Assembly: GCA_017533825.1 (NCBI GenBank)
Contig: JAFWIE010000017.1
Location: 62,001-126,000 of the forward strand
Direction of reading: 5' to 3'
Length of the DNA stretch: 64,000 nt
Source: Atopobiaceae bacterium
GTDB lineage: Bacteria; Actinomycetota; Coriobacteriia; Coriobacteriales; Atopobiaceae
Shown: piece by piece, positions 1 to 64,000 of the stretch
How positions within the stretch are numbered: the first letter of the stretch is position 1
Layout: every line of letters starts with the position of its first letter
Notes under the pieces: generated by a model
Database searches by the model: none
What the model was told of the DNA's origin: nothing
Seen by the model: the letters and a program-made list of their open reading frames with translations, nothing else
Program-made: the position numbers and the translations under genes

Positions 1-546
1 CACATGACAGGTATCGAGGCATACGCCGAGTAGTTCGCCCTTCGCGCAGCCGTCGATGATGCGAGCCAGCTCCTCGAAGGTGCGGCCAACCTCACTGCCC
101 TTGCCTGCCATCGTCTCGAGCAGCACCGTCGTCGACTGCCCGGCTTCAAGTACCCCATCAAGACCCTCGCAGATGAGCTTGATGCCGCGGTCGGTTCCCT
201 GACCCACATGACTGCCCGGATGGAAGTTGTAATAGTTGCCAGGTAGGCTCTCCAGACGCTCAAGGTCGTCTGCCATCGCCCGCCGCGCGAAGTCAACGAC
301 GGATGCCTTCGCCGAGCAGAGGTTCATGGTGTAGGGAGCGTGCGCGACAAGCGTACCGAAGCCCTCACGTTCCATGAGCTCACGCAAGCCCGCAACGTCT
401 GCAGGGTCGAGCGCCTTCGCGTTGCCGCCGCGCGGGTTGCGCGTGAAGAAGGCGAACGTGTTCGCATCGATGGAGACGGCTGTTGCTCCCATGCGCGCGT
501 ATCCGTCTGATGTGGAGAGGTGGCATCCGATGACGAGGCGTCCCAT
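1..546 (-). CDS. nfo: Deoxyribonuclease IV (endonuclease IV), 3' part cut off by the window edge
   Basis: AP endonuclease of base-excision repair, which cuts the backbone 5' of abasic sites using three zinc ions in a TIM barrel. The visible 182 residues, about two thirds of the usual 280, carry the family signatures: HAPY, NFHPGSHVGQG, LLETMAGKGSEVG and the start of the LDTCH motif, which hold the His, Glu and Asp metal ligands. The ATG at 544-546 lies two bases past the coaBC stop, so the two are probably co-transcribed. The C-terminal end lies outside the window. Confidence 0.93.
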   Translation of the reverse strand, partial: MGRLVIGCHLSTSDGYARMGATAVSIDANTFAFFTRNPRGGNAKALDPADVAGLRELMEREGFGTLVAHAPYTMNLCSAKASVVDFARRAMADDLERLESLPGNYYNFHPGSHVGQGTDRGIKLICEGLDGVLEAGQSTTVLLETMAGKGSEVGRTFEELARIIDGCAKGELLGVCLDTCHV

Positions 547-548
547 GG

Positions 549-1811
549 CTAAAGCAACTCCGCCACGCGGTCCAGAAGGCGTCCCGCGACCTCGCGCTTG
601 GTCAGTGTGGGCAAGTCCTCCGTGCCGTCAATGCTGACGAACGAGACACGATTGGTGTCGCGCCCAAAGCCTGAGTCCGCGCGGCTCACGTCGTTGGCCA
701 CAATCAGGTCGCATCCCTTGCGCTCGAGTTTTGCCTGCGCATTGAGTGCGAGATCGTTCGTCTCGGCTGCGAAGCCCACCACCACGCGACGCTTCCCGCC
801 AGCGAGCTTCGTCGCACTGAGCTCGGCCAGAATGTCTGCCGTCTCGACCAACTCTATCATGTCGAGGCGTTCGTGCGCCTTCTTGAGCTTGTGGTCGGCA
901 ACAACCCTCGGAGTGTAGTCGGCGACGGCTGCCGCACAGATGGCGACATCGGCATCAGCGAAAGCGGCAACTGCCGCATCGTGCATCTGAGCAGCAGAGA
1001 CCACGTCGACGCGCTTGACGCCTTCCGGTGCCGCCATTGACGTCGGACCAGAGACGAGCGTCACCTCTGCGCCCCTGTGCGCCGCCTCCTCGGCGATGGC
1101 AAAGCCCATCTTGCCGCTCGAGGCATTGGCAATGTAGCGGACCGGATCGATGGCCTCATGGGTAGGTCCCGCCGTTATTAGCACGCGCACTCCAGCAAGC
1201 GATGTCGCACCGGCATTCGTCGCCGAGCCCGTCTCGCCCGCCACTGCTTCCCGCACGGCCTTGAGAACCGCATCGGCAATCACCTCCACCGGCGCAAGCT
1301 TTCCCTCGCCCACGTCATCACATGCCAGCCTGCCAGACACCGGCATGACGAGCTGCACGCCCCTCTCCATAAGCGTTGCCACGTTTGCCTGGGTGGCAGG
1401 CGCCTGCCACATGTGGACGTTCATGGCAGGCGCCACAATCACGGGCGTCGCAGCGGGAACCGCAAGCAGCGTTGCACTCACAAGGTCGTCGGCAAGGCCA
1501 TAGGCCATCTTTGCCATCATGTTCGCAGTGGCGGGCATCACGAGCACCGCATCCGCCCAACCGGCATTCTCCACGTGGGGTATGGCCGATCCAGCGTAGT
1601 CAAAGAGGTCGGTGGCAAGCGGCGTGTGAGTCAATCCTTCCCACGTTGCCCTTCCCACAAAGTGCAGCGCCCCCTCAGTCGAGGCCACGCGCACCGTGCA
1701 TCCCGCACGTTGCAGCGAGCGCAGTACCTCGATGGCTTTATACGCGGCGATGCCACCACACACGCACAGCAACACCCGCGCGCCATCCATCTGCGTTCTG
1801 TCATTGAGCAT
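549..1811 (-). CDS. coaBC: Bifunctional phosphopantothenoylcysteine decarboxylase / phosphopantothenate-cysteine ligase
   Basis: Makes 4'-phosphopantetheine for coenzyme A in two steps: CTP-dependent coupling of cysteine to phosphopantothenate, then FMN-dependent decarboxylation. The 420 aa match the two-domain family length. The N-terminal flavoprotein half has the glycine-rich start VLLCVCGGIAAYK, a candidate active-site His79, the PATAN motif near 93 and the flap Cys164 in SGRLACDDVGEGKL. The ligase half begins near 205 with ITAGPTHEAIDPVRYI and NASSGKMG, followed by AAVADY. The SD before this start is weak (AGAGACAGCAT), so a start a few codons away is possible. Confidence 0.95.
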   Translation of the reverse strand: MLNDRTQMDGARVLLCVCGGIAAYKAIEVLRSLQRAGCTVRVASTEGALHFVGRATWEGLTHTPLATDLFDYAGSAIPHVENAGWADAVLVMPATANMMAKMAYGLADDLVSATLLAVPAATPVIVAPAMNVHMWQAPATQANVATLMERGVQLVMPVSGRLACDDVGEGKLAPVEVIADAVLKAVREAVAGETGSATNAGATSLAGVRVLITAGPTHEAIDPVRYIANASSGKMGFAIAEEAAHRGAEVTLVSGPTSMAAPEGVKRVDVVSAAQMHDAAVAAFADADVAICAAAVADYTPRVVADHKLKKAHERLDMIELVETADILAELSATKLAGGKRRVVVGFAAETNDLALNAQAKLERKGCDLIVANDVSRADSGFGRDTNRVSFVSIDGTEDLPTLTKREVAGRLLDRVAELL

Positions 1812-1828
1812 ATGCTGTCTCTATTCTA

Positions 1829-2554
1829 TTAGTCGAGGTCAAACATTCCCTCCGTCACGAGCAAGCGGTGGCAATACGGGCACTCCGCGATTCTCGGACC
1901 ACGCTTGAGGTCGCCAAACACGCTCGGTGAGATGGTCACACGGCATACCGAGGGGACGTTCCCCCGCAGACGCTCGACGGCAAGTCCGCCGAACTTCTTG
2001 ATTGCCGCATCATAGCGCTCGAGCACACCCGGGGTGATGTTCACGAGCAGCGACTCGCGCTCTAGCGAAAGCTTGCGGACGTCGCGCTCGATGTCTGACG
2101 TCTGCTCCCTCAGACTCATCACCAAAGCTTCTCCCTCGCTGCACAGCTTGTCGTCCAATGCACGGGCGTTCTTCTCGGCAAGACGGGCCTTCTCCAGACG
2201 TGCGACCAGGTCTTTGTGCTGGAACTCACGCTTCTCGAGCTTCTTAGCAAGAGAGGTGAGCTGCGCCTCGAGGTTTTGCACGTCGCGATAACCCACTTCG
2301 CCCGACTCGTACTTGGCCTGTGCCTCGTCGACGAGCTCATGCATCCGAAGCTGGGCCCTCTCGTTCTCGTCGAGGTCCATCTCGGCGTCCTTGCGCTCGC
2401 CAACAATCTGGCGCGTCTGGACCGCAAGCTTCTTGCGCGCGGCCTGCACCGCCTTGATCTTCTTCATCTGCGGCATGGAGGCAAGCGTCTTCCTATGTCG
2501 CATGAGCGCCAAGTCTATCTCCTGCAACTTGAGCAGAGCTTCGGGCTCCATCAT
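1829..2554 (-). CDS. C4-type zinc-ribbon / coiled-coil protein (COG1579-like)
   Basis: A 241-aa protein that is almost entirely a long charged coiled coil (about residues 5-170), ending in a small zinc-ribbon-like tail. This is the layout of the COG1579 family, whose function is not established; a role in nucleic-acid binding is only supposed. The start at 2554 (ATGATG) is chosen because GGAGG lies six bases upstream; the reading frame stays open to 2617. The tail keeps the second knuckle (CPYC) but the first is reduced to one Cys (SVCRVT), so zinc binding may be weakened. It lies just upstream of coaBC, 17 bp away. Confidence 0.75.
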   Translation of the reverse strand: MMEPEALLKLQEIDLALMRHRKTLASMPQMKKIKAVQAARKKLAVQTRQIVGERKDAEMDLDENERAQLRMHELVDEAQAKYESGEVGYRDVQNLEAQLTSLAKKLEKREFQHKDLVARLEKARLAEKNARALDDKLCSEGEALVMSLREQTSDIERDVRKLSLERESLLVNITPGVLERYDAAIKKFGGLAVERLRGNVPSVCRVTISPSVFGDLKRGPRIAECPYCHRLLVTEGMFDLD

Positions 2555-2652
2555 CGCATACCTCCATACTGCCGGAAACGTCCCTCCCATGGTACACGAA
2601 ATACGACCGATTTCCATCCTCCGTGAGACGCACGTGGATGAGCGCCCGTCGT

Positions 2653-3558
2653 CTACAACAGCTCAAGCGCGCTAGCGGCATTTGCCTGAATGCGTAGGCG
2701 CGACAAGGGGTCCGGACTCTCGAGGTAGGCCCACGACATGCTGGCCATCTTCCGTCCGTCACATTCGGCAGACACGACGTTTCCCTCCGTGTCCGTGTTC
2801 AGCATGAGTTCGTAGGTATGGGTAGTTGCAGCAGCATCCTCTTCGGTGTCAGTCGCGTCCTCGTCGTCCGATGGGAAGGTCTTGGTCACCGTTACGCTCT
2901 TTGGCACGTCGCCTTCGTAGGCAATGTCGTAGGTCCGAATCTCGCTGGGCGCGTCCTCGCCAGACTTGGTACGCTCGTAGTGCACCAAGTTGCCTCGTTC
3001 GTCATAGTCGTAGACCTCCAATGTGTCGGCGAAGTCGCGGCCTTCGACCTCCTTGCGCCTGATCGTCCCGTCATCTCGGTACTCCAGCGCATAGCGAACC
3101 GTGCGATCACCCGACTCCCATATGCGGGGAATCTGTTCACCGCGTGCAGTATAGGTGGCCGAGAGCCCGTCATATTCTGGCTGGAACGTGGCCTCGTGCG
3201 TGCCTGAGTCGCTGTTCTCGCCAAAGTTTCCCATGGTGAGCGTGTAGGAGCACTCATAGGAGAGGCCATCATCGGACCACGTGCAGTAAAGGGTCTGCCC
3301 ACTCACGATGTTTACCGCGTTGGTACTCTCTCTCGACTCCACGATTTGGCCCCGCTCGTTGTACTCGTACCTATAGTTGCAGAAACCGTAGTGGTACGGC
3401 GCCTGTCTGCCTTTAAACGAGGAAAGTGCCCACGTTCCCCGCTCGAAGATGGACGGCTCTTCATCTGTCTCGTCGCGCTTGGCACTGCATGCAGTGCATA
3501 CGGCAAGCATCCCCACAACCAAGCTTGCAAGGACAAGGATATGAACAGTGCGCTTCAT
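2653..3558 (-). CDS. Lipoprotein with YD/RHS-like repeats, function unknown
   Basis: A 301-aa secreted lipoprotein. The start at 3558 has AAAGGAA six bases upstream, better than the in-frame GTG at 3564. A basic start plus a hydrophobic helix leads to a lipobox-like VCTAC, with lipidation expected near Cys24. The mature part is acidic and contains short repeats resembling YD repeats, such as YEYNERGQIVE and YDYDERGNLVHYE, which in RHS-type proteins form beta hairpins. I recognise no enzyme motif. It follows the family-3 glycosidase by about 70 bp and may share its transcript. Confidence 0.7.
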   Translation of the reverse strand: MKRTVHILVLASLVVGMLAVCTACSAKRDETDEEPSIFERGTWALSSFKGRQAPYHYGFCNYRYEYNERGQIVESRESTNAVNIVSGQTLYCTWSDDGLSYECSYTLTMGNFGENSDSGTHEATFQPEYDGLSATYTARGEQIPRIWESGDRTVRYALEYRDDGTIRRKEVEGRDFADTLEVYDYDERGNLVHYERTKSGEDAPSEIRTYDIAYEGDVPKSVTVTKTFPSDDEDATDTEEDAAATTHTYELMLNTDTEGNVVSAECDGRKMASMSWAYLESPDPLSRLRIQANAASALELL

Positions 3559-3627
3559 GTGCACTTCCTTTCTTCTGCCGCATCGGAACGCATGCCAAGC
3601 TCCGTGATTCAGCCGCTACCGTCCGCC

Positions 3628-5721
3628 TTAGCCCGCACTTGTACCACGCGCGAAGAGAACCTCGTCAGTGTATACCCACGCGCCGCTCTCATCCTTCTCC
3701 ATGGCGTTGATGGCAATGGGAAGAGCGCCGGGCATGTCAGCAACGCCAAAGATGGCACGCAGCGCCGCGGGGACGTTCGCGTTGATTGCGCGCATGCTCC
3801 CGGAATCGCTTTCGCCGGTGGGATCGACGTCGAAGCCGGACGAGAGATAGCAGCATACGATGGCATCTGCGTCGAGGAAGCGTGCCGCGTCCACGGGAAG
3901 ATTGTCGGAGAGCATTACGAACTTCGCGCTGGCCTCGCGTGCCTCCTTGAGCGCACGGCCAACACCCTGCACGCGAGCATCTGTGTCCTGCAGCGCGTCA
4001 AGACCTGCCCACGTGGTACTGAGGCATACCACGTACTGCGCCCGTGCGATGGCATCCGACAGGCCATCCGACCAGACGAGCTCGCCCTTGCCCAGGTCAT
4101 AGTAGCGGTCTACGTAGATGTGAGCATCCGCGCTCTCTGCCCCCGTCACCTTGCCCGTAATGGCGTTCTCCACCCGCGCGTTCGGGTCGACGTCGCCCCG
4201 TCCCATGAGCTCGGAAAGCGCATAGCCAATCGGTGTGGCATCACTCTCGGTGCGACCAAGGATGACGACGCTTGCGCCTTTGCCGGGAACCGGCAGCGCC
4301 CCGTCGTCCTTGAGCAGGGTAACGGCCTTCTCCGCGATGTCACGCTCGATGTCATGATGCTCTGCAGACCCCACGCACTCCTTCGCCTTCGCGATGGCCT
4401 CCTCCACGCCTTGTCCGCTCACGTCCAGGTCGAGGACGCCGCAGGCCTCCTTGAGATTGAGGATGCGCCTCACCGAGTCGTCAATGAGTTCCTCTTCTAT
4501 CGCACCCGAGGTGACCTTCTTCGCAATGCCCGCGATGTAGTCCTCGCACCACGTCACCTTCTCCTTGCCGTTCAGATCGACAGGCAGCAGCAGGATGTCG
4601 CAGCCCGCAGCGATGCACTTCTCGGCAACGTTGACGTAACCCTCGAGCGTACGTCCACCAGGCAGGATGGCGTCGCCCGTACCTGGCTCATCGAAGAACT
4701 GATCCATCTCGAGCGCATCGGTCATGACCACGCCCTCGAAGCCCAGCTCCTCGCGGAGCATCTTGCCCACGATCTTTGGTGAGATGGTTGCGGGATAATA
4801 GCCCTTGGTCTTGCCATCGGCCAGCGTGACCCCGTCATCGATGTTGGGGAAGGTGCATGCGGAGACCATGACCATGGCGGCACCGTTATCGATAACCGCC
4901 GCATATGGTATGAGCCCGCCCTCCTGCAGCTGCTCGAGCGTGAGGGAAACAGCCGTCGGATCATCGCTTCCGTCGCCTGCACCAGGAAAATGCTTGTAGC
5001 ACGTGACGACACGGGATTTGTCGAGGCCATAGGAAAAGCCCAAGGCGCAGTCCGTCACGACCTGCGGATCATCCGAGAACACGCGCGTGCTCATGCCAGC
5101 ATCGGCAAGATCGGTGATGATGTCCACGCACGGGGCGAGGTTGAGGTTGATGCCAAGCGCAGAGAGCTCCAGGCCCAAGATGGTGCCTGTATCGCGCGCG
5201 TTCTGCGCGGCGGCATCGCCAGTTGCCCCGATAGCCATGCTGCCCGTGCCACGCGTACCCATGGAAAGGCGCGCCACCGACCCGCCTTCCTGGTCGGCAG
5301 CCACGAAGTAGGGAATGGTGGTCATCGTGCTCGCGTCCACGCCCTTGGCATTGTTTACTTGAAGGTCGCTCACCAGACGTAGCGTCTGCTCGGTGTCGAC
5401 AACGTTCGAACCGAAGAGAATTACTCCTCCGTACTGGTGCTTCTGTAGTGCGGAGGCAAGGTCGGGCACAGCCGAGAGATCGGTCACGCCGTTGCCCTCG
5501 CCCTCCCACGTGCGGATAGCGGGCATAATCATCTGCGCGATCTTCTGCTCGAGTGACATCGCCGCAACGATGCCGTCCACGCGCTCACTGGCAGAGACGG
5601 ACGAGGCTTCGGAGTCTGTGGACGTGCCATCCACCGGCGATGACGCACAGGAGGTGCCTACGAGCGCGGCGGTGCCCGCAATAGCCGAAACGAACGATCT
5701 TCTGGTTATTGACATCGCCAT
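3628..5721 (-). CDS. Glycoside hydrolase family 3 lipoprotein, two-domain, catalytic His absent
   Basis: A 697-aa exported GH3 protein. The N terminus (TRRSF followed by a hydrophobic stretch and VGTSC25) reads as a twin-arginine-like or Sec lipoprotein signal. The GH3 N domain has ADQEGG (142-147), KHFPG (243-247) and the nucleophile Asp335 in VVMTDAL; a second GH3_C-like domain follows to the end. In NagZ-type enzymes the loop ends in Asp-Ser-His, the general acid/base dyad. Here the matching residues are Asp254-Pro-Thr256, so the His is gone. Substrate is therefore uncertain: beta-N-acetylhexosaminidase, beta-glucosidase or a non-catalytic binder. GGAG lies five bases before the ATG. Confidence 0.85.
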   Translation of the reverse strand: MAMSITRRSFVSAIAGTAALVGTSCASSPVDGTSTDSEASSVSASERVDGIVAAMSLEQKIAQMIMPAIRTWEGEGNGVTDLSAVPDLASALQKHQYGGVILFGSNVVDTEQTLRLVSDLQVNNAKGVDASTMTTIPYFVAADQEGGSVARLSMGTRGTGSMAIGATGDAAAQNARDTGTILGLELSALGINLNLAPCVDIITDLADAGMSTRVFSDDPQVVTDCALGFSYGLDKSRVVTCYKHFPGAGDGSDDPTAVSLTLEQLQEGGLIPYAAVIDNGAAMVMVSACTFPNIDDGVTLADGKTKGYYPATISPKIVGKMLREELGFEGVVMTDALEMDQFFDEPGTGDAILPGGRTLEGYVNVAEKCIAAGCDILLLPVDLNGKEKVTWCEDYIAGIAKKVTSGAIEEELIDDSVRRILNLKEACGVLDLDVSGQGVEEAIAKAKECVGSAEHHDIERDIAEKAVTLLKDDGALPVPGKGASVVILGRTESDATPIGYALSELMGRGDVDPNARVENAITGKVTGAESADAHIYVDRYYDLGKGELVWSDGLSDAIARAQYVVCLSTTWAGLDALQDTDARVQGVGRALKEAREASAKFVMLSDNLPVDAARFLDADAIVCCYLSSGFDVDPTGESDSGSMRAINANVPAALRAIFGVADMPGALPIAINAMEKDESGAWVYTDEVLFARGTSAG

Positions 5722-5743
5722 GGTTGCTCCATTCCAGATTCAG

Positions 5744-6916
5744 CTACGCAGACATGTTCACCACTTCAAGAAGTGCTTCGGCGAAGCGGTCGAGGTCCTC
5801 CTGCGAGACCCGTTCGTCGAACGAGACGCGCAGCGAACCCGAGGAGAGAAGGCCCGAGACGCCCATGGCCGAGAGAACGTGGCTTGGCGCCGTCTGCCCG
5901 CTCGCACACGCGGAAGCTGCCGAGACCTCAAAGCCCCTCGCATCGAGCTGAAGCACGAGCGACTCGGAGTCGATGCCCTCGATCAGAAGGCTGACGATGC
6001 CCGGCAGGCACGCGATGCCTACATCCCGCGCGACCGTCGGCGTGATGCGCGACGAGCCGCACACCGCCTCATAGAGGCGCTCTGCCCGCTCTGCCACCAC
6101 CCGGCACTTCGCGTCCATCCCCTCGCAGCAGGCGCGCGCCGCGGCTGCAAGCCCCAGCGCACCTCGCACGTCTTGGGTGCCGGGACGAATCTCTCGCTCC
6201 TGCCCCCCACCGTGCATAAGCGGGCGCACAAGCACGCGCATCCGCACGAAGAGCGCCCCCGTGCCCACCGAGGCGCCGATTTTGTGCCCCACCACGCCCA
6301 CGGCGTCGCAGGCGCGCACGTCAAGCGGCACCTTGCCAAATCCCTGCGCTGCGTCGGTATAGAAGAGCGCTCCAGCGTCGTGCGCGACACGCGCGAGCTC
6401 TCCGATGGGCTGCAGCACGCCCGTCTCGTTGTTGGCCGCCATCACCGATACGAGCGCCACGTCGGGACCCAGCAACGGACGCAGTGCCTCCGCTTCAATG
6501 CGACCAGCACGGTCCGGCCCAACCGTCACGACCTCAAAGCCGCGGTCGCGCAGGGTCGGCGCAACATCCAGGCTGGAATCGTGCTCAATGGCAGAGATGA
6601 TGACCCGCGTGCGTCTGCGGTCCCTCCCCCGCGCACCGAGCGCCATCCCCACAATCGCGAGGTTGTTGTTCTCCGTCCCGCCAGAGGTGAAGACCACCTC
6701 CATCGGCCTGAAGCCCCCGCCCAAGCAGCGGGCCAGGTCGCGACGCGCGCTATCAAGCGCTCGCGCAGCCTCGCGTCCGGCAGTGTGGAGGGAATTTGGG
6801 TTGGCACCCGCATACGAACTCACTTCGTACGCACGCTCTGCATCAAGCGCCTCCGCGCGCATGGGTGCGGAGGCCGCATAGTCGAGGTACACGCGCCGGA
6901 CGTTCGTCGCGCTCAT
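5744..6916 (-). CDS. Cysteine desulfurase (NifS/IscS-like, PLP-dependent)
   Basis: Releases sulfur from cysteine as a persulfide for Fe-S clusters or tRNA thiolation. The 390 aa fit the family. Visible motifs are LDYAASAP at the start, TSGGTENNN (77-85), the PLP-binding Lys212 in GHKIG, RPGTQDV (244-250) and the persulfide-forming Cys337 in SACASGQTAPSHVL. It follows rpe by six bases on the same strand, so the two are likely co-transcribed. No scaffold protein or tRNA thiolase lies next to it, so the sulfur acceptor cannot be read from context. Confidence 0.92.
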   Translation of the reverse strand: MSATNVRRVYLDYAASAPMRAEALDAERAYEVSSYAGANPNSLHTAGREAARALDSARRDLARCLGGGFRPMEVVFTSGGTENNNLAIVGMALGARGRDRRRTRVIISAIEHDSSLDVAPTLRDRGFEVVTVGPDRAGRIEAEALRPLLGPDVALVSVMAANNETGVLQPIGELARVAHDAGALFYTDAAQGFGKVPLDVRACDAVGVVGHKIGASVGTGALFVRMRVLVRPLMHGGGQEREIRPGTQDVRGALGLAAAARACCEGMDAKCRVVAERAERLYEAVCGSSRITPTVARDVGIACLPGIVSLLIEGIDSESLVLQLDARGFEVSAASACASGQTAPSHVLSAMGVSGLLSSGSLRVSFDERVSQEDLDRFAEALLEVVNMSA

Positions 6917-6922
6917 GGAACG

Positions 6923-7597
6923 TTACCTCATCGCGAGGCCGCGCATACCCGCCTCGCGCATCTCTTCTACGGCACGTGCATGGTCGGGCGCGCCAAAGAC
7001 GGCACTGCCGCCCACCAGCACGTCGGCTCCAGCCGCCACGACCTGTGCGGCATTCTTTGCAGAGACACCACCGTCAATCTCTATGAGAGGACGAACCGCA
7101 TGGCTGCGGCACAGTGCCGTGAGCTTGTACAGCTGCGTAAACGTGTGCTCAATGAACTGCTGGCCCGAGAAGCCGGGGTTGACGGACATCACGAGCACCA
7201 TGTCCAAGTGGTCAATGATGGCATCAAGCGAAGAGATGGCCGTCCCCGGGTTGACCGCAACCGCCGCGCGTCGTCCGTAGCGATGAATCTCGTCCACGAT
7301 GCGGTGTGCATGCTTGGCCGTCTCCATATGGAAGGTGAGGATGTCGGCGCCTGCCTCAAGGTAGTCGCGGTACACCTCGTCTGGATTGCTCACCATCATA
7401 TGCACGTCCACCATGAGGTCGGTGCCGCGCTTAACGGCCGAAAGGAGACCGGGACCGAACGAGATGTTGGGCACGAAGTCCCCATCCATCACGTCGTAGT
7501 GAATGAAGTCGGCATTGGAGACGCTCTCGAGCTCCGCGCCGAGGTTGAGCATGTCGGCGGCGAGTATGGACGGGGAAATTCTGACTTGGTGTGCCAT
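6923..7597 (-). CDS. rpe: Ribulose-phosphate 3-epimerase
   Basis: Interconverts ribulose 5-phosphate and xylulose 5-phosphate in the non-oxidative pentose phosphate pathway. The 224-aa TIM barrel has SPSILAAD, the metal and acid/base motifs HYDVMDG and VDVHMMV, the flexible loop VNPGFSGQQF and the phosphate-binding IDGGV and GGSAVFG. The start has AGAGGAG six bases upstream. A cysteine desulfurase gene follows almost directly. Confidence 0.97.
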   Translation of the reverse strand: MAHQVRISPSILAADMLNLGAELESVSNADFIHYDVMDGDFVPNISFGPGLLSAVKRGTDLMVDVHMMVSNPDEVYRDYLEAGADILTFHMETAKHAHRIVDEIHRYGRRAAVAVNPGTAISSLDAIIDHLDMVLVMSVNPGFSGQQFIEHTFTQLYKLTALCRSHAVRPLIEIDGGVSAKNAAQVVAAGADVLVGGSAVFGAPDHARAVEEMREAGMRGLAMR

Positions 7598-7639
7598 GTG
7601 CTACTCCTCTACGATTCGACGGACACTTCTCGTCAGTGG

Positions 7640-8653
7640 TTAGGATGTGAACCCATAGAACTCCTCCTTGGAACGCCTGAGCAGAAGCCCGTCGATGGCC
7701 TCAGCTACGGGCACGTCCTCAAAGAGAATGGCATTGACCGCACGTGTGATGGGAATCTCCACGTCGTTCTTGTCGGCGACCTCGATGATGGACCTCGTGG
7801 CCTGCGCGCCTTCCACCACCATACCCGTACGCGCTTGGTATTCCTCAAGCGAAACGCCACGGGCGAGCTCTTCTCCAAAGGTGCGGTTGCGCGAATGGCG
7901 AGAGGTGCACGTGGCGATGAGGTCACCCATTCCTGCCAGCCCCATGCACGTGAGCGGATCGGCACCCATCGAGACCGCAACGCGCGTCACCTCGGCCAGG
8001 CCACGCGTCATGAGTACGGCAAGCGTATTGTCGCCAGCGCCCAGCTCGGCCGCGATGCCGCAGGCGATGGCAATAACGTTCTTCTCGGCGCCACATACCT
8101 CGATTCCTCGCACGTCGGCACTCACGTATACTCTGAAGGCGGGGCACACCAGCAGGTCTCGGAAGTACTCCGCGACCTGGCGATTGCACGAGGCGATCAC
8201 CGCAGCCGAAATGGTGCCTTTGCTCACCTCTTCCGCATGGTTCGGCCCACTGAGGACGGCAATGCGCTCCGGTCCGCCCAGCTCGTCCGCAACGACGTCT
8301 GCCATGAGAGAGCCCGTCCCATGCTCCACGCCCTTCGTGAGGATGAGAAGCGGCAGATCCGGGTGCACGAACGGCGCAAGCTTGGCGCAAGTCGCGCGAA
8401 GGAAGGGTGAGGGAACGGCGAGCAGGAGCGCTTCCGCCCCAGCCGTCGCCGCCTGCATGTCGCAGGTCGCACGCACGTTGGGCGCGACTTCGAAGTCCGT
8501 GAGTTGTCGCGGATTCCTCCGCTCCTCGTTGATGCCGCGAGCCACCTCCGGCTCGTGCGACCATACCAAGACCTCGTCCGCATGGGGAGAGAGCAGGCGC
8601 GTCACGCCCGTGCCCCACGAACCAGAGCCTATCACCGCGACCTTGCGCGTCAT
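7640..8653 (-). CDS. gpsA: NAD(P)H-dependent glycerol-3-phosphate dehydrogenase
   Basis: Reduces dihydroxyacetone phosphate to sn-glycerol 3-phosphate, the backbone for phospholipids. The 337 aa include the Rossmann motif GSGSWGTG, LTKGVEHGTG, SGPNHAEEV, CGAEKNVIAIACG with the catalytic Lys, and GLAGMGDLIATC with SRHSRNRTFGEEL. Its ATG overlaps the stop of plsY by four bases. Supply of glycerol 3-phosphate and its acylation are therefore translationally coupled, a common arrangement for this pair. Confidence 0.97.
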   Translation of the reverse strand: MTRKVAVIGSGSWGTGVTRLLSPHADEVLVWSHEPEVARGINEERRNPRQLTDFEVAPNVRATCDMQAATAGAEALLLAVPSPFLRATCAKLAPFVHPDLPLLILTKGVEHGTGSLMADVVADELGGPERIAVLSGPNHAEEVSKGTISAAVIASCNRQVAEYFRDLLVCPAFRVYVSADVRGIEVCGAEKNVIAIACGIAAELGAGDNTLAVLMTRGLAEVTRVAVSMGADPLTCMGLAGMGDLIATCTSRHSRNRTFGEELARGVSLEEYQARTGMVVEGAQATRSIIEVADKNDVEIPITRAVNAILFEDVPVAEAIDGLLLRRSKEEFYGFTS

Positions 8654-9324
8654 CGACCCGCCCCCTTCTTGTCCTTCCCCACCGAGAAGCGACGCTCCTC
8701 ACCGCGCACAAGCCGACCGATGTTCTCGCGATGTGCAAGGATGACTACGATACTCACCAAGACAAGCGGAATGATGGCAACCCCGCGGACGCCAAAGATG
8801 AGCCCAAAGATGGGCACCGACGCCGCGGCCGCAACCGAACCAAGCGACACGAGGCGCGTGGGGATGACTAGAATCAGAAAGACCGCAAACATGCTCAGTC
8901 CCATGGGCCAATACAGACCCAGCGAGGCACCGAGACCCGTCGAGATACCCTTACCACCATGGAAGTGAAGATACGGGCTGAACACATGACCAAAGACACA
9001 CGCCATGAAGAGCGTCGTGCCCACCCATGCGAAGGGCCTATCGATTGCGAGTGCCGAGACGTCGCCACCGAGGCACAGGGCTGCGATGATGAATCGGAAG
9101 AGCGGCACGCAGATGGCGCCCTTCCCCACGTCGCAGGCAAAGGTCAGCGTGGCCGCCTTGCCACCAGCCGAGCGCGCGACGTTCGTCATGCCGATGTTGC
9201 CAGAACCCACCTTGCGTACGTCAACGCCACTGAGCTTTGCCGCAAAGAGCATGCCAAACGGGATGCCGCAGATGAAGTACGACGCGACCGCCGCGATGCA
9301 GGTCGCCAGAACCAAACCACCCAT
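8650..9324 (-). CDS. plsY: Acyl-phosphate:glycerol-3-phosphate acyltransferase PlsY
   Basis: Integral membrane enzyme that moves an acyl group from acyl phosphate to glycerol 3-phosphate, the first step of phospholipid synthesis. The 224 aa show about five hydrophobic helices and the PlsY motifs GSGNIGMTNVAR (binding of the phosphate), FHGGKGISTG and, near the end, a VILAHRENI stretch. AAGGAG lies five bases before the ATG. It sits between der and gpsA and overlaps gpsA by four bases. The C terminus is basic and cytoplasmic. Confidence 0.95.
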   Translation of the reverse strand: MGGLVLATCIAAVASYFICGIPFGMLFAAKLSGVDVRKVGSGNIGMTNVARSAGGKAATLTFACDVGKGAICVPLFRFIIAALCLGGDVSALAIDRPFAWVGTTLFMACVFGHVFSPYLHFHGGKGISTGLGASLGLYWPMGLSMFAVFLILVIPTRLVSLGSVAAAASVPIFGLIFGVRGVAIIPLVLVSIVVILAHRENIGRLVRGEERRFSVGKDKKGAGR

Positions 9325-9326
9325 GG

Positions 9327-10646
9327 CTACTCCTTCCTCCTGAACTTAAGTCGAATGGGAGTGCCCTCCAAGTCGATGCGCTCACGCAGGCGATTCTCGA
9401 TGAAGCGCTCGAAGTTGTCGTCCACCAGATCCGGGGCGTTGCAGAAGAACGCAAAGACGGGCGGGCACGTCGCGGGCTGCGTCGCATAGTTGAGCTTGAG
9501 ACGTCGATTGCCCTTGGTGATGGTGTGCCCACTGGATCGAATCTCGTCGAGCAGGGCGTTGAGCTTAGACGTCTGCACGCGACTCGCACGAGCCTCCCCC
9601 GCACGCTTCGCGGCGTCAAGCACACGCATGCAGGCGCGACCCGTCAGCGCGGAGATGCGCACCACCGGGACCCAACTCGCGTGGGCGAGACGGCGGTCCA
9701 CCGACATCTGCACTTCCTCACGATGCTGCTCGGTATCTACGAGGTCCCATTTGTTGAGGCACAGCACCAAGCCGCATCCTCGCTCGACCGCCATCGTGGC
9801 GAGCTTCTGGTCCTGCTCGGTGACGCCCACCGAGGCATCAACGACGAGCAGGCACACGTCCGCCTCGTCCATGGCCATGAGACCGCGCACCATGCTGTAG
9901 TACTCGACGTCCTCGTGCACCTGCGAGCGCTTCCGCATTCCCGCCGTATCCACAAGCCTGAAGCGCGCACCGTCGTGTTCCACCACGACGTCCACGGCAT
10001 CGCGCGTGGTCCCTGCCACGTCACTCACGATTGAGCGATTGTGTCCCACCAAGCGATTGGTGAGTGAGGACTTGCCCACGTTGGGCCGTCCGATGATCGC
10101 AACTGCCAAAGTGTCCTCATCGACGGTCTCCTCCTCGTCCGGTTCGGGTGGCAGCGCCGCCACCACTTCGTCGAGCAGGTCGCCCGTGCCATGGCCGTGA
10201 CCGGCCGAGATGGGCATGGGCTCGCCGACACCCAGCTGGTAGAAGTCCCACGTGGCAAGCTCGTTCGACGGGTCGTCGACCTTGTTTACCACCAGGAAGG
10301 CAGGCTTCTTTGAGCGACGCACCACGCGGGCGACTTCCTCGTCCTCGTCCGTCACCCCCACCGTACCGTCCACCACAAAGACGATGACGTCCGCCTCTGC
10401 GCACGCCATCAGCGCCTGTTCGCGAATGCGCGGGGCAAACGTGTCCTTGGAATGCACGGACTCTATGCCACCCGTATCTACCAGCACGAACGCACGGCCG
10501 TTCCAATCCGTCTCGTGATACGAGCGGTCGCGCGTGACGCCGCGAGACCCATGCACAATGGCTTCGCGCCGCTCTGCCAATCGGTTGACCAGCGTGGACT
10601 TGCCCACGTTCGGCCGCCCGACCACAGCAACGATTGGTTTGCTCAT
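9327..10646 (-). CDS. der: Ribosome biogenesis GTPase Der (EngA)
   Basis: Tandem GTPase needed for assembly of the 50S subunit. The 439 aa contain two complete G domains: GRPNVGKST near residue 10 with DTGG and NKVD, and GRPNVGKSS near 190 with DTAGM and NKWD. A C-terminal KH-like domain ends with the RPPVF-like stretch TCPPVFAFFCN. GGAGG lies eight bases upstream of the ATG. The downstream gene plsY starts two bases past the stop, so der, plsY and gpsA form one operon. Confidence 0.97.
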   Translation of the reverse strand: MSKPIVAVVGRPNVGKSTLVNRLAERREAIVHGSRGVTRDRSYHETDWNGRAFVLVDTGGIESVHSKDTFAPRIREQALMACAEADVIVFVVDGTVGVTDEDEEVARVVRRSKKPAFLVVNKVDDPSNELATWDFYQLGVGEPMPISAGHGHGTGDLLDEVVAALPPEPDEEETVDEDTLAVAIIGRPNVGKSSLTNRLVGHNRSIVSDVAGTTRDAVDVVVEHDGARFRLVDTAGMRKRSQVHEDVEYYSMVRGLMAMDEADVCLLVVDASVGVTEQDQKLATMAVERGCGLVLCLNKWDLVDTEQHREEVQMSVDRRLAHASWVPVVRISALTGRACMRVLDAAKRAGEARASRVQTSKLNALLDEIRSSGHTITKGNRRLKLNYATQPATCPPVFAFFCNAPDLVDDNFERFIENRLRERIDLEGTPIRLKFRRKE

Positions 10647-10726
10647 GATCTGGACCTCCTCTGTCTTCTATCAAATGGTAGCACGTTCCCCTTGCCCGAA
10701 CCCGTCCGGAAGCGTAGGCCCACACA

Positions 10727-12148
10727 TCACGGGCACGTCAATGCGGAGAGCACCTCGAGCAAGGCGTGCGGACTTGGCACCGATATGAGGACTTTTGCCC
10801 CACGTCGCTCAAGCTCGGTCTCTATTGTTGCGGCAGAGACGCCATCGAGCGTCATCGCGTCAAAGTTGAACATCACCTCAGGCAGCACCACGACCGCATG
10901 CGCGAGGTCTTCTGGGAGCTGTCCAAGCAAGTCCTCTGCCACGATGAGCCCCGTCACGTTGACGTCGCCCCCGTAGTAGTCGTTGCGAATCGCACGTGCC
11001 TCGAAACCGTCCCCCCAGGAATCATCCCCGAAGGGAGAATGAGAGTTCCATACGCCACAGAGGTCCCCGTAGACGTCACGGGCAGCCTCGCCACACACGA
11101 AGAGGACGCGCTTGCCCACAGAGGCCAAGCCTTCTGCCACCTGCGCCATCTCGACCGCATGATTGCGTACGAGTTCGTCGGTCTCGTCCATGAAGCTGCG
11201 AAGCATGCCGATACCGTCGTGAAACTGGGGATACCCGTCGTAGGTCTCCGCCGCAGGAACCGGAAGCTCCGCATCCAAGTAGAACTCGTCCGAGAGCTGG
11301 AAGCGTGTGACGCCCAACGTACGTCGTGCGCGCTCCTGATACGGCTCGAGCAGGCGCACCACCGCACGACTGGCCTCTCTATCGTCCGAGAAGGAGGACG
11401 AGAAGCGCCGCGAGTACTTGGTGTATCCCAAGGGCACAATCGCGAGCGACGTAATCTGTGGGCGCGCCTCGACCCACGAAAGCGTTCGCTCGAGCTCGGG
11501 ACCGTCATTGATGCCGGCACAGAGCACGATCTGGCCATGAACCTCGATACCCGCCGTGCACAGCTGCTCGAGAACCTCAATTCCCCGCATCGCGCGCCTT
11601 CCGATGAGCGGCACGCGCACCTCTGGGCTCACCGCATGGATGGAGACGTTCATCGGCTCCATCCGACAGCGTATGATACGCTCGACGTCCTCGTCCGTCA
11701 CGTTGGTGAGCGTCACGAAGTTCCCTTGGAGGAACGAGAGGCGATAGTCGTCGTCGCGGAGCAGCAGAGACGGGCGCACCCCGGGGGGCAACATGGCCAT
11801 GAAGCAGAACTGGCAGGCATTCACGCAGGTGCGGATACCGTCGAAGAGCACGTCGGTGAACTCCACGCCCCAGTCTTGTCCCGGCTCCCGTTCAAGCGTG
11901 CAGGCATACTCCTGCCCGTCCTCGGGAACGTACACCGCGAGTTCGGCAACCTCTCCGTCCGCCTCCCATCGCCAAGCAATGATGTCGGTGAGCGCCTGTC
12001 CGTTTACTGCGTCGATACGCATTCCCGGCTCGAGGCCAGCCTCCCACGCGGGACTGCCATCCTCGACCTGGGCTATCCATGCGCCCTGAACGCGCTCACG
12101 CGTGCTTGCGTAATCTGCTCGGCGCTCATTGCGGGAACCTGCAGACAT
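10727..12148 (-). CDS. DUF512 protein: PDZ domain plus radical-SAM-like Fe-S domain (COG1625)
   Basis: A 473-aa protein of the DUF512 family, often called an Fe-S oxidoreductase related to NifB and MoaA; its reaction is not known. Residues about 20-95 form a PDZ-like domain (SPAWEAGLEPGMRI). A CxxxCxxC motif follows (Cys108, Cys112, Cys115 in TCVNACQFC), as expected for a radical-SAM cluster, and then the conserved FLQGNFVTLTN. The DUF512 domain takes the C-terminal half. The start has GAGGGG four bases upstream. It lies directly upstream of der; a link to der is only suggested by this position. Confidence 0.85.
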   Translation of the reverse strand: MSAGSRNERRADYASTRERVQGAWIAQVEDGSPAWEAGLEPGMRIDAVNGQALTDIIAWRWEADGEVAELAVYVPEDGQEYACTLEREPGQDWGVEFTDVLFDGIRTCVNACQFCFMAMLPPGVRPSLLLRDDDYRLSFLQGNFVTLTNVTDEDVERIIRCRMEPMNVSIHAVSPEVRVPLIGRRAMRGIEVLEQLCTAGIEVHGQIVLCAGINDGPELERTLSWVEARPQITSLAIVPLGYTKYSRRFSSSFSDDREASRAVVRLLEPYQERARRTLGVTRFQLSDEFYLDAELPVPAAETYDGYPQFHDGIGMLRSFMDETDELVRNHAVEMAQVAEGLASVGKRVLFVCGEAARDVYGDLCGVWNSHSPFGDDSWGDGFEARAIRNDYYGGDVNVTGLIVAEDLLGQLPEDLAHAVVVLPEVMFNFDAMTLDGVSAATIETELERRGAKVLISVPSPHALLEVLSALTCP

Positions 12149-12188
12149 GCCGCCCCTCTCGCAAAAACTCGACAGGCCGTCCGATGCC

Positions 12189-13052
12189 TCATGCAGGGCA
12201 ATCGGTACGCTCGCCGCACAACTCCCGAATCCGCTCAGTCACCGCTTCAATCTGGTCGGCTGGGGTCGACGCACCAGCCGTCACACCCACCAACTCGGCC
12301 GAATCAAACCAGGCGCCCTCAAGCTCGTCGGGAAGCTCGACGTGGTGAGTCTCCGCGCAGCGGGCAGCGCAGACGTCCACAAGATGGCGCGTGTTTGCGG
12401 AGGAGCGACCGCCGATGACCACCATCACGTCCGCTTCCGCTGCCAGATCTGCAGCCGCACCCTGACGCTCGCTCGTCGCCTCACAAATCGTATCGACGAG
12501 ACGGAGCTCTTCGCAGCGCCCGATGAAGACACCGACGACCTCACGCAATACCGACCGCTCAAGCGTCGTCTGGACAACGACGCCCACGCGTCGCGCGAGC
12601 TCGACGGAACGTGCCTCCCCCGCAGAACCGACGACCACTGCACTGGGAGCATGCCCGCGCGTGCCCTCCGTCTCGGGGTGGCCCGCCTCACCCACGATGA
12701 CGACCTGATATCCCTCGCTCTCCAAGCGTTCTGCGTAGCGGTGCACCTTCTTCACAAACGGGCACGTAGCGTCTATCGCCTTGAGGCCTCTAGCCTGCGC
12801 ACGACGTTCCACCTCCGGCGTGACGCCATGTGCCCGCATGATTAGAACCGATCCCTCCTCCGCATCCTCAGGCTGCTCGACCGGCGTCACGCCCTGCTCC
12901 GAGAGCGAAGCAACCACCTGGGGGTTGTGGATGAGAGGCCCGAGCGTGTGGACGGGGGTCGTGGCATCTGCGGCCGCACGACTCGCAAGGTCGAGTGCAC
13001 GCTCCACGCCAAAGCAGGCTCCCGCATGCTGTGCGACGATGATTCTTGTCAT
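12189..13052 (-). CDS. ispH: 4-hydroxy-3-methylbut-2-enyl diphosphate reductase
   Basis: Last step of the MEP pathway: a 4Fe-4S enzyme that reduces HMBPP to IPP and DMAPP. The start at 13052 (TTC-free ATG ACA AGA) is preferred over the longer open frame because a GGGGGG run lies seven bases upstream and the family begins with this MTRIIVAQHAGACFG. Cluster ligands are Cys13, the Cys in DATCPFVKK and the Cys in TICEATSERQ; LIHNPQVV and AHGV are also present. At 287 aa it has normal length. The cmk-plsC fusion lies 46 bp upstream. dxr and ispG are elsewhere in this window. Confidence 0.95.
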   Translation of the reverse strand: MTRIIVAQHAGACFGVERALDLASRAAADATTPVHTLGPLIHNPQVVASLSEQGVTPVEQPEDAEEGSVLIMRAHGVTPEVERRAQARGLKAIDATCPFVKKVHRYAERLESEGYQVVIVGEAGHPETEGTRGHAPSAVVVGSAGEARSVELARRVGVVVQTTLERSVLREVVGVFIGRCEELRLVDTICEATSERQGAAADLAAEADVMVVIGGRSSANTRHLVDVCAARCAETHHVELPDELEGAWFDSAELVGVTAGASTPADQIEAVTERIRELCGERTDCPA

Positions 13053-13098
13053 GCCCGTTCCCCCCCTTGCTCTTATGGTAGCGCGAATCGTGGCGCGC

Positions 13099-14634
13099 CT
13101 ACATCTTTCCGGGATGCGCCGCGCGCAGCTCGTCACGGAGCGCATAGACGCGCTCCATCGCGAGCCGCTCCATCTCTTTGGCGCGTTTCTTACGGTTCTT
13201 CTCGCTGATCTGGTCGAAGGTCAGCGGCTCGCCCACCTTCATCCACACTCGACCGGGACGAAGCGGCCCGTTGCCACCTGGCGCTCCGTCGCGCGCACCC
13301 ACGATGGCGATCGGCAGAACGGGCGCCTTGGCGAGCTGCGCGATGAGCGCGAACCCGCCATGGATGGTGACCTCTTGCTCATCCGAGTGAATTCTCGTTC
13401 CCTCGGGGAAGATCACGATGTCCTCGCCACGTTGCAGTGCACGCTGCGCACGACGAATCGCCTTGATGTCTGCCGTACCGCGCTCCACGGGAATCGCACC
13501 CACGCGAGCAAAGAACCACTCGGCAATCTTGTTCTTGCTCAGCTCGCTCTTGGAGATGGGACGCATGCGCCTGCCGTGCATCCAACCGGAGACCACGATG
13601 ATCACAGGGTCGAGCATCGACTCGTGATTCATCACCACAACCTGCCCGCCCTCTGCCTTCCAGAGCTTCTCGCCGCCCTCAAGCTTCCAGTGCCAAAGGG
13701 TCTTGCTCAGGATGCCACAGACCCCGATGGTCACGCCCAGAAGTGCGCGCGACGTGATGGGGAAGTCGCGCTCAGCCGTATCGTAGAATTCGTCGGGCTC
13801 GTGATGGGCAAAGACGCGCATGCGGCCTGCGGGCTTGTCCTCGTCCGACGCATCCTTGCTTGCCTTCTTTGGCGTTGCCTTCTTGGGCGCTGTCTTGGGA
13901 GACTCCGTGGCATCGGCCTTCTGCTTGCCCTCGTCCTCGAATCCGATCTCATCCTGCTTCGCGTCCGGCACAGACGCCTTCGCTGCCTCGACAAGCTCCG
14001 TAATCCTCTGAACCTCCTCCTCGATGGTCATGCCGGAGGTATCCATGCGGTAGGCGTCCTCAGCCGCCACCAAGGGCGCCGTCTCTCTCGTGGAGTCCGC
14101 CTCGTCACGACGCTTGAGGTCCTCGAGGATTGCCAGCTCCTCCTCAGGGTTTTCCACGTTGCGCTGCAGCGCACGACGATGGGCACGGGCCGCAGGGTCG
14201 GCAGTGAGAAACACCTTGACCTCCGCATCCGGGAAGACCACCGTCCCGATGTCGCGACCCTCCGCGACCACATCGCCCGTCGCGGCGAGCCTGCGCTGCT
14301 CCTCGACCATTGCCACACGCACGGCGGGTATCGCAGAAACACGCGAGACGTCCGCGTCCACCTCAGCCGTGCGAATCGCCTCAGAGACGTCACGCCCGTC
14401 GAGCAGCACGTGCTGCGTGCCGTCCTCCACGGTCTGGAACTCGATGCGCACGCGCCGCGCAACCTCCGTCACCGCCTCGTCGTCCTCGAGGTCCACCGAC
14501 CCCTCGAGGCACGCAAGGGTCACCGAACGATACATCGCTCCCGTGTCGAGCATCGTAAGGTTGAGGCGCTCGGCGAGCGCATGAGCCAGTGTCGACTTCC
14601 CCGATCCAGCGGGACCATCAATTGCCACTCTCAT
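13099..14634 (-). CDS. cmk: Fusion of cytidylate kinase and 1-acylglycerol-3-phosphate acyltransferase (Cmk-PlsC)
   Basis: A 511-aa fusion. Residues 1 to about 215 are CMP/dCMP kinase: P-loop GPAGSGKST, DTGAMYRSVT and EGRDIGTVVFPDA. A Lys/Ala/Asp-rich linker (about 225-270) follows. The C-terminal part is PlsC-like, with the HxxxxD motif NHESMLD (336-342) and FPEGTR (409-414), and would acylate lysophosphatidate. The start at 14634 has AGGAGA six bases upstream; the ATG at 14652 reads through that SD and is less likely. In clostridia the two enzymes are often neighbours beside ispH, as here, but separate. The gene overlaps rluB by 17 bp. Confidence 0.92.
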   Translation of the reverse strand: MRVAIDGPAGSGKSTLAHALAERLNLTMLDTGAMYRSVTLACLEGSVDLEDDEAVTEVARRVRIEFQTVEDGTQHVLLDGRDVSEAIRTAEVDADVSRVSAIPAVRVAMVEEQRRLAATGDVVAEGRDIGTVVFPDAEVKVFLTADPAARAHRRALQRNVENPEEELAILEDLKRRDEADSTRETAPLVAAEDAYRMDTSGMTIEEEVQRITELVEAAKASVPDAKQDEIGFEDEGKQKADATESPKTAPKKATPKKASKDASDEDKPAGRMRVFAHHEPDEFYDTAERDFPITSRALLGVTIGVCGILSKTLWHWKLEGGEKLWKAEGGQVVVMNHESMLDPVIIVVSGWMHGRRMRPISKSELSKNKIAEWFFARVGAIPVERGTADIKAIRRAQRALQRGEDIVIFPEGTRIHSDEQEVTIHGGFALIAQLAKAPVLPIAIVGARDGAPGGNGPLRPGRVWMKVGEPLTFDQISEKNRKKRAKEMERLAMERVYALRDELRAAHPGKM

Positions 14635-15445
14635 TCTTAGTCTCCTTTGCATTATGGAGGTCTTTAACCAAGTCTTCCAAGGCGCGCACTTCTCCGTCGC
14701 CGAGCATCCGCCACGCCCCCCGTCTGCACCCGCGCAGGGTGAGCGGGCCGAAGGCGTCGCGATGCAGGACCAGGACCTTGTGTCCCACGGCGGCCAACAT
14801 GCGCTTTACCTGGTGCTTCCGACCTTCGTGTATCGTTATGCCCACCACGCTTGTATCGCCACGCGCACCTTCCGGTGCCACCACTCGAAAGAGTGCGTCA
14901 TCCGGAGCAAGGACGGTCACCTCGGCAGGCGAGGTCGGGCCGTCATCGAGCATGATGCCACGGCTCAGGCGCTCCACGTCCCTCGCCTGCGGAACACCTT
15001 CCACGAGCGCCACATAGTGCTTGTCAACGTGGCGAGAGGGGTGCAGCAACGCCTGCGCCGCGTCACCGTTGGTGGTGAAGAGGAGGATGCCCGTCGTGTC
15101 GCCATCAAGCCTGCCCACCGGGAACAAGCCGGGATAGCGCTCCGTGGGCACGAGGCTCGCGACGCATGGGCGTCCGTAGGGATCGCTCATCGTCGTGAGA
15201 TAGCCCGCGGGCTTGTTGAGGATGAGGTAACAGGGTCGTTCCGCCAAGCGGACGACGGAGCCGTCAACGGTGACCGTGTCCACCGCAGGATCGACCTTAC
15301 TGCCCATCTCGCGGACTACCTGGCCGTTCACGCGCACGCGCCCTGCCGTCATGAGCTTCTCGGAACCGCGCCTGCTCGCAACGCCCGCCCGCGCGAGGAA
15401 GCGTTGCAGGCGCATGGGCACGATTCGCTCCTCACTATGACCCAT
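14618..15445 (-). CDS. rluB: Pseudouridine synthase of the RluB/RsuA family
   Basis: Converts a uridine in 23S (or 16S) rRNA to pseudouridine. The 275 aa start with an S4 RNA-binding domain (MRLQRFLARAGVASRR) followed by the catalytic domain with GRLDGDTTGILLFTTNGD, whose Asp is the nucleophile. The ATG at 15445 is chosen for its GGGGGAG six bases upstream; a GTG at 15421 with GAGGAG upstream is an alternative. The open frame extends further but that part overlaps scpB out of frame and is not protein-like. The scpB-rluB-cmk order is common in Gram-positive genomes. Confidence 0.93.
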   Translation of the reverse strand: MGHSEERIVPMRLQRFLARAGVASRRGSEKLMTAGRVRVNGQVVREMGSKVDPAVDTVTVDGSVVRLAERPCYLILNKPAGYLTTMSDPYGRPCVASLVPTERYPGLFPVGRLDGDTTGILLFTTNGDAAQALLHPSRHVDKHYVALVEGVPQARDVERLSRGIMLDDGPTSPAEVTVLAPDDALFRVVAPEGARGDTSVVGITIHEGRKHQVKRMLAAVGHKVLVLHRDAFGPLTLRGCRRGAWRMLGDGEVRALEDLVKDLHNAKETKNESGN

Positions 15446-16109
15446 TGGCCACTCCCCCAACGTCGGCACCATCGGAGAGCAGGTCGCGCTCCTCGTCCAA
15501 ATCCTCTGCGATCTCCTCCAGGGGAAGCACCTCTGACGCCCCCGAGAGACGCTCGCGGATGAACTCCCGCGACTTCTCGTCAGGCGCGAAGTCCTCGAGC
15601 GGAGGCAGGTCCTTGAGGTCGCGCAACCCGAAGGTCTCCAGGAAACGCGTCGTCGTGCCAAAGAGCGCTGCCTGACGAGCGTCCTTGCCCACCTCGCGCA
15701 CGAGGCCCTTCTCCTTCAGCGACGCCAGCACGCCATCCGAGTTGACGCCTCTTACCATACGCACGCCCTCACGACTGACGGGCTGATGGTAGGCCACCAC
15801 AGAGAGGGTCTCCAGCGCTGCCTGCGAGAGGCGCCGATGATCCCACGAAAGCACGTAGGCCTCGATCACGTCGTGGTGCGCCGGATGCGTGAACAGGCGC
15901 CAACCACCGGCCACCTCCCGCAGCTGAATACCACGATTCGCATCCGCATACGAGGATGAGAGCTGCCGCAAGGCCTCTGTGGCCTCCTCCTCGGTTACGC
16001 TTGCGGCCTCCGCAAGGGTTCGCGCGGGAACTGCCTCGCTCGAGACGAGCAGCAGCGCCTCAAGCACCCCTAGGAGCGAACCAGGATCCAACGACTGAAC
16101 CTCACGCAT
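15435..16109 (-). CDS. scpB: Segregation and condensation protein B
   Basis: Winged-helix dimer that binds ScpA and the SMC heads to form the chromosome condensin. The 224 aa contain the family stretches LLVSSEAVPARTLAEA, GGWRLFTHP, LSQAALETLSVVAYHQPVSR and LFGTTTRFLETFGL. Its start overlaps the last base of the scpA stop. The smc gene itself is not in the window. Confidence 0.95.
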   Translation of the reverse strand: MREVQSLDPGSLLGVLEALLLVSSEAVPARTLAEAASVTEEEATEALRQLSSSYADANRGIQLREVAGGWRLFTHPAHHDVIEAYVLSWDHRRLSQAALETLSVVAYHQPVSREGVRMVRGVNSDGVLASLKEKGLVREVGKDARQAALFGTTTRFLETFGLRDLKDLPPLEDFAPDEKSREFIRERLSGASEVLPLEEIAEDLDEERDLLSDGADVGGVANGS

Positions 16110-16918
16110 CAGAAGTCCTCCTCACCCACGCTCGTGAAGGGCGCCTCATCCAGCTCGAATGCCGGCGCACCCTCCACACGCACGATGTCTATCTCGCCAA
16201 ACGTCTGGGCCTGCCGCACGGTGATGGAGCCTCGCTTGAAGAGCTCGAGCATCGCCAAGAACGTGACGACCACCGTCTGCGGCGACATGTCGCCGTCGAG
16301 CAGCTCGGAAAAAGTCACATGCCCCCTCGTCCTCGTGATGCGGTCGACAGCGGCAACCGTGAGCGCGACAGGCGCGCGACGGGCCGCCACGTGTTCCGCA
16401 TCAAGTAGGAAGCTCTCGCGCCGCGACGTCAAGTCTGCACAGATGACCGCAAGGCTCCTGAGCGATACACCCTCCAAGAAGTTGGGCATGAGGCCGAGAA
16501 ACTCGGGATCGGGACCCGCCGTGCGCGGAAGCATGAGCGACTCCACCTCCATGCGACTCGCAAGAGCCATCCCAGCGTTGCGAAACTGTTTGTAGGCAAT
16601 GAGTCGCTCGATGAGCATCTCGCGTGCCATCTCGGGCGTGAGGTTCGCGAGCTCGTCCTCCTCGGGATCGACCACGCGCTCAACGGGCTCGGCAGGCACC
16701 AGCGACGCAGCCTTGATGTCGAGCAGTGTCGACGCGACGAGCACGAAGTCGCTTGCGACGTCAAGGTCCATCTCGCCCATACGCCGCACTTCGTCGAGGT
16801 ACTGGTCAGCGACCTCCGCGATGGAGATGGAGCCGATGGCGACTCGCTGGCGGCTCACCAGCGAGAGCAGCAGGTCAAACGGCCCAGTGAATGCCTGCGT
16901 GCGTACGCGGTACGACAC
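16109..16918 (-). CDS. scpA: Segregation and condensation protein A
   Basis: The kleisin subunit of the SMC-ScpAB complex, bridging the two SMC heads. The 269 aa begin VRTQAFTGPFDLLLSLV, the typical ScpA N-terminal helix, and end in a winged-helix segment (VTFSELLDGDM, VVVTFLAMLELFKRG). It starts with GTG, preceded by AGGA, only one base after the stop of the M50 protease gene, so it belongs to the same transcript. Confidence 0.95.
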   Translation of the reverse strand: MSYRVRTQAFTGPFDLLLSLVSRQRVAIGSISIAEVADQYLDEVRRMGEMDLDVASDFVLVASTLLDIKAASLVPAEPVERVVDPEEDELANLTPEMAREMLIERLIAYKQFRNAGMALASRMEVESLMLPRTAGPDPEFLGLMPNFLEGVSLRSLAVICADLTSRRESFLLDAEHVAARRAPVALTVAAVDRITRTRGHVTFSELLDGDMSPQTVVVTFLAMLELFKRGSITVRQAQTFGEIDIVRVEGAPAFELDEAPFTSVGEEDF

Positions 16919-16919
16919 G

Positions 16920-17597
16920 CTAGTATCCTAAGAGCGCCACGGCAAGCGGCTGGGCGGTAGCGTCGAGGTACATGCCCACCGGGTCGATGTGGAACACCAT
17001 GGGCACCAAGTACATCACCGCAAGGAGCACCGGCATGGCGTTGCGTTGCACCACGTAGTACCAGTCACGTGCCTTGCCTCGAAGCAGGGGACTCACGATG
17101 GAGGAGCCGTCAAGCGGCGGCAGCGGAATGAGGTTGAAGAACATCAGCATGAGGTTGAGGTATACGTAGGTCGCCAATGCGTCAAGACCCCACACCGCGG
17201 CTTCGCTGAGACCCGTGAAGCCTATCGAAGACACCATCGCCCTGAACGCCACCGCGCCGATGCAAGCTTGCAGGAAGTTGCATGCGGGGCCAGCCAAGGC
17301 GACGAGCACCTCGTCACGCACCGGGTTCTTCAACCGATTGGGGTTGTACGGAACCGGCTTCGCGAACGCAAAGATGGGACCCCCGACCAATGCCATCAGC
17401 AGGGGAAGCACGAACGATCCCACAAGGTCAAGATGCTTGAAGGGATTGAGCGTGAGCCGTCCCTGCTCCTTGGCCGTCGGATCACCCAAGGCGTTCGCCG
17501 TCGCTGCATGCGCAACTTCGTGCAGGACCGTAGAAAGCATCACGATGCCCACCATCAGGGCGATATGCAGGATTTGATCAAGATTGAAGGACGCCAT
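16920..17597 (-). CDS. Small site-2 protease family membrane protein (peptidase M50)
   Basis: A 225-aa zinc membrane protease of the short M50 group without a PDZ domain. The HEVAH motif lies in the first helix (LSTVLHEVAHA) and the second zinc-binding motif is NLIPLPPLDGS; about six hydrophobic segments are visible. Substrates of this group are unknown. It is the upstream partner of scpA and is preceded by GGAGG four bases before the ATG. The M50-scpA-scpB linkage recurs in Gram-positive genomes. Confidence 0.9.
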   Translation of the reverse strand: MASFNLDQILHIALMVGIVMLSTVLHEVAHAATANALGDPTAKEQGRLTLNPFKHLDLVGSFVLPLLMALVGGPIFAFAKPVPYNPNRLKNPVRDEVLVALAGPACNFLQACIGAVAFRAMVSSIGFTGLSEAAVWGLDALATYVYLNLMLMFFNLIPLPPLDGSSIVSPLLRGKARDWYYVVQRNAMPVLLAVMYLVPMVFHIDPVGMYLDATAQPLAVALLGY

Positions 17598-17606
17598 GGG
17601 GCCTCC

Positions 17607-18041
17607 CTACACCAGCGCCGCACGAATGCGACACGCTACCCAGTCGATCACGAACAGTAGCAACGAGACGAGGCACAGATCACAGCGAAACACCCCACCG
17701 AACGGCGTGTCCACCGAGAGCGTACCGAACTCGTGCCACGGCAGGTATGAGGTAATGAACTCCGTCACCGTCGAGACGTAATAGCGTATCGGCGGGATGG
17801 GCATCGAGTTGAGCATGACTATCACAAAGAGGGCCAGGGCCGCCAGTCGCGCCGCCCAAGCGATGAGCAGGAAGAGACCCCTGCCCAACGCACAGATGCC
17901 GCCACGCACCACCGGCTCCTCCGCATAGGGGTAGTAACCATCACCTGAATCCCGCTCGACGTAGGCAGCTCGCCGCATGGTCGTCTGACGGCGCGGCGCG
18001 ACCGCGGTCTTCCCCACGTCTTCGCGGAAGTGATTTGCCAT
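17607..18041 (-). CDS. Two-helix membrane protein, function unknown
   Basis: A 144-aa protein I do not recognise. The first 55 residues are polar and basic. Two hydrophobic helices follow (about 55-80 and 115-140) with a short outside loop between them. The ATG overlaps the stop of the upstream ABC-F gene by one base and GAAGG lies six bases upstream, so translation is coupled. No catalytic motif is visible. Confidence 0.7.
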   Translation of the reverse strand: MANHFREDVGKTAVAPRRQTTMRRAAYVERDSGDGYYPYAEEPVVRGGICALGRGLFLLIAWAARLAALALFVIVMLNSMPIPPIRYYVSTVTEFITSYLPWHEFGTLSVDTPFGGVFRCDLCLVSLLLFVIDWVACRIRAALV

Positions 18042-20023
18042 CAGGCACCTTCTTCCATCTTCTCGGTGAGCTCAATCCACTCCTCCTCAAGGAGCGGAAT
18101 CTTCTTTGAGAGAGACGCGTACTCCCGCATTGCTTGGTCGAAGGCGTTCGAGTCGTTGTATAGCTCCTCGGTCGCCATGAGGTCCATAAGTTCCTGATAC
18201 CGCTTCTGGGCGGGCGCAAGCGCTGCCTCGACTTCCTCGAGCCGACGCTTGGTTGCCCGCAGCGCCCTGCTCTGGGCATTGCGGGCTTCCGCCTCCGCAC
18301 GTCTCTGCTCCTTCGTCTTTACGTTGCGCCCTTGCGTACGCTGCGGTTCGACGGGGGCAGCATTCTGCGGCGCGCGCGCAGAGGTGCCAGTCGGGTCCCC
18401 CTCGCGGGACTCCAACTCTCCACGCTTATAGAGGTAGTAATCATAGTCGCCGTCATAGATGACCGCATGATGGTCGCGAACGTCCACGATCTTGTTCGAG
18501 ATGGCGCGCACGAGGTGCTCATCGTGGCTGATGAGGATGATGGTGCCCGCGAAGTCCTTGAGGGCGTTCTCGAGCACGTCCACGGAATCTATGTCCAGAT
18601 GGTTGGTGGGCTCGTCAAGCAGCAAGAGCGGGTCTGGCGCCACGAGCATCTTTGCCAGCGCCAGACGAGCTCTCTCCCCGCCCGAGAGAACCGAGACACG
18701 CTTCAGCACGTCATCCCCATGGAAGAGGAACGCCCCAAGCAGACGCCGCTCCTCGGAACTGGTCCATCCGGCAGCGACCGCATCCATCTCGCCCATGACG
18801 GTGTTCGCGGGATTGAGCGCCTCCAACTGGTGCTGTGCATAATAGGCACTCGTGACGCTCTTGCCATACTCGACGGAACCCCTATCGGGACGCAGCACGC
18901 CCGCTATGAGCTTGAGCAGCGTGGACTTGCCCGCACCATTGGGTCCCACCAGCGCAATGTGGTCGCCACGGTAGAAGGTGAGATCGAGTCCCTGGTACAC
19001 GCGATTCGACCCAAAGCTCTTCGACACCTTGCTCAGCTCAACGACCTTGTCGCCAGTGCGTGGCGGCTTGGGGAAGGAGAACCGCATCGCCTGATGCGCC
19101 TGGGGCAGGACCACCAACTCCGAGCGAATCTTCTCGACGCGCTTCACGCGCTCCTGAACTTGCTTCGCCTTGGTGGGCTTATAGCGGAACTTTTCGATGA
19201 ACGTCTCCATATGCGCGATGTCGCGCTCTTGCGCGGCACGCTTGGCACGGAGCTGCTCCAAGTTGTCCTCGCGTTGCTTCAGATAGCTCGAGTAGGTGCC
19301 CGCATAGGTGTAGAGACGCTTATTCTCCAGCGATGCCACGTGGCTCACGCAGGCATCCATGAAGGAGCGGTCGTGACTGACGAGCAGCACGGCTCCATCG
19401 TAGGAGGCGATGAACTGCTCGAGCCACTGAACGCTCTCCAAGTCGAGGTGGTTGGTTGGCTCGTCGAGCAGCAAGAGGTCCGGATGGCGCAGCAAGAGCT
19501 TCGAGAGAGCGATGCGCATCTGCCATCCGCCCGAGAACTCGTCCGCCGGCTTCTGGAAGTCGGCTATAGGAAAGCCGAGTCCTGCCAGAATCGCCTTGGC
19601 GCGCGCATCCAACTCGTAGCCGCCGAGACGCTCGAAGCGATCCTGAGCATGCCCGTACCGCTCGAGCAACCGGGCGAGCTCATTCTCGTCCTCACAGTTC
19701 GCAATCTGCTCTTCCATACGCGCAATCGATTGTTCCAGATCACGAATCTCAGTGGCCGAGTCCACCACTTCCTGCAGGGCCGTCTTGCCCTTCCCCAGCA
19801 CAGACTCCTGCTCAAGATAGCCAAGCGTCGTGTCCTTGGCGAACGTCACGCTTCCCTCGTCGGCGGACTCCTCACCCATGATGATCTTGAGCAGGGTGGT
19901 CTTCCCCGCCCCGTTGGGGCCAACCAGCGCCCAGCGCTCGCCAGCGTTAAGCTGCAGTGTGGCGTCGGCATATAGCACGTTGCCGCCAAACGATTTGCTT
20001 ATCTTGTCCGCAAGAGCTATCAA
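18041..20023 (-). CDS. ABC-F family ATP-binding protein
   Basis: Soluble ATPase with two ABC domains and no membrane segment. ABC-F proteins act on the ribosome, as translation factors or antibiotic protection factors. The 660 aa have GPNGAGKTT with FSGGWQMRIALSK in the first domain and GPNGAGKST with LSGGERARLALAK in the second. A charged linker (KFRYKPTKAKQVQERVKR) separates them, and a coiled-coil tail ends the protein. The TTG at 20023 is preferred: GGAG lies six bases upstream and the product starts like the family (MIALADKISKSFGG). The open frame reaches 20155, but an ATG at 20059 lies within a TATAAT box and has no SD. I cannot assign a subfamily or resistance role. Confidence 0.92.
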   Translation of the reverse strand: MIALADKISKSFGGNVLYADATLQLNAGERWALVGPNGAGKTTLLKIIMGEESADEGSVTFAKDTTLGYLEQESVLGKGKTALQEVVDSATEIRDLEQSIARMEEQIANCEDENELARLLERYGHAQDRFERLGGYELDARAKAILAGLGFPIADFQKPADEFSGGWQMRIALSKLLLRHPDLLLLDEPTNHLDLESVQWLEQFIASYDGAVLLVSHDRSFMDACVSHVASLENKRLYTYAGTYSSYLKQREDNLEQLRAKRAAQERDIAHMETFIEKFRYKPTKAKQVQERVKRVEKIRSELVVLPQAHQAMRFSFPKPPRTGDKVVELSKVSKSFGSNRVYQGLDLTFYRGDHIALVGPNGAGKSTLLKLIAGVLRPDRGSVEYGKSVTSAYYAQHQLEALNPANTVMGEMDAVAAGWTSSEERRLLGAFLFHGDDVLKRVSVLSGGERARLALAKMLVAPDPLLLLDEPTNHLDIDSVDVLENALKDFAGTIILISHDEHLVRAISNKIVDVRDHHAVIYDGDYDYYLYKRGELESREGDPTGTSARAPQNAAPVEPQRTQGRNVKTKEQRRAEAEARNAQSRALRATKRRLEEVEAALAPAQKRYQELMDLMATEELYNDSNAFDQAMREYASLSKKIPLLEEEWIELTEKMEEGA

Positions 20024-20056
20024 AGGGTTCTCCAGGATCTCGTAAGTCCGACCTGC

Positions 20057-20086
20057 CATTATAGCGCAGGGCATGCGCACGCGGAA
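20057..20086 (-). promoter_or_regulatory. Possible promoter of the ABC-F gene
   Basis: On the minus strand a perfect TATAAT occupies 20063-20058. A weak TTCCGC stands 17 bases upstream (20086-20081) in the -35 position. The implied transcript would begin near 20051 and give a short leader before the SD and TTG start at 20023. The -35 match is poor, so this rests on the -10 box. Confidence 0.4.
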
Positions 20087-20155
20087 CGCATGCGCATGCA
20101 AGGTGTTTCCTTTGTGATGCCTCCAAGGTGGTGATGAGCACCACCGCTCTGGCAT

Positions 20156-21688
20156 CTAATCGCTGAGTCCCTCTTTAAGCAGTACGATTCGCCGCACCGA
20201 CTCATCGAGGCGCTTCTCGCTGATGTCGCCTTCCTCCACCGCATTGATGAGACCTCGGTATGCCCGTTCGTAGTCCTGGGGACAGACGATGATGTCGCAA
20301 CCTGCCTTGATGGCGCGCACCGCCTGGTCCGCCGGGTCGCACGCGTCGGCTATCGCCTCATCGTCCAGCTGGTCCGTCATTACCACGCCCTTATACCCGA
20401 GCTCGCCACGCAAGAGGTCGGTCACCACGGCCTCGCTCATCCACGAAGGCAAATCCCCCTCGCCGTTGCCCAGCTCCAAGCACGACATGCTGCTCACCAC
20501 CACAATGGGCACGTCCACCTTGATCGCAGCCGCAAAGGGGACGACCTCACGCTCCATGAGCTCGTCGAGGGTCCGATGGGAATACAGCCTACCGTTGTGC
20601 GGGTCCTTCTCGGCCTCGCCAATGCCAGGGAAGTGCTTCACCGCGCACAGTTCTCCCGACCGCGCATAGCCATCCACCTGCGCCGCAACCATCGAAGCAA
20701 CCTTCTGTGGGTCATCGCCGAAGGAACGCTCGGAGAGATCGCTCTCCACCGAGCTCACGATGTCCGCCACCGGAGCGATGTTGGTGTTGAAGCCCAGCTC
20801 GGACAAGTACTCTCCCACTTGGTGTGCGGCCTCGCGCGCGTCCTCTGTCTCGTTGCTCGCCCCAATCCGTGCGGCACCGGCGACCTGGGCGTTCACCATG
20901 TAGGCGTTGGCCACCGGACCATAGCTGCCGCCCTCCTCCTCGACGCACAGAAGCGCTGGCAGACCGCTCGCATCCTTCACGTAGTTCTGCGTGTTCTTCA
21001 GCAGCTTCTGAGTCTGCTTCTCGTCGACGAGGTTCTGCTCGGAGTACATCAACCCACACACCGGATTCTTGGAGATCGTCTCGCGCGTCGTCTGGCCTGC
21101 CTCTGTGGCCACCTCGACTCCCGTGATGGCCTCGGGACGAACCACAAAGACCTGCGCCACCTTCTCTTCGAGCGAAAGCCCATCCACAATCTGTTTGGCG
21201 TGTTCCCGCGCGGTCTCTGCCGCGAGTTCTTCCGGACTCTTCTCGCTCTCCTGCTCTTCCTGCCTGACTTCCCCGAGGGACATCAGGTGGCGCACCGCGA
21301 GGAATCCACCTCCCAAGCAGATCAAAGCCACCAGCACTATGCCCACGATAGGCAGTGACGCGCGAGTCTTCTCCCGAGCGCCATCGCGTGTCACGCGGCG
21401 CCGCGCCGTGGGCTCCATCGCGCGAGTGCGCCGGGTCGCATCCCTCGACTCGCCCTGTGACCTCTCTCCGCCGGTACGCCTGCGGGTCGCGGCACGCCGC
21501 CCCGTTGCATCAAGGTCGCCTCGTGCAGACCTGCGACGAGATACCCCATCGGTATCTCCGCGCGACCTCGTAGTTCGTCTCCGCGTTCTCTGGCCGCGCG
21601 ATTCATCTTGTCGGACGCTTCCTTCGCGTACCTCGCGGCGATCGCGCCGACTCACGTCTCGCCTCTCCACGCCGTCAACTCCCATCAT
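20156..21688 (-). CDS. Membrane-anchored glycoside hydrolase family 3 (beta-N-acetylhexosaminidase-like)
   Basis: A 510-aa protein with one transmembrane helix (about 112-133) and an extracellular GH3 domain. The domain keeps the NagZ-type loop: KHFPGIG followed by AspProHis, plus the nucleophile in VVMTDQL, so it is likely active, probably removing N-acetylglucosamine from muropeptides. The first 110 residues are cytoplasmic and extraordinarily Arg-rich, with about 35 Arg and almost no Lys. Two ATGs (21688, 21685) are possible starts; the SD is weak. The start overlaps the amidase gene by 14 bp, so the two wall enzymes are likely made together. Confidence 0.88.
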   Translation of the reverse strand: MMGVDGVERRDVSRRDRREVREGSVRQDESRGQRTRRRTTRSRGDTDGVSRRRSARGDLDATGRRAATRRRTGGERSQGESRDATRRTRAMEPTARRRVTRDGAREKTRASLPIVGIVLVALICLGGGFLAVRHLMSLGEVRQEEQESEKSPEELAAETAREHAKQIVDGLSLEEKVAQVFVVRPEAITGVEVATEAGQTTRETISKNPVCGLMYSEQNLVDEKQTQKLLKNTQNYVKDASGLPALLCVEEEGGSYGPVANAYMVNAQVAGAARIGASNETEDAREAAHQVGEYLSELGFNTNIAPVADIVSSVESDLSERSFGDDPQKVASMVAAQVDGYARSGELCAVKHFPGIGEAEKDPHNGRLYSHRTLDELMEREVVPFAAAIKVDVPIVVVSSMSCLELGNGEGDLPSWMSEAVVTDLLRGELGYKGVVMTDQLDDEAIADACDPADQAVRAIKAGCDIIVCPQDYERAYRGLINAVEEGDISEKRLDESVRRIVLLKEGLSD

Positions 21689-22553
21689 GCGTGCGCGTCT
21701 TCTGCAGGTTCTGGAGGTAGGGCTGGAACTCCTCGGAGCAATCCGAATTGCCCGTACGCCAGTCACTGTGCTCTATTATGGCACTCTGAAAGCCATAATA
21801 CGCGTCGATGTAGGCAATGAGTCCATCAACCGCACGCAACTGCTCCTCTGGATACCCTTGGTGCGACTCGCCTACGTGCACCATCTCTATACCCACCGAG
21901 TACGAGTTCATCCCGTAGTCTGGGGCCCAGTCACCGATGGGTGTCGTGCCCTCCTTGTCGTCGCGCGACTCATCCGTCACGCCGAACTCCTCGTTGTGCC
22001 CCGCATCACCGAATCCCGCATGATGCGCAATCTTGTCCAGCGGAACGCACTGGACGATGCTGCCGTCCTTGTTGACCACAAAGTGCGAGGCCACCAAGCT
22101 GCCATTGTTCGCCCACCAGTCGACAACGCTCGCGGCGTCACCCTCTCCCTCGGTGTCGTGCATCACGATGTACTTCTGGAACTCGGCGGGCTTCTCTCCG
22201 TGAATCAACACGTCGCGAAAGTCTTCAGTAATATTGAGCGTCGCACGAATCTCCGCAGGAGTCATGTTTGCCGTGTCGAGTGTACTCGCCGGAGCTTGCT
22301 GGCCATTGTCACCACTCGTCACTTCGGAAGTCGCAGCATCCTCGCCATCGTTGGCCGCAGCTCCGGATTCGGCATCGCCCACAGACGTCCCCGTAGCGGC
22401 GTCGGGGGATTTGTTGGCCCCCTGCGAGTTCGGTGCTGCTCCGCACGCGGCAAGCAAGAACGCAAGCATCGCCGCACACGCGAAGGGTAGAATCCGCACG
22501 GAGTCATGAACGCAGGCGAGAATACGAGCCTTGGCGTCTATGAATACGCTCAT
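21675..22553 (-). CDS. N-acetylmuramoyl-L-alanine amidase lipoprotein (Amidase_2/PGRP fold)
   Basis: A 292-aa zinc amidase that would cut the bond between muramic acid and L-alanine. It starts at 22553 with a perfect GGAGG six bases upstream. A signal segment ends in the lipobox LLAAC (Cys37), followed by a low-complexity Ala/Ser/Asp/Gly linker (40-100). The Amidase_2 domain shows the zinc His in IVMHDTEG, ASHFVVNKDGSIVQ, and a His followed ten residues on by Cys in HSDWRTGNSDC, where the third ligand is expected. It overlaps the downstream GH3 gene. Confidence 0.9.
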   Translation of the reverse strand: MSVFIDAKARILACVHDSVRILPFACAAMLAFLLAACGAAPNSQGANKSPDAATGTSVGDAESGAAANDGEDAATSEVTSGDNGQQAPASTLDTANMTPAEIRATLNITEDFRDVLIHGEKPAEFQKYIVMHDTEGEGDAASVVDWWANNGSLVASHFVVNKDGSIVQCVPLDKIAHHAGFGDAGHNEEFGVTDESRDDKEGTTPIGDWAPDYGMNSYSVGIEMVHVGESHQGYPEEQLRAVDGLIAYIDAYYGFQSAIIEHSDWRTGNSDCSEEFQPYLQNLQKTRTHDGS

Positions 22554-22600
22554 TGCGCACCTCCAAATTCCGGTTAGAGGGAGAGAATCAACGTACCACA

Positions 22601-22609
22601 TGATACAAT
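22601..22609 (+). promoter_or_regulatory. Possible extended -10 promoter for the STAS gene
   Basis: TGATACAAT matches an extended -10 element (TG, one base, TACAAT). There is no convincing -35 box 17 bases upstream. It lies 55 bp before the STAS start, in the 110-bp divergent gap with the amidase gene. Confidence 0.4.
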
Positions 22610-22663
22610 GCCATAAGCGACGTAGATACGCGACATGCATTGTTCTGGACAAGGGAGAAACCC

Positions 22664-22966
22664 ATGGAAATTACCATCACGCAAGACGGCAATACGGCCA
22701 CACTCGTTCTCGATGGCAAGCTCTCGGTTGCTACGAGCCCCGACTTGGATGCCGCCATCAACGGTCTGCCGGAATCCACGTGCGACTTCGTCATCGATCT
22801 CTCTAAGCTCGACTACATCTCCTCCGCTGGCCTGCGCGTGCTGGTAAGCACCGAGAAGCTCGCTGCCCGTCGCGGCGGATCGATGGAGCTCCTGCATCCC
22901 AACGAGGAGGTCGCTGAGGTCTTCGAGATGACTGGTCTCTCCGAGGTCTTCACCATCGTGGCATAG
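22664..22966 (+). CDS. STAS-domain anti-sigma factor antagonist-like protein
   Basis: A 100-aa single STAS domain like SpoIIAA/RsbV. The phosphorylatable serine lies in LDYISSAGLRVLV, preceded by FVIDLSK. Such proteins free a sigma factor by binding its anti-sigma kinase, or act in other partner switches. Start at 22664: GGGAG six bases upstream. No anti-sigma kinase, PP2C phosphatase or sigma factor gene is adjacent, so its partner is unknown. It is read divergently from the amidase. Confidence 0.88.
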   Translation: MEITITQDGNTATLVLDGKLSVATSPDLDAAINGLPESTCDFVIDLSKLDYISSAGLRVLVSTEKLAARRGGSMELLHPNEEVAEVFEMTGLSEVFTIVA

Positions 22967-22991
22967 TCTACGGACTGTTTGCATTTTTCCC

Positions 22992-23020
22992 TTGCACACC
23001 GCAGGTTGGTGTGCTAGAGT
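22992..23020 (+). promoter_or_regulatory. Promoter of tRNA-Val
   Basis: TTGCAC (22992-22997), a 17-base spacer and TAGAGT (23015-23020), 12 bases before the mature tRNA. Spacing is ideal and each box matches the consensus at four of six positions. Confidence 0.6.
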
Positions 23021-23032
23021 ATGCACTCGCAA

Positions 23033-23107
23033 GGGCGATTGGCTCAGGGGTAGAGCACATCCTTCACACGGATGGGGTCGCTGGTTCGAATCCAGCATCG
23101 CCCACCA
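23033..23107 (+). tRNA. tRNA-Val (anticodon CAC)
   Basis: A complete cloverleaf. The acceptor GGGCGAT pairs with ATCGCCC, and the D arm is GCTC/GAGC. The anticodon stem CATCC/GGATG has loop TTCACAC with CAC at 23065-23067. The T arm is GCTGG/CCAGC with loop TTCGAAT, and CCA is encoded. A strong terminator follows 12 bases later. tRNA 3' ends are common integration sites, and the DNA beyond it is unusual. Confidence 0.97.
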
Positions 23108-23118
23108 CGAATTCTTTG

Positions 23119-23155
23119 CAGGTCAGACGAATTGTCTGACCTGTTTTCTTTTTCT
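23119..23155 (+). terminator. Rho-independent terminator after tRNA-Val
   Basis: CAGGTCAGAC and GTCTGACCTG form a perfect 10-bp stem around the loop GAATT, followed by TTTTCTTTTTC. Confidence 0.93.
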
Positions 23156-23223
23156 CGCGCGGTTCGGAGCGGTCGTCGAGCGCGATGTACTTTCCGTCGG
23201 CCCACCCTCGCGCCCGGCCTTCC

Positions 23224-23308
23224 CACGCGCCTGCTCTTCTCACGCGCCTGCTCTTCTCACGCGCCTGCTCTTCTCACGCGCCCGGCCTTCTCACGCGCCC
23301 GACCCACC
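23224..23308. repeat. 17-bp tandem repeat, five copies
   Basis: The unit CACGCGCCTGCTCTTCT is repeated three times without change (23224-23274). Two diverged copies follow: CACGCGCCCGGCCTTCT and CACGCGCCCGACCCACC. The tract is pyrimidine-rich on the plus strand and lies in non-coding DNA between the tRNA-Val terminator and the small peptide gene. It looks like a minisatellite that could vary in copy number between strains. Confidence 0.9.
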
Positions 23309-23328
23309 CACATGCCCGACCGTCCGCC

Positions 23329-23422
23329 AACTACTCAGCAGGTGAATATTATTCAAATCAATTTGGCAAAAGCGCAGGAAAATCGATTCGATAGTTTGAA
23401 AAGAGATACCTGCTGAGTAGTT
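23329..23422. repeat. 94-bp AT-rich element with 15-bp perfect inverted ends
   Basis: AACTACTCAGCAGGT (23329-23343) and its exact inverse ACCTGCTGAGTAGTT (23408-23422) enclose 64 bases that are much richer in A+T than the flanks. I see no flanking direct duplication and no coding capacity. It could be a MITE-like insertion, a transcribed long hairpin, or an operator pair. TTGAAA (23396-23401) and TAGTTC (23418-23423, 16-base spacing) inside it could make it a promoter for the peptide gene downstream. Confidence 0.75.
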
Positions 23423-23461
23423 CACCAACGCTGAGCCGAAAGACGCAGAGAGGAAACAACC

Positions 23462-23605
23462 ATGACAGAAGACAACATCCGCGTGAACACCGAAAGCCCC
23501 AACGTGTGCAGTGACGAGAATCTCGACGCAATCGCAGGCGGCTATGTTGTGTACCAAAGCGGCGAAGAATTTTTGCTATCGATGACCCCGATAGAGGAAC
23601 CATAG
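23462..23605 (+). CDS. Small peptide with double-glycine leader; possible bacteriocin or signal precursor, apparently frameshifted
   Basis: A 47-codon gene starting at ATG 23462 with GAGAGGA seven bases upstream. Residues 1-27 look like a double-glycine leader: acidic, then ENLDAIAGG ending at Gly26-Gly27. C39-type peptidase/ABC exporters cut such leaders. The remaining 20 residues start YVVYQSGEEF and end at TAG 23605. A run of five T at 23570-23574 seems to break a longer frame. If one T is added the protein runs on to TAG 23688 and gives about 75 aa, with an acidic part (AIDDPDRGTIEPLELSETD) and a basic tail (PRKRSKQVV). This may be a real mutation, a phase-variable tract or a sequencing error. 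No exporter or modifying enzyme is adjacent in this window. Confidence 0.6.
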   Translation: MTEDNIRVNTESPNVCSDENLDAIAGGYVVYQSGEEFLLSMTPIEEP

Positions 23606-23726
23606 AGCCCCTAGAGCTGTCCGAAACCGATAAAGCAAAACTGGCAGCAATGCCAATCCCGAGGAAACGCTCAAAACAGGTGGTATAGGAGCTGATCGTA
23701 ACCCATCCGAAGGCTCAAGAGGCTCG

Positions 23727-24095
23727 CTATCGCCTGCGCGCGATTCCGGCAAGTTCGAATGCCTTACCCAGGAGGGTGCGAATCTCCTCGTCCGTCACTG
23801 ACCCGTCAAGCAGCACGGTGATCCAGTTGTTCTGGTTCATCTTCCATGCGGGCAGGAAACCCTCGCGATCGCGGAGCTTACGGACCGTGGGTGGAGCAAG
23901 CTTCACGTTGAGAATGTCGATGCGACCCGCACGTTCTATCCCGAGATAGCGGCACCCGATGTTCTTCGTGGCGGCAAACCACTTCCTGTTGTCCAATCGA
24001 CTGTAGACGGTGACGCTGCGATCCGTCTCGAACGAGTGGCTGGAGTCGGCGTCAAAGTGACCGAGGACGTACGCGCTGAGTTCGGCTTGCGTCAT
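23727..24095 (-). CDS. MmcQ/YjbR family protein
   Basis: A 122-aa protein with the YjbR (CyaY-like) fold, a family described as DNA-binding but without a settled role. Recognisable parts are KWFAATKNIG, LNVKLAPPTVRKLRDREGFLPAWKMNQNNWITVLLDG and the last helix TDEEIRTLLGKAFELA. Start at 24095: AAGGAG four bases upstream. It faces the small peptide gene with its 3' end. Confidence 0.85.
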   Translation of the reverse strand: MTQAELSAYVLGHFDADSSHSFETDRSVTVYSRLDNRKWFAATKNIGCRYLGIERAGRIDILNVKLAPPTVRKLRDREGFLPAWKMNQNNWITVLLDGSVTDEEIRTLLGKAFELAGIARRR

Positions 24096-24318
24096 GATGC
24101 TCCTTCCGCACCTGCCGGGCAACCTTCCCATGCATTGTAGGACATACGAGGCGGTGTGAGTCAGAACCAGTCACATCGCGGTACTCCGCTTCGAGCCAAC
24201 ATGGGGTGGACGACACCGTCCCCGCATTCACATAGGTTGAATATGACCTAGCGGACATACCGACGTCAACCTCATCAATGCTAGTATGGAAACCACCTAA
24301 GCCTATCAAGGAGGAGCC

Positions 24319-24726
24319 ATGGCTGGTGCACTGATTACCGAGACTCATGAGTTCACGGCCGAGCAGCTGCAAGACCTGTTCCTCTCGGTGGAATGGTCAT
24401 CAGGCCACTATCCCGAGCGTCTTGTGGTGGCCATGCGCAACTTCGAGGCCGTCTACGCCGCTTGGGACGGAGACCTCCTCGTCGGCCTCATCTGCGCGAT
24501 GGACGACGGGTCAATGACCGCCTATGTCCACTACCTGCTGGTCAGGCCCGAGTATCACGGGATGGGCATCGGCAAACGACTTGTCGAGCACGTGAAGGCT
24601 CGCTACGCCGACTACCTGCGCATCGTCGTGGTTGCCTACGACAGCGAAATCGGATTCTACGAGAACTGCGGTTTCGACAAGGCACGCGACGCGTCACCGT
24701 TGTTCATCACCGACCTCTGGACGTAA
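24319..24726 (+). CDS. GNAT family N-acetyltransferase
   Basis: A 135-aa acetyl-CoA-dependent acetyltransferase. The core motif for the CoA pyrophosphate is visible as RPEYHGMGIGKRLVEHV, with the preceding strand YVHYLLV and the later GFYENCGFDK. AGGAGG lies four bases before the ATG. The substrate cannot be told; similar proteins acetylate small amines or protein N termini. It converges on the CLC transporter gene with a 21-bp gap. Confidence 0.88.
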   Translation: MAGALITETHEFTAEQLQDLFLSVEWSSGHYPERLVVAMRNFEAVYAAWDGDLLVGLICAMDDGSMTAYVHYLLVRPEYHGMGIGKRLVEHVKARYADYLRIVVVAYDSEIGFYENCGFDKARDASPLFITDLWT

Positions 24727-24747
24727 GGGCGCGTTATCAGAGAAGGC

Positions 24748-26070
24748 CTATCGTTGTGCCGAGCCCTCGTGATAGGCGTTCGCATGCGCGTCGATAAACG
24801 TCGCCTTGAGTTTGTCGTAGAGAATGCGCTGCGAGTAGTACAGCCCGTAATAGCCAGACATCACGAACGAGAACCCGCACGCGACAGCAAAGAGCACGAG
24901 TCCCTCGGCGCCAAAGAGCTCCACGGCGAGGAACAGTGACGCCAGGGGGCAGTTTGTTGCCCCGCAGAACACCGAGACCAGACCAACCGCAGCGGAGAAG
25001 CCAGCAGGCAGGCCAAGCAGCGGCCCCACCACGCAGCCAAACGTCGCCCCGATGAAGAAGCTCGGCACGACTTCGCCTCCCTTGAAGCCCGCAGCCAAGG
25101 TAATCGAGGTGAAGATGATTTTCCATACGAATGCGAAGGAATCTGCACTCCCCCATTCCACGGCGCCCACGATGCCCGTCATGCCCGCGCCATTGTAGTC
25201 CTGAGTGCCGAGCATCAACGTGAGCGCAAGGATGACGCCACCACCAACGGCCGCGCGAATCCAAGGATTCGGCAGACGCCGGTGAGCAAGACGCTCCGTT
25301 CGGTGGACGGCTTCGCAAAAAGCTGCCGAAAGCATGCCACAGAGACAGGCGAGCAAGGCCACCCGCGCGACGCACATCGGCGTGATGCCCGGAATCGTCT
25401 CAACCAAGAACCGTGTGGGCTCCACGCCCAGCTGCAGTGACGTCTCGAAGGAGACCAGCGACGCGATGAGACATGGCACGAAGGCAACGTGGTAGATTGC
25501 CCCCACACTGATGACGCCCATGGCAAAGACGGTCGCGGCAAGGGGCGTGCCAAACAGCGCCGAGAAGAGTGCCGCCATCCCCGCCATGGTCGCCGTACTC
25601 CGGTCGCGCTCATCCAAGTGCAACGTTCGCCCCACTCCCAGGCCTATGGCGCCGCCCATCTGTAAGGCCGCACCCTCACGGCCCGCCGAACCACCAGCGA
25701 GGTGCGTGACGATTGTGGCGGTAAAGACTGCGGGCAGCAGCCGCAACGAAAGCCCATCTCCCGTACGCACCTGCTCAATCACCGTATCGGTACCCAGACC
25801 CTCGACCTTGAGCAGCCGATAGATTCCTACGGCAACCAAACCAGCAACAGGCAGCGTCCATATCACCCAGAAATGATCCATGCGAAACTCGGTGGCCATC
25901 TCCACACCTTTATGAAAGGCGGTGCCCACCAACCCGGAGGCTATTCCAATGAGACCCGATGTCACGATCCAGCGCACCAACGTCCGTACGTACAACTCGA
26001 TGTGGACAACGTAGCTCCTGAGGTCATCAACGAAGTCATCGAGAAAGTCAGACCAGCTCTTCTTCTCCAA
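24748..26070 (-). CDS. CLC-family anion transporter, possibly the fluoride-exporting branch
   Basis: About 440 aa with the many-helix CLC core. The gating motif is GGSAGREGAALQMG, where most Cl- types have GREGP, and the later motif is FKGGEVVPSFFIGATFG. The usual GSGIP near the start is replaced by GLGTDTV. These variants recall the CLC-F clade, F-/H+ antiporters for fluoride resistance, but I cannot align them here. I saw no fluoride riboswitch upstream, since the amidohydrolase gene abuts. Start is uncertain: TTG 26070 has GGGAG seven bases upstream; GTG 26088 is an alternative; the frame is open to 26178. Confidence 0.85.
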   Translation of the reverse strand: MEKKSWSDFLDDFVDDLRSYVVHIELYVRTLVRWIVTSGLIGIASGLVGTAFHKGVEMATEFRMDHFWVIWTLPVAGLVAVGIYRLLKVEGLGTDTVIEQVRTGDGLSLRLLPAVFTATIVTHLAGGSAGREGAALQMGGAIGLGVGRTLHLDERDRSTATMAGMAALFSALFGTPLAATVFAMGVISVGAIYHVAFVPCLIASLVSFETSLQLGVEPTRFLVETIPGITPMCVARVALLACLCGMLSAAFCEAVHRTERLAHRRLPNPWIRAAVGGGVILALTLMLGTQDYNGAGMTGIVGAVEWGSADSFAFVWKIIFTSITLAAGFKGGEVVPSFFIGATFGCVVGPLLGLPAGFSAAVGLVSVFCGATNCPLASLFLAVELFGAEGLVLFAVACGFSFVMSGYYGLYYSQRILYDKLKATFIDAHANAYHEGSAQR

Positions 26071-26135
26071 CGTGCATCTCCCCCACACGCAACGCTCTTC
26101 CGCGAACCGTGCAATGGCACGGTTGGCGAGCGCTG

Positions 26136-26930
26136 TTACAAATCCACTCCCAAGAAGCTCTCGACATTGTGCAAGCACATGCGCTCAAGCGCGCCCTCCG
26201 AGAAGCCGACCGCGCGGAACAGATCGAGTTCCTCGCCCGGCGTCCACATGGGGAAGTCCGAGCCAAACATGATGCGATCGTAACCATAGGCCTCAACGAG
26301 CTCACGGGTGCGGCGTGGCCCGATGTAGCGCATGGAGCTGGACACATCCAAGAAGCACTTCTCGTGCTCCAGGAATTCAAGGGCATAGTCGTAGATGGAC
26401 CATCCCCCGAAGTGCGCCGCGTTGACCACGAGGTTGGGAAACTCATGCAGGATGCGCTTCAGACGACGGGGATGCGAGTAGTCGTACCGATAGTCGCCAC
26501 AGTGGAAGATGATCGGTAGACCTCGCTGCTCTGCCACGGCATACGCTTCCATGAGACGTTCGTCATCCATATTGACGCCCTGAGTATCGGGGTGGAGCTT
26601 GATGCCCTTGAGGCCCAATTCACAGGCGTGCTCAATCTCCGCCGCCATGTCGGGCGTTTCCTGATGCAGCGTCATAAACCCCACGAACTGCGAATGCTCA
26701 CGACACGTACGGGCAATGAATTCATTGATGCTCTTCACCGTGCCTGCGCGCACCGCGACGGAATGCACGACGCAGCGCTCGATGTCGGTACCATCGATGC
26801 GCTCCATGAGCCGCGCGACCGAACCATCATTCTCGGCCATGGGAATGTTGTAGAAGTCCCCGATACTCTGCGATGCCTTCTCGGCGATCTTGTCGGGGTA
26901 GATGTGTACGTGTACATCGGCAACGCGCAT
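26136..26930 (-). CDS. Amidohydrolase family metal-dependent hydrolase
   Basis: A 264-aa TIM-barrel hydrolase of the Amidohydrolase_2 type. Metal-binding features are DVHVHIYP at residues 4-11, GIKLHPD, IIFHCGD, NAAHFGG and FGSDFPMW near the end. The group includes decarboxylases and hydrolases of cyclic amides or lactones; the substrate is not evident. The ATG has AAAGGTGG upstream. The gene runs into the CLC transporter gene. Confidence 0.87.
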   Translation of the reverse strand: MRVADVHVHIYPDKIAEKASQSIGDFYNIPMAENDGSVARLMERIDGTDIERCVVHSVAVRAGTVKSINEFIARTCREHSQFVGFMTLHQETPDMAAEIEHACELGLKGIKLHPDTQGVNMDDERLMEAYAVAEQRGLPIIFHCGDYRYDYSHPRRLKRILHEFPNLVVNAAHFGGWSIYDYALEFLEHEKCFLDVSSSMRYIGPRRTRELVEAYGYDRIMFGSDFPMWTPGEELDLFRAVGFSEGALERMCLHNVESFLGVDL

Positions 26931-27159
26931 GACAGGCCACCTTTCTCAAACCAAATGAGAGTACCGCAACGGACTCATCGCTGGCGTCATCGGCATGACG
27001 CGAGAAACAACTCCATAACCTTTGGGTGCGAACAGCCGCCCCAGAACAGCCAAGACCACCGTTCGCCTATTGATTTAGTGCATTTCGTACTTCGAAATCG
27101 CATCGAAAAAACATCGTGCCACAATACCCCTTGTCTGTACCCAACCGAGAGGACGATAC

Positions 27160-28233
27160 ATGCTTCGAATTGGAATGCTCACGAGTGGCGGCGATTGCCA
27201 GGCGCTCAACGCGGCGCTGCGCGGCGTTGCAAAGACCCTCTATGCTCAGTTCAACGGCCCGGTGGAGATCTACGGCTTCCTGGACGGTTACCGCGGCATG
27301 ATCTACGGCAACTACCGCAAGCTCACGCCCATCGACTTCAAGGGCATCCTCACGCAGGGCGGCACCATGCTCGGCACCAGCCGCACCCCCTTCAAGCTGC
27401 TCGACGAGCCCACGCCCGAGGGCCTCGACAAGGTCGCCTCTATGAAGCAGACCTACAAGGAGCTCCAGCTCGACGGCTTGGTCATGGGCGGCGGCAATGG
27501 CTCGACCAAGACGGCCAACCGTCTCTCGGAGGAGGGCCTCAACGTCATCGCGCTGCCTAAGACCATCGACAACGACACTTGGGGCACCGACTACACCTTT
27601 GGCTTCGACTCTGCCATTGAAATCGCGACCAAGTGCATCGACGACATCCACACCACCGCCAGCTCGCACGGCCGCGTCTTCGTCATCGAGATCATGGGTC
27701 ACAAGGTAGGCTGGATTCCTCTGTACGCGGGCATCGCCGGTGGCGCCGACGTCATCCTCATTCCGGAGATTCCCTACGACATCAACAAGGTCGTCGAGAC
27801 CATCGAGCATCGTGACGGCACTGGCAGCCGCTTCTCCATCATTGTTGCGGCCGAAGGCGCAATCTCCAAGCAGGATGCCAAGCTCCCCAAGAAGAAGTAC
27901 AAGAAGAAGGTCGCCTCACGCGGGCACTCCGTCGCCTACGAGATCGCGAACGAGATCTTTGAGAAGACCGGCCGCGAGATTCGCGTCGCCGTCCCCGGCC
28001 ATACCCAGCGCGGCGGCCAGCCGTGCGCCGCAGACCGCGTCTTTGCCACGCAGGTCGGCGTCGAGGCAGCCTCCGGCATTCTCAACGGCGAGTGGGGCTT
28101 CATGGTTGCAGACAAGAACCGCGAGATCGTGCGCGTCCCGCTCGACATCGTCGCCGGCCGCCTGAAGACTGTCGACCCCGAGAGCCAGCTCGTCAGGCAG
28201 GCCAAGCTACTCGGCATCAACTTCGGCGACTAG
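27160..28233 (+). CDS. pfkA: 6-phosphofructokinase, phosphoryl donor uncertain (ATP or PPi)
   Basis: Phosphorylates fructose 6-phosphate, the committed glycolytic step. The 357 aa have TSGGDCQALNA at the start, GGNGS (111-115), LPKTIDND (132-139), MGHKVGWIPLYAGIAGGAD and PGHTQRGGQP. By E. coli numbering position 104 is Gly as in ATP enzymes, while position 124 is Lys as in PPi enzymes (Lys134 here), and Asp103 is replaced by Asn113. The donor therefore cannot be read off. The PPDK in this window would fit an energy-saving glycolysis. GAGAGGA lies six to seven bases before the ATG. A terminator follows 30 bp after the stop. Confidence 0.95.
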   Translation: MLRIGMLTSGGDCQALNAALRGVAKTLYAQFNGPVEIYGFLDGYRGMIYGNYRKLTPIDFKGILTQGGTMLGTSRTPFKLLDEPTPEGLDKVASMKQTYKELQLDGLVMGGGNGSTKTANRLSEEGLNVIALPKTIDNDTWGTDYTFGFDSAIEIATKCIDDIHTTASSHGRVFVIEIMGHKVGWIPLYAGIAGGADVILIPEIPYDINKVVETIEHRDGTGSRFSIIVAAEGAISKQDAKLPKKKYKKKVASRGHSVAYEIANEIFEKTGREIRVAVPGHTQRGGQPCAADRVFATQVGVEAASGILNGEWGFMVADKNREIVRVPLDIVAGRLKTVDPESQLVRQAKLLGINFGD

Positions 28234-28262
28234 TCACGTCGTAATTCGCACTTCCTTGTGCT

Positions 28263-28298
28263 TGCCCCCCAGAGGACAGTCCTCTGGGGGGCATTTTG
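28263..28298 (+). terminator. Rho-independent terminator after pfkA
   Basis: TGCCCCCCAGAGGA (28263-28276) pairs perfectly with TCCTCTGGGGGGCA (28280-28293) around the loop CAG, followed by TTTTGT. It contains one copy of the GAGGACAGTCC motif repeated further downstream. Confidence 0.9.
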
Positions 28299-28355
28299 TC
28301 CCGTAGAGGACAGTCCCCCGCGTAGTCTTGCCTCTTGGATGACAGTCCCCCGTGT
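28271..28355. repeat. Three copies of a GACAGTCC palindrome-like motif
   Basis: AGAGGACAGTCCTCTGG (28271-28287), AGAGGACAGTCCCCCG (28305-28320) and GGATGACAGTCCCCCG (28337-28352) lie in the 130-bp gap between pfkA and the aminopeptidase gene. The first copy is the core of the pfkA terminator. A related sequence stands at 30629-30678. The pattern resembles REP-type dispersed palindromes. Confidence 0.6.
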
Positions 28356-28364
28356 GTTACAGAC

Positions 28365-29717
28365 TTAAGCGAAGAACAGAATCGAGCCGTCGGGCTCCAA
28401 GGTGTGCGTGACGGCGAAATACGCAGCAAATGCGCGCGTCAGGTAGTCAGTGTCGAGCATGCCCGCCGTCTCGAACGCCGAGTGCATGGCCAGCTGCGGA
28501 GCGCCCACATCCACCGTAAGGACTCCGAGCTCGCTCGCGAGCATGTTCCCAATCGTCGACCCACACGTAATGTCGCTCCGGTTTGCGTAGTGCTGCACGG
28601 GCACATTCGCGCGACGACATATCTCCGAAAAGAACGCGCGGCTCAAAGCATCCGTCGCATAGCGTTGTTGCGCGTTCTCCTTGATCACGATGCCCCCGTT
28701 GAGCCAGACGCGATTGCCTTCATCGCTGAGCTCGGGATGATTCGGATGTGTGGCATGCGCGTTATCGCTGCTCACCATGAAGGACCTCCTGAGCGCACAC
28801 TGCAAGCCCTCGGGCGTGGGGTCAGCTCGGTACGCAATGCGCTGCAGGACGTCGCTCACGAAGGTCGATTGCGCGCCCTTCATCGTGCGTGACCCCACCT
28901 CCTCGTGATCGAGCAGGCAGAGGACCGAGACACCGCCATCCAGCGTTGCGCACTTATCTGACGCAGCCAAGAATCCCTCAAGCAACGCATACGCACACTG
29001 CAGGTCGTCGAGTCTTGGTGCCGATATGAACTCGCCACCCGCACCCCACACCACGGGTTGCTGCCGATTGCAGACGATGAGGTCGCACGCAAGAAGTTGC
29101 TCAACATCAACGCCGAGTTTGTGCGCCACCAGCGAGTCGAGCGACGCCTCTCCTTTGGGCGTCTCGTCTGCAAGTCTGCCCCCACCACCCGCTGCAAGCA
29201 GCGGACAGAGGTCAACCTGACGGTTCAGCGCGACCCCATCGTTTACCGCCCGATTGAGGTGGATGGCGACGCTCGGGATGATGAGTGCCTCACGATCGAG
29301 CATAACGAGACGGCTCCGAATGCGTCCATCCTCGCGTACGAGAGCGCGTCCCGCAACCGAGAGAGGCCGATCAAGCCACGAGCGCTCGATGAGTGAGCCA
29401 TACTCCTCCACGTTCAGGCGCACGTAGGACCCAGGGCCTGTGAGCTCCTTCACCTGCTTTATGCGCAAGGCCGGCGAGTCGACATGTGCACAGGCGATGC
29501 GAAACGACAGCTCGCCTGAGTACTTCCCGACCACAAACGCAATGAGGCTCGAGTCATTGCGCACAGTGTAGTAGCGCCCACCTGGCTCCACATGCCATGA
29601 GGCAGTCTCAGGCATGAACGAGAACCCTTCCGCCTCAAGTCGACGTCGCGATTCTGCCACTGCATGAAAGGGCGTGGGACTGGCGTCGATGAAGGAGACG
29701 AGACCTTGAGAGGTCAT
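28365..29717 (-). CDS. apeB: M18 family aminopeptidase
   Basis: A 450-aa zinc aminopeptidase that removes N-terminal (often acidic) residues from peptides. The metal-site stretches are IACAHVDSPALRIK, ISAPRLDDLQCAYA, LLDHEEVGSRTMKG and VDVGAPQLAMHSAFE, all in the expected order. Start at 29717: GAGGA four bases upstream; two further upstream codons (29765, 29780) lack an SD and run towards the neighbouring membrane gene. It lies 34 bp downstream of that gene and converges on pfkA. Confidence 0.93.
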   Translation of the reverse strand: MTSQGLVSFIDASPTPFHAVAESRRRLEAEGFSFMPETASWHVEPGGRYYTVRNDSSLIAFVVGKYSGELSFRIACAHVDSPALRIKQVKELTGPGSYVRLNVEEYGSLIERSWLDRPLSVAGRALVREDGRIRSRLVMLDREALIIPSVAIHLNRAVNDGVALNRQVDLCPLLAAGGGGRLADETPKGEASLDSLVAHKLGVDVEQLLACDLIVCNRQQPVVWGAGGEFISAPRLDDLQCAYALLEGFLAASDKCATLDGGVSVLCLLDHEEVGSRTMKGAQSTFVSDVLQRIAYRADPTPEGLQCALRRSFMVSSDNAHATHPNHPELSDEGNRVWLNGGIVIKENAQQRYATDALSRAFFSEICRRANVPVQHYANRSDITCGSTIGNMLASELGVLTVDVGAPQLAMHSAFETAGMLDTDYLTRAFAAYFAVTHTLEPDGSILFFA

Positions 29718-29751
29718 GATGTCCTCAGGCGTCGCCACAGAAGTTCCCGAA

Positions 29752-30141
29752 CTATCGCTCAGCATGCTTTTCCATCCCACGCGAGAGAATCAGAATGACA
29801 AGCGAGATGACAGGCAACAGTGCGCCACAAACGATCGCAATTATCTCGTGCTGCTCGTCCGCACCCGTGATGAGGCCGATGGCCACGCAGCTGACGATTT
29901 GTACAAGCTGGATTATCAACGCGATGCGTGCCAGCTTGCCAATGCGAGCCGGAACGTTGGCGATGAGCGCCCCCCTCGCGCCAAAGATGAGACTGACGAG
30001 GCCCTCAGCCGCGAGGATGATGCCCGCAACCACGTCCAGCGGACCCATGAAGACCGCCACAATGCCACCGATCAGGACGATGAGTCCCAAGAACATTTCT
30101 GCGAGGGTCAAGAGCTTGACCCGCTTGGCCTCTGACGACAC
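29752..30141 (-). CDS. Four-helix membrane protein, function unknown
   Basis: A 129-aa hydrophobic protein starting at a GTG (30141) with GGGAG seven bases upstream. Four membrane helices span about 10-30, 32-52, 67-90 and 98-120, with a basic loop (ARIGKLAR) between the second and third. The open frame extends back through the tRNA at 30249-30324, which cannot be coding, so the GTG is the reasonable start. I recognise no family beyond a short DUF-like integral membrane protein. Confidence 0.7.
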   Translation of the reverse strand: MSSEAKRVKLLTLAEMFLGLIVLIGGIVAVFMGPLDVVAGIILAAEGLVSLIFGARGALIANVPARIGKLARIALIIQLVQIVSCVAIGLITGADEQHEIIAIVCGALLPVISLVILILSRGMEKHAER

Positions 30142-30206
30142 CGTTAGTCTCCCTTCCGCAGAGCTATAGTGAATTTGAGCGTAGCACAGTTTTGCAGTTC
30201 CTGCCC

Positions 30207-30241
30207 AACAAAAAGCAGGCCAGACGCTTGCCTGACCTGCT
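30207..30241 (-). terminator. Rho-independent terminator after the CAT-anticodon tRNA
   Basis: On the minus strand AGCAGGTCAG pairs with CTGGCCTGCT (one G-T pair) around an 8-base loop and is followed by TTTTGTT. It begins eight bases after the tRNA. Confidence 0.88.
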
Positions 30242-30248
30242 GACATTC

Positions 30249-30324
30249 TGGTGGGCCCAGAGAGATTCGAACTCCCAACCCAGGGATTATGAGTCCCCTG
30301 CGCTAACCGTTGCGCCATAGGCCC
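30249..30324 (-). tRNA. tRNA with anticodon CAT (elongator Met or lysidine-type Ile2)
   Basis: The acceptor GGGCCTA pairs with TGGGCCC (one G-T pair) and CCA is encoded. The anticodon stem GGGGA/TCCCT has loop CTCATAA with CAT at 30289-30291 (read on minus). The T arm carries GTTCGAATC. This loop is shared by elongator tRNA-Met and tRNA-Ile2, which differ in identity elements I cannot weigh safely here. It is not the initiator, as it lacks the GGG/CCC anticodon-stem pairs. Confidence 0.93.
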
Positions 30325-30336
30325 TTGTAGATGAGA

Positions 30337-30366
30337 ATCATAGCACATGCAGCGACGTTTTGGCAA
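30337..30366 (-). promoter_or_regulatory. Promoter of the CAT-anticodon tRNA
   Basis: On the minus strand TTGCCA (30366-30361), an 18-base spacer and TATGAT (30342-30337), about 12 bases before the tRNA. Both boxes are close to consensus. Confidence 0.7.
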
Positions 30367-30412
30367 ACTTGACTGCTTCCCCACAGGAGATCGCAGTCAA
30401 CGGACAATCGAG

Positions 30413-30448
30413 CTAAGAAAAAAACCAGAGCCGTAAAGACTCTGGTTT
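30413..30448 (-). terminator. Rho-independent terminator after tRNA-Ala
   Basis: On the minus strand AAACCAGAG pairs with CTCTGGTTT around a 9-base loop, followed by a run of T (TTTTTTTCTT). It starts nine bases after the tRNA. Confidence 0.92.
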
Positions 30449-30456
30449 AGAAATTC

Positions 30457-30532
30457 TGGTGGAGAATACGGGGCTCGAACCCGTGACCTCATGACTGCCA
30501 GTCATGCGCTCTCCCAGCTGAGCTAATTCCCC
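30457..30532 (-). tRNA. tRNA-Ala (anticodon GGC)
   Basis: The acceptor GGGGAAT pairs with ATTCTCC, whose inner pairs include G-T. The D arm is GCTC/GAGC. The anticodon stem CATGA/TCATG has loop CTGGCAG with GGC at 30497-30499 (read on minus). The T arm carries GTTCGAGCC and CCA is encoded. Confidence 0.96.
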
Positions 30533-30550
30533 TTCGGTCGCGCAAGAAGT

Positions 30551-30579
30551 ACTATACGACAACCACCACGGAAGGTCAA
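30551..30579 (-). promoter_or_regulatory. Strong promoter of tRNA-Ala
   Basis: On the minus strand TTGACC (30579-30574), exactly 17 bases, then TATAGT (30556-30551). It lies 18 bases before the tRNA. This is the best sigma-70-type promoter I see in the window. Confidence 0.82.
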
Positions 30580-30628
30580 CAAGAATTTTGGACTTTTTTG
30601 CGGCCCTCACACCAAGCAGAGAATCACA

Positions 30629-30678
30629 CAAAGGGACCGTCCCCCATGGCAACAAATCACTGGAGGACGGTCCCTTTG
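30629..30678. repeat. 14-bp perfect inverted repeat related to the GACAGTCC motif
   Basis: CAAAGGGACCGTCC (30629-30642) and GGACGGTCCCTTTG (30665-30678) enclose 22 bases, 24 bp past the proS stop. There is no T-run on either side, so it is a poor classical terminator. The core GGGACCGTCCCCC resembles the repeats at 28271-28355. Confidence 0.7.
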
Positions 30679-30701
30679 CGAACAATGCGATTCCTATAGT
30701 C

Positions 30702-32414
30702 CTAGCGCATACGCTGTGGCACGATTCTCTCTGCCAACCACGTGGCGACCTCGGCCAGAGGAACGTCAGCACGTTCTCCCGTCTTGCGGTCCTTCACCTC
30801 GGCCATGCCGTTCTTCACGCCGCGCCTGCCCAGCACGACCTGGTACGGGAAGCCCATTAGGTCGGCATCAGCGAACTTGACGCCCGCGCGCTCCTTGCGA
30901 TCGTCCACGACGACCTCAATGCCGTGCTCAACGAGCGAGCGTCCCACCGCGTCGGCAGCATCCCAGACTTCGCCCTTGCTATCCAGGGGCACGACCTCGA
31001 CCTCGTAAGGCGCCACACACACCGGCCACACAATGCCTTGCTCGTCGTGGCTCTGCTCGACGACTGCCTGCAGCATGCGGCTCACGCCGATGCCGTAGCA
31101 GCCCATCTGGAATGGCTTCTCCTTGCCGTTCTCGTCCATGAAGGTGGCACCCATGGCCTCCGAGTACTTGGTACCCAGCTGGAACACCTGGCTCACCTCG
31201 ATGCCGCGCGCCTCCTTGAGGGGCTTGCCGCACTCAGGACAAGCATCGCCCTCTTTGGCCTCCGCCAAGTCAAGCCACTCGTCGACCTCAAAGTCAACGC
31301 CGGGGCAGGCGCCTTGGATGTGCCAACCCTCTTCGTTTGCGCCAACGAGCCAACGCTTGGAATCACGCAGCGAGACGTCCGCAACCACGCGAACGCGCTC
31401 ATCGGCACCAATCGGTCCCATGTAGCCCTTCACGAGGCCATACTCGGCCATCTGCTCCTCGCTCATGGCGTCGTAGTGGCCAAACACATGCTCTGCCTTG
31501 ACCTCGCACAGCTCGTGGTCACCGGGAAGTAGACACAGCACAGGCGTCTCGTCTTCGGCAATGATCGCGAAGCTCTTGCGGCAGGCCGATTCGCTGACAC
31601 CCATGAACGCCGCCAGCGCGGCAATGGTGCCCTCACAAGGCGTCTCGACACGTTCGCACTGCGTGCCCGGTCCTTCGTCCACATGAATCGTCGCGCGTGC
31701 CGCTTCGACGTCCGCCGCAAAGCCGCAGTCGCACCAAACGAGCGCCGCCTCGCCTGCTTCGGCCAGTGCCATGAACTCCACACTGGTGTCGCCGCCAATC
31801 TGTCCAGAGTCGGCAACGACGGGCAGCGCCCGCAGACCACAGCGCTCGCAGATGCGTGCATACGCGGCCTTCTGGTCGTCATAGCTCTTCTGCATGCCCG
31901 CAACGTCCGCATCGAAACTGTACGCATCCTTCATGATGAACTCGCGTCCACGCATAAGGCCAAAGCGCGGCCGAATCTCGTCACGGAACTTGTCCTGAAT
32001 CTGGTACAGCGTGACGGGAAGCTGCTTGTAGCTGCGAAGCTCGTTCTTCACGAGGTCAGTGAACGTCTCCTCGTGTGTGGGGCCCATCACGAGGTCACGC
32101 TCGTGACGGTCGCGCATGCGCAGCAACTCCGGACCGTAAACGTCCCAACGCCCCGACTCCTGCCACATCTCGCCGGGAACGACCATGGGGACGAGCATCT
32201 CCTGCGCGCCGATGGCCTCCATCTCCTCACGGATGACGTCCTCGATCTTTCGAATCGAGCGCCACGCGAGCGGCAGATAGCTGTACAGGCCAGCCGAAGC
32301 TCGGCGAATCATGCCCGCACGCAACAAGAGCTTGTGACTCGCGAGCTCCGCCTCGACGGGGTCTTCCTTGAGCGTAGGCGCATACGTCGCGCTCATCTTT
32401 GCGTAATTCCTCAC
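30702..32414 (-). CDS. proS: Prolyl-tRNA synthetase (bacterial type with editing domain)
   Basis: Charges tRNA-Pro. The 570 aa match the bacterial class with an inserted editing (INS) domain between the second and third class II motifs. Visible are APTLKEDPVEAELASHKLLLRAGMIRR, VMGPTHEETFTDLVKNELRSYKQLP, FRDEIRPRFGLMRGREFIMKDAYSFD and the late YGIGVSRM. The start is a GTG at 32414 with AAGGA six bases upstream, two bases after the ispG stop; ATG 32396 is the alternative. It is the last gene of the pyrH-to-proS operon. Confidence 0.96.
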   Translation of the reverse strand: MRNYAKMSATYAPTLKEDPVEAELASHKLLLRAGMIRRASAGLYSYLPLAWRSIRKIEDVIREEMEAIGAQEMLVPMVVPGEMWQESGRWDVYGPELLRMRDRHERDLVMGPTHEETFTDLVKNELRSYKQLPVTLYQIQDKFRDEIRPRFGLMRGREFIMKDAYSFDADVAGMQKSYDDQKAAYARICERCGLRALPVVADSGQIGGDTSVEFMALAEAGEAALVWCDCGFAADVEAARATIHVDEGPGTQCERVETPCEGTIAALAAFMGVSESACRKSFAIIAEDETPVLCLLPGDHELCEVKAEHVFGHYDAMSEEQMAEYGLVKGYMGPIGADERVRVVADVSLRDSKRWLVGANEEGWHIQGACPGVDFEVDEWLDLAEAKEGDACPECGKPLKEARGIEVSQVFQLGTKYSEAMGATFMDENGKEKPFQMGCYGIGVSRMLQAVVEQSHDEQGIVWPVCVAPYEVEVVPLDSKGEVWDAADAVGRSLVEHGIEVVVDDRKERAGVKFADADLMGFPYQVVLGRRGVKNGMAEVKDRKTGERADVPLAEVATWLAERIVPQRMR

Positions 32415-32416
32415 AC

Positions 32417-33484
32417 TTAATCCTTCCTCGAGCCGAATCGCTCCTCGATCTCCTTGAAGAGCTCGTCAACCAACTGGTCCTCGTCAACCGTGCGCAGCGG
32501 CTCACCATGCGCAAAGATCACGCCCTTGTGCCTGCCGCACGCGATCCCGATGTCGGCATCACGAGCCTCACCTGGACCGTTTACCACACATCCCATCACC
32601 GAAACACTGATGGGTGCATGCACGTCCTGCAGACGTCGCTCAACCTCTTCCGCCATACCGATAAGGTCGACTTGGGTCCTACCGCACGTGGGGCAACTCA
32701 CCAGCTCGGGCGTCCGTCTGCGCAGGCCAAGTGCGCCGAGCAGCTCCCAAGCGACGTACACTTCCTCCACAGGGTCTGCCGTCAGCGATAAGCGCATGGT
32801 GTCGCCGATGCCTTCCTCCAGCAGTACAGCGACCGCTGCACAGTTCTTCACCGTGCCCTGCCGCAGCGTTCCCGCCTCTGTCACACCCACATGGAGAGGA
32901 TACGACGGAAGGCGCTCCGCCAGCATGCGGTAGGTCTGTATCGTCACCGGAACAGAGTGTGCCTTGGCGGAGAGAACTACGTCCGTGAAGCCGCGGCCCT
33001 CGAAATGCCTCACAAAGGACTCACACGAAAGCACCAGGCGCTCCGCCAGCGACAATCCCTCCATCTGCGCGATCTTTGGGTCAAGCGAGCCGGCATTCAC
33101 ACCGATGCGGATGGGGATCCCCGCCTCCTTTGCCGCGTCGATAACGGCATCAACGCGCTCGAGCGACCCAATGTTTCCGGGATTCACCCTGAGCGCTGCA
33201 GCACCTCGTTGCGCGGCCCCGATGGCAAGCAGATAATCGAAGTGGATATCGGCGACCACGGGAAGCGGTGACTCGGCGCAGATACGTGCGAATGAATCGA
33301 GTGCTGCGGCATCCGGTATCGCAACTCGTATGATCTCGCACCCAGCCTCGGCGAGGCCCCTGATCTGCGCCAGTGTGGCAGCGGCATCCTTGGTGTCGGT
33401 CGTGCACATGGATTGCACACTCACGGGAGCGCCCCCACCGACGGGGATGCCACCCACCATAACGGTTCTCGTTACGTCACTCAT
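32417..33484 (-). CDS. ispG: Flavodoxin-dependent 4-hydroxy-3-methylbut-2-enyl-diphosphate synthase
   Basis: Penultimate MEP-pathway enzyme; a 4Fe-4S protein that opens the cyclic diphosphate to HMBPP. The 355 aa begin with the barrel motifs PVSVQSMCTTDT and PVVADIHFDYLLA, then NPGNIG. The cluster cysteines are in SCPTCGRTQ and MGCVVNGPGEARDADIGIACG. It lies four bases after the rseP-like gene and just before proS. With dxr in the same operon and ispH at 12.2 kb, the pathway is well represented here. Confidence 0.97.
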   Translation of the reverse strand: MSDVTRTVMVGGIPVGGGAPVSVQSMCTTDTKDAAATLAQIRGLAEAGCEIIRVAIPDAAALDSFARICAESPLPVVADIHFDYLLAIGAAQRGAAALRVNPGNIGSLERVDAVIDAAKEAGIPIRIGVNAGSLDPKIAQMEGLSLAERLVLSCESFVRHFEGRGFTDVVLSAKAHSVPVTIQTYRMLAERLPSYPLHVGVTEAGTLRQGTVKNCAAVAVLLEEGIGDTMRLSLTADPVEEVYVAWELLGALGLRRRTPELVSCPTCGRTQVDLIGMAEEVERRLQDVHAPISVSVMGCVVNGPGEARDADIGIACGRHKGVIFAHGEPLRTVDEDQLVDELFKEIEERFGSRKD

Positions 33485-33488
33485 ATTC

Positions 33489-34874
33489 CTACCCCACGAC
33501 GAATCTCAAGATGTCATTGCGCACAACGACGAAGAAGACGAATATAAAGAACGCGATGCCCACGTAACTGATGGCCGTCTGCACCTTCATCGACAACGTG
33601 CGACGCGTGAACAGCTGGACAATCTCTATCAGAATCTTTCCACCGTCAAGCGGAGGTATGGGGAGCAGGTTCATGAAGCCCAAGGACATGGAGATTGCCG
33701 CCATGAACGCGATCACGTCAGCAAATCCTGCGGAAGCCGCCTGAGATGCCATGACCGAGATCCCCACGATCGAGCTGGAGCTCTCGAGAACCGACATGGT
33801 GTGCTGCGGCATGATAAGCCGCAAGGCGAATGTCGCCACCATACCGGCGTAGTTGAAGGCCCCCTGCACGGATTCAGCCAGCGACAGGTGGTATGGCTCC
33901 ATCTGTGGATAGATGCCGATAGCGTCGACCGTCTCGCCTTCCGGCAGGTCAACGACCAGCTCGCGCTCCTTACCGTCGCGCTCCACAACCAAGGTGAAGT
34001 CTGCGCCTTCCGCGCGGGCAGTATCCAACGCGTCGGCCAGCTCGGTCCAATCGCTCACGGCCTTCCCCGCAACGCTAACGACCTTGTCACCCGCTTCAAT
34101 GCCTGCGTCGATCGCCAACGACTCCTCGACCACATCACCCACCACGTTCGAGTTCACAGGCATCTGGTACTCCGTGGTGAAGTATATGCCCGTTACCAAG
34201 GTGAGTGCGAGAACCACATTCACCAACGCTCCCGCAACAAGAATGACAACCCGCTTGATGAAGTTGCACCCTAGGTACGTATGGGAACGTTCCGCCTCCA
34301 GCTGCTTCTGCGGGTCTGCAAGCGGCCGAGGCTCGCCCGCGCCCGTAGAGCCCTCGGTTTCGAAGTCGTGACCGTCATCGTACTCGGTGAGCAGGTTCGC
34401 ATCGCGCGCGAGCGTCTCGAAGCATTCCGGATACTCGCTCTGCGTCGGCTTCTCCCCCAACTCGGGATCGTAAAACGGACGAATGGCCGCCCAATCGCTC
34501 AGCGTGACGAGAAGCGCATACGCGCGCTCGACATCAATCCCCAGTTCTTCCGCAACTGCCTCACCACTCACGCGACCTTCTCGCTGAACGATCGCAAGGG
34601 CAGGGGCAAGCAGCTCGTCGTCTCCGCCGGGCTCCATCCCACAGATGCGGTTGTAGCCACCGAGCAAGATGGGCGTCACACCCACCTCAGTGCCATGCGA
34701 GCGGCTCTTGTGAAAGAGCTTCAGGCGACACGGAAGTCCGAGGTAGAACTCGGTGACTCGCACCCTAAACAGACGAGCGGCCACGTAGTGGCCACCTTCG
34801 TGCACAAAGACGATGATGGAGAGCAGCACGACTCCCCAGAACACGGCGGAAAGACCGCCGAGAAGCATGTCCAT
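33489..34874 (-). CDS. rseP: Site-2 protease of the RseP type with an inserted winged-helix-like segment
   Basis: A 461-aa intramembrane zinc protease. HEGGH lies at residues 25-29 in the first helix and a PDZ domain spans about 235-310. The second metal motif NLLPIPPLDGGK lies near the end between further helices. RseP cuts anti-sigma factors and leftover signal peptides. Unusually, about 115 residues (85-200) are inserted between the GGY loop and the helix before the PDZ domain. Residues 87-135 (LLAPALAIVQREG, VSGEAVAEELGI, ERAYALLVTL) read like a winged helix similar to FtsK gamma. The operon position after dxr is standard for this gene. Confidence 0.92.
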   Translation of the reverse strand: MDMLLGGLSAVFWGVVLLSIIVFVHEGGHYVAARLFRVRVTEFYLGLPCRLKLFHKSRSHGTEVGVTPILLGGYNRICGMEPGGDDELLAPALAIVQREGRVSGEAVAEELGIDVERAYALLVTLSDWAAIRPFYDPELGEKPTQSEYPECFETLARDANLLTEYDDGHDFETEGSTGAGEPRPLADPQKQLEAERSHTYLGCNFIKRVVILVAGALVNVVLALTLVTGIYFTTEYQMPVNSNVVGDVVEESLAIDAGIEAGDKVVSVAGKAVSDWTELADALDTARAEGADFTLVVERDGKERELVVDLPEGETVDAIGIYPQMEPYHLSLAESVQGAFNYAGMVATFALRLIMPQHTMSVLESSSSIVGISVMASQAASAGFADVIAFMAAISMSLGFMNLLPIPPLDGGKILIEIVQLFTRRTLSMKVQTAISYVGIAFFIFVFFVVVRNDILRFVVG

Positions 34875-34876
34875 GC

Positions 34877-36043
34877 TTATACCTCCGCCAGAACCTCACG
34901 TGCAATCTCGCGCGAGCGGGCATCGCACTCCCTTAGCTGTTCTAGGGTATCTACCCGCTCGACCCGCGACTGCTCCATCACGGAGCCAACGATTCGCTCG
35001 ACGTCAAGAAAACCACACGCCCCCGCGCGGAATGCGGCATTTGCGACCTCATTCGCAGCGTTCATCACACAGGGAAGTGTGCCCCCAGCCCGACCAGCCT
35101 CACGCGCGAGCCGCAAGCAACCAAAGGCATTCTCATCCGCCTCGCCAAAGGTGAGCGGCGGCTCAAGACACCAATCCTGTGGTTCGCAAGGTGCCGCCCA
35201 GCGCTCGGGATAACTCATACCGTATTGGATGGCAATGCGCATGTCAGACGGACCAAGCTGTGCCTTGACTGAGCCATCGGAGAATTCCACCATCGAGTGA
35301 ATCCTGCTTTGACGGTGCACGAGCACACGGATGTCGTCTATGGGCACATCAAAGAGATGATGCGCCTCCAGAACCTCAAGCCCCTTGTTCATGAGCGTGG
35401 CGCAATCGATGGTAATCTTCGCACCCATCTTCCACGTGGGATGGGCGAGCGCACGAGCCGCCGTGACGCCTCGCAGCTCCTCGCGACTCATGCTGTAGAA
35501 GGGACCACCGGAGCAGGTGAGCCACAGCCGCCTCACCTCGTCGTGGTCCTCTCCCACTAGGCACTGGAATATGGCACTGTGCTCGGAGTCGACGGGAATC
35601 AGCTGACCAGGCTCGAGCATAGGCATGAGCAGGTCTCCCCCACAAACGATTGACTCTTTGTTTGCGTACGCAACTGTTTTGCCCGCCTTGATGGAGGCCT
35701 GTGCGGCCTCGATTCCGGCAAAGCCGACCACGGCGAGCACCACGCAGTCCGCCTCGCTCACGACACCAAGCTCTGCACAGGGTCCCTCGCCGACGCACAG
35801 ACGCGTCCCCACGGGAAGCTCCTGTAGGATTGGATCACTCCCATGCGAGGCATCGGCGATGCCCACCCATGGTACGCCAAACTCACGTGCAGCGGCGACC
35901 AACGCAGCGGTCGACGAATGGGCGGTGAGCGCCACTATCTCTAGCTTGTCTGCATGCTTTCGACATACGTCAAGCGCTTGCGTACCGATGGATCCCGTGC
36001 AGCCCAAGATGGCCACACGAAGCCTACGCTGCGTCTCAATCAC
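34877..36043 (-). CDS. dxr: 1-deoxy-D-xylulose-5-phosphate reductoisomerase
   Basis: Second step of the MEP pathway, making 2-C-methylerythritol 4-phosphate with NADPH. The 388 aa contain the Rossmann motif ILGCTGSIGTQ, ANKESIVCGG, the substrate and metal residues in PVDSEHSAIFQ, SGGPF and WKMGAKITIDCATLMNKGLE. The ATG overlaps the cdsA stop by four bases. Fosmidomycin-target residues appear intact as far as the motifs show. Confidence 0.97.
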   Translation of the reverse strand: MIETQRRLRVAILGCTGSIGTQALDVCRKHADKLEIVALTAHSSTAALVAAAREFGVPWVGIADASHGSDPILQELPVGTRLCVGEGPCAELGVVSEADCVVLAVVGFAGIEAAQASIKAGKTVAYANKESIVCGGDLLMPMLEPGQLIPVDSEHSAIFQCLVGEDHDEVRRLWLTCSGGPFYSMSREELRGVTAARALAHPTWKMGAKITIDCATLMNKGLEVLEAHHLFDVPIDDIRVLVHRQSRIHSMVEFSDGSVKAQLGPSDMRIAIQYGMSYPERWAAPCEPQDWCLEPPLTFGEADENAFGCLRLAREAGRAGGTLPCVMNAANEVANAAFRAGACGFLDVERIVGSVMEQSRVERVDTLEQLRECDARSREIAREVLAEV

Positions 36044-36981
36044 ACGATTCCCCCCAAAAGTAGCACAAAGTAGGCGACCACGCCGCCAAAGAGCATGGAG
36101 TCCGTACGATCGAGCAGGCCACCGTGGCCTGGAAGCAGGTTGCCCGAATCCTTCACGCCCACGCTCCGCTTGATGCGAGACTCAAACAAGTCACCCATGA
36201 CGGCCACGAGGCCCTCCACGAATCCGCATGCCAGACCAAGGGGTACGCTGAGACCCCCTACGTGGAACAATGCGGCGACGACCCACACCGCCACTGCGCC
36301 GACAAGCCCGCCAAAGAAGCCCTCCCAGCTCTTGTTGGGTGACGTGCGCGGTGCCATCTTGTGCTTGCCAATCGCCGAACCGACGAGATATGCAAACGAG
36401 TCCTCAACCCAAACCGACCCAATCACCACAAGAGTGATGATGGCACCCTCCAAGCCATCATTGCCCGTCCGAATCAGGGCAATGCACGAGAGGGTCACCG
36501 ACGTGTAGAGCGGCCCAAAGACGCTCATGGCAGCGTCCGCCATGTTTGCACGCGGGTTCAGAACGTACCAGATGGCAATTGCGATGAGCAGGACGCACAT
36601 GAGACAAAACACCATGCGCGTTCCCGCAAGCGCCGCCGCGATGGGAAACGCGATTGCGGCGACCAGCCCTATGATCTCCGACGGGCGACGCCCTGCCATG
36701 CGCGTAATCCTAAAGAACTCCGAGCAACATACCCATCCCATCGCTGCAAGGAGTCCTGCGGTGGAGTAGGTACCACCCCAGATGCAGGCGACGATGAGAA
36801 CCACATAGACGACGCCAGACAACGTGCGCGTCAGCAGACGCTCCGTCCATCCACGCGCACGCTGTCCCTTCAGCTCACCGGCCACGCGGCGCTCCTCCTT
36901 CGAGTCGCGCCTCGTCTCCAACCGTTCGATGCCCTTCTCGAGTCCAACGGCATCAGATTCGTTCTTGCTCTTCTCGCTCAC
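36040..36981 (-). CDS. cdsA: Phosphatidate cytidylyltransferase (CDP-diglyceride synthase)
   Basis: Membrane enzyme that makes CDP-diacylglycerol from phosphatidate and CTP. The product from GTG 36981 is 313 aa: a charged cytoplasmic head of about 50 residues, then about seven membrane helices. The CdsA signature is clear near the end: SRIKRSVGVKDSGNLLPGHGG followed by LDRTDS. The GTG overlaps the uppS stop (GTGA), with GGGGGAG ten bases upstream. An ATG farther upstream in the open frame would overlap uppS by about 70 bp and is unlikely. Confidence 0.95.
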   Translation of the reverse strand: MSEKSKNESDAVGLEKGIERLETRRDSKEERRVAGELKGQRARGWTERLLTRTLSGVVYVVLIVACIWGGTYSTAGLLAAMGWVCCSEFFRITRMAGRRPSEIIGLVAAIAFPIAAALAGTRMVFCLMCVLLIAIAIWYVLNPRANMADAAMSVFGPLYTSVTLSCIALIRTGNDGLEGAIITLVVIGSVWVEDSFAYLVGSAIGKHKMAPRTSPNKSWEGFFGGLVGAVAVWVVAALFHVGGLSVPLGLACGFVEGLVAVMGDLFESRIKRSVGVKDSGNLLPGHGGLLDRTDSMLFGGVVAYFVLLLGGIV

Positions 36982-37763
36982 GATGCGACAACTCCCCCAA
37001 ATCGTCTGTCGCGACCTTGGTAGGCGCGGATGGCACGGAGCATGTCCCAACGCGAGAAGTCAGGCCAGTGCTTGCTCGTCACGTAGAACTCCGTATATGC
37101 CAGCTGCCACAGTAGATAGTTTGACAACCTCAGCTCCCCCGACGTGCGGACGAGCAACTCTGGATCGGGCAGACCACTTGTGTACAAACGCTTCTCGATC
37201 TCGTCTTCGTCGACTTCGTCCGCCTTCAAACGGCCCGCTTCAACATCTTGCGCCACAAGCCGAGCGGCGCGTGCCAACTCGGCTCGCGAACCATAGTTCA
37301 CGGCAAGCGCAAACACCATGCCCGTATGGGCAGCGGTCTTCTCGAGGCCCTCCTCAAACACCTCACGCGTCTTCTCGGGCAACGCAGTGATGTCGCCCAA
37401 GAAGCGCAGCCTCACGTTCTCTTGATAGAACAACGGCAACTCCTTGAGGAGCGTCGTAGCAAAGAGATGCATCAGAAGGTCGACCTCTTGTTGTGGCCGC
37501 TTCCAATTCTCCGTCGAGAACGCGTAGGCAGAGAGCACATCGAACCCCAGGCGCACGCTGCTCGTCACCGCTTCGCGCAGTGAGTCGACACCTGCGATAT
37601 GCCCCTCATGACGCGCAAGACCACGCTCTGTCGCCCAGCGACCATTGCCGTCCATAATCATAGAGACATGGCGCGGAATGTTCGTGAGGTCTATGTCGGA
37701 GAGGCATATGTCGTCGGGTGCGTCGTCGTAGTACGCCCTCAACTCTCCTTCGTCAAACTCCAC
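36978..37763 (-). CDS. uppS: Isoprenyl transferase (undecaprenyl diphosphate synthase)
   Basis: Cis-prenyltransferase making the C55 carrier lipid for peptidoglycan from farnesyl and isopentenyl diphosphate. The 261 aa show MIMDGNGRWA with the catalytic Asp, GHIAGVDSLREAV, AYAFSTENWKRP, NYGSRAELA and PDPELLVRTSGELRLSNYLLWQLAYTEFY. It starts with GTG, with GGAG six bases upstream overlapping the end of frr. The MEP genes of the same operon supply its substrate. Confidence 0.97.
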   Translation of the reverse strand: MEFDEGELRAYYDDAPDDICLSDIDLTNIPRHVSMIMDGNGRWATERGLARHEGHIAGVDSLREAVTSSVRLGFDVLSAYAFSTENWKRPQQEVDLLMHLFATTLLKELPLFYQENVRLRFLGDITALPEKTREVFEEGLEKTAAHTGMVFALAVNYGSRAELARAARLVAQDVEAGRLKADEVDEDEIEKRLYTSGLPDPELLVRTSGELRLSNYLLWQLAYTEFYVTSKHWPDFSRWDMLRAIRAYQGRDRRFGGVVAS

Positions 37764-38309
37764 CTATATCTCCATGACCTCAGCGGTCTTCTGCTTGAGC
37801 AGATCGTCGACCATTCCCACATACTCGTCCGTGAGCTTCTGGACGCGCTTCTTCTCGGCTGCCTGCATATCCTCAGAGAGCTCCTCGTCACGATCGATCG
37901 CGCGATTCGCGTCCTTGCGAGCGTTGCGGATGGAAATGCGTGCTTCCTCGGCGAGCTGCTTGCAGTCACGAGCCAGCTCACGACGACGCTCCTCGGTCGG
38001 TTGGGGGAACGGCAGGCGGATGGAGTGACCGTCATTCGAGGGCGTGATGCCCAAGTCGGACATGCGAATCGCCTTCTCGATGTTGCGAAGAGATGACTTG
38101 TCCCACGGCTCGATTACCAGCATGGAGGCCTCAGGCACCTTGACGCCTGCAAGCTGCGTGATGGGCGTTGGCACGCCGTAGTAGTCAACCTTGATCGCAT
38201 CAAGGATGTGTGGATTTGCGCGACCAGTACGCACGCGCCCGAAGTTGTACTTCAGCGAGTCAATGCTCTTGTCCATCCGCTCCTCAGCGGCGTCTGTGTG
38301 CTTGCTCAT
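37764..38309 (-). CDS. frr: Ribosome recycling factor
   Basis: Splits post-termination ribosomes together with EF-G. The 181 aa are nearly the standard length. Recognisable stretches are NFGRVRTGRANPHILDAIKVDYYGVPTP split across the first 60 residues, ASMLVIEPWDKSSLRNIEKAI, and PQPTEERRRELARDCKQLAEEARISIRN. It starts directly after the pyrH stop and ends directly before uppS. Confidence 0.97.
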   Translation of the reverse strand: MSKHTDAAEERMDKSIDSLKYNFGRVRTGRANPHILDAIKVDYYGVPTPITQLAGVKVPEASMLVIEPWDKSSLRNIEKAIRMSDLGITPSNDGHSIRLPFPQPTEERRRELARDCKQLAEEARISIRNARKDANRAIDRDEELSEDMQAAEKKRVQKLTDEYVGMVDDLLKQKTAEVMEI

Positions 38310-39038
38310 TTACTCATCAATCCCTTCAACGACTGTCGTACCAACATGCTCGCCACGAATAGCCTTGGCAAAGGCATCCGCGTCATCCATATTAAATACC
38401 ACAATGGGCATATGATTGTCTTGACATAAGGCAGTAGCGGTCGCATCCATCACCTTGAGCCCACGCGAAAGTACCTCGGCATAGGTGATGGTATCGAACT
38501 TCGTGGCCTCCGGATGGGTTACCGGATCCGCATCGTAAATGCCGTTCACCTTCGTGGCCTTCATGAGGACCTCGGCATCAATCTCGCACGCACGAAGCGC
38601 TGCGGCGGTATCCGTCGTAAAGTACGGGTTGCCCGTACCAGCAGCGAAGATAACAATCCGACCCTTCTCGAGATGACGAATGGCGCGACGCCTGATGTAC
38701 GGCTCAGCCACTTGCCGCATCTCGATTGCACTCATGACGCGGGAGTCCATCCCATTGCGCTCGAAGCAATCCTGCAACGCAAGACAGTTGATGACGGTAG
38801 CGAGCATTCCCATGTTGTCGCCTTGCGCGCGGTCCATGCCCGCCGCAGCACCCGAGACCCCTCGGAAGATGTTGCCGCCACCGACGACGATTGCCACTTG
38901 AACCCCAGCGGCCCACCCTTCCTTGACACTATCTGCCATACGCTGCAGAACTGCAGGATCGATTCCGTACTCTCCGCTACCCATCAAAGCCTCACCCGAG
39001 AGCTTCAGCAAGACACGCTTATATTTGTAGTCAGCCAA
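38310..39038 (-). CDS. pyrH: UMP kinase
   Basis: Phosphorylates UMP to UDP; hexameric and distinct from CMP kinase. The 242 aa from a TTG start at 39038 fit the family length exactly, and GGAGG lies four bases upstream. Motifs are [53 protein letters not shown] and [10 protein letters not shown]. It is the first gene after the tsf terminator and so probably begins the eight-gene operon that runs to proS. Confidence 0.96.
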
Positions 39039-39093
39039 GATTCCTCCATCCAACGTTACCCATGACAGTCTAGCAGATGAGGGCAATGTCTCT

Positions 39094-39135
39094 ACAAACA
39101 AGGCGTCCCGGATAGTATTTACATCCGGGACGCCT
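39094..39135 (-). terminator. Rho-independent terminator after tsf
   Basis: On the minus strand AGGCGTCCCGGAT pairs perfectly with ATCCGGGACGCCT over 13 bp around a 9-base loop, followed by TGTTTGT. It separates rpsB-tsf from the pyrH operon. Confidence 0.9.
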
Positions 39136-39166
39136 CATCACGACTCTACGTCATGCAACGTACGCG

Positions 39167-40036
39167 CTACTCGCCAAACTGGAAGCGGACGAAGTCAACA
39201 ATCTCGACCTTGTCGCCAATCTTCTTCGAAACTTCCTCAGCGAGCTGACCGACGGTGATGTCAGGATTCTTCACGAACTCCTGCTCGGTAAGCACGCGCT
39301 CCTTGAAGAACTTCTTCAGGCGGCCATTGACGATGCCATCCCAGAACTTCTCGGGGCGGCCAGACTCGGCAGCCTGGGCACGATAGATCTCCTTCTCGTG
39401 CTCGATGATGTTCGCAGGCACGGACTCGCGCGTCGCACCTGCAGGATCGGAAGCCACAACCTGCATCGCCACATCGTGTGCAAAGGTCTTGAACTCATCG
39501 TTCTCTGCCGTGGCAGGATCGCCGAAGGAGAACTGCACGAGGGAGCCAAGCTTGCCATTGTGGTGGATATAGCTCACGAGAGCACCATCGCTCACCTCAA
39601 CGCGCTGGAAGCGCTGAATCTTCATGTTCTCGCCGATGACGTGAATCATTTCCTTGAGCTCTGCGTCAACGGTGTTGCCGTTCATCTCGCACGCGAGGAG
39701 TGCCTCGACATCGGCGGGGGAAAGCTCCGCAACGACCTTGGCAAGCTCGGTCGCGAAGTCGCAGAACTTAGCGTTGGAGCCGACGAAGTCCGTCTCGCAG
39801 GTGAGCTCGAGCAGAGCGCCCGTCTTGGCGTCCTCAGACACGAATGCGGCGATGGTGCCCTCGTTGGTGTCGCGGCCAGCACGCTTGACGGCCTTTGCCA
39901 GACCCATCGTGCGGAGAACGTCTACTGCCTTCTCGATGTCGCCGTCAGCCTCTACGAGTGCCTTCTTGCACTCCATCATCGGCGAGTCCGTCATCTCACG
40001 AAGCTGCTTGACCATAGCAGCAGTTACCTTAGCCAT
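39167..40036 (-). CDS. tsf: Elongation factor Ts
   Basis: Nucleotide-exchange factor for EF-Tu. The 289 aa carry the N-terminal UBA-like region with LREMTDSPMMECKKAL, TNEGTIAAF, ELTCETDFVGSNAKF and the coiled-coil core. It follows rpsB by 60 bp on the same strand, the usual order, and is followed by a strong terminator. Confidence 0.97.
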   Translation of the reverse strand: MAKVTAAMVKQLREMTDSPMMECKKALVEADGDIEKAVDVLRTMGLAKAVKRAGRDTNEGTIAAFVSEDAKTGALLELTCETDFVGSNAKFCDFATELAKVVAELSPADVEALLACEMNGNTVDAELKEMIHVIGENMKIQRFQRVEVSDGALVSYIHHNGKLGSLVQFSFGDPATAENDEFKTFAHDVAMQVVASDPAGATRESVPANIIEHEKEIYRAQAAESGRPEKFWDGIVNGRLKKFFKERVLTEQEFVKNPDITVGQLAEEVSKKIGDKVEIVDFVRFQFGE

Positions 40037-40096
40037 GATATTGCCTCCTTAGCAAGCTATGGTTACCCATCAACTACCAAATGTGAATGCACAATC

Positions 40097-40867
40097 CTAC
40101 TCAGCAGCCGACGCCTCTGCCTCGGCGACCTCAACGGCGGGGGTCACTTCGCCAGCAACCATCTCTTCCGCACTGATCTGCTCCTTACCGGAACCAGCAA
40201 GCACGGCGTCCGCGACGAGCTCGCACATGAGCGAGACAGAACGGATGGCGTCGTCGTTAGCGGGAATGCCATACTCGATGACATCGGGATCGGAGTTGGT
40301 GTCGAGAAGGCCAATCACGGGGATGTGCAGACGGTTTGCCTCCTTGACGGCAATCTCCTCGCGCTTGGTATCGACCACGAAGATGGCCTGCGGGAGGGTC
40401 TTCATGTTGCGCACGCCACCGAGGTTGCGCTGGAGCTTCTCGAGCTCCTTCGTCAAGACTGCCTGCTCCTTCTTGCCGCGCTCGGCCATACGGCCGTCCT
40501 CGACCATGGTCTCGAGCTCTTCCATACGCTCGATGCGGGAACGCATGGTGACGAAGTTCGTGAGCATGCCACCGAGCCAACGCTGATTGATGTAGGGCAT
40601 GTCCGCACGCTGAGCCTGCGTGGCGATTGCCTCCTGGGCCTGCTTCTTTGTGCCGACGAAGAGGACGGAGCCGCCGCGAGCGGCAGTTTCGCGCAGAACG
40701 GTGTATGCACGGTCCGCATTGATGATCGTCTGCTTGAGGTCGAGGATGTAGATGCCGTTGCGCTCACCAAAGATGTAGGGACGCATCTTCGGGTTCCAGC
40801 GACGAGTCTGGTGCCCGTAATGGCACCCTGCGTCGAGCAGCGTCTGGATGTTGATCTTTACAGCCAT
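40097..40867 (-). CDS. rpsB: Small ribosomal subunit protein S2
   Basis: The 256-aa S2 protein. It has LLDAGCHYGHQTRRWNPKM, FGERNGIYILDLKQT, FVGTKKQAQEAI, WLGGMLTNF and VDTKREEIAVKEANRLHIPVIGL. The extra acidic tail after residue 225 (EVAEAEASAAE) is common in high-GC Gram-positives. SD GGAGG precedes the ATG. It is the first gene of the rpsB-tsf transcript. Confidence 0.97.
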   Translation of the reverse strand: MAVKINIQTLLDAGCHYGHQTRRWNPKMRPYIFGERNGIYILDLKQTIINADRAYTVLRETAARGGSVLFVGTKKQAQEAIATQAQRADMPYINQRWLGGMLTNFVTMRSRIERMEELETMVEDGRMAERGKKEQAVLTKELEKLQRNLGGVRNMKTLPQAIFVVDTKREEIAVKEANRLHIPVIGLLDTNSDPDVIEYGIPANDDAIRSVSLMCELVADAVLAGSGKEQISAEEMVAGEVTPAVEVAEAEASAAE

Positions 40868-41036
40868 GTTAACCTCCTGTGGTTGGTCCTCCGCGTGAGG
40901 TCATTCCCCCCAATCCACCCGAGCCGTGGCTGCAACCCGGGCACCACGGACGAGGAGTCGTCACGCGTGTGTCGTATATCGTGCTTATGCACGACAATTG
41001 CCAATAGTACCATACGAACGATGACTTAAGCAAGCA
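40868..41036 (-). promoter_or_regulatory. Leader and possible promoter region of rpsB-tsf
   Basis: A 169-bp gap after the NlpC/P60 gene. On the minus strand TTGCTT and TACTAT stand 18 bases apart (about 41031-41002). Downstream is a 6-bp inverted repeat TCGTGC/GCACGA around ATAA (40979-40994). S2 often controls its own operon through its leader, but I cannot identify a known S2-binding structure. Confidence 0.35.
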
Positions 41037-42350
41037 CTACTCGTAGTCGTCCATGCCGATACTTCCTGCAGAAGTCCAGCTGTCGTTCATCTCGCTCACC
41101 ACAACCTCGGAACCATTTGCATGGATCACCTGACCGTCGCCGGCGTATATCGCGACATGACTTCCCGACTGGCTCGCACCGACGTTGCCAATGTAGAACA
41201 CCAGGTCGCCTGCCTGCAGATCATCAGCCGACGAGACGTTCGTCGCCATCTCTGCCTGCGCAACGCTCGAATGAGGAATCTCGATGCCTGCCTGTTCGTA
41301 CGCCCAACTCGTCAGGCCAGAGCAGTCGAAGGCCTCGCCAGGCGAGCTCGCACCATACACATACTGCACGCCAATCTGTGAGTACGCGGCCTCCAGAATC
41401 TTTGCTCGTGCATCGGATGACAACGTGGATGTACTCGAGGCGCCATCGGACGCGCTCTCGCTCGAAGCGTCTGCCGACTCCGCAACGGCTGCCGCCACAT
41501 CGCTGGCGGAAGGCGCCGGAGACGGCGTTGCGTCTTGCGCCGGAGCAGCGGACGACGTTTCCGATTGGGTCGCCGCGCTAGCTGCAACACTCGCCGCAGT
41601 GCTCGCTGCATTGGCCGACTCTGGTGTTGTTGCTGCTTGCTGTGACGACGAATCGTCAGACGCTGCAAGCAATGCCTCTTGTGCAGCCAGCGCCTCGACA
41701 GCCTTCGCCTGCTGCTCGACGATCTCGGAAACCTGCCTTTCGTCGAATGCCGCACGCATCGGAGCGCTCAGCCCAGCGATGTAGCCCTTCTGCTGCTCAA
41801 TGGATGCTTGCAGGTCCTTGAGCTGCTGCTCCTTCTGGCCGGCGAGCTCCTTGAGGTCTTTCTCGGTCTTCTCTAGGTCCGTCTTCTCGGCATTGAGTTG
41901 ATTCGTGAGCGTAGTGACCTCGTCCACGACGGCGATGTCGGCACTCGTCAGCTTGTCCACGTAATGCAGGGCTGCAACGAGTCCCTCGAACGACTCTGTC
42001 CCGAGTATGATGTCGAGCAGCGAGCTTGCGCCAGCCTTGTAGTTTGCCGCAACGCGATCGCCGAGCACCTGCCTGGCAACCGCAAGCTGAGCCTCGGATT
42101 CCTCTATCTGCTTCGTCAGCGAAGCCTTGTTCTCTTCCGAAAGCTGCAGACGATAGTAGGTGTCGTTGAGCGACTCGCCAACCTCTGCGACCTGCAGAGA
42201 CAGCTCACCATATGTTGCCCACGCCTCGTCGAGAGTCGCGGGTTGAGAAACGGAAGTGGTCTCCTCGGCAAAGGCCGCAACGGGAACCCCGCCCAAGCCC
42301 AGTGCAAGGGCAAGCCCAGCCGAGACCAGAACTCTTCCACGCAAAAGCAT
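41037..42350 (-). CDS. Secreted NlpC/P60 peptidoglycan hydrolase with coiled-coil domain
   Basis: A 437-aa exported endopeptidase that would cut D-Glu-diaminopimelate bonds in the wall. A signal peptide (about 1-30) is followed by a coiled coil (about 38-225), as in RipA and CwlO, and then an Ala/Ser-rich disordered linker (about 230-310). The NlpC/P60 domain has the catalytic Cys in AFDCSGLTSWAYEQAG and His in GSHVAIYAGDGQVIHAN. GGAGG lies six bases before the ATG. The coiled coil suggests control by a partner such as FtsX, as in CwlO/PcsB; that is inference. Confidence 0.93.
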   Translation of the reverse strand: MLLRGRVLVSAGLALALGLGGVPVAAFAEETTSVSQPATLDEAWATYGELSLQVAEVGESLNDTYYRLQLSEENKASLTKQIEESEAQLAVARQVLGDRVAANYKAGASSLLDIILGTESFEGLVAALHYVDKLTSADIAVVDEVTTLTNQLNAEKTDLEKTEKDLKELAGQKEQQLKDLQASIEQQKGYIAGLSAPMRAAFDERQVSEIVEQQAKAVEALAAQEALLAASDDSSSQQAATTPESANAASTAASVAASAATQSETSSAAPAQDATPSPAPSASDVAAAVAESADASSESASDGASSTSTLSSDARAKILEAAYSQIGVQYVYGASSPGEAFDCSGLTSWAYEQAGIEIPHSSVAQAEMATNVSSADDLQAGDLVFYIGNVGASQSGSHVAIYAGDGQVIHANGSEVVVSEMNDSWTSAGSIGMDDYE

Positions 42351-42457
42351 AATAAACCTCCAGACGCCAATATTGCGCTTAACCTTACACTAACAGTCAC
42401 AATAATTAGTAGAGACGATGTGGATATTGACGTCCCCTATACTCCTTCCACAACTGT

Positions 42458-43375
42458 TTAGGCACGTGGATGGGCAAGTTTAGTTGCTTCCTTAAGACGT
42501 TCTACAGATAGATGCGTGTAAATCTGGGTAGTTGCAAGGCTCTCGTGCCCGAGCAGTTCCTGCACGGTCTTGAGGTCCGCGCCCCCGTTGAGCAACTCCG
42601 TCGCATAGGTGTGCCTCACTGAGTGAGGGCTGAGCCGAGCGTCCAATCCTGCAGCACCAAGCAGCTTGGAGAACTGCGCTCGCAGCGCATCCGCGCTCAT
42701 GGCGTTGCCCCGCGTCGAGACGAAGAGCGCCTCAACGCGGGTGCCCGCCTTCCCACGTGCCACCAATGTGGGGCGCGCATGTGCGAGATAGTCGTCGAGG
42801 CACACAAGGGCCTGCTGGTAGACCGGCACTACACGCTCCTTGCCACCCTTGCCAAACAAGCGAATCTGACCTTGCGCGGCGTCGATGTCTGCTGGCACAA
42901 GACCTGCAACCTCCGAAATTCGCGCCCCCGTCGCGTATAAGGTCTCGATGAGGGCGGCATCACGCTTTCCCTCTGGCGTCTCCGCGTCACATACCGAGAG
43001 GAGTCGAGCGAGATCCTCGTCTGTCATGGTCCTCGGCAGCGTCTTTTTCTGCTTTCTGCCGGGCACGGACGCAAATGCAGCCGAGACCACCTTGCCTCGC
43101 CGCTCCAACCAACGATACATGCTGCGCAACGCAGAGAGGTGCCGGTTGATGGTCTTGTCGGCATAGCCGGAGCGCACCATATGTGCAAGGTACCCCCTCA
43201 GCCGTCGGTCGGTGGCACGCAGGGGATCGATTCCCTGTGCCGCGCACCAGTCTCCAAACGAGTCGAGGTCGCACCGATATGCACGTACGGTATGCTCAGA
43301 GAGGTTGCGCACGTTCGCCAGCCATGCGCAGAATTCCTCACTCAGTTGCCACCAACCCGCATCCGACTCACTCAT
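42458..43375 (-). CDS. xerC: Tyrosine recombinase XerC/XerD
   Basis: Resolves chromosome dimers at dif. The 305 aa comprise a SAM-like DNA-binding head (EEFCAWLANVRNLSEHTVRAY) and a catalytic domain. Its residues are Arg in TGARISEVAGL, Lys in GKGGKERVVPV, His and Arg in HSVRHTYATELL, His in LGHESLATTQ and the nucleophile Tyr in IYTHL. Start at 43375 overlaps the trmFO stop and has AAGG six bases upstream; the frame is open further back. Last gene of the yraN-yifB-dprA-trmFO operon. I cannot tell XerC from XerD, or whether a second Xer exists elsewhere. Confidence 0.93.
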   Translation of the reverse strand: MSESDAGWWQLSEEFCAWLANVRNLSEHTVRAYRCDLDSFGDWCAAQGIDPLRATDRRLRGYLAHMVRSGYADKTINRHLSALRSMYRWLERRGKVVSAAFASVPGRKQKKTLPRTMTDEDLARLLSVCDAETPEGKRDAALIETLYATGARISEVAGLVPADIDAAQGQIRLFGKGGKERVVPVYQQALVCLDDYLAHARPTLVARGKAGTRVEALFVSTRGNAMSADALRAQFSKLLGAAGLDARLSPHSVRHTYATELLNGGADLKTVQELLGHESLATTQIYTHLSVERLKEATKLAHPRA

Positions 43376-44747
43376 CGTGTGCCTTGCTCCCAGCCGTCTT
43401 TGCCAAATCGTCTGTTGAGTCTCTGAAAGCGCCAAAGAGGTCGCCCCTCTGGGCAAGGTAGCGGGCGAGGTCCTCCCGTCCCCGTTCAGCATAGGCACGA
43501 TAGCGTTCCCGCTTGCGCATCCTGCCCCGCCCGAGGGGTGGCACGAGTCCGAAGTTCACGTGCATGGGCTGATACGGATGGGTCGCCGGATTGGTGGCGT
43601 AAGCCACGAGTGCGCCAAAAGCACTCGTCTCGGGCAGGTGGACGGGTTCCAAGCCGCGAAGGTCTGCATACGTGTTCAGCGCCGCAAGCAATCCTGAGGC
43701 GATTGCCTCGACATACCCTTCGGTGCCCGTAATCTGACCAGCAAGACGCGTCTGAGTACCCGGCACGGCAAAGGTCTCGTCAAGCACCCTAGGACTATCC
43801 ACGAACGTATTGCGATGCATGACCCCATAGCGCACGAAGTCGCTCGACTCCAGACCTGGGATCATCGAGAACACGCGCGCCTGCTCGCCCCATGTGAGGT
43901 TGGTCTGGAACCCCACCAAGTTGTAGGCGGTGCAGGCAGCGTTCTCTGCCCGAAGCTGAACCACGGCCCACGGTCGAGTGCCTGTGCGTGGATCCACCAG
44001 CCCCACTGGCTTGAGCGCACCGAACCGAAGCGTGTCGATTCCCTTCCGTGCCACCTCCTCGATGGGCTGGCAGGCGTTGAAGAGGTCCCGCTGCTCGAAG
44101 TCGCGCACCAGCACGCGCTTGGCGCTGACCAGCTCCTCCCAGAAGGCCTCGTACTCCTCACGCGAGAGCGGGCAGTTGAGGTAGTCACCTATGCCCTGCT
44201 CCTCGTAGCGCGACTGTGCAAAGACGATGGTGCGGTCGATGGACTCGGCATCTACGACAGGAGCAGCAGCGTCAAAGAAGGCGAGATAGTCGTTCCCCAC
44301 AGCCTTCGCGATGGCCTCGGCAAGCAGGGGCGAGCAAAGCGGTCCGGCACAGATGACGCTACGACCATCCGGAATCTGCGTCACCTCCTCGCGGACCACC
44401 TCGATGAACTCCGATGAGGCGACCGCCTCTTCCACCTCCTTGGAGAAGCGTTCGCGGTCGACCGCAAGCGACCCTCCAGCAGGCACCGCACAGCGACGCG
44501 CCAAGGGCAGGAGGTACGAGCCCATTGCGTCAAGCTCCGCCTTGAGCATGCCTGCCGCGCTATCCTCCCGCATCGACTTGAGCGAGTTGGAACAGACGAG
44601 CTCTGCCAGATGGCTGGTATGGTGGGCCGGTGCATGCCCCCCGGGCCGTTGTTCGTACAAGCGCACCGGAACGCCACGTGAAGCCAAGGAGAGAGCGCAC
44701 TCGCATCCCGCAAGACCGCCACCTACTACGCTCACCACGCTGCTCAT
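43368..44747 (-). CDS. trmFO: Methylenetetrahydrofolate-tRNA-(uracil-54) methyltransferase, FAD-dependent
   Basis: Makes ribothymidine-54 in tRNA using methylenetetrahydrofolate and FADH2. The 459 aa start with the FAD motif VVGGGLAGCECALSLA and continue with ELVCSNSLKS. CAVPAGGSLAVDRERFS and the late NVNFG-like HVNFGLVPP are also typical. It overlaps dprA by four bases at its start and xerC by eight at its end. The dprA-topA-trmFO order of firmicutes is present without topA. Confidence 0.95.
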   Translation of the reverse strand: MSSVVSVVGGGLAGCECALSLASRGVPVRLYEQRPGGHAPAHHTSHLAELVCSNSLKSMREDSAAGMLKAELDAMGSYLLPLARRCAVPAGGSLAVDRERFSKEVEEAVASSEFIEVVREEVTQIPDGRSVICAGPLCSPLLAEAIAKAVGNDYLAFFDAAAPVVDAESIDRTIVFAQSRYEEQGIGDYLNCPLSREEYEAFWEELVSAKRVLVRDFEQRDLFNACQPIEEVARKGIDTLRFGALKPVGLVDPRTGTRPWAVVQLRAENAACTAYNLVGFQTNLTWGEQARVFSMIPGLESSDFVRYGVMHRNTFVDSPRVLDETFAVPGTQTRLAGQITGTEGYVEAIASGLLAALNTYADLRGLEPVHLPETSAFGALVAYATNPATHPYQPMHVNFGLVPPLGRGRMRKRERYRAYAERGREDLARYLAQRGDLFGAFRDSTDDLAKTAGSKAHDE

Positions 44748-45679
44748 GCGACTTCCTCCCCCTCGCTGCCTTTCCCCCGCAGCCGCGGCGTCGTACGGTA
44801 CTGCTGGTACGCCGCGCTTGTCAGACTGTATCTCCCGTCCGGGAGATGTTCAACGATACCACGTGACTCGTAGTCTGCAAGCGTCTGCAGCAGGGTGAGG
44901 ACCGATTGCCCAAGGCGCGCCGCGAGCTCGTCGGGACGCCATGGAGATGCGGCAAGCGCAGAGGCAACCTCACCCATCTCGGCGTTTGCTCCCTCCATCA
45001 CGATGCGCATGACGCCATAGTCCATCGATATGCGCATCTCGAGGTCAACCTCGCTGCAGATCGGAAGTGCACCTTCAGTCACTAGGCGGTTCGTTCCCGT
45101 GGAGTTTGGCGAGAAGATCGAACCCGGGACGGCATAGATGGTGCGGTCCATGTCCAATGCCGCGTTCGCCGTGCTCATGGTACCCGAGCGCTCACCTGCC
45201 TCCGCGACGAGCAACGCGGGCGAGAGCGCAGCGATTACCACGTTGCGCCGTGGAAAGGATGACCTTGTGGGAGGTGCGCCCCATGGGCTCAGCGATATAA
45301 CCGCACCCCCGCTTTCGACCGCATCGTGGAAGATGTCGGCTGAGGATCGCGGGTACACATCGTCGGCACCACATCCCGAGACGATCACGGTAGTTCCGCC
45401 CGCATCGAGGGCGGCTCTGCTCGCCGCATGGTCGCACCCCATCGCACCACCAGAGACCACGCCCACCTCGCACTCTGCGGCTATGCGCCCCGCCATCTCG
45501 GCGATTGCTATGCCATACGGCGTTGCCCTGCGCGCACCTATGACCGAGAGGCTTGCCGCATTCAGCACACTCGGATCTCCCACTCCATACAGCTTCTTTA
45601 TGTGGCGCGTCGTCTCTTCCCGTAGGGATTCAGGAAAGAGTTCGTCCTCACGCTCCAGCTCCCATCTCTCAGCACTCAT
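44744..45679 (-). CDS. dprA: DNA processing protein DprA
   Basis: Binds incoming single-stranded DNA and loads RecA during transformation; also present in species not known to be competent. The 311 aa contain the Rossmann-like motifs SVIGARRATPYG, SGGAMGCDHAASRAAL, VSGCGADDVYPR and FPRRNVVIAAL, and GSIFSPNSTGTNRLV. A C-terminal winged helix (WRPDELAARLGQSVLTLLQTLADYESRG, not quoted in full) ends the protein. It lies ten bases after yifB. Confidence 0.94.
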   Translation of the reverse strand: MSAERWELEREDELFPESLREETTRHIKKLYGVGDPSVLNAASLSVIGARRATPYGIAIAEMAGRIAAECEVGVVSGGAMGCDHAASRAALDAGGTTVIVSGCGADDVYPRSSADIFHDAVESGGAVISLSPWGAPPTRSSFPRRNVVIAALSPALLVAEAGERSGTMSTANAALDMDRTIYAVPGSIFSPNSTGTNRLVTEGALPICSEVDLEMRISMDYGVMRIVMEGANAEMGEVASALAASPWRPDELAARLGQSVLTLLQTLADYESRGIVEHLPDGRYSLTSAAYQQYRTTPRLRGKGSEGEEVA

Positions 45680-45688
45680 TGCCCCTCC

Positions 45689-47188
45689 TCACAATGACGT
45701 CCTCGTCCTGAATGCACAGGCCTCTATCACATGCTCTTTCCTCACACGCTCATCTTCGGCAAGGTCTGCGATGGTTCGCGCAACACGTGCGATGCGAACG
45801 ATGTTGCGACCACCAAGTCCCAACCGCTTCGCCATGCCCTCGAGTGCCGCCTGCGCGGCACCATCCAACCCCAGCGTTGCAACGCCTCCCTGGCGGCCCC
45901 GCTCCGTTGCCCCCTCGTCCCGCATTCTCCATGCGGCAAACTCTCTCGCACGAGTAACGTCTTCTGCCATCTGCCTCGACGTCGTGCCCCCATCGCCCTG
46001 TATGATGCGAGCGGGTGCGGGACGGGCAACGTCGACAAGCACGTCGATACGATCCATGAGGGGTCCTCCGATTCGCGCCTGGTATGCTTGGATGCGCGCC
46101 GGCGTGCAGGTGCAAATGTGGTCCCTGTCGCCGAGATACCCACAGGGACAAGGATTTGCAGCGGCCACCAACATGAACTTGCAGGGGAACTGGTACGTCC
46201 CTTCCACGCGCGCGATTCTCACGACCCCATCCTCGATCGGCTGACGTAGAGACTGGAGAACCTGCGGGCCGAATTCGGGCAGCTCATCGAGAAAGAGCAC
46301 GCCTGCATGCGCGAGCGAGACCTCTCCCGGCATGACGGGACGACCGCCACCGACCATCCCTCCCATGGATATGGCATGGTGAGGTGCCCTGAAAGGACGC
46401 TCTCCCGTCTGAATGGTCTCGAGGCTTTGTCCGGCGACGGAATGTATCAGCATTGCCTCGGAACGCTCTCGGTCGCTGAGCTTGGAGAGGATCGTAGGCA
46501 TGCGCTTCGCCATCATGGACTTTCCGGCGCCGGGCGGTCCGACCATCAAGAGCCCATGATTGCCCGCGGCAGCAATCACGAAGGCGCGCTTGGCCATCTC
46601 CTGGTCCACCACATCTGCGAAGTCAAGCGGACCCACGTCGCTCTCATCGTCCCCGGCTTCGACGAGTGGGGGCTTCAGCATCGGCAGCTCACCCACGCCC
46701 TTCCGCAGGTCCATTATGTCATCGCAGGCGAGCGCACCAGACTTTGACGCAAACCGCGCGTTCGCGGTGACCAGGGTCAGATGCTCTTGTTGAGCGAGCA
46801 TGTCGAATGCGACAAGCCCACGGACTTCGCTCACGTCTCCCGCAAGGCCGAGCTCCCCCACAAAGAGGCACTCGTCCAAACCATCCGTGGGAATCTGACC
46901 CGTACAGGCGAGAATGGCCACGGCGATGGCCAGGTCGAACCCAGTCCCCGTCTTGCGAATCTCGCTCGGTGCCAGGTTCACCGTAAAGTGCACGCGAGGC
47001 AACTCGAAGCCACGGTTCTTGATTGCGCCTCGGACGCGGTAACGTGCCTCGTGGACGGAGGTGTCGGCCATGCCCACGATTGTGATTCCCGGTATTGTCT
47101 GCGAGACACTCACCTCTACCGTCACCGGCAAGGCCTCCACGCCTCTGAGGACTGCGGCGTGGGTCGAAAACGATCCAAGCGTCCCCAT
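45689..47188 (-). CDS. YifB/ComM family Mg-chelatase-like AAA ATPase
   Basis: A 499-aa protein of the ComM group, hexameric helicases that extend branch migration during transformation in some bacteria. N-terminal Lon-like part (VEVSVSQTIPGITIVGMAD), then an AAA core with VGPPGAGKSMMAKR (Walker A), LFLDELPEF (Walker B) and ANPCPCGYLGD with the Cys-rich loop. The C-terminal Mg-chelatase part has GLGGRNIVRIARVARTIADL. Start at 47188 lies just after the yraN stop; the open frame reaches back inside yraN. With dprA next door, a DNA-uptake or recombination role is plausible. Confidence 0.92.
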   Translation of the reverse strand: MGTLGSFSTHAAVLRGVEALPVTVEVSVSQTIPGITIVGMADTSVHEARYRVRGAIKNRGFELPRVHFTVNLAPSEIRKTGTGFDLAIAVAILACTGQIPTDGLDECLFVGELGLAGDVSEVRGLVAFDMLAQQEHLTLVTANARFASKSGALACDDIMDLRKGVGELPMLKPPLVEAGDDESDVGPLDFADVVDQEMAKRAFVIAAAGNHGLLMVGPPGAGKSMMAKRMPTILSKLSDRERSEAMLIHSVAGQSLETIQTGERPFRAPHHAISMGGMVGGGRPVMPGEVSLAHAGVLFLDELPEFGPQVLQSLRQPIEDGVVRIARVEGTYQFPCKFMLVAAANPCPCGYLGDRDHICTCTPARIQAYQARIGGPLMDRIDVLVDVARPAPARIIQGDGGTTSRQMAEDVTRAREFAAWRMRDEGATERGRQGGVATLGLDGAAQAALEGMAKRLGLGGRNIVRIARVARTIADLAEDERVRKEHVIEACAFRTRTSL

Positions 47189-47189
47189 G

Positions 47190-47684
47190 CTAGTAATCCC
47201 ACTCAAAGGCACCGGCAAGATAGCGTATACGGGCGGTGTCCTTGTCGATCAGCTTCACCGCCGCAACGTCAAAGCGTACCGAGTCATACTGCGGTGCCTT
47301 GGCGAGGTAGATGAGCGCGAGTTTCTGGTACTTCGCGCGCTTACGGCTGCCCACCGCAAGCTCTGGCGCAATCTCATCATTTCTCTTCGTCGTTATACGC
47401 GTCTTGACCTCCAGCAAGATGATGGTTTCACCATCTCGCGCGATGATGTCGACTTCTCCGAACGAGCATCGCCAATTGCGCTCCAGAACCTCGATGCCCA
47501 TGCGCTCGAGAAAGAGCGCAGCAACGTCCTCTCCCTTGTCACCAATCTGTCGACTGTTGCATCGCTTCTCCGGATTCATGAGGTCGATGCCGATGCCCTC
47601 GCCGATGACCTCCATGTCCTTCATCCAGCTATGGCTGGTGGGAAGGATTTCGGCCAGCGTTCCTATGATGCGTGCTTCCACCAT
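47190..47684 (-). CDS. YraN family protein (UPF0102), nuclease-like
   Basis: A 164-aa protein of the YraN family, which has a restriction-endonuclease-like fold but no settled function. The core motif is GEVDIIARDGETIILLEVKTR (GEVDII, then ExK), with GDKGEDVAALFLE before it. The start at 47684 has AAGGAGG five bases upstream. It gives an N-terminal extension of about 38 residues before the usual YraN start. The SD lies in a short hairpin (see regulatory entry). First gene of the operon with yifB, dprA, trmFO and xerC. Confidence 0.88.
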   Translation of the reverse strand: MVEARIIGTLAEILPTSHSWMKDMEVIGEGIGIDLMNPEKRCNSRQIGDKGEDVAALFLERMGIEVLERNWRCSFGEVDIIARDGETIILLEVKTRITTKRNDEIAPELAVGSRKRAKYQKLALIYLAKAPQYDSVRFDVAAVKLIDKDTARIRYLAGAFEWDY

Positions 47685-47688
47685 CTGT

Positions 47689-47709
47689 GCCTCCTTTTTC
47701 TCGGGAGGC
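47689..47709 (-). promoter_or_regulatory. Hairpin covering the yraN ribosome binding site
   Basis: On the minus strand GCCTCC (47709-47704) can pair with GGAGGC (47694-47689), a six-bp stem with a nine-base loop. GGAGG is the SD of yraN. If it forms, it would limit translation of the operon's first gene. Confidence 0.4.
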
Positions 47710-47859
47710 CAGAATCGCAGACGCAACATACACGAATTACCCCGCTAGCACACAGTTTTTTCCCCGTTCTGTTTCGGGTACGGTAATGCGCGCGTCATCA
47801 GTAGCGTTAAAGGGCCGCTTTTGATTTCCGAATATATGTGTATCGACAGTTGCACCGTG

Positions 47860-48645
47860 CTAAAAGAGACGGGGCGTCTCCAAAAAGTTTCCACAAAACG
47901 AGGCGCGGTGTATGGGTGAGAGACCATACTCACGGATGGCTTGAATGTGCTCCGCCGACGCATAGCCCTTGCATGCCGAAAGGTGGTATTGGGGATACTC
48001 GCTCTCGTATGCCACCATGAGCGCATCGCGCGTCACTTTGGCTACGATCGAGGCTGCCGCGATACAGGCCACCTTCGCGTCCCCCTTTACGACACACCGC
48101 TCACGCTCATGGACATGCACGGGATTGCCGTCGATGAGTACGCAATCCGGCTCAACGGCGCAAGCCTCGATTGCTCGCGTCATCGCCAAGCGCAGGCATA
48201 CCGCCATGCCCTTTTCGTCGATCTCTTGGGGAGGCACATGCGCCACACCATATGCTACGGCGTGTTGCTCGATTTCCTTGGCGAGATACTCACGTCGTTC
48301 TGGAGAGAGTCGCTTGGAGTCATCCAATCCCCAGATGATCGGTTCCGCCAGGAGGGCTACTGCTCCCACAGTCAACGGACCTGCCACGGCACCGCGACCG
48401 ACCTCGTCAACCCCAATGACCACACCGTCGCCACCAAGCTCTTGCTGATATGCGTACATGCCTCGCACGCGTACGCGCTCTGCCTCTTCTTTCTGCACGC
48501 GCCTGCGCGCCACCTCCAGTGCATGGCGCACTTGTCTACGCGGATCATCCGCGTAACGCGTCTCCAGCTCGCTAAGCTCCTCAGCAGTCGCCCCCGCTAT
48601 GAGACCCGCTATCTCCTTCGCACGACGCAGTCCCGCATCAGACAT
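47860..48645 (-). CDS. rnhB: Ribonuclease HII
   Basis: Cuts RNA in RNA-DNA hybrids and single ribonucleotides in DNA. The 261 aa have an N-terminal helical extension (about 70 residues), as in B. subtilis RnhB, then IGVDEVGRGAVAGPLTVGAVAL with the first Asp and Glu. CVLIDGNPVH and ASIVAKVTRDALM with the last Asp follow. GGGAGG lies five bases before the ATG 48645; the open frame behind it crosses the rplS terminator and is not coding. It lies just downstream of rplS. Confidence 0.94.
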   Translation of the reverse strand: MSDAGLRRAKEIAGLIAGATAEELSELETRYADDPRRQVRHALEVARRRVQKEEAERVRVRGMYAYQQELGGDGVVIGVDEVGRGAVAGPLTVGAVALLAEPIIWGLDDSKRLSPERREYLAKEIEQHAVAYGVAHVPPQEIDEKGMAVCLRLAMTRAIEACAVEPDCVLIDGNPVHVHERERCVVKGDAKVACIAAASIVAKVTRDALMVAYESEYPQYHLSACKGYASAEHIQAIREYGLSPIHRASFCGNFLETPRLF

Positions 48646-48662
48646 GCCTGCCTCCCGCCATA

Positions 48663-48694
48663 GAAAAAAGGGCCACCTCGCAGGGAGATGGCCC
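48663..48694 (-). terminator. Rho-independent terminator after rplS
   Basis: On the minus strand GGGCCATCTC pairs with GAGGTGGCCC (one T-G pair), followed by TTTTTT. It lies between the rplS stop and the rnhB SD, so rnhB needs read-through or its own promoter. Confidence 0.92.
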
Positions 48695-48712
48695 AAAAGG
48701 ACGACGTAGACC

Positions 48713-49063
48713 CTAGATGCGCTTCTCGCGAATGCGGGCGGCCTTGCCCACACGATCACGCAGGTAGTACAGCTTCGCGCGACGAATCTGACCGTGGCGA
48801 ACGACCTCAAGTCGAGCAATCTTCGGGCTGTGCACGGGGAACGTACGCTCCACGCCCACGCCAAAGCTCACCTTACGCACGGTGAAGGTCTCGCGTGCGC
48901 CAGCACCGCTCATGCGAATGACATCGCCCTGGAAGACCTGCTCACGCTCGCGCTCACCCTCGCGAATGCGATAGTGCACACGCACGTTGTCGCCCACGAT
49001 GACCTTGGGAAGGTCCTCGCGAATCTGCGCCGCCTCGATGGCGCCAATGTAATCAACTGCCAT
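48713..49063 (-). CDS. rplS: Large ribosomal subunit protein L19
   Basis: The 116-aa L19 from ATG 49063, with GGGAAAG three bases upstream. Typical parts are [58 protein letters not shown] and [21 protein letters not shown]. In many genomes rplS follows trmD; here they are separated by the ppdK and glyS region, and rplS stands alone. Confidence 0.97.
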
Positions 49064-49129
49064 GTTCTTTCCCATCTCTAGAGGTGCCGTCACACCTTGA
49101 ACGACACATAGCTTCACACACAAAGCGGT

Positions 49130-49158
49130 ATATTACCGAAGAATCCATCCTCGCGCAA
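49130..49158 (-). promoter_or_regulatory. Possible promoter of rplS
   Basis: On the minus strand TTGCGC (49158-49153), 17 bases, TAATAT (49135-49130). It would give a leader of about 60 bases before the rplS start. Three and four matches to the consensus boxes. Confidence 0.4.
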
Positions 49159-49169
49159 GCCTTTCATGC

Positions 49170-49193
49170 GGATGCCACATGCATGCGGCATCC
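49170..49193 (-). terminator. Inverted repeat after the DUF6273 lipoprotein gene, possible terminator
   Basis: GGATGCC and GGCATCC form a seven-bp stem with a ten-base loop. No T-run follows on the minus strand, so its function is uncertain. Confidence 0.3.
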
Positions 49194-49207
49194 ATACCAC
49201 TGCATGC

Positions 49208-50179
49208 TTAGACACAGAACCCCACGACAACGGAGGCTGGTTCCTGCGGATTGCCTCTCGACTTTGGGAACCCCGAGTCCATCACCTGATAGAAGTACCC
49301 ATCACATCCCGTGTTCCCATACGAATTGAACTCGAAGGGATACGGCGTCCGATACCACCAGGGCGACTTACCGGTTGAGTTCGCAAGCGAGAGGAAGCCG
49401 TTGGGGTCGCTCTCCCCCGTCACTCCTTCGCGCGCGAATGCCTCATACTGCATACCTTCGGAGTTGAGAAGTCCGTCCACGTCCTCCCAGCCGCGTCGAC
49501 CGCGAAACTCGTCGCGATCCCACGTCACATCCCCGCAGACTTCATGAACCGAGAATACCCACAGCTCATCCGCAGTAGGCGTCACGCTCTCGAATGACTC
49601 GGTGATACCCACGTTGTTCGTGAGCTTGTTCACCGGCACGATGACGGCACGCAGGTCTTCATCGAGACGTTGCTTCTGCTCACCATTGAGGACGGAACGC
49701 AGCCGCGATGCCTCCCATCCGCCTACAACCGTCGCCTCATCGTTCATCGGAAGGATGTCGATGGCCCCAACGGTCATGAAGGTTATGCCCGCCTTGCCAG
49801 ACCCATCCGCCTTGTCGTCGTGACCGATGCCGGCGATGCGCACGTCAAGCGCACGCGTATCGTCGAGCACGATCTGCTTGGTCTGACGAGTGAGAGTTCC
49901 GTCCTCCTCAACCAAACCAAACGCACGCGCGACCTCCCTTCTTGCCTCGTCCGACTCAGCCGCGGAAATCTGCGCGGAGATCTGCGACAGGTCGTCCCAG
50001 CTGTAATCGTTCAGCGGCTTCTTACCCAAGGGCTCTGGTTCGGATTCTGGCTCCTCCTCGAACGGTGACTCCTCCTCGGATGCTTGCTCGTGTTGTGCCG
50101 AGGACGAGAATGCTGGCATCGCGCACCCGACGAGAACAAATGCCAAGACGAGCGTCAATGCGAACCACAACTTGCGCAT
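49208..50179 (-). CDS. Lipoprotein with DUF6273-like domain
   Basis: A 323-aa exported lipoprotein. Start at 50179 with GGAGGA upstream; signal peptide ending in the lipobox VLVGC (Cys19). A Glu-rich acidic stretch follows (about 28-48). The C-terminal half matches the pattern of DUF6273, found on surface proteins of gut Gram-positives: GGWEASRLRSVLNG, the middle LWVFSVHEV, and the end STGKSPWWYRTPYPF with a last YFYQVMDSG. Its ligand is unknown. It stands alone beside decayed DNA. Confidence 0.75.
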   Translation of the reverse strand: MRKLWFALTLVLAFVLVGCAMPAFSSSAQHEQASEEESPFEEEPESEPEPLGKKPLNDYSWDDLSQISAQISAAESDEARREVARAFGLVEEDGTLTRQTKQIVLDDTRALDVRIAGIGHDDKADGSGKAGITFMTVGAIDILPMNDEATVVGGWEASRLRSVLNGEQKQRLDEDLRAVIVPVNKLTNNVGITESFESVTPTADELWVFSVHEVCGDVTWDRDEFRGRRGWEDVDGLLNSEGMQYEAFAREGVTGESDPNGFLSLANSTGKSPWWYRTPYPFEFNSYGNTGCDGYFYQVMDSGFPKSRGNPQEPASVVVGFCV

Positions 50180-50385
50180 AAGCGTTCCTCCCCATGGTTG
50201 TTGACAAGAGACGTTTGCCAGACATTCTCTCACAAAGCGCATGGAGCTTGTTATGCGCGTTGGCCAACGCGCGGCGCACGCGAAAGGATGGCGCACCTCC
50301 GCGCTTGTCTTAGGCGGCGTGCTCGCCGACTTCCGGATACCGTGATTCCTTTCGTCATGATACACGAGCACAGGGACGCCTACTG

Positions 50386-50528
50386 CTGCTGACGCACTTC
50401 GTATACGAGGGCCTCATCGGCGAGAGCGACAACTACCTACTGCATGTGGACCATCATGACGACTACGAGATTGGCCTGTACGACGGGGATCAGACAGGCT
50501 CATCGGCTACCTGCTCAAAGCCACCTAA
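50386..50528 (+). pseudogene. Possible 3' end of a decayed gene (frameshifted)
   Basis: On the plus strand one frame reads LLTHFVYEGLIGESDNYLL then HVDHHDDYEIGLYDGD, and a shift at about 50489 restores DRLIGYLLKAT before a TAA at 50526-50528. No start or SD is present. I do not recognise the family. It reads as the tail of a lost gene, but chance cannot be excluded. Confidence 0.3.
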
Positions 50529-50544
50529 GCCGCTACTAGCAACT

Positions 50545-50700
50545 TCACGCGATTCTCGAGCCTCCTCGTCTACGAATTCCCTCTTCCCGACCCGTTGCGG
50601 TGTGCACCCAGCACGCCCCAAGACCAAGCTCCTTGGCGGCGATTAGCAGGTACGGAGAGGCGATGGTGCCGACCTCGATCCAGAACTCGCCCGGTCGAAA
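50545..50700 (-). pseudogene. Nitroreductase family remnant
   Basis: A short minus-strand frame contains EVGTIASPYLLIAAKELGLG and then ACWVHTATG. This resembles the conserved middle of FMN nitroreductases (LLAAxxLGLGxCW). The flanks on both sides lack the rest of the roughly 170-200 aa family, so only a fragment survives. The 50180-50817 gap holds nothing else except this and the plus-strand remnant. Confidence 0.5.
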
Positions 50701-50757
50701 GTGGCGCGAGTATACGATCGACCTTAGCAGTGCGGACCTATGGCCACCTTCCACTAC

Positions 50758-50785
50758 GAAAGGGGCAGGTCAAATGACCTGCCCC
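50758..50785 (-). terminator. Terminator after ppdK
   Basis: GGGGCAGGTCA and TGACCTGCCCC form an 11-bp perfect stem with a two-base loop, 33 bp past the ppdK stop. On the minus strand only TTT follows, so it may be moderate in strength. Confidence 0.6.
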
Positions 50786-50817
50786 CCAGTAACACATGTG
50801 GTTACGCGCCTTTTGCA

Positions 50818-53640
50818 CTACAGCGTAGCGGGACCACCGTTGGAGTTGATCTTGGCCTGAGCGGCTGCCAGACGCGCGACGGGCACGCGGAACGGCGAGC
50901 AGGAGACGTAGTCAAGGCCGAGGTCATAGTACTTCTGGATGGAGTCGGGATCGCCACCGGTCTCGCCGCAGACGCCACAGACGATATTCGGGTTGGTGGC
51001 CTTGCCGCCCTCGACACCCATCTGGACCAGGCGAGCGACGCCGCGGTCGAGCGTGGCGAACGGGTTGGTCTTGATGAGCTTCTCGTTCATGTAGGTGTCC
51101 AGGAAGGAGGACTCGACGTCGTCACGCGAGAACCCAAGGCAGGTCTGCGTGAGGTCGTTGGTGCCGAAGCTGTAGAAGTCAGCATACTTGGCGATGTGGT
51201 CGGCGGTGATGGCAGCACGCGGCAGCTCGATCATGGTGCCGATGGGGATCTCCAGCTTGACGCCATACTCCTCGGAGACGGCCTTGATGTCGTCCTCGCA
51301 CATCCAGCGGAGGTGCTTGAGCTCCTCGGAGAAGGCCACGAGCGGGATCATGATCTCGGGCTTGGCGTCCACGCCGTCCTTGATGAGCTCAGCGGCAGCG
51401 GAGCAAATCGCACGGAACTGCATGTGGTTGAGCTCGGGATACAGGAAGCCGAGGCGGCAGCCACGGGTACCGAGCATCGGGTTGGCCTCCTGGAAGGAGT
51501 CGAGCTGCTTGAGCAGAGCCTGCTTGGTGGCGACGGCGGTGTCAAGCTCTTCCTTGAGGGCAGCGAGCTTCTCGTCAATCTCAGCGGCAGCGTCGACGGC
51601 CTTGGCTGCAGCCTCGAGCTTCGCGATCTCGACTTCGAGCTCACGCGGGCTGTCCAGGAACTCATGCAGCGGGGGATCGAGCAGGCGCACGATCACGGGC
51701 AGGCCCTCCATGGCCTTGAACATGCCAAGGAAGTCACCCTTCTGGGCCTCGCCGAGCTTGGCGAGCGCGTCAGCCTTGACGGCGGGGTCATCGGCAAGGA
51801 TGAAGTTCTGGATGAGGTACTTGCGGTCGCCCAGGAACATGTGCTCGGTACGGCACAGGCCGATGCCCACGGCGCCGTTCTCGCGGCTGAGAGCAGCATC
51901 CTCGGGGTTGTCGGCATTGGCGCGCACGCCCATGATGCGGCCGCGCTCCTCGTTGAGGCGGACCTCGTCAGCCCACTCGAGTATGGTCTGCAGGTCGCCA
52001 CCGAGCTCGGGACGAACGAGCTTGGCCTCGCCAAGGTACACGTTGCCGGTGGTGCCGTCGATGGAGATGACGTCGCCTTCCTTGAGGACGATGTCGGTGC
52101 CGGCGATGGCGCAAGTCTTCGCAGCGGCGTTGATCTGGAGCGCCTCAGCGCCGCAGACGCAGGGCTCACCCATGCCGCGGGCGATAACGGCCGCGTGGCT
52201 GGTCTTGCCACCGTGCGAGGTCAGGATGCCGTCAGCGGCGTCCATGCCAGGCAGGTCGTCGGGCGTGGTCTCCCAACGCACGAGGATGCAGGGCTTGCCC
52301 TCGGCGGCATAGGCAACGGCGTCCTCAGAGGAGAACACGACGGCGCCCACGGCTGCGCCAGGAGAAGCATTGAGGCCCTTGGTCAGAATCTCGCGGCCCT
52401 TGATGTCGGCAGCGTCGAACTGCGGGTGCAGAAGCTGGTCGAGCTGCTCGGGAGCGACGCGCATGACTGCCTGCTCCTTGGTGATGCGGCCTTCCTCGAC
52501 CATCTGGATGGCAACCTTGAGGGCGGAGAGCGCGGTACGCTTGCCAACGCGGGTCTGCAGCATGTAGAGCTTGCCCTGCTCGATGGTGAACTCGAGGTCC
52601 ATCATGTCCGCATAGTGATCCTCGAGAATCTCGAACACGTGGAAGAGCTGCTTGCCAGCCTCCTCCAGACCAGGCTCGGTGGGGAGCTTGGCGATGGGCT
52701 CGGTGTTGCGGATACCAGCGACAACGTCCTCGCCCTGGGCGTTGACCAGGTAGTCGCCATAGCGCTCGTTGGTGCCGTCAGCCGGGTTGCGCGTGAAGGC
52801 AACGCCGGTGGCGGAGGTGTTGCCCTTGTTGCCGAATGCCATCACCTGGACGTTGACTGCGGTGCCGAGATTGTCGTCAATCTTGTTCTGCTTGCGGTAC
52901 AGGATGGCGCGCTCGGTGTTCCAGGAGCCAAAGACTGCCTGCTCAGCAAGGCGGAGCTGCAGGATGGGGTCATGCGGGAAGACGGCCTTGCCGTCAACTT
53001 CGACCTCGGGATACTCGGCAACGTCCACGTTGTCGGCAAAGATCTGCTTGAAGGTAGCAACGAGGTCCTTGAGGTCGTCGGCATCGAGCTCGGTGTCGAG
53101 CTTGACGCCCTTCTCAGCCTTCTTTGCGGAGATGGCATCCTCGAACAGCTGGCCGGAGACGCCCATGACGACGCTGGAGAACATCTGCACGAAGCGACGA
53201 TAGGAGTCGTAAGCGAAGCGGGGGTTCTCGGTCTGCTTGATGAGGCCCTGAACCGAATCGTCGTTGAGACCGAGGTTAAGGACGGTATCCATCATGCCGG
53301 GCATCGAGAACGGAGCGCCGGAACGGACGGAGACCAGCAGCGGGTCATCAGCGTCGCCGAGCTTCTTGCCCATGCGCTCCTCGAGGTCCTTGCGGTACTC
53401 GTCGATCTCGTCCAGAACGCCCTCAGGCCACACGTTGCCGGCGCTGGAATACTCAACGCACGTCTGGCACGTAATGGTGAAGCCAGCGGGAACCGGAAGG
53501 CCCAGAGCCGCCATCTCGGCAAGGTTAGCGCCCTTGCCACCAGTAATCCACTTTGCCTCGTCGACGGTAGCACCGGCGACTTCGCTTACGTTCTCGCCCG
53601 CGGCGTTAAAACCGAAGCGATACACGTGCTTCTCTGCCAT
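50818..53640 (-). CDS. ppdK: Pyruvate, phosphate dikinase
   Basis: Interconverts pyruvate, ATP and phosphate with phosphoenolpyruvate, AMP and PPi; in anaerobes it often replaces pyruvate kinase. The 940 aa hold the ATP-grasp domain (KGANLAEMA, SVRSGAPFSMPGMMDTVLN). The swivelling domain has His482 in GGKTSHAAVIARGMG, with Thr480 where the regulatory threonine of plant and bacterial enzymes lies. The PEP barrel has NPMLGTRGCRLG and the catalytic Cys in VCGVCGETGGDP. It is about 60 residues longer than usual, mainly through a Lys/Glu/Ala coiled insertion before NPMLG. Start at 53640: AGAGGAG six bases upstream. Confidence 0.97.
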   Translation of the reverse strand: MAEKHVYRFGFNAAGENVSEVAGATVDEAKWITGGKGANLAEMAALGLPVPAGFTITCQTCVEYSSAGNVWPEGVLDEIDEYRKDLEERMGKKLGDADDPLLVSVRSGAPFSMPGMMDTVLNLGLNDDSVQGLIKQTENPRFAYDSYRRFVQMFSSVVMGVSGQLFEDAISAKKAEKGVKLDTELDADDLKDLVATFKQIFADNVDVAEYPEVEVDGKAVFPHDPILQLRLAEQAVFGSWNTERAILYRKQNKIDDNLGTAVNVQVMAFGNKGNTSATGVAFTRNPADGTNERYGDYLVNAQGEDVVAGIRNTEPIAKLPTEPGLEEAGKQLFHVFEILEDHYADMMDLEFTIEQGKLYMLQTRVGKRTALSALKVAIQMVEEGRITKEQAVMRVAPEQLDQLLHPQFDAADIKGREILTKGLNASPGAAVGAVVFSSEDAVAYAAEGKPCILVRWETTPDDLPGMDAADGILTSHGGKTSHAAVIARGMGEPCVCGAEALQINAAAKTCAIAGTDIVLKEGDVISIDGTTGNVYLGEAKLVRPELGGDLQTILEWADEVRLNEERGRIMGVRANADNPEDAALSRENGAVGIGLCRTEHMFLGDRKYLIQNFILADDPAVKADALAKLGEAQKGDFLGMFKAMEGLPVIVRLLDPPLHEFLDSPRELEVEIAKLEAAAKAVDAAAEIDEKLAALKEELDTAVATKQALLKQLDSFQEANPMLGTRGCRLGFLYPELNHMQFRAICSAAAELIKDGVDAKPEIMIPLVAFSEELKHLRWMCEDDIKAVSEEYGVKLEIPIGTMIELPRAAITADHIAKYADFYSFGTNDLTQTCLGFSRDDVESSFLDTYMNEKLIKTNPFATLDRGVARLVQMGVEGGKATNPNIVCGVCGETGGDPDSIQKYYDLGLDYVSCSPFRVPVARLAAAQAKINSNGGPATL

Positions 53641-53996
53641 GTACAACTCCTCTTGTTGCGTTCCTCGGCGCAAATGCGCCCTAAAAACTCACACAACACT
53701 AGCAGAATGCGCGCAACAATTGTCTTTGAAATATCGCTTACCATGATTTACGCAAACTGATTCGCATCCCCCAACATCCGAGTGCTCGAGACTCTCAGCC
53801 CTTGGACCCATACCATGCCGGCACAAACACCGGAGGCCCGCATGTCAGCGGGCCTCCAAATCATGCAGTAGGTATTCGCGAGTCGGACATCCCCATAAAT
53901 GCCATTGGTTCGACTGGCGTGTGCCACTTCGATACAAGTGAGCTGCCACGAAACCCATTGCTTCGCGGCAGCTCCAAAGACCTATGGTTGGAAGAC
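53641..53996 (-). promoter_or_regulatory. Non-coding gap upstream of ppdK with two hairpins
   Basis: No gene is visible in these 356 bases. GGAGGCCCGC and GCGGGCCTCC (53832-53857) form a 10-bp stem with a six-base loop. On the minus strand GTGTTTGTG follows it, so it may end the transcript of the upstream regulator-like gene. GGCGCA/TGCGCC (53667-53680) forms a small hairpin about 15 bases before the ppdK SD. A CTAGTGTT sequence (on minus, about 53703-53696) resembles the one at the upstream gene's promoter. Confidence 0.4.
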
Positions 53997-54395
53997 CTAC
54001 TGGTTCGCGAGGCGATCGCGCAGAGCACCCACCTTGTTGGAGGGCTCAGCGCCCGTGAGACCCGCAAGTACCGTCACGGCAGGGCCGAGCAAGTCGATGG
54101 AGGGGATGCCACGCTTGATGAGCGCATGGCGCACATCGCGGCGAAGGCGCTCGTCAGTGAAGGTGTGGAAGACGGCCATCGGACGGCCCTCCTCCTGAGC
54201 GTCGATGAACGTGTTGACGTCCTTGACATTCCTAGCATCCGGGAGCCGTGCGATATCCATCGCATCGACATCGAACTGCGCTGCAGCCGCAACGACCACG
54301 CTATAGGCGGTGTCGCCACGTGCGTCGGAGATCACGAGCACGATGGGCTTGACGTCCTCGACGACCTCGTCTGTACTCAAATCGAGTGTGGCCAT
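53997..54395 (-). CDS. Half-length PPDK regulatory protein (N-terminal domain only)
   Basis: A 132-aa protein matching the N-terminal domain of the PPDK/PEPS regulatory protein (kinase/pyrophosphorylase, DUF299 family). It has IVLVISDARGDTAYSVVVAA with the family's SDxxGxTA, then QFDVDAMDIARLP, VFHTFTDERLRRDVRHAL and GIPSIDLLGP. Normal members are about 270 aa and carry a C-terminal P-loop (GVSRTSKTP), which phosphorylates and dephosphorylates the threonine near the PPDK catalytic His. Here the frame stops before it and I find no trace of it downstream. GAGAGGAG lies five bases before the ATG 54395. Its place directly upstream of ppdK supports a role with that enzyme. Confidence 0.8.
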   Translation of the reverse strand: MATLDLSTDEVVEDVKPIVLVISDARGDTAYSVVVAAAAQFDVDAMDIARLPDARNVKDVNTFIDAQEEGRPMAVFHTFTDERLRRDVRHALIKRGIPSIDLLGPAVTVLAGLTGAEPSNKVGALRDRLANQ

Positions 54396-54454
54396 TGTTT
54401 CTCCTCTCGTTTGCGAGCGACCCCTATGATCGCCGCCCCAGATAGCCTCAGATA

Positions 54455-54483
54455 ACACTAGACACAGTTTGCACCCAACTCAA
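54455..54483 (-). promoter_or_regulatory. Possible promoter of the half-length PPDK regulator
   Basis: On the minus strand TTGAGT (54483-54478), exactly 17 bases, TAGTGT (54460-54455), 60 bp before the start codon. Moderate match. The rest of the 54396-54697 gap holds only this and the glyS-end hairpin. Confidence 0.38.
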
Positions 54484-54617
54484 GGGTACGTCACCACCAA
54501 AGCGGCTGATTGGTGCATTAAGTTCGGCGAGAGCACTATTTCGACGCTTTCTCCACAATCGAGACGGAGCATCATTCCCCGTTTGTGATTTGATTACCAA
54601 CGTCATGCATCCCAACC

Positions 54618-54680
54618 ACAAGAACGAGGGCCTCCCACCCATGCACATCCTTACCTCGTGCCATAAGCGGGTGGCCCTCG
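54618..54680 (-). terminator. Possible terminator after glyS
   Basis: On the minus strand CGAGGGCC (54680-54673) pairs with GGCCCTCG (54632-54625), with ACCC/GGGT pairing inside, and TTCTTGT follows. The loop is long, so this is tentative. Confidence 0.45.
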
Positions 54681-54697
54681 CGCATGCGCAACTACTG

Positions 54698-56794
54698 CTA
54701 CTTCTTCTTTGCCATAGCGCCGATGTTAGCCACGCCCGAGAATGCACGTTCGAAGCGATTGAGCAGGCGCAGGCGGTTCTCTCGCACAGCCTTATCCTCG
54801 TCCATCACCAGCACATCCACAAAGAATCGGTCGATAGGCTCACGTAAACGAGCGAGTGCCGCCAAGGCGTCGTCGAGCTCTCCCGCCACGATGGCCTCCT
54901 GAACTGCCGCTGACCCCTCATTGACAGCGTCGAGAAGAGCGCGCTCTGCGTCACCGAGCATCGTCTCGTCCACGCTGATGCCAAGGGAGGCATCAGCAAG
55001 GTGGCTCGCACGCGCATAGGCAGTCGCAAGGTCGTCGAACACCTCGCGCTGATTGCGCCGAGCACGCTCCAGTGCCGCAACGCGGTTAAGGAACGCGGCA
55101 GGGTCACAGATGCCGGTGTCTGCCACGGCCTTGATGGTATCAGCGTCAGCACCTTCCTCGCGCGCGATGGCACTCAAGCGACCGATGAAGTATGCGGCAA
55201 CCTTCTCTGCCGTCTGATCATGATCGAACTCAAGCCCTTGCGAAGCGTAGGCATCGAGCGCCGCCCCAATGAGCGCCGGCAGGGATGTTGCGGGGATTAC
55301 GCGCAGCATGTTGATGACGCCAATGGCGCTTCGACGAACCGCGAAGGGGTCTGCCGATCCGGTGGGAGGCTCGTCGATGGCAAACATGCCGCAGATGGTG
55401 TCGAGCTTATCAGCCACCGCGACCGCCTTGCCGACCGTCGTCGTGGGGAGTACGTCACCTGCGAAGCGCGGTCGATAGTGCTCGGAGATGGCTTGCGCCA
55501 CACGGTCGTTCTCGCCCTGCGCCTTTGCGTAGTAGCCACCCATCACACCTTGCTGGCTGGTAAACTCGACTACGGCCTGGCTCACGAGGTCCGCCTTGGC
55601 CAAGTGTGCCGCACGCGCGGCATCGACGATGACGTCCTCGCCCTCGCCGGACTGTTCCGCAACGAGTGCGGCCACCTGCTCCATCCGCTCGGACTTCTGC
55701 AAAACGGTGCCGAGCTTCTTTTGGAATACGACGTTGCCGAGACGCTCCCTGAACGCATCGAGACCAACCTTGAGGTCCTCGTCGTAGAAGAACTTCGCAT
55801 CGTCGAGGCGTGGACGCACCACGCGCTCGTTGCCCGCACGCACGGTGTCGTTGACGCGCGGGTCAGCGTTGCTCACGATCACGAACTCGCGCGTGAGGCT
55901 GCCGTCTGCCGCGTAGATCGGGAAGTAGCGCTGATGCGTGAGCATGGCCTCCACGATGATCTCCTGCGGGACGGCGAGGAACTCCTCATCGAACTCCCCC
56001 ACCACGATCGTCGGCCACTCACACAGGTTGACGACCTCGTCGAAGACCGCCTTCGGTGTATCCACACGTGCTCCGTCGCGCTCTTGCTCCAAGCGCGCGA
56101 TCCCCTCTCGGATGACCTGTGCGCGCTCCTGCTCGCCTAGCACATACGCATCGCGCAAGACCTGCACATAGGAGGCAGGGTCAGCGACCACATGCTCACC
56201 TGCGCCGAGCACGCGATGTCCGCGCGTCGTGTTTGAGCTGCTCACGTCCGCATACGAGACGGGGATGACCTCGGAGCCCAACAATGCGCAAATCCATCGA
56301 ATGGGCCGCACAAAGGTCTGATGCTCACTTCCCCAACGCTGGCTGCGGTAGTTGGGCCACAGAATCGCGCCGATGGTGTGCTCACAGAGCGACGAAAGGA
56401 GCTCGATTGCGGGAACCGAAGCGACGAAGCGCTCGGCAAACACGTATTCGTTGCCATCTGCCTCGACACGCCGCACAAGAGCTTCAGGCGTCGTACCCAT
56501 CTTGCGCGCGAAGCCTTGGGCGGCGCGCGTGGGATTCCCATCGGCATCGAAGGCGATCTGCGCCTTCGGGCCGCGCGAGACCTCGTGAATCTCCTCGGTG
56601 GCGGTGGCACAATCGCGCACCATGACCGCAAGGCGCCGAGGTGTCGACAGCGTAGTCACCTCGCCATGGGCGAGGCCCGCCTCGTCGAGCCCTTTGGCGA
56701 CGAGCTTCTGGAGCTGCTGCTGGGCGTTCATCAATGGGCGGGACGGCATCTCCTCGGTGCCGATCTCCAGCAAAAAGTCACGGGTGTCGGCCAT
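54698..56794 (-). CDS. glyS: Glycyl-tRNA synthetase beta subunit
   Basis: The tRNA-binding subunit of the two-subunit GlyRS. The 698 aa show FLLEIGTEEMPSRPL at the start, TPRRLAVMVRD, GPKAQIAFD, ALLGSEVIPVSYADV and DKLDTICGMFAI. The C-terminal helical anticodon-binding part ends with FDRVFVMD-like FFVDVLVMDEDKAVRENRL. It starts one base after the glyQ stop. Confidence 0.97.
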   Translation of the reverse strand: MADTRDFLLEIGTEEMPSRPLMNAQQQLQKLVAKGLDEAGLAHGEVTTLSTPRRLAVMVRDCATATEEIHEVSRGPKAQIAFDADGNPTRAAQGFARKMGTTPEALVRRVEADGNEYVFAERFVASVPAIELLSSLCEHTIGAILWPNYRSQRWGSEHQTFVRPIRWICALLGSEVIPVSYADVSSSNTTRGHRVLGAGEHVVADPASYVQVLRDAYVLGEQERAQVIREGIARLEQERDGARVDTPKAVFDEVVNLCEWPTIVVGEFDEEFLAVPQEIIVEAMLTHQRYFPIYAADGSLTREFVIVSNADPRVNDTVRAGNERVVRPRLDDAKFFYDEDLKVGLDAFRERLGNVVFQKKLGTVLQKSERMEQVAALVAEQSGEGEDVIVDAARAAHLAKADLVSQAVVEFTSQQGVMGGYYAKAQGENDRVAQAISEHYRPRFAGDVLPTTTVGKAVAVADKLDTICGMFAIDEPPTGSADPFAVRRSAIGVINMLRVIPATSLPALIGAALDAYASQGLEFDHDQTAEKVAAYFIGRLSAIAREEGADADTIKAVADTGICDPAAFLNRVAALERARRNQREVFDDLATAYARASHLADASLGISVDETMLGDAERALLDAVNEGSAAVQEAIVAGELDDALAALARLREPIDRFFVDVLVMDEDKAVRENRLRLLNRFERAFSGVANIGAMAKKK

Positions 56795-57694
56795 CTACGC
56801 CACCTCCCCCTTCTTCGCATCGTCGCGCGATGCGACCAGCTCCAAATATGCCTCGCAGCACGCCTTAGCGACGTTGCGCACACGCAGTATGTAGTTTGCG
56901 CGCTCCGTGGCGGATATGGCACCACGAGCATCGAGGATGTTGAACGCATGGCTGCACTTCATGACACAGTCGTAAGCAGGCAGCGGCAGCTTCGCCTCGA
57001 GGCAGCTGTGGCACTCCGCCTCATACTCGTCGAACTTGCGCCGCATCAGATCGACGTCCGCAACCTCGAAGTTGTAGCAGCTGAACTCGTACTCGTTCTC
57101 GTGGAAGACGTCACCGTACGTCATGGGACTTCCGTCAGGAAGATATGACCAGACGAGGTCGTACACCGAATCCACGCCCTGGATGTACATGGCGATGCGC
57201 TCCAGGCCATAGGTTATCTCCACGGGAACGGGGTCGACCTCGATGCCGCCCACCTGCTGGAAGTAGGTGTACTGCGTCACCTCCATGCCGTCAAGCCACA
57301 CTTCCCAGCCCAATCCCCATGCGCCGAGCGTCGGGCTCTCCCAGTCATCCTCAACGAAACGCACGTCATGCTCGGCCGGATCGAGGCCGATTGCCTTGAG
57401 CGAGTTCAGGTACAGGTCCTGACTGTCTGCCGGACAAGGCTTCACGATGACTTGGAACTGGTAGTAGTGCTGCATGCGGTTGGGGTTCTCGCCGTAGCGT
57501 CCATCCGCGGGCCTGCGACACGGCTGCGGGTAGCACGTGCGCCATGCGGCTGGTCCGAGGCTGCGTAGCGTCGTGGCCGTGTGGAAGGTACCCGCACCGA
57601 CCTCCGAGTCGTAGGGCTGCATCACCGTGCACCCCTGCTCTGCCCAGTACTCAGTGAGTCTGAGAATCATGTCCTGAAAGGTTAGGTCCTTCAT
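56795..57694 (-). CDS. glyQ: Glycyl-tRNA synthetase alpha subunit
   Basis: Catalytic subunit that makes glycyl adenylate and charges tRNA-Gly together with GlyS. The 299 aa from ATG 57694 begin [22 protein letters not shown] and carry [23 protein letters not shown] (class II motif region), [21 protein letters not shown] and [22 protein letters not shown] lies upstream at a somewhat long distance (11 bases). I looked for a T-box leader and saw none in the short gap to lepB. Confidence 0.96.
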
Positions 57695-57760
57695 GCTGAT
57701 TGCTTCCTCCTTGCATCTGTCCGCCCAGCGCAGGCGCCGCCCTTCGTCAGGCGCCACGCG

Positions 57761-58360
57761 CTAGAGCAACCGAAAGTTCTGCGGCGGCCAGAACGTGCAA
57801 ACGGCGTGTGCCGTCACGCTCGAGACCGGTATCGCTCCGAAGTAGCGCGAGTCCCGTGAGTTCGTGCGATTGTCACCCATCACCCAGAGATAGCCTTCGG
57901 GAACGGTATACGGATATGTAATGGGTCCGACGCCCGGAAGCTGCTCAGTGAGGGGTGAGGACTCCTTGGTGCCCGTGTAGGGCTCGTCGAGCACCGCACC
58001 ATCGACCACGACGCGGCCCTGCACCAAGTCAACCGTCTGCCCCCCCACAGCAATGACCCGCTTTACGAGTATGTTGCCGTCATTCGCGGGGCTGTCGAAC
58101 ATGATGATCTCCCCTTGCTCGGGAGAGCGAAGCCGATAGCTGATCTTCTCGCCCCACAGTCGGTCGTCAAGTTGTATCGTCTCGAGCATCGAGCCCGTGG
58201 GAACGAAGTAGGCCTCTGCGACGAACACCCTGATGATAACGGCAAGTGCTATGGCTCCCGCAATCCAGGCAACCCATCCCAATAGTCTGCGGTTAAACGA
58301 AGCACCATCCTCGCCCTGGACGTCATTCGTAGCCCCGTTCTCAACGTTGTTCTCGCTCAC
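57761..58360 (-). CDS. lepB: Signal peptidase I
   Basis: Membrane serine protease that removes signal peptides. The 199 aa have one helix (about 28-48), the catalytic Ser57 in VPTGSMLETI, the general-base Lys100 in VKRVIAVGG and the final box GDNRTNSRDSR. The GTG at 58360 overlaps the trmD stop (GTGA) and has GGAGG seven bases upstream. It ends the rpsP-khpA-rimM-trmD-lepB cluster, a familiar order in Gram-positives. Confidence 0.96.
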   Translation of the reverse strand: MSENNVENGATNDVQGEDGASFNRRLLGWVAWIAGAIALAVIIRVFVAEAYFVPTGSMLETIQLDDRLWGEKISYRLRSPEQGEIIMFDSPANDGNILVKRVIAVGGQTVDLVQGRVVVDGAVLDEPYTGTKESSPLTEQLPGVGPITYPYTVPEGYLWVMGDNRTNSRDSRYFGAIPVSSVTAHAVCTFWPPQNFRLL

Positions 58361-59103
58361 CGCCGTCCCTCCTCCTGCTCCATCACGCACCGGGCAAGCG
58401 CCCACTCGTCTTCGGTGAGACCAGCAGACTCCAAGAGATCCGGCCTCCATCTGGCGGTTCGTTCGACAGAGTTCTTCCGCCGCCAGGCCGCGATAGCAGC
58501 ATGGTTGCCCGAGAGAAGAACCTCAGGCACCTGCCTCCCCTCAAAATCTGCAGGTCGCGTATACTGGGCGTACTCGAGCAATCCATCGGAGAACGACTCA
58601 TCCAAAGCGCTCATCTCGTCCCCCAAAGCCCCGGGCAGCAGCCTCACGCACGAGTCGATGACTGCAAGCGCAGCCAGCTCACCACCGGTGAGTACGTAAT
58701 CACCCATCGATATGGTCTCGTCCGCCAGCTCCAGTGCACGCTCGTCGATGCCCTCGTAGCGCCCACACACGAGCAGCACGCGCTCCTCGCGCGCGAGCCG
58801 CTGCGCCACGCTTTGGTCGTACCGAACGCCAGAGGGCGAGAAGAACACAACGTGTGGGTGCGGCAGGTCGGCTCGCGACAAGTCGCGAAGTGCCTCAAAG
58901 AACGGCGCACACTTCATGAGCATCCCTTGACCACCGCCAAAGGGCGCGTCATCAACCGTCCGATGCCGGTCGTGCGTCCAATCTCGCAGGTCATGCGCCT
59001 CGAAGGAAAAGATTCCCCGCGCACGCGCACGCCCCATGATGGATGACGAGAGGTACGGCTCAAACATCTCGGGGAAAACCGTAAGTGCCTCAAACCTGAT
59101 CAT
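58357..59103 (-). CDS. trmD: tRNA (guanine-37-N1)-methyltransferase
   Basis: SPOUT-fold enzyme that methylates G37 next to the anticodon and prevents frameshifts. The 248 aa have IRFEALTVFPEMFEPYL, DDAPFGGGQGM, VLLVCGRYEGIDERAL with the knot, ISMGDYVLTGGELAALAVID and the C-terminal LLSGNHAAIAAWRR. Start at 59103: GGGAG six bases upstream, overlapping the rimM end by 14 bp. Confidence 0.97.
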   Translation of the reverse strand: MIRFEALTVFPEMFEPYLSSSIMGRARARGIFSFEAHDLRDWTHDRHRTVDDAPFGGGQGMLMKCAPFFEALRDLSRADLPHPHVVFFSPSGVRYDQSVAQRLAREERVLLVCGRYEGIDERALELADETISMGDYVLTGGELAALAVIDSCVRLLPGALGDEMSALDESFSDGLLEYAQYTRPADFEGRQVPEVLLSGNHAAIAAWRRKNSVERTARWRPDLLESAGLTEDEWALARCVMEQEEGRR

Positions 59104-59629
59104 CGACAGCTCCCTCTCCCACCAGTCCGTCCGGTAGATCGACGACAATGGGTCCCGAGTTGGGCATCTCCGTCACAAAGGCATCCACGGCAGGCACAAG
59201 TACCTCACCGTAAGCTCCCCGCACGACCCACACGTCATTCGCGGGCCCGCGCATGACCTCCTCTATGAGACCAAGCGGACCGAGGTTTCTATCGTGTAGC
59301 TCCCGTCCGATGAGCGCCATGGCATCAAGCAGGACGAAGTGATCGGGCAACGCGCTGAGGCGCACCATGACCGTACGTCCCACCAAGGGGGTGGAGACCG
59401 ATAGATCGTCAACGCCATCGAACTTCACGCGGCGCACGTCCCCATCCCCAGAGCATGAGGTCACCACGAACCGTCGCGGACCCTTGAGTGGGGGCGGAAC
59501 GAGGCACACCTCCATACCGTTAGCAAGCAAGAAAGGGAGGCCGTCTCGTGCAGCAACGACGACCTCCCCCTTGCGTCCATGCGTCTTTATGATGTGCGCT
59601 ATCGTGCGGTGCGGCTCGTAGGACGACAA
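59090..59629 (-). CDS. rimM: 16S rRNA maturation protein RimM
   Basis: Assembly factor for the 30S head, binding S19. The 179 aa have an N-terminal beta barrel (IAHIIKTHGRKGEVVVAA, RRVKFDGVDD) and a PRC-barrel C-terminal domain (ALIGRELHD, GLIEEVMRGPANDVWVV, LVPAVDAFV). It starts five bases after khpA and overlaps trmD. Confidence 0.94.
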   Translation of the reverse strand: MSSYEPHRTIAHIIKTHGRKGEVVVAARDGLPFLLANGMEVCLVPPPLKGPRRFVVTSCSGDGDVRRVKFDGVDDLSVSTPLVGRTVMVRLSALPDHFVLLDAMALIGRELHDRNLGPLGLIEEVMRGPANDVWVVRGAYGEVLVPAVDAFVTEMPNSGPIVVDLPDGLVGEGAVDDQV

Positions 59630-59634
59630 GGCGA

Positions 59635-59922
59635 CTATCCCAATACCTCGACCTCTACCGAGGTGCCCACACGCTGTCCGAGCGCACGTGCGAGCGTACG
59701 AATCGCCTTGATGGTCCTGCCCCGCCGTCCGATAATCCTACCGGTATCGGCCTCCGCACAGGTGACCTCAATCAGCGATCCGTCCTCGCCGTCAGTCACG
59801 TCCATCGAGACGGCATCCTCGTCATCAACGAGACCGCACACGATGTACTCCACGAGATCTGCCACTTTGTCTGAAGCCATCTCCTGAACTTCGGCATTCC
59901 GCTCCGCCGTATCTGCAGGCAC
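59635..59922 (-). CDS. khpA: KH-domain RNA-binding protein KhpA
   Basis: Small KH protein that binds RNA, often with KhpB, and affects cell elongation in streptococci. The KH core is DTGRIIGRRGRTIKAIRTLA with the GxxG loop GRRG. The GTG at 59922 has GGAG five bases upstream and follows the rpsP stop by two bases, giving 95 aa. The ATG at 59880 gives the more usual 81 aa (MASDKVADLVEYI), but its only SD-like sequence touches the start codon. Confidence 0.9.
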   Translation of the reverse strand: MPADTAERNAEVQEMASDKVADLVEYIVCGLVDDEDAVSMDVTDGEDGSLIEVTCAEADTGRIIGRRGRTIKAIRTLARALGQRVGTSVEVEVLG

Positions 59923-59924
59923 AA

Positions 59925-60233
59925 CTACTCCGCACTCGCTGCCTTGGCGGCAGCCTTCTTGGAGAGCTTGCCCTTCTTCTCGGGCATCGGCTTCTCGCCA
60001 CGCGCGATTGCGATCAGATGGGCAACGGCATTGGTCGGCTGTGCGCCCTGAGCCAGCCATGCATCGACGCGCTCAAGGTCGATATCGATGAGCTTGGGAT
60101 CAGAAACCGGGTTGTAGCGACCAACGAGCTCGATGTAGCGACCGTCACGAGGCATGCGACCATCTGCAACGACGACGCGGTAGAACGGGCGCTTCTTGGC
60201 ACCATGACGTGCCAGACGAATCTTTACTGCCAA
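59925..60233 (-). CDS. rpsP: Small ribosomal subunit protein S16
   Basis: The 102-aa S16 protein from a TTG at 60233, with AAGGAG six bases upstream. It reads [23 protein letters not shown] and then [12 protein letters not shown] with GAQPTNAV, all standard. A Lys/Ala-rich tail follows residue 80. First gene of the khpA-rimM-trmD-lepB cluster. Confidence 0.96.
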
Positions 60234-60428
60234 TGAAAGCTCCTTCGTACATGCGACGCGGATGAGGTTGTGGTGCGGCTGCGTCGCCAAGCCATACAAA
60301 CGAAAGTAAATGTTAGCGCTTTGTGCACCATAACTAAAGTGTGCATTTTGTGAATTTACATTGCTGAATGTACGAAAAAGTCGCTCTTAGTTGTCATCTT
60401 TCAAGCATGGTTCAGCCATAAGCCCTAT

Positions 60429-60434
60429 TATAAT
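60429..60434 (+). promoter_or_regulatory. Possible -10 box for the two-component operon
   Basis: A perfect TATAAT 34 bases before the response-regulator start, within an AT-rich gap (60300-60440). The -35 position is poor; TTGTCA at 60391 is too far. A regulated promoter needing an activator would look like this. Confidence 0.35.
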
Positions 60435-60468
60435 AATGTTGGTTTGGCACCTTGGGGAAGGGATGCCC

Positions 60469-61143
60469 ATGAATGCTCTAGTTGTGGAAGACGAAAGGAA
60501 CCTGGCTGATGCAATCTGCCAGATTCTTGCCGACGAGGGTACGCGCGCTGATGTGACCTACGACGGCCCAACCGGTCTCTCTATGGCGAGGACCGGCAAT
60601 TACGATGCCATCATCCTGGATGTCATGCTTCCTGGAATGGATGGACTTGAGCTCGTTCGGGAGCTGCGTCGATCTGGCATTTCGACGCCTGTGCTCATGC
60701 TTACTGCGCGCACTTCGACGCAGGATAAGGTCAATGGCCTTGATGCTGGCGCGGACGACTACATGACGAAGCCCTTCGAGTCTGCGGAGCTTCTGGCTCG
60801 TCTGCGCGCCCTCACCAGGCGCACGGGCGACGTGATGATCGAGGAATCGACCTTTGGTGACCTCACGCTCGACCTCACCACACACGACCTGCGCTGTGGC
60901 AGCAAATCCGTGCACCTCTCTGGCAAGGAGTTCGAGGTCATGAAGATGCTCATGAGTTCCTCCGCGCGTGTCGTTTCGAAGCGTGACCTGCTCAATCGCG
61001 TTTGGGGCGGCAATTCCGAGGCCTCCGAGAACTCCGTGGAAGCCTACGTCTCGTTCCTGCGCAAGAAGATCAAGCATGTGGAGTCTACCGTCCAGATAAC
61101 CACCCTGCGCATGCTGGGCTACCGTCTGGAAGTCATCAAGTAG
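60469..61143 (+). CDS. OmpR/PhoB family response regulator
   Basis: A 224-aa transcription regulator. The receiver domain has the acidic pocket VVEDE, phospho-acceptor Asp51 in LDVMLPGMDG, and Lys in YMTKPF. The C-terminal winged helix has LSGKEFEVMKMLM and VWGGNSEASENSVEAYVSFL, ending in the wing ITTLRMLGYRLE. ATG 60469 has GGAAGG upstream; ATG 60463 is too close to it. The partner kinase follows 33 bp later. The stimulus is unknown. Confidence 0.93.
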   Translation: MNALVVEDERNLADAICQILADEGTRADVTYDGPTGLSMARTGNYDAIILDVMLPGMDGLELVRELRRSGISTPVLMLTARTSTQDKVNGLDAGADDYMTKPFESAELLARLRALTRRTGDVMIEESTFGDLTLDLTTHDLRCGSKSVHLSGKEFEVMKMLMSSSARVVSKRDLLNRVWGGNSEASENSVEAYVSFLRKKIKHVESTVQITTLRMLGYRLEVIK

Positions 61144-61176
61144 GTCCTCGGGTAGCACTCCCGCGGGAGGCATCGC

Positions 61177-62424
61177 ATGCTACGGTCCCTGCGTATCAAG
61201 TTCATCGCAATCATCATGGCTCTCGTCGGTACGGTTCTCATTTCCGTACTCGGCGGGAGCTTCATCTCTGCTTGGCAGACACAAGCCGATATGATTGAAA
61301 CTGCGTTGGAGCGAAGCATCAACCGAGGCATTCGCGAGCGACCGCTCATCGCCGACATCAGCAAGATGCCAAGCCAGGATGGACCCAACATGCTCATCCT
61401 CTCCGTGGAAGTTGACGAGACCGGCATGCTGCTGCAAAGCAATGACGCACCCGTCACCATCGACTCCAGTGTGCTCGCCAGCGTTCTGAGCGAGGCTCTT
61501 TCCACCGATGCGGACCGTGGCATCGACAACGAACTCCACATCGCATGGCGGAGGGCACAACTCGATGCGGGCGCATGGCGCGTGGTTATCGCCGACACTT
61601 CGTCCTCGTACTATACGCTTCGCAGTCTGGCAATCCAGGACCTTGGCATCACTGTTATCGCCATGGGGGCCCTCTTTGCCATCTCCGTCGGTCTCTCCTC
61701 GTGGCTCCTCAAGCCCGTCGAGCGTGCCTGGGAGCAGCAACGGCGCTTCGTGGCCGACGCATCACATGAGCTCAAGACCCCGTTGGCCGTCATCATCGCA
61801 AATACGCAAATCCTTGCCAAGGACGAGACACTTTCCAACGAGAGTCGACGGTGGGTCGATAGCACGGCAGACGAGTCTGCCCACATGAAAAACCTCGTCG
61901 AGGAGCTCCTCGAGCTTGCGCGTACAGACGAGAGCACGGCAGGCGCACAAGGGGTGATGCGCAAGGCGGATGTGGACTTCTCTGAGGTCGTGGAGAACGC
62001 ATCGCTCGAGTTTGATGCCATCGCCTTCGAGCGTGGGTGCGAGATTCGCGAGGAGGTGCAACCGGGACTACACGTCGAAGGCGACCCAGAATGGCTCAGT
62101 CGACTCGCCAAGATTTTGGTCGACAATGCCTGCAAGTATGCTACCTCTGGAACGCCCATCAACGTTACCTTGACCAGAGACGGCAAGCGCTGTGTCCTCA
62201 CGGTCAACAACCAAGGCCAGACGATCAGTCCCGAGGACCTCGAGCACATCTTCGACCGCTTTTACCGCACCGACAAAGCTCGCAGTCGCGAAGCAAAATC
62301 TGGCGGATTCGGGTTGGGGCTTGCCATTGCAAAGGGAATCGCCGATTCCCATGGCGGCGAGATCACCGCACAAAGCACTGACGCCGACGGCACGACCTTC
62401 CGAGTCGTACTCAACTGCCTTTAA
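61177..62424 (+). CDS. Sensor histidine kinase
   Basis: A 415-aa membrane kinase, partner of the preceding regulator. Two helices (about 9-31 and 156-178) frame an outside sensor segment of about 120 residues. The HisKA domain has His197 in DASHELKTPLAV. The ATPase domain has the N box LVDNACKYA, FDRFYRTDKARSR and the G box GGFGLGLAIAKGIADSHGG. There is little room for a HAMP domain between the second helix and His197. GGGAGG lies six bases before the ATG. Confidence 0.94.
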   Translation: MLRSLRIKFIAIIMALVGTVLISVLGGSFISAWQTQADMIETALERSINRGIRERPLIADISKMPSQDGPNMLILSVEVDETGMLLQSNDAPVTIDSSVLASVLSEALSTDADRGIDNELHIAWRRAQLDAGAWRVVIADTSSSYYTLRSLAIQDLGITVIAMGALFAISVGLSSWLLKPVERAWEQQRRFVADASHELKTPLAVIIANTQILAKDETLSNESRRWVDSTADESAHMKNLVEELLELARTDESTAGAQGVMRKADVDFSEVVENASLEFDAIAFERGCEIREEVQPGLHVEGDPEWLSRLAKILVDNACKYATSGTPINVTLTRDGKRCVLTVNNQGQTISPEDLEHIFDRFYRTDKARSREAKSGGFGLGLAIAKGIADSHGGEITAQSTDADGTTFRVVLNCL

Positions 62425-62442
62425 GGCAGACGGGACGCCCAC

Positions 62443-63630
62443 ATGAAGACGAAACATCTCTGGGACGCTCCCGCAATCGGCCTCCTCGACCTCGACGCGT
62501 TCTTTGCCTCTGTAGAACAGCTCGATCATCCCGAGTGGCGTGGGCGCCCCGTCATCGTCGGCTCGCAGTCGCCTCGCGGCGTCGTCTCCACGGCAAGCTA
62601 TGAGGCTCGCACATACGGCGTACATTCTGCGATGCCCTCGTTCCAGGCAGCCCGACTCTGTCCTCATGCCATCTGGGCGCTCCCTCGCTTCGAACGCTAC
62701 AAGGAGTTGAGCATCGCCGTGATGCAGATGCTCATCGACGAGACGCCTCTCGTCGAGCAAGTGTCCATTGACGAGGCATTCTTTGACGTCACGCCTGGGC
62801 AGTATGCAGTCGAATCTCCCCTCGAGACCTGCAGACGCATCCAAAGGCGTGTTGCGGATCTAGGCGTCACCTGCTCCATAGGACTCGGCACCAACAAGAC
62901 CGTCGCAAAGATCGCATCCGAGCGAGAGAAGCCACGTGGACTCACCGTCGTGATGCCGGGAACAGAGGCTGCCTTCCTTGCTCCGCTGCCAGTGCGCGCG
63001 CTATCGGGCATCGGAAAGTCCACCGAGCAAGCACTCACGGCCATGCACATCCGTTCGCTCGGGCAACTGGCAGCACAGGACCCGCGCGAGATGGAGTGGC
63101 GATTTGGCGTAAGCGGACCGCGTATGGTGTTGCGCGCCTCCGGCAGGGAGCGAAGCACCGTGCATGCCGCTACCTACCGTGAGCGCCCCAAATCGGTTTC
63201 CAACGAGCAGACCTTTGCTCGTGACCTCACCACGCGCGATGAGCTTCATGCCGCAATCGGACACGTCTGCGAGAAGGTTGGCGCACGCTTGAGGTCCAAA
63301 GGCCTCAGGGGCTCGCAAGTAACGCTCAAGCTGAAATTTGATACTTCACGCACCCACACCGGCCAGTGTCAGCTGTCTCGTTCCACGAACAACGAGCGCG
63401 TCTTTGGCCCCGTCGCCTGCAAACTGCTTGACGGACTCTGGACCGAGGGGGTTTCCGTACGGCTCGTCGGGGTGGCCGTCAGCGGCTTCGATGCCCATCC
63501 GGAGCAGCTCTCGCTCTTCGAGGAGAGCGAGGACCGCGAGGACACACAGGCGCTCGTCGAAGCCACCGATCAACTGCGGAAGCGATTCGGCTCGAAGGCC
63601 GTCATATATGGCAGGGACTTACGCCTCTGA
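62443..63630 (+). CDS. dinB: DNA polymerase IV (Y family)
   Basis: Error-prone translesion polymerase. The 395 aa have the metal-binding Asp in LLDLDAFFASVEQ, the YEAR-type ASYEARTYGVHSAMP, and the catalytic SIDEAFFDVT. CSIGLGTNKTVAKIAS and the helix-hairpin-helix LSGIGKST follow. Near the end is the beta-clamp motif QLSLF. It starts 18 bp after the kinase and may share its transcript. Its last 12 bp overlap the end of rsfS on the other strand. Confidence 0.96.
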   Translation: MKTKHLWDAPAIGLLDLDAFFASVEQLDHPEWRGRPVIVGSQSPRGVVSTASYEARTYGVHSAMPSFQAARLCPHAIWALPRFERYKELSIAVMQMLIDETPLVEQVSIDEAFFDVTPGQYAVESPLETCRRIQRRVADLGVTCSIGLGTNKTVAKIASEREKPRGLTVVMPGTEAAFLAPLPVRALSGIGKSTEQALTAMHIRSLGQLAAQDPREMEWRFGVSGPRMVLRASGRERSTVHAATYRERPKSVSNEQTFARDLTTRDELHAAIGHVCEKVGARLRSKGLRGSQVTLKLKFDTSRTHTGQCQLSRSTNNERVFGPVACKLLDGLWTEGVSVRLVGVAVSGFDAHPEQLSLFEESEDREDTQALVEATDQLRKRFGSKAVIYGRDLRL

Positions 63631-63999
63631 CGGCTCATCATGTGATTCAAGCCCCACGTCCACCAACGGCGCGTCGCCCCAAAGCCGCTCGAGCCGATAA
63701 TAATCACGTGCCTCGGGCAGGAACGCATGAACGACAAGTGAGCCGTAGTCGAGCAGAATCCAGCTCGCACCCGCACGTCCCTCGTGCGAGAGCGGCTTCA
63801 ATCCAGCGTTCAGCCTGACCTTCTCCTCGATCTCCTCGATGATCGCATCAAGCAGTCGCGCGTTCGTCGCAGTGCAAATCAAGAAGTAGTCGCACACGTC
63901 CGAGAGCGCCGTGAGGTCGAGCACCGTAATGTCGGTTGCCTTCTTCTCGTCTGCCGCATGTGCTGCGATGCGAGCAAGTTCGTTCGAGGTCACTGTCAT
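63619..63999 (-). CDS. rsfS: Ribosomal silencing factor RsfS
   Basis: Binds L14 and blocks joining of the 30S and 50S subunits in starved cells. The 126 aa have ATDITVLDLTALSDVCDYFLICT, then the NxRxxxAI-like NARLLDAIIEEIEEKVR, HEGRAGASWILLDYGSLVVHAF and EARDYYRLERLWGDAP, matching the family well. The ATG lies one base from the window edge, so its SD and any upstream nadD cannot be seen. Confidence 0.95.
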   Translation of the reverse strand: MTVTSNELARIAAHAADEKKATDITVLDLTALSDVCDYFLICTATNARLLDAIIEEIEEKVRLNAGLKPLSHEGRAGASWILLDYGSLVVHAFLPEARDYYRLERLWGDAPLVDVGLESHDEPSEA

Positions 64000-64000
64000 A

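What the first reader, a model, noticed from the sequence alone, without database searches (positions are those of the whole stretch)
23462..23688. Frameshifted double-glycine leader peptide, possible orphan bacteriocin or signal
A short gene with a good SD encodes an acidic 27-residue leader ending ENLDAIAGG, the mark of peptides cut by C39-type exporters. A stop ends it after 47 codons. If the T5 run at 23570-23574 were T6, the frame would continue through 37 protein-like codons to 23688, giving an acidic core and a PRKRSKQVV tail. The second frame avoids stops and has a balanced protein composition, which is why I think it is one gene. The T-run could be a mutation, a phase-variation switch or a sequencing error. 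I recognise no known peptide family.
Basis: partly seen in the sequence, partly recalled or inferred. Interest (0 to 1): 0.72.

Follow-up and report, generated by a model that had tools for sequence, protein, structure and literature searches.

The report
Broken orphan double-glycine peptide gene
A gut bacterium carries what are probably the damaged remains of a gene for a small exported peptide, one of a scattered set served by shared exporter genes elsewhere in its genome; that arrangement is known, although this peptide's relatives have no entry in the family libraries searched.

Summary
In detail: ATG at 23462 with a Shine-Dalgarno sequence, a 27-residue leader ending DAIAGG, T5 at 23570-23574, a stop at 23603-23605, and a second open frame to 23688. 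The host is an uncultured Atopobiaceae (Coriobacteriales). Its genome has NHLM-type C39/ABC exporters (TIGR03796 above cut-off in four places, two perhaps one locus) and about ten other scattered double-glycine or Nif11-like precursors. The leader matches those. The out-of-frame tail resembles the core of an uncatalogued precursor family (GGY...YxVIDDxxGxV...LRRK; 28 of 397 genomes of the order), with moderate support: 1-2% of shuffled tails score as well. No close homologue of the joined product was found. Best reading: a decayed orphan precursor. Besides the frameshift, its core is shorter than in all 34 relatives measured, leader position -12 is Cys where 40 of 42 have L/I/V/M, and a dispersed 94-nt palindrome ends 39 nt before the ATG. 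A second orphan precursor on the same contig has a nonsense codon. T5 is short for a phase switch and the site is not a good ribosomal slippery site. Rivals: an intact 47-aa precursor, or an assembly error.

The parts
23447..23453 (+). Shine-Dalgarno-like AGAGAGG, about 8 nt before the start codon
   Evidence: sequence
23462..23605 (+). 47-codon open frame as it stands, stop TAG; best read as the 5' part of a frameshifted precursor gene
23462..23542 (+). 27-residue leader ending in Gly-Gly; -4 Ile and -7 Leu fit the C39 consensus, -12 is Cys instead of L/I/V/M
23570..23574 (+). T5 run at which the frame is probably broken by one base
   Evidence: homology and codon tests
23575..23688 (+). second open frame (37 codons and stop), resembling the YxVIDD core of related precursors but shorter
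23329..23422 (-). 94-nt palindromic dispersed element with 15-nt perfect arms, ending 39 nt before the ATG; its conserved asymmetric centre TTCCTGCGCxTTT reads on the minus strand

Best explanation
A decayed orphan precursor gene of the double-glycine kind. Its ancestor encoded a Nif11/NHLP-like leader followed by a small core with the YxVIDD...LRRK pattern of other precursors of the order. Such a precursor is recognised through its leader helix by the C39 domain of an NHLM-type exporter encoded elsewhere in the genome, cut after Gly-Gly and exported. Here the loss of one base in the T run breaks the frame after 37 codons, so only a 47-residue product with a 20-residue tail can be made and the peptide has probably lost its function. 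Shown: the anatomy, the exporters in the genome, the leader similarity, the family in relatives. Inferred: one ancestral gene, export by those exporters, loss of function. Unknown: what intact relatives do.
For: Leader matches the precursor profile. Joined tail aligns with the conserved VIDD stretch; 24/2000 and 84/5000 shuffles, 17/2167 real pieces as good. First frame codes well, the second weakly. NHLM exporters in this genome and in all 16 of the genus. Signs of decay: joined core 48 aa against 57-73 in 34 relatives; Cys at -12 (in LahT most changes of Leu-12 stopped processing, PMC6363468); palindromic element just upstream; no counterpart next to YjbR in G011 or G012. Another orphan precursor on the same contig has a TAA in its leader.
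Against: The homology of the tail is only at the 1-2% level, and the codon score of the second frame is poor. No close homologue with an open joined frame was found in any collection, so the lesion itself is inferred from remote relatives. One genome only: a sequencing or assembly error cannot be excluded.
Confidence: 0.6

Rival explanations
1. The 47-codon frame is the intact gene: a short precursor whose 20-residue peptide YVVYQSGEEFLLSMTPIEEP is exported, as with short double-glycine signals or bacteriocins. The downstream open frame is chance.
For: It has SD, start, leader and stop as it stands. Other precursors of this genome have cores of 15-24 residues. A stop-free second frame of this length arises by chance in about 11% of cases.
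Against: Those short cores are of a different, mostly Cys-containing kind. The tail after the T run has homology support at the 1-2% level; the ten in-frame codons after it score below typical coding.
Confidence: 0.2
2. Assembly or sequencing error: the gene in the cell is whole and encodes the 75-residue precursor.
For: The break is in a homopolymer; only one assembly is held and its reads cannot be seen.
Against: The 64-kb window is tiled by long frames without another obvious broken gene, and five neighbouring genes align with G011 orthologues. T5 is short for such errors. Even joined, the core is shorter than that of its relatives.
Confidence: 0.12
3. A switch: slippage at the T run, in replication, transcription or translation, makes both a short and a long product.
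For: A T run exactly where two frames meet.
Against: T5 is short for phase variation or transcriptional slippage (general knowledge). In the zero frame the site reads GAA TTT TTG; a -1 slip would put tRNA-Phe on ATT, with a first-position mismatch, so it is not a canonical slippery heptamer (sequence). No conservation of the site could be shown.
Confidence: 0.04
4. A chance open frame with a fortuitous leader.
For: It lies in a gap where relatives carry other sequence and has no close homologue.
Against: The leader scores like real leaders, has an SD and codes well.
Confidence: 0.04

Closest known systems
Nif11-derived and NHLP precursor peptides with the NHLM export system (Haft, Basu and Mitchell 2010, PMC2887384; TIGR03793, TIGR03798; exporter parts TIGR03794, TIGR03796, TIGR03797)
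   Same: Leader end SDENLDAIAGG is close to the Nif11-type consensus ELSDEELEAVAGG given there; the genome carries NHLM exporters; paralogous precursors. That paper already reports such precursors beside these transporters in Eggerthella lenta, a relative.
   Different: The leader is short (27 aa) and matches neither leader model above cut-off; the gene is unlinked to an exporter; the frame is broken.
YxVIDD-core double-glycine precursors of Coriobacteriales
   Same: GGY at the cleavage site, and in the joined frame an IDD stretch at about the right distance.
   Different: Core 48 aa instead of 57-73, middle region missing, frame broken, support only 1-2%.
Class II bacteriocins and double-glycine signal peptides of Gram-positive bacteria
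   Same: Short acidic leader ending in Gly-Gly, cut by C39 exporters.
   Different: Only weak sub-threshold matches to such models (E 0.14-0.2); no bacteriocin, immunity or regulator gene was identified beside it, though the neighbours were not searched for one.

Membership tests
Double-glycine precursor peptides (C39 substrates) | Leader ending in Gly-Gly with hydrophobic residues at -4, -7 and -12 | tested here: inconclusive
   GG, -4 Ile and -7 Leu met; -12 is Cys where 40 of 42 relatives have L/I/V/M
Double-glycine precursor peptides (C39 substrates) | C39 peptidase/ABC exporter in the genome | tested here: met
   five C39 matches; TIGR03796 over cut-off in four places
Double-glycine precursor peptides (C39 substrates) | Cleavage after Gly-Gly and export | not testable with these tools
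   needs an experiment
Nif11-derived / NHLP precursors | Match to TIGR03798 or TIGR03793 above the curated cut-off | tested here: not met
   no such match for the 47-aa or the joined product; some other precursors of the genome do match TIGR03798
   E 0.0083 in the genome-wide search, leader part only; 20.9 bits
   present only if the frames are joined, and then with 1-2% of controls as good
   48 residues joined, 20 as it stands
Class II bacteriocin (PF10439 and similar) | Match above the curated cut-off | tested here: not met
   only PF04369 at E 0.2 and NCBIfam models at E 0.14-0.19, all below cut-off

The most novel reading that the evidence does not exclude
The window gene is a dying member of an undescribed family of exported small peptides or domains (YxVIDD core, 57-73 residues), carried as scattered orphans behind different leader types in Coriobacteriales, served by shared NHLM exporters and turning over quickly by gain and decay.
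Probability: 0.4. Interest if true: 0.5.

Novelty: new member of a known kind. Interest (0 to 1): 0.33.

Why it matters
The gene itself is most likely a relic. It leads to something more useful: all genomes of this genus that were searched carry NHLM exporters, and this one carries many unlinked precursors, among them a core family that neither Pfam nor NCBIfam recognised in the members scanned. Such orphans are missed by searches that need a gene cluster. Two broken precursor genes on one contig suggest that they come and go quickly, which could be tested across strains.

Tried and rejected
Close homologues of the joined product: none in 100 relatives, none convincing in 397 genomes of the order, none in genome contigs or IMG/VR. 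Members of the wider family in IMG/VR (two queries) or plasmids (one): none, so no sign of phage or plasmid carriage. Solved structures for the family: nothing convincing; best hit 8fjf at E 0.005 over about 30 residues. Rfam at the locus: only the tRNA reaches its gathering score. Structure prediction was not run: the joined product is a changed copy of a window protein, which the tool does not take. A link between the palindrome and precursor genes in general: rejected, its other copies lie beside other genes. Programmed frameshifting: rejected on the slippery-site argument.

Full report
What is there. Upstream lie a tRNA-Val (23033-23107), degenerate 17-nt tandem repeats and a 94-nt palindrome. 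Downstream, on the other strand, is a YjbR/MmcQ-like gene (23727-24131; named from its sequence, no family search was run on it).

The host. The window is part of a 4.2-Mb genome in 147 contigs. The two named records that carry the neighbouring YjbR-like gene are MAGs labelled Coriobacteriaceae (RUG14419) and Atopobiaceae (sheep jejunum). Their contig lengths equal those of G011:C13 and G012:C2, genomes that the search places in the window's genus.

Exporters. The genome has five C39 peptidase matches. Four belong to proteins above the cut-off for NHLM ABC1, TIGR03796 (three of the four also tested). At C45 and C2 three genes stand in a row: a short HlyD-like protein, ABC1, and an ABC2-like protein; the first and third are below their curated cut-offs. 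C48 and C64 carry near-identical copies and may be one locus. All 16 genomes of the genus have an ABC1 above the cut-off. None of the five C39 matches is on the window's contig.

Precursors. Profile searches and inspection gave about ten other double-glycine precursors in this genome, mostly unlinked to each other. One has a Nif11 leader above cut-off and some others resemble it below cut-off. Two (C45:8403-8702 and C132:32778-33029) share with precursors of relatives a core GGY...YxVIDDxxGxV...A...A...S...L..LRRK. A profile of this family finds 28 of 397 genomes of the order at E 1e-8, in 7 genera and 3 families. Pfam and NCBIfam gave no match above cut-off for the members scanned. One member has a longer N-terminal region that looks Nif11-like to the eye (L034), but NCBIfam did not match it. 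Frames around the two members in this genome were listed but not run against family libraries, so the absence of a modification enzyme there is an impression, not a test.

One broken gene? The leader matches the family. With the frames joined, FAIDDPDRGTIE falls on the conserved YxVIDD stretch. With the leader kept and the tail shuffled, 24 of 2000 scored as well; with a larger profile, 84 of 5000 shuffles and 17 of 2167 real window pieces did. Codon statistics are clear for the first 37 codons and weak for the second 37. Together the one-gene reading is likely, not certain.

Why a relic. Even joined, the core is 48 residues against 57-73 in 34 relatives, with the middle region missing. Leader position -12 is Cys; in LahT most replacements of Leu-12 stopped processing (PMC6363468). 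A dispersed palindrome ends 39 nt before the ATG, where the relatives at C45 and C132:32778 have other sequence; whether a promoter was lost there is a guess. No counterpart lies next to the YjbR-like gene in G011 or G012. On the same contig another orphan precursor has a TAA within its leader. An assembly error cannot be excluded, but the window shows no other obvious broken gene.

Mechanism. For intact relatives, from what is known of C39 exporters and the NHLM system (PMC2887384, PMC6363468), the peptidase domain binds the leader helix, the precursor is cut after Gly-Gly and the core is exported. For the window gene this is inferred for its ancestor. The present product would be a 47-residue precursor with a 20-residue tail. 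What the intact cores do is unknown; an unmodified exported peptide is the simplest guess.

Rivals and novelty. An intact short precursor (0.2), an assembly error (0.12), a switch (0.04) and a chance frame (0.04) are weighed in the rival list. Orphan double-glycine precursors with distant NHLM exporters are a known kind. The core family has no library entry that I found, and the literature searches returned no paper on it in these bacteria; only an open-licence library was searched.

Noticed in passing
window 23329-23422; other copies in L053, L058, L062, L066, L070, L072, L082 and, in G011, L055-L081: A 94-95 nt intergenic palindromic element with 15-nt arms AACTACTCAGCAGGT and a conserved asymmetric centre TTCCTGCGCxTTT. 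The two-armed pattern was found in 2 of 140 genomes of the family, 8 places in each; no target-site duplication was seen in eight copies; no Rfam family reached its gathering score.
   Followed up: partly
L118:8147-8413, minus strand (G000:C132, about 33.15-33.41 kb; outside the window): Another orphan double-glycine precursor with a Cys-rich core, whose leader is interrupted by an in-frame TAA.
   Followed up: partly
L121:6133-6324, L122:6587-6787, L126:2163-2372 (own genome): Nif11-like leaders (below cut-off) with short cores holding Cys and Trp or other aromatic residues; possible modified peptides with no enzyme identified.
   Followed up: no
L124:5691-5915 and L052:1405-1701: A second recurrent core type behind a double-glycine leader (GGILKPR...WPDDP.ITELP), in the own genome and in G011.
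   Followed up: no
window 23192-23327: About eight degenerate 17-nt tandem repeats between the tRNA-Val and the palindrome.
   Followed up: no
G000:C48 and G000:C64: Two short contigs carry near-identical NHLM exporter genes: a recent duplication or an assembly artefact.
   Followed up: no
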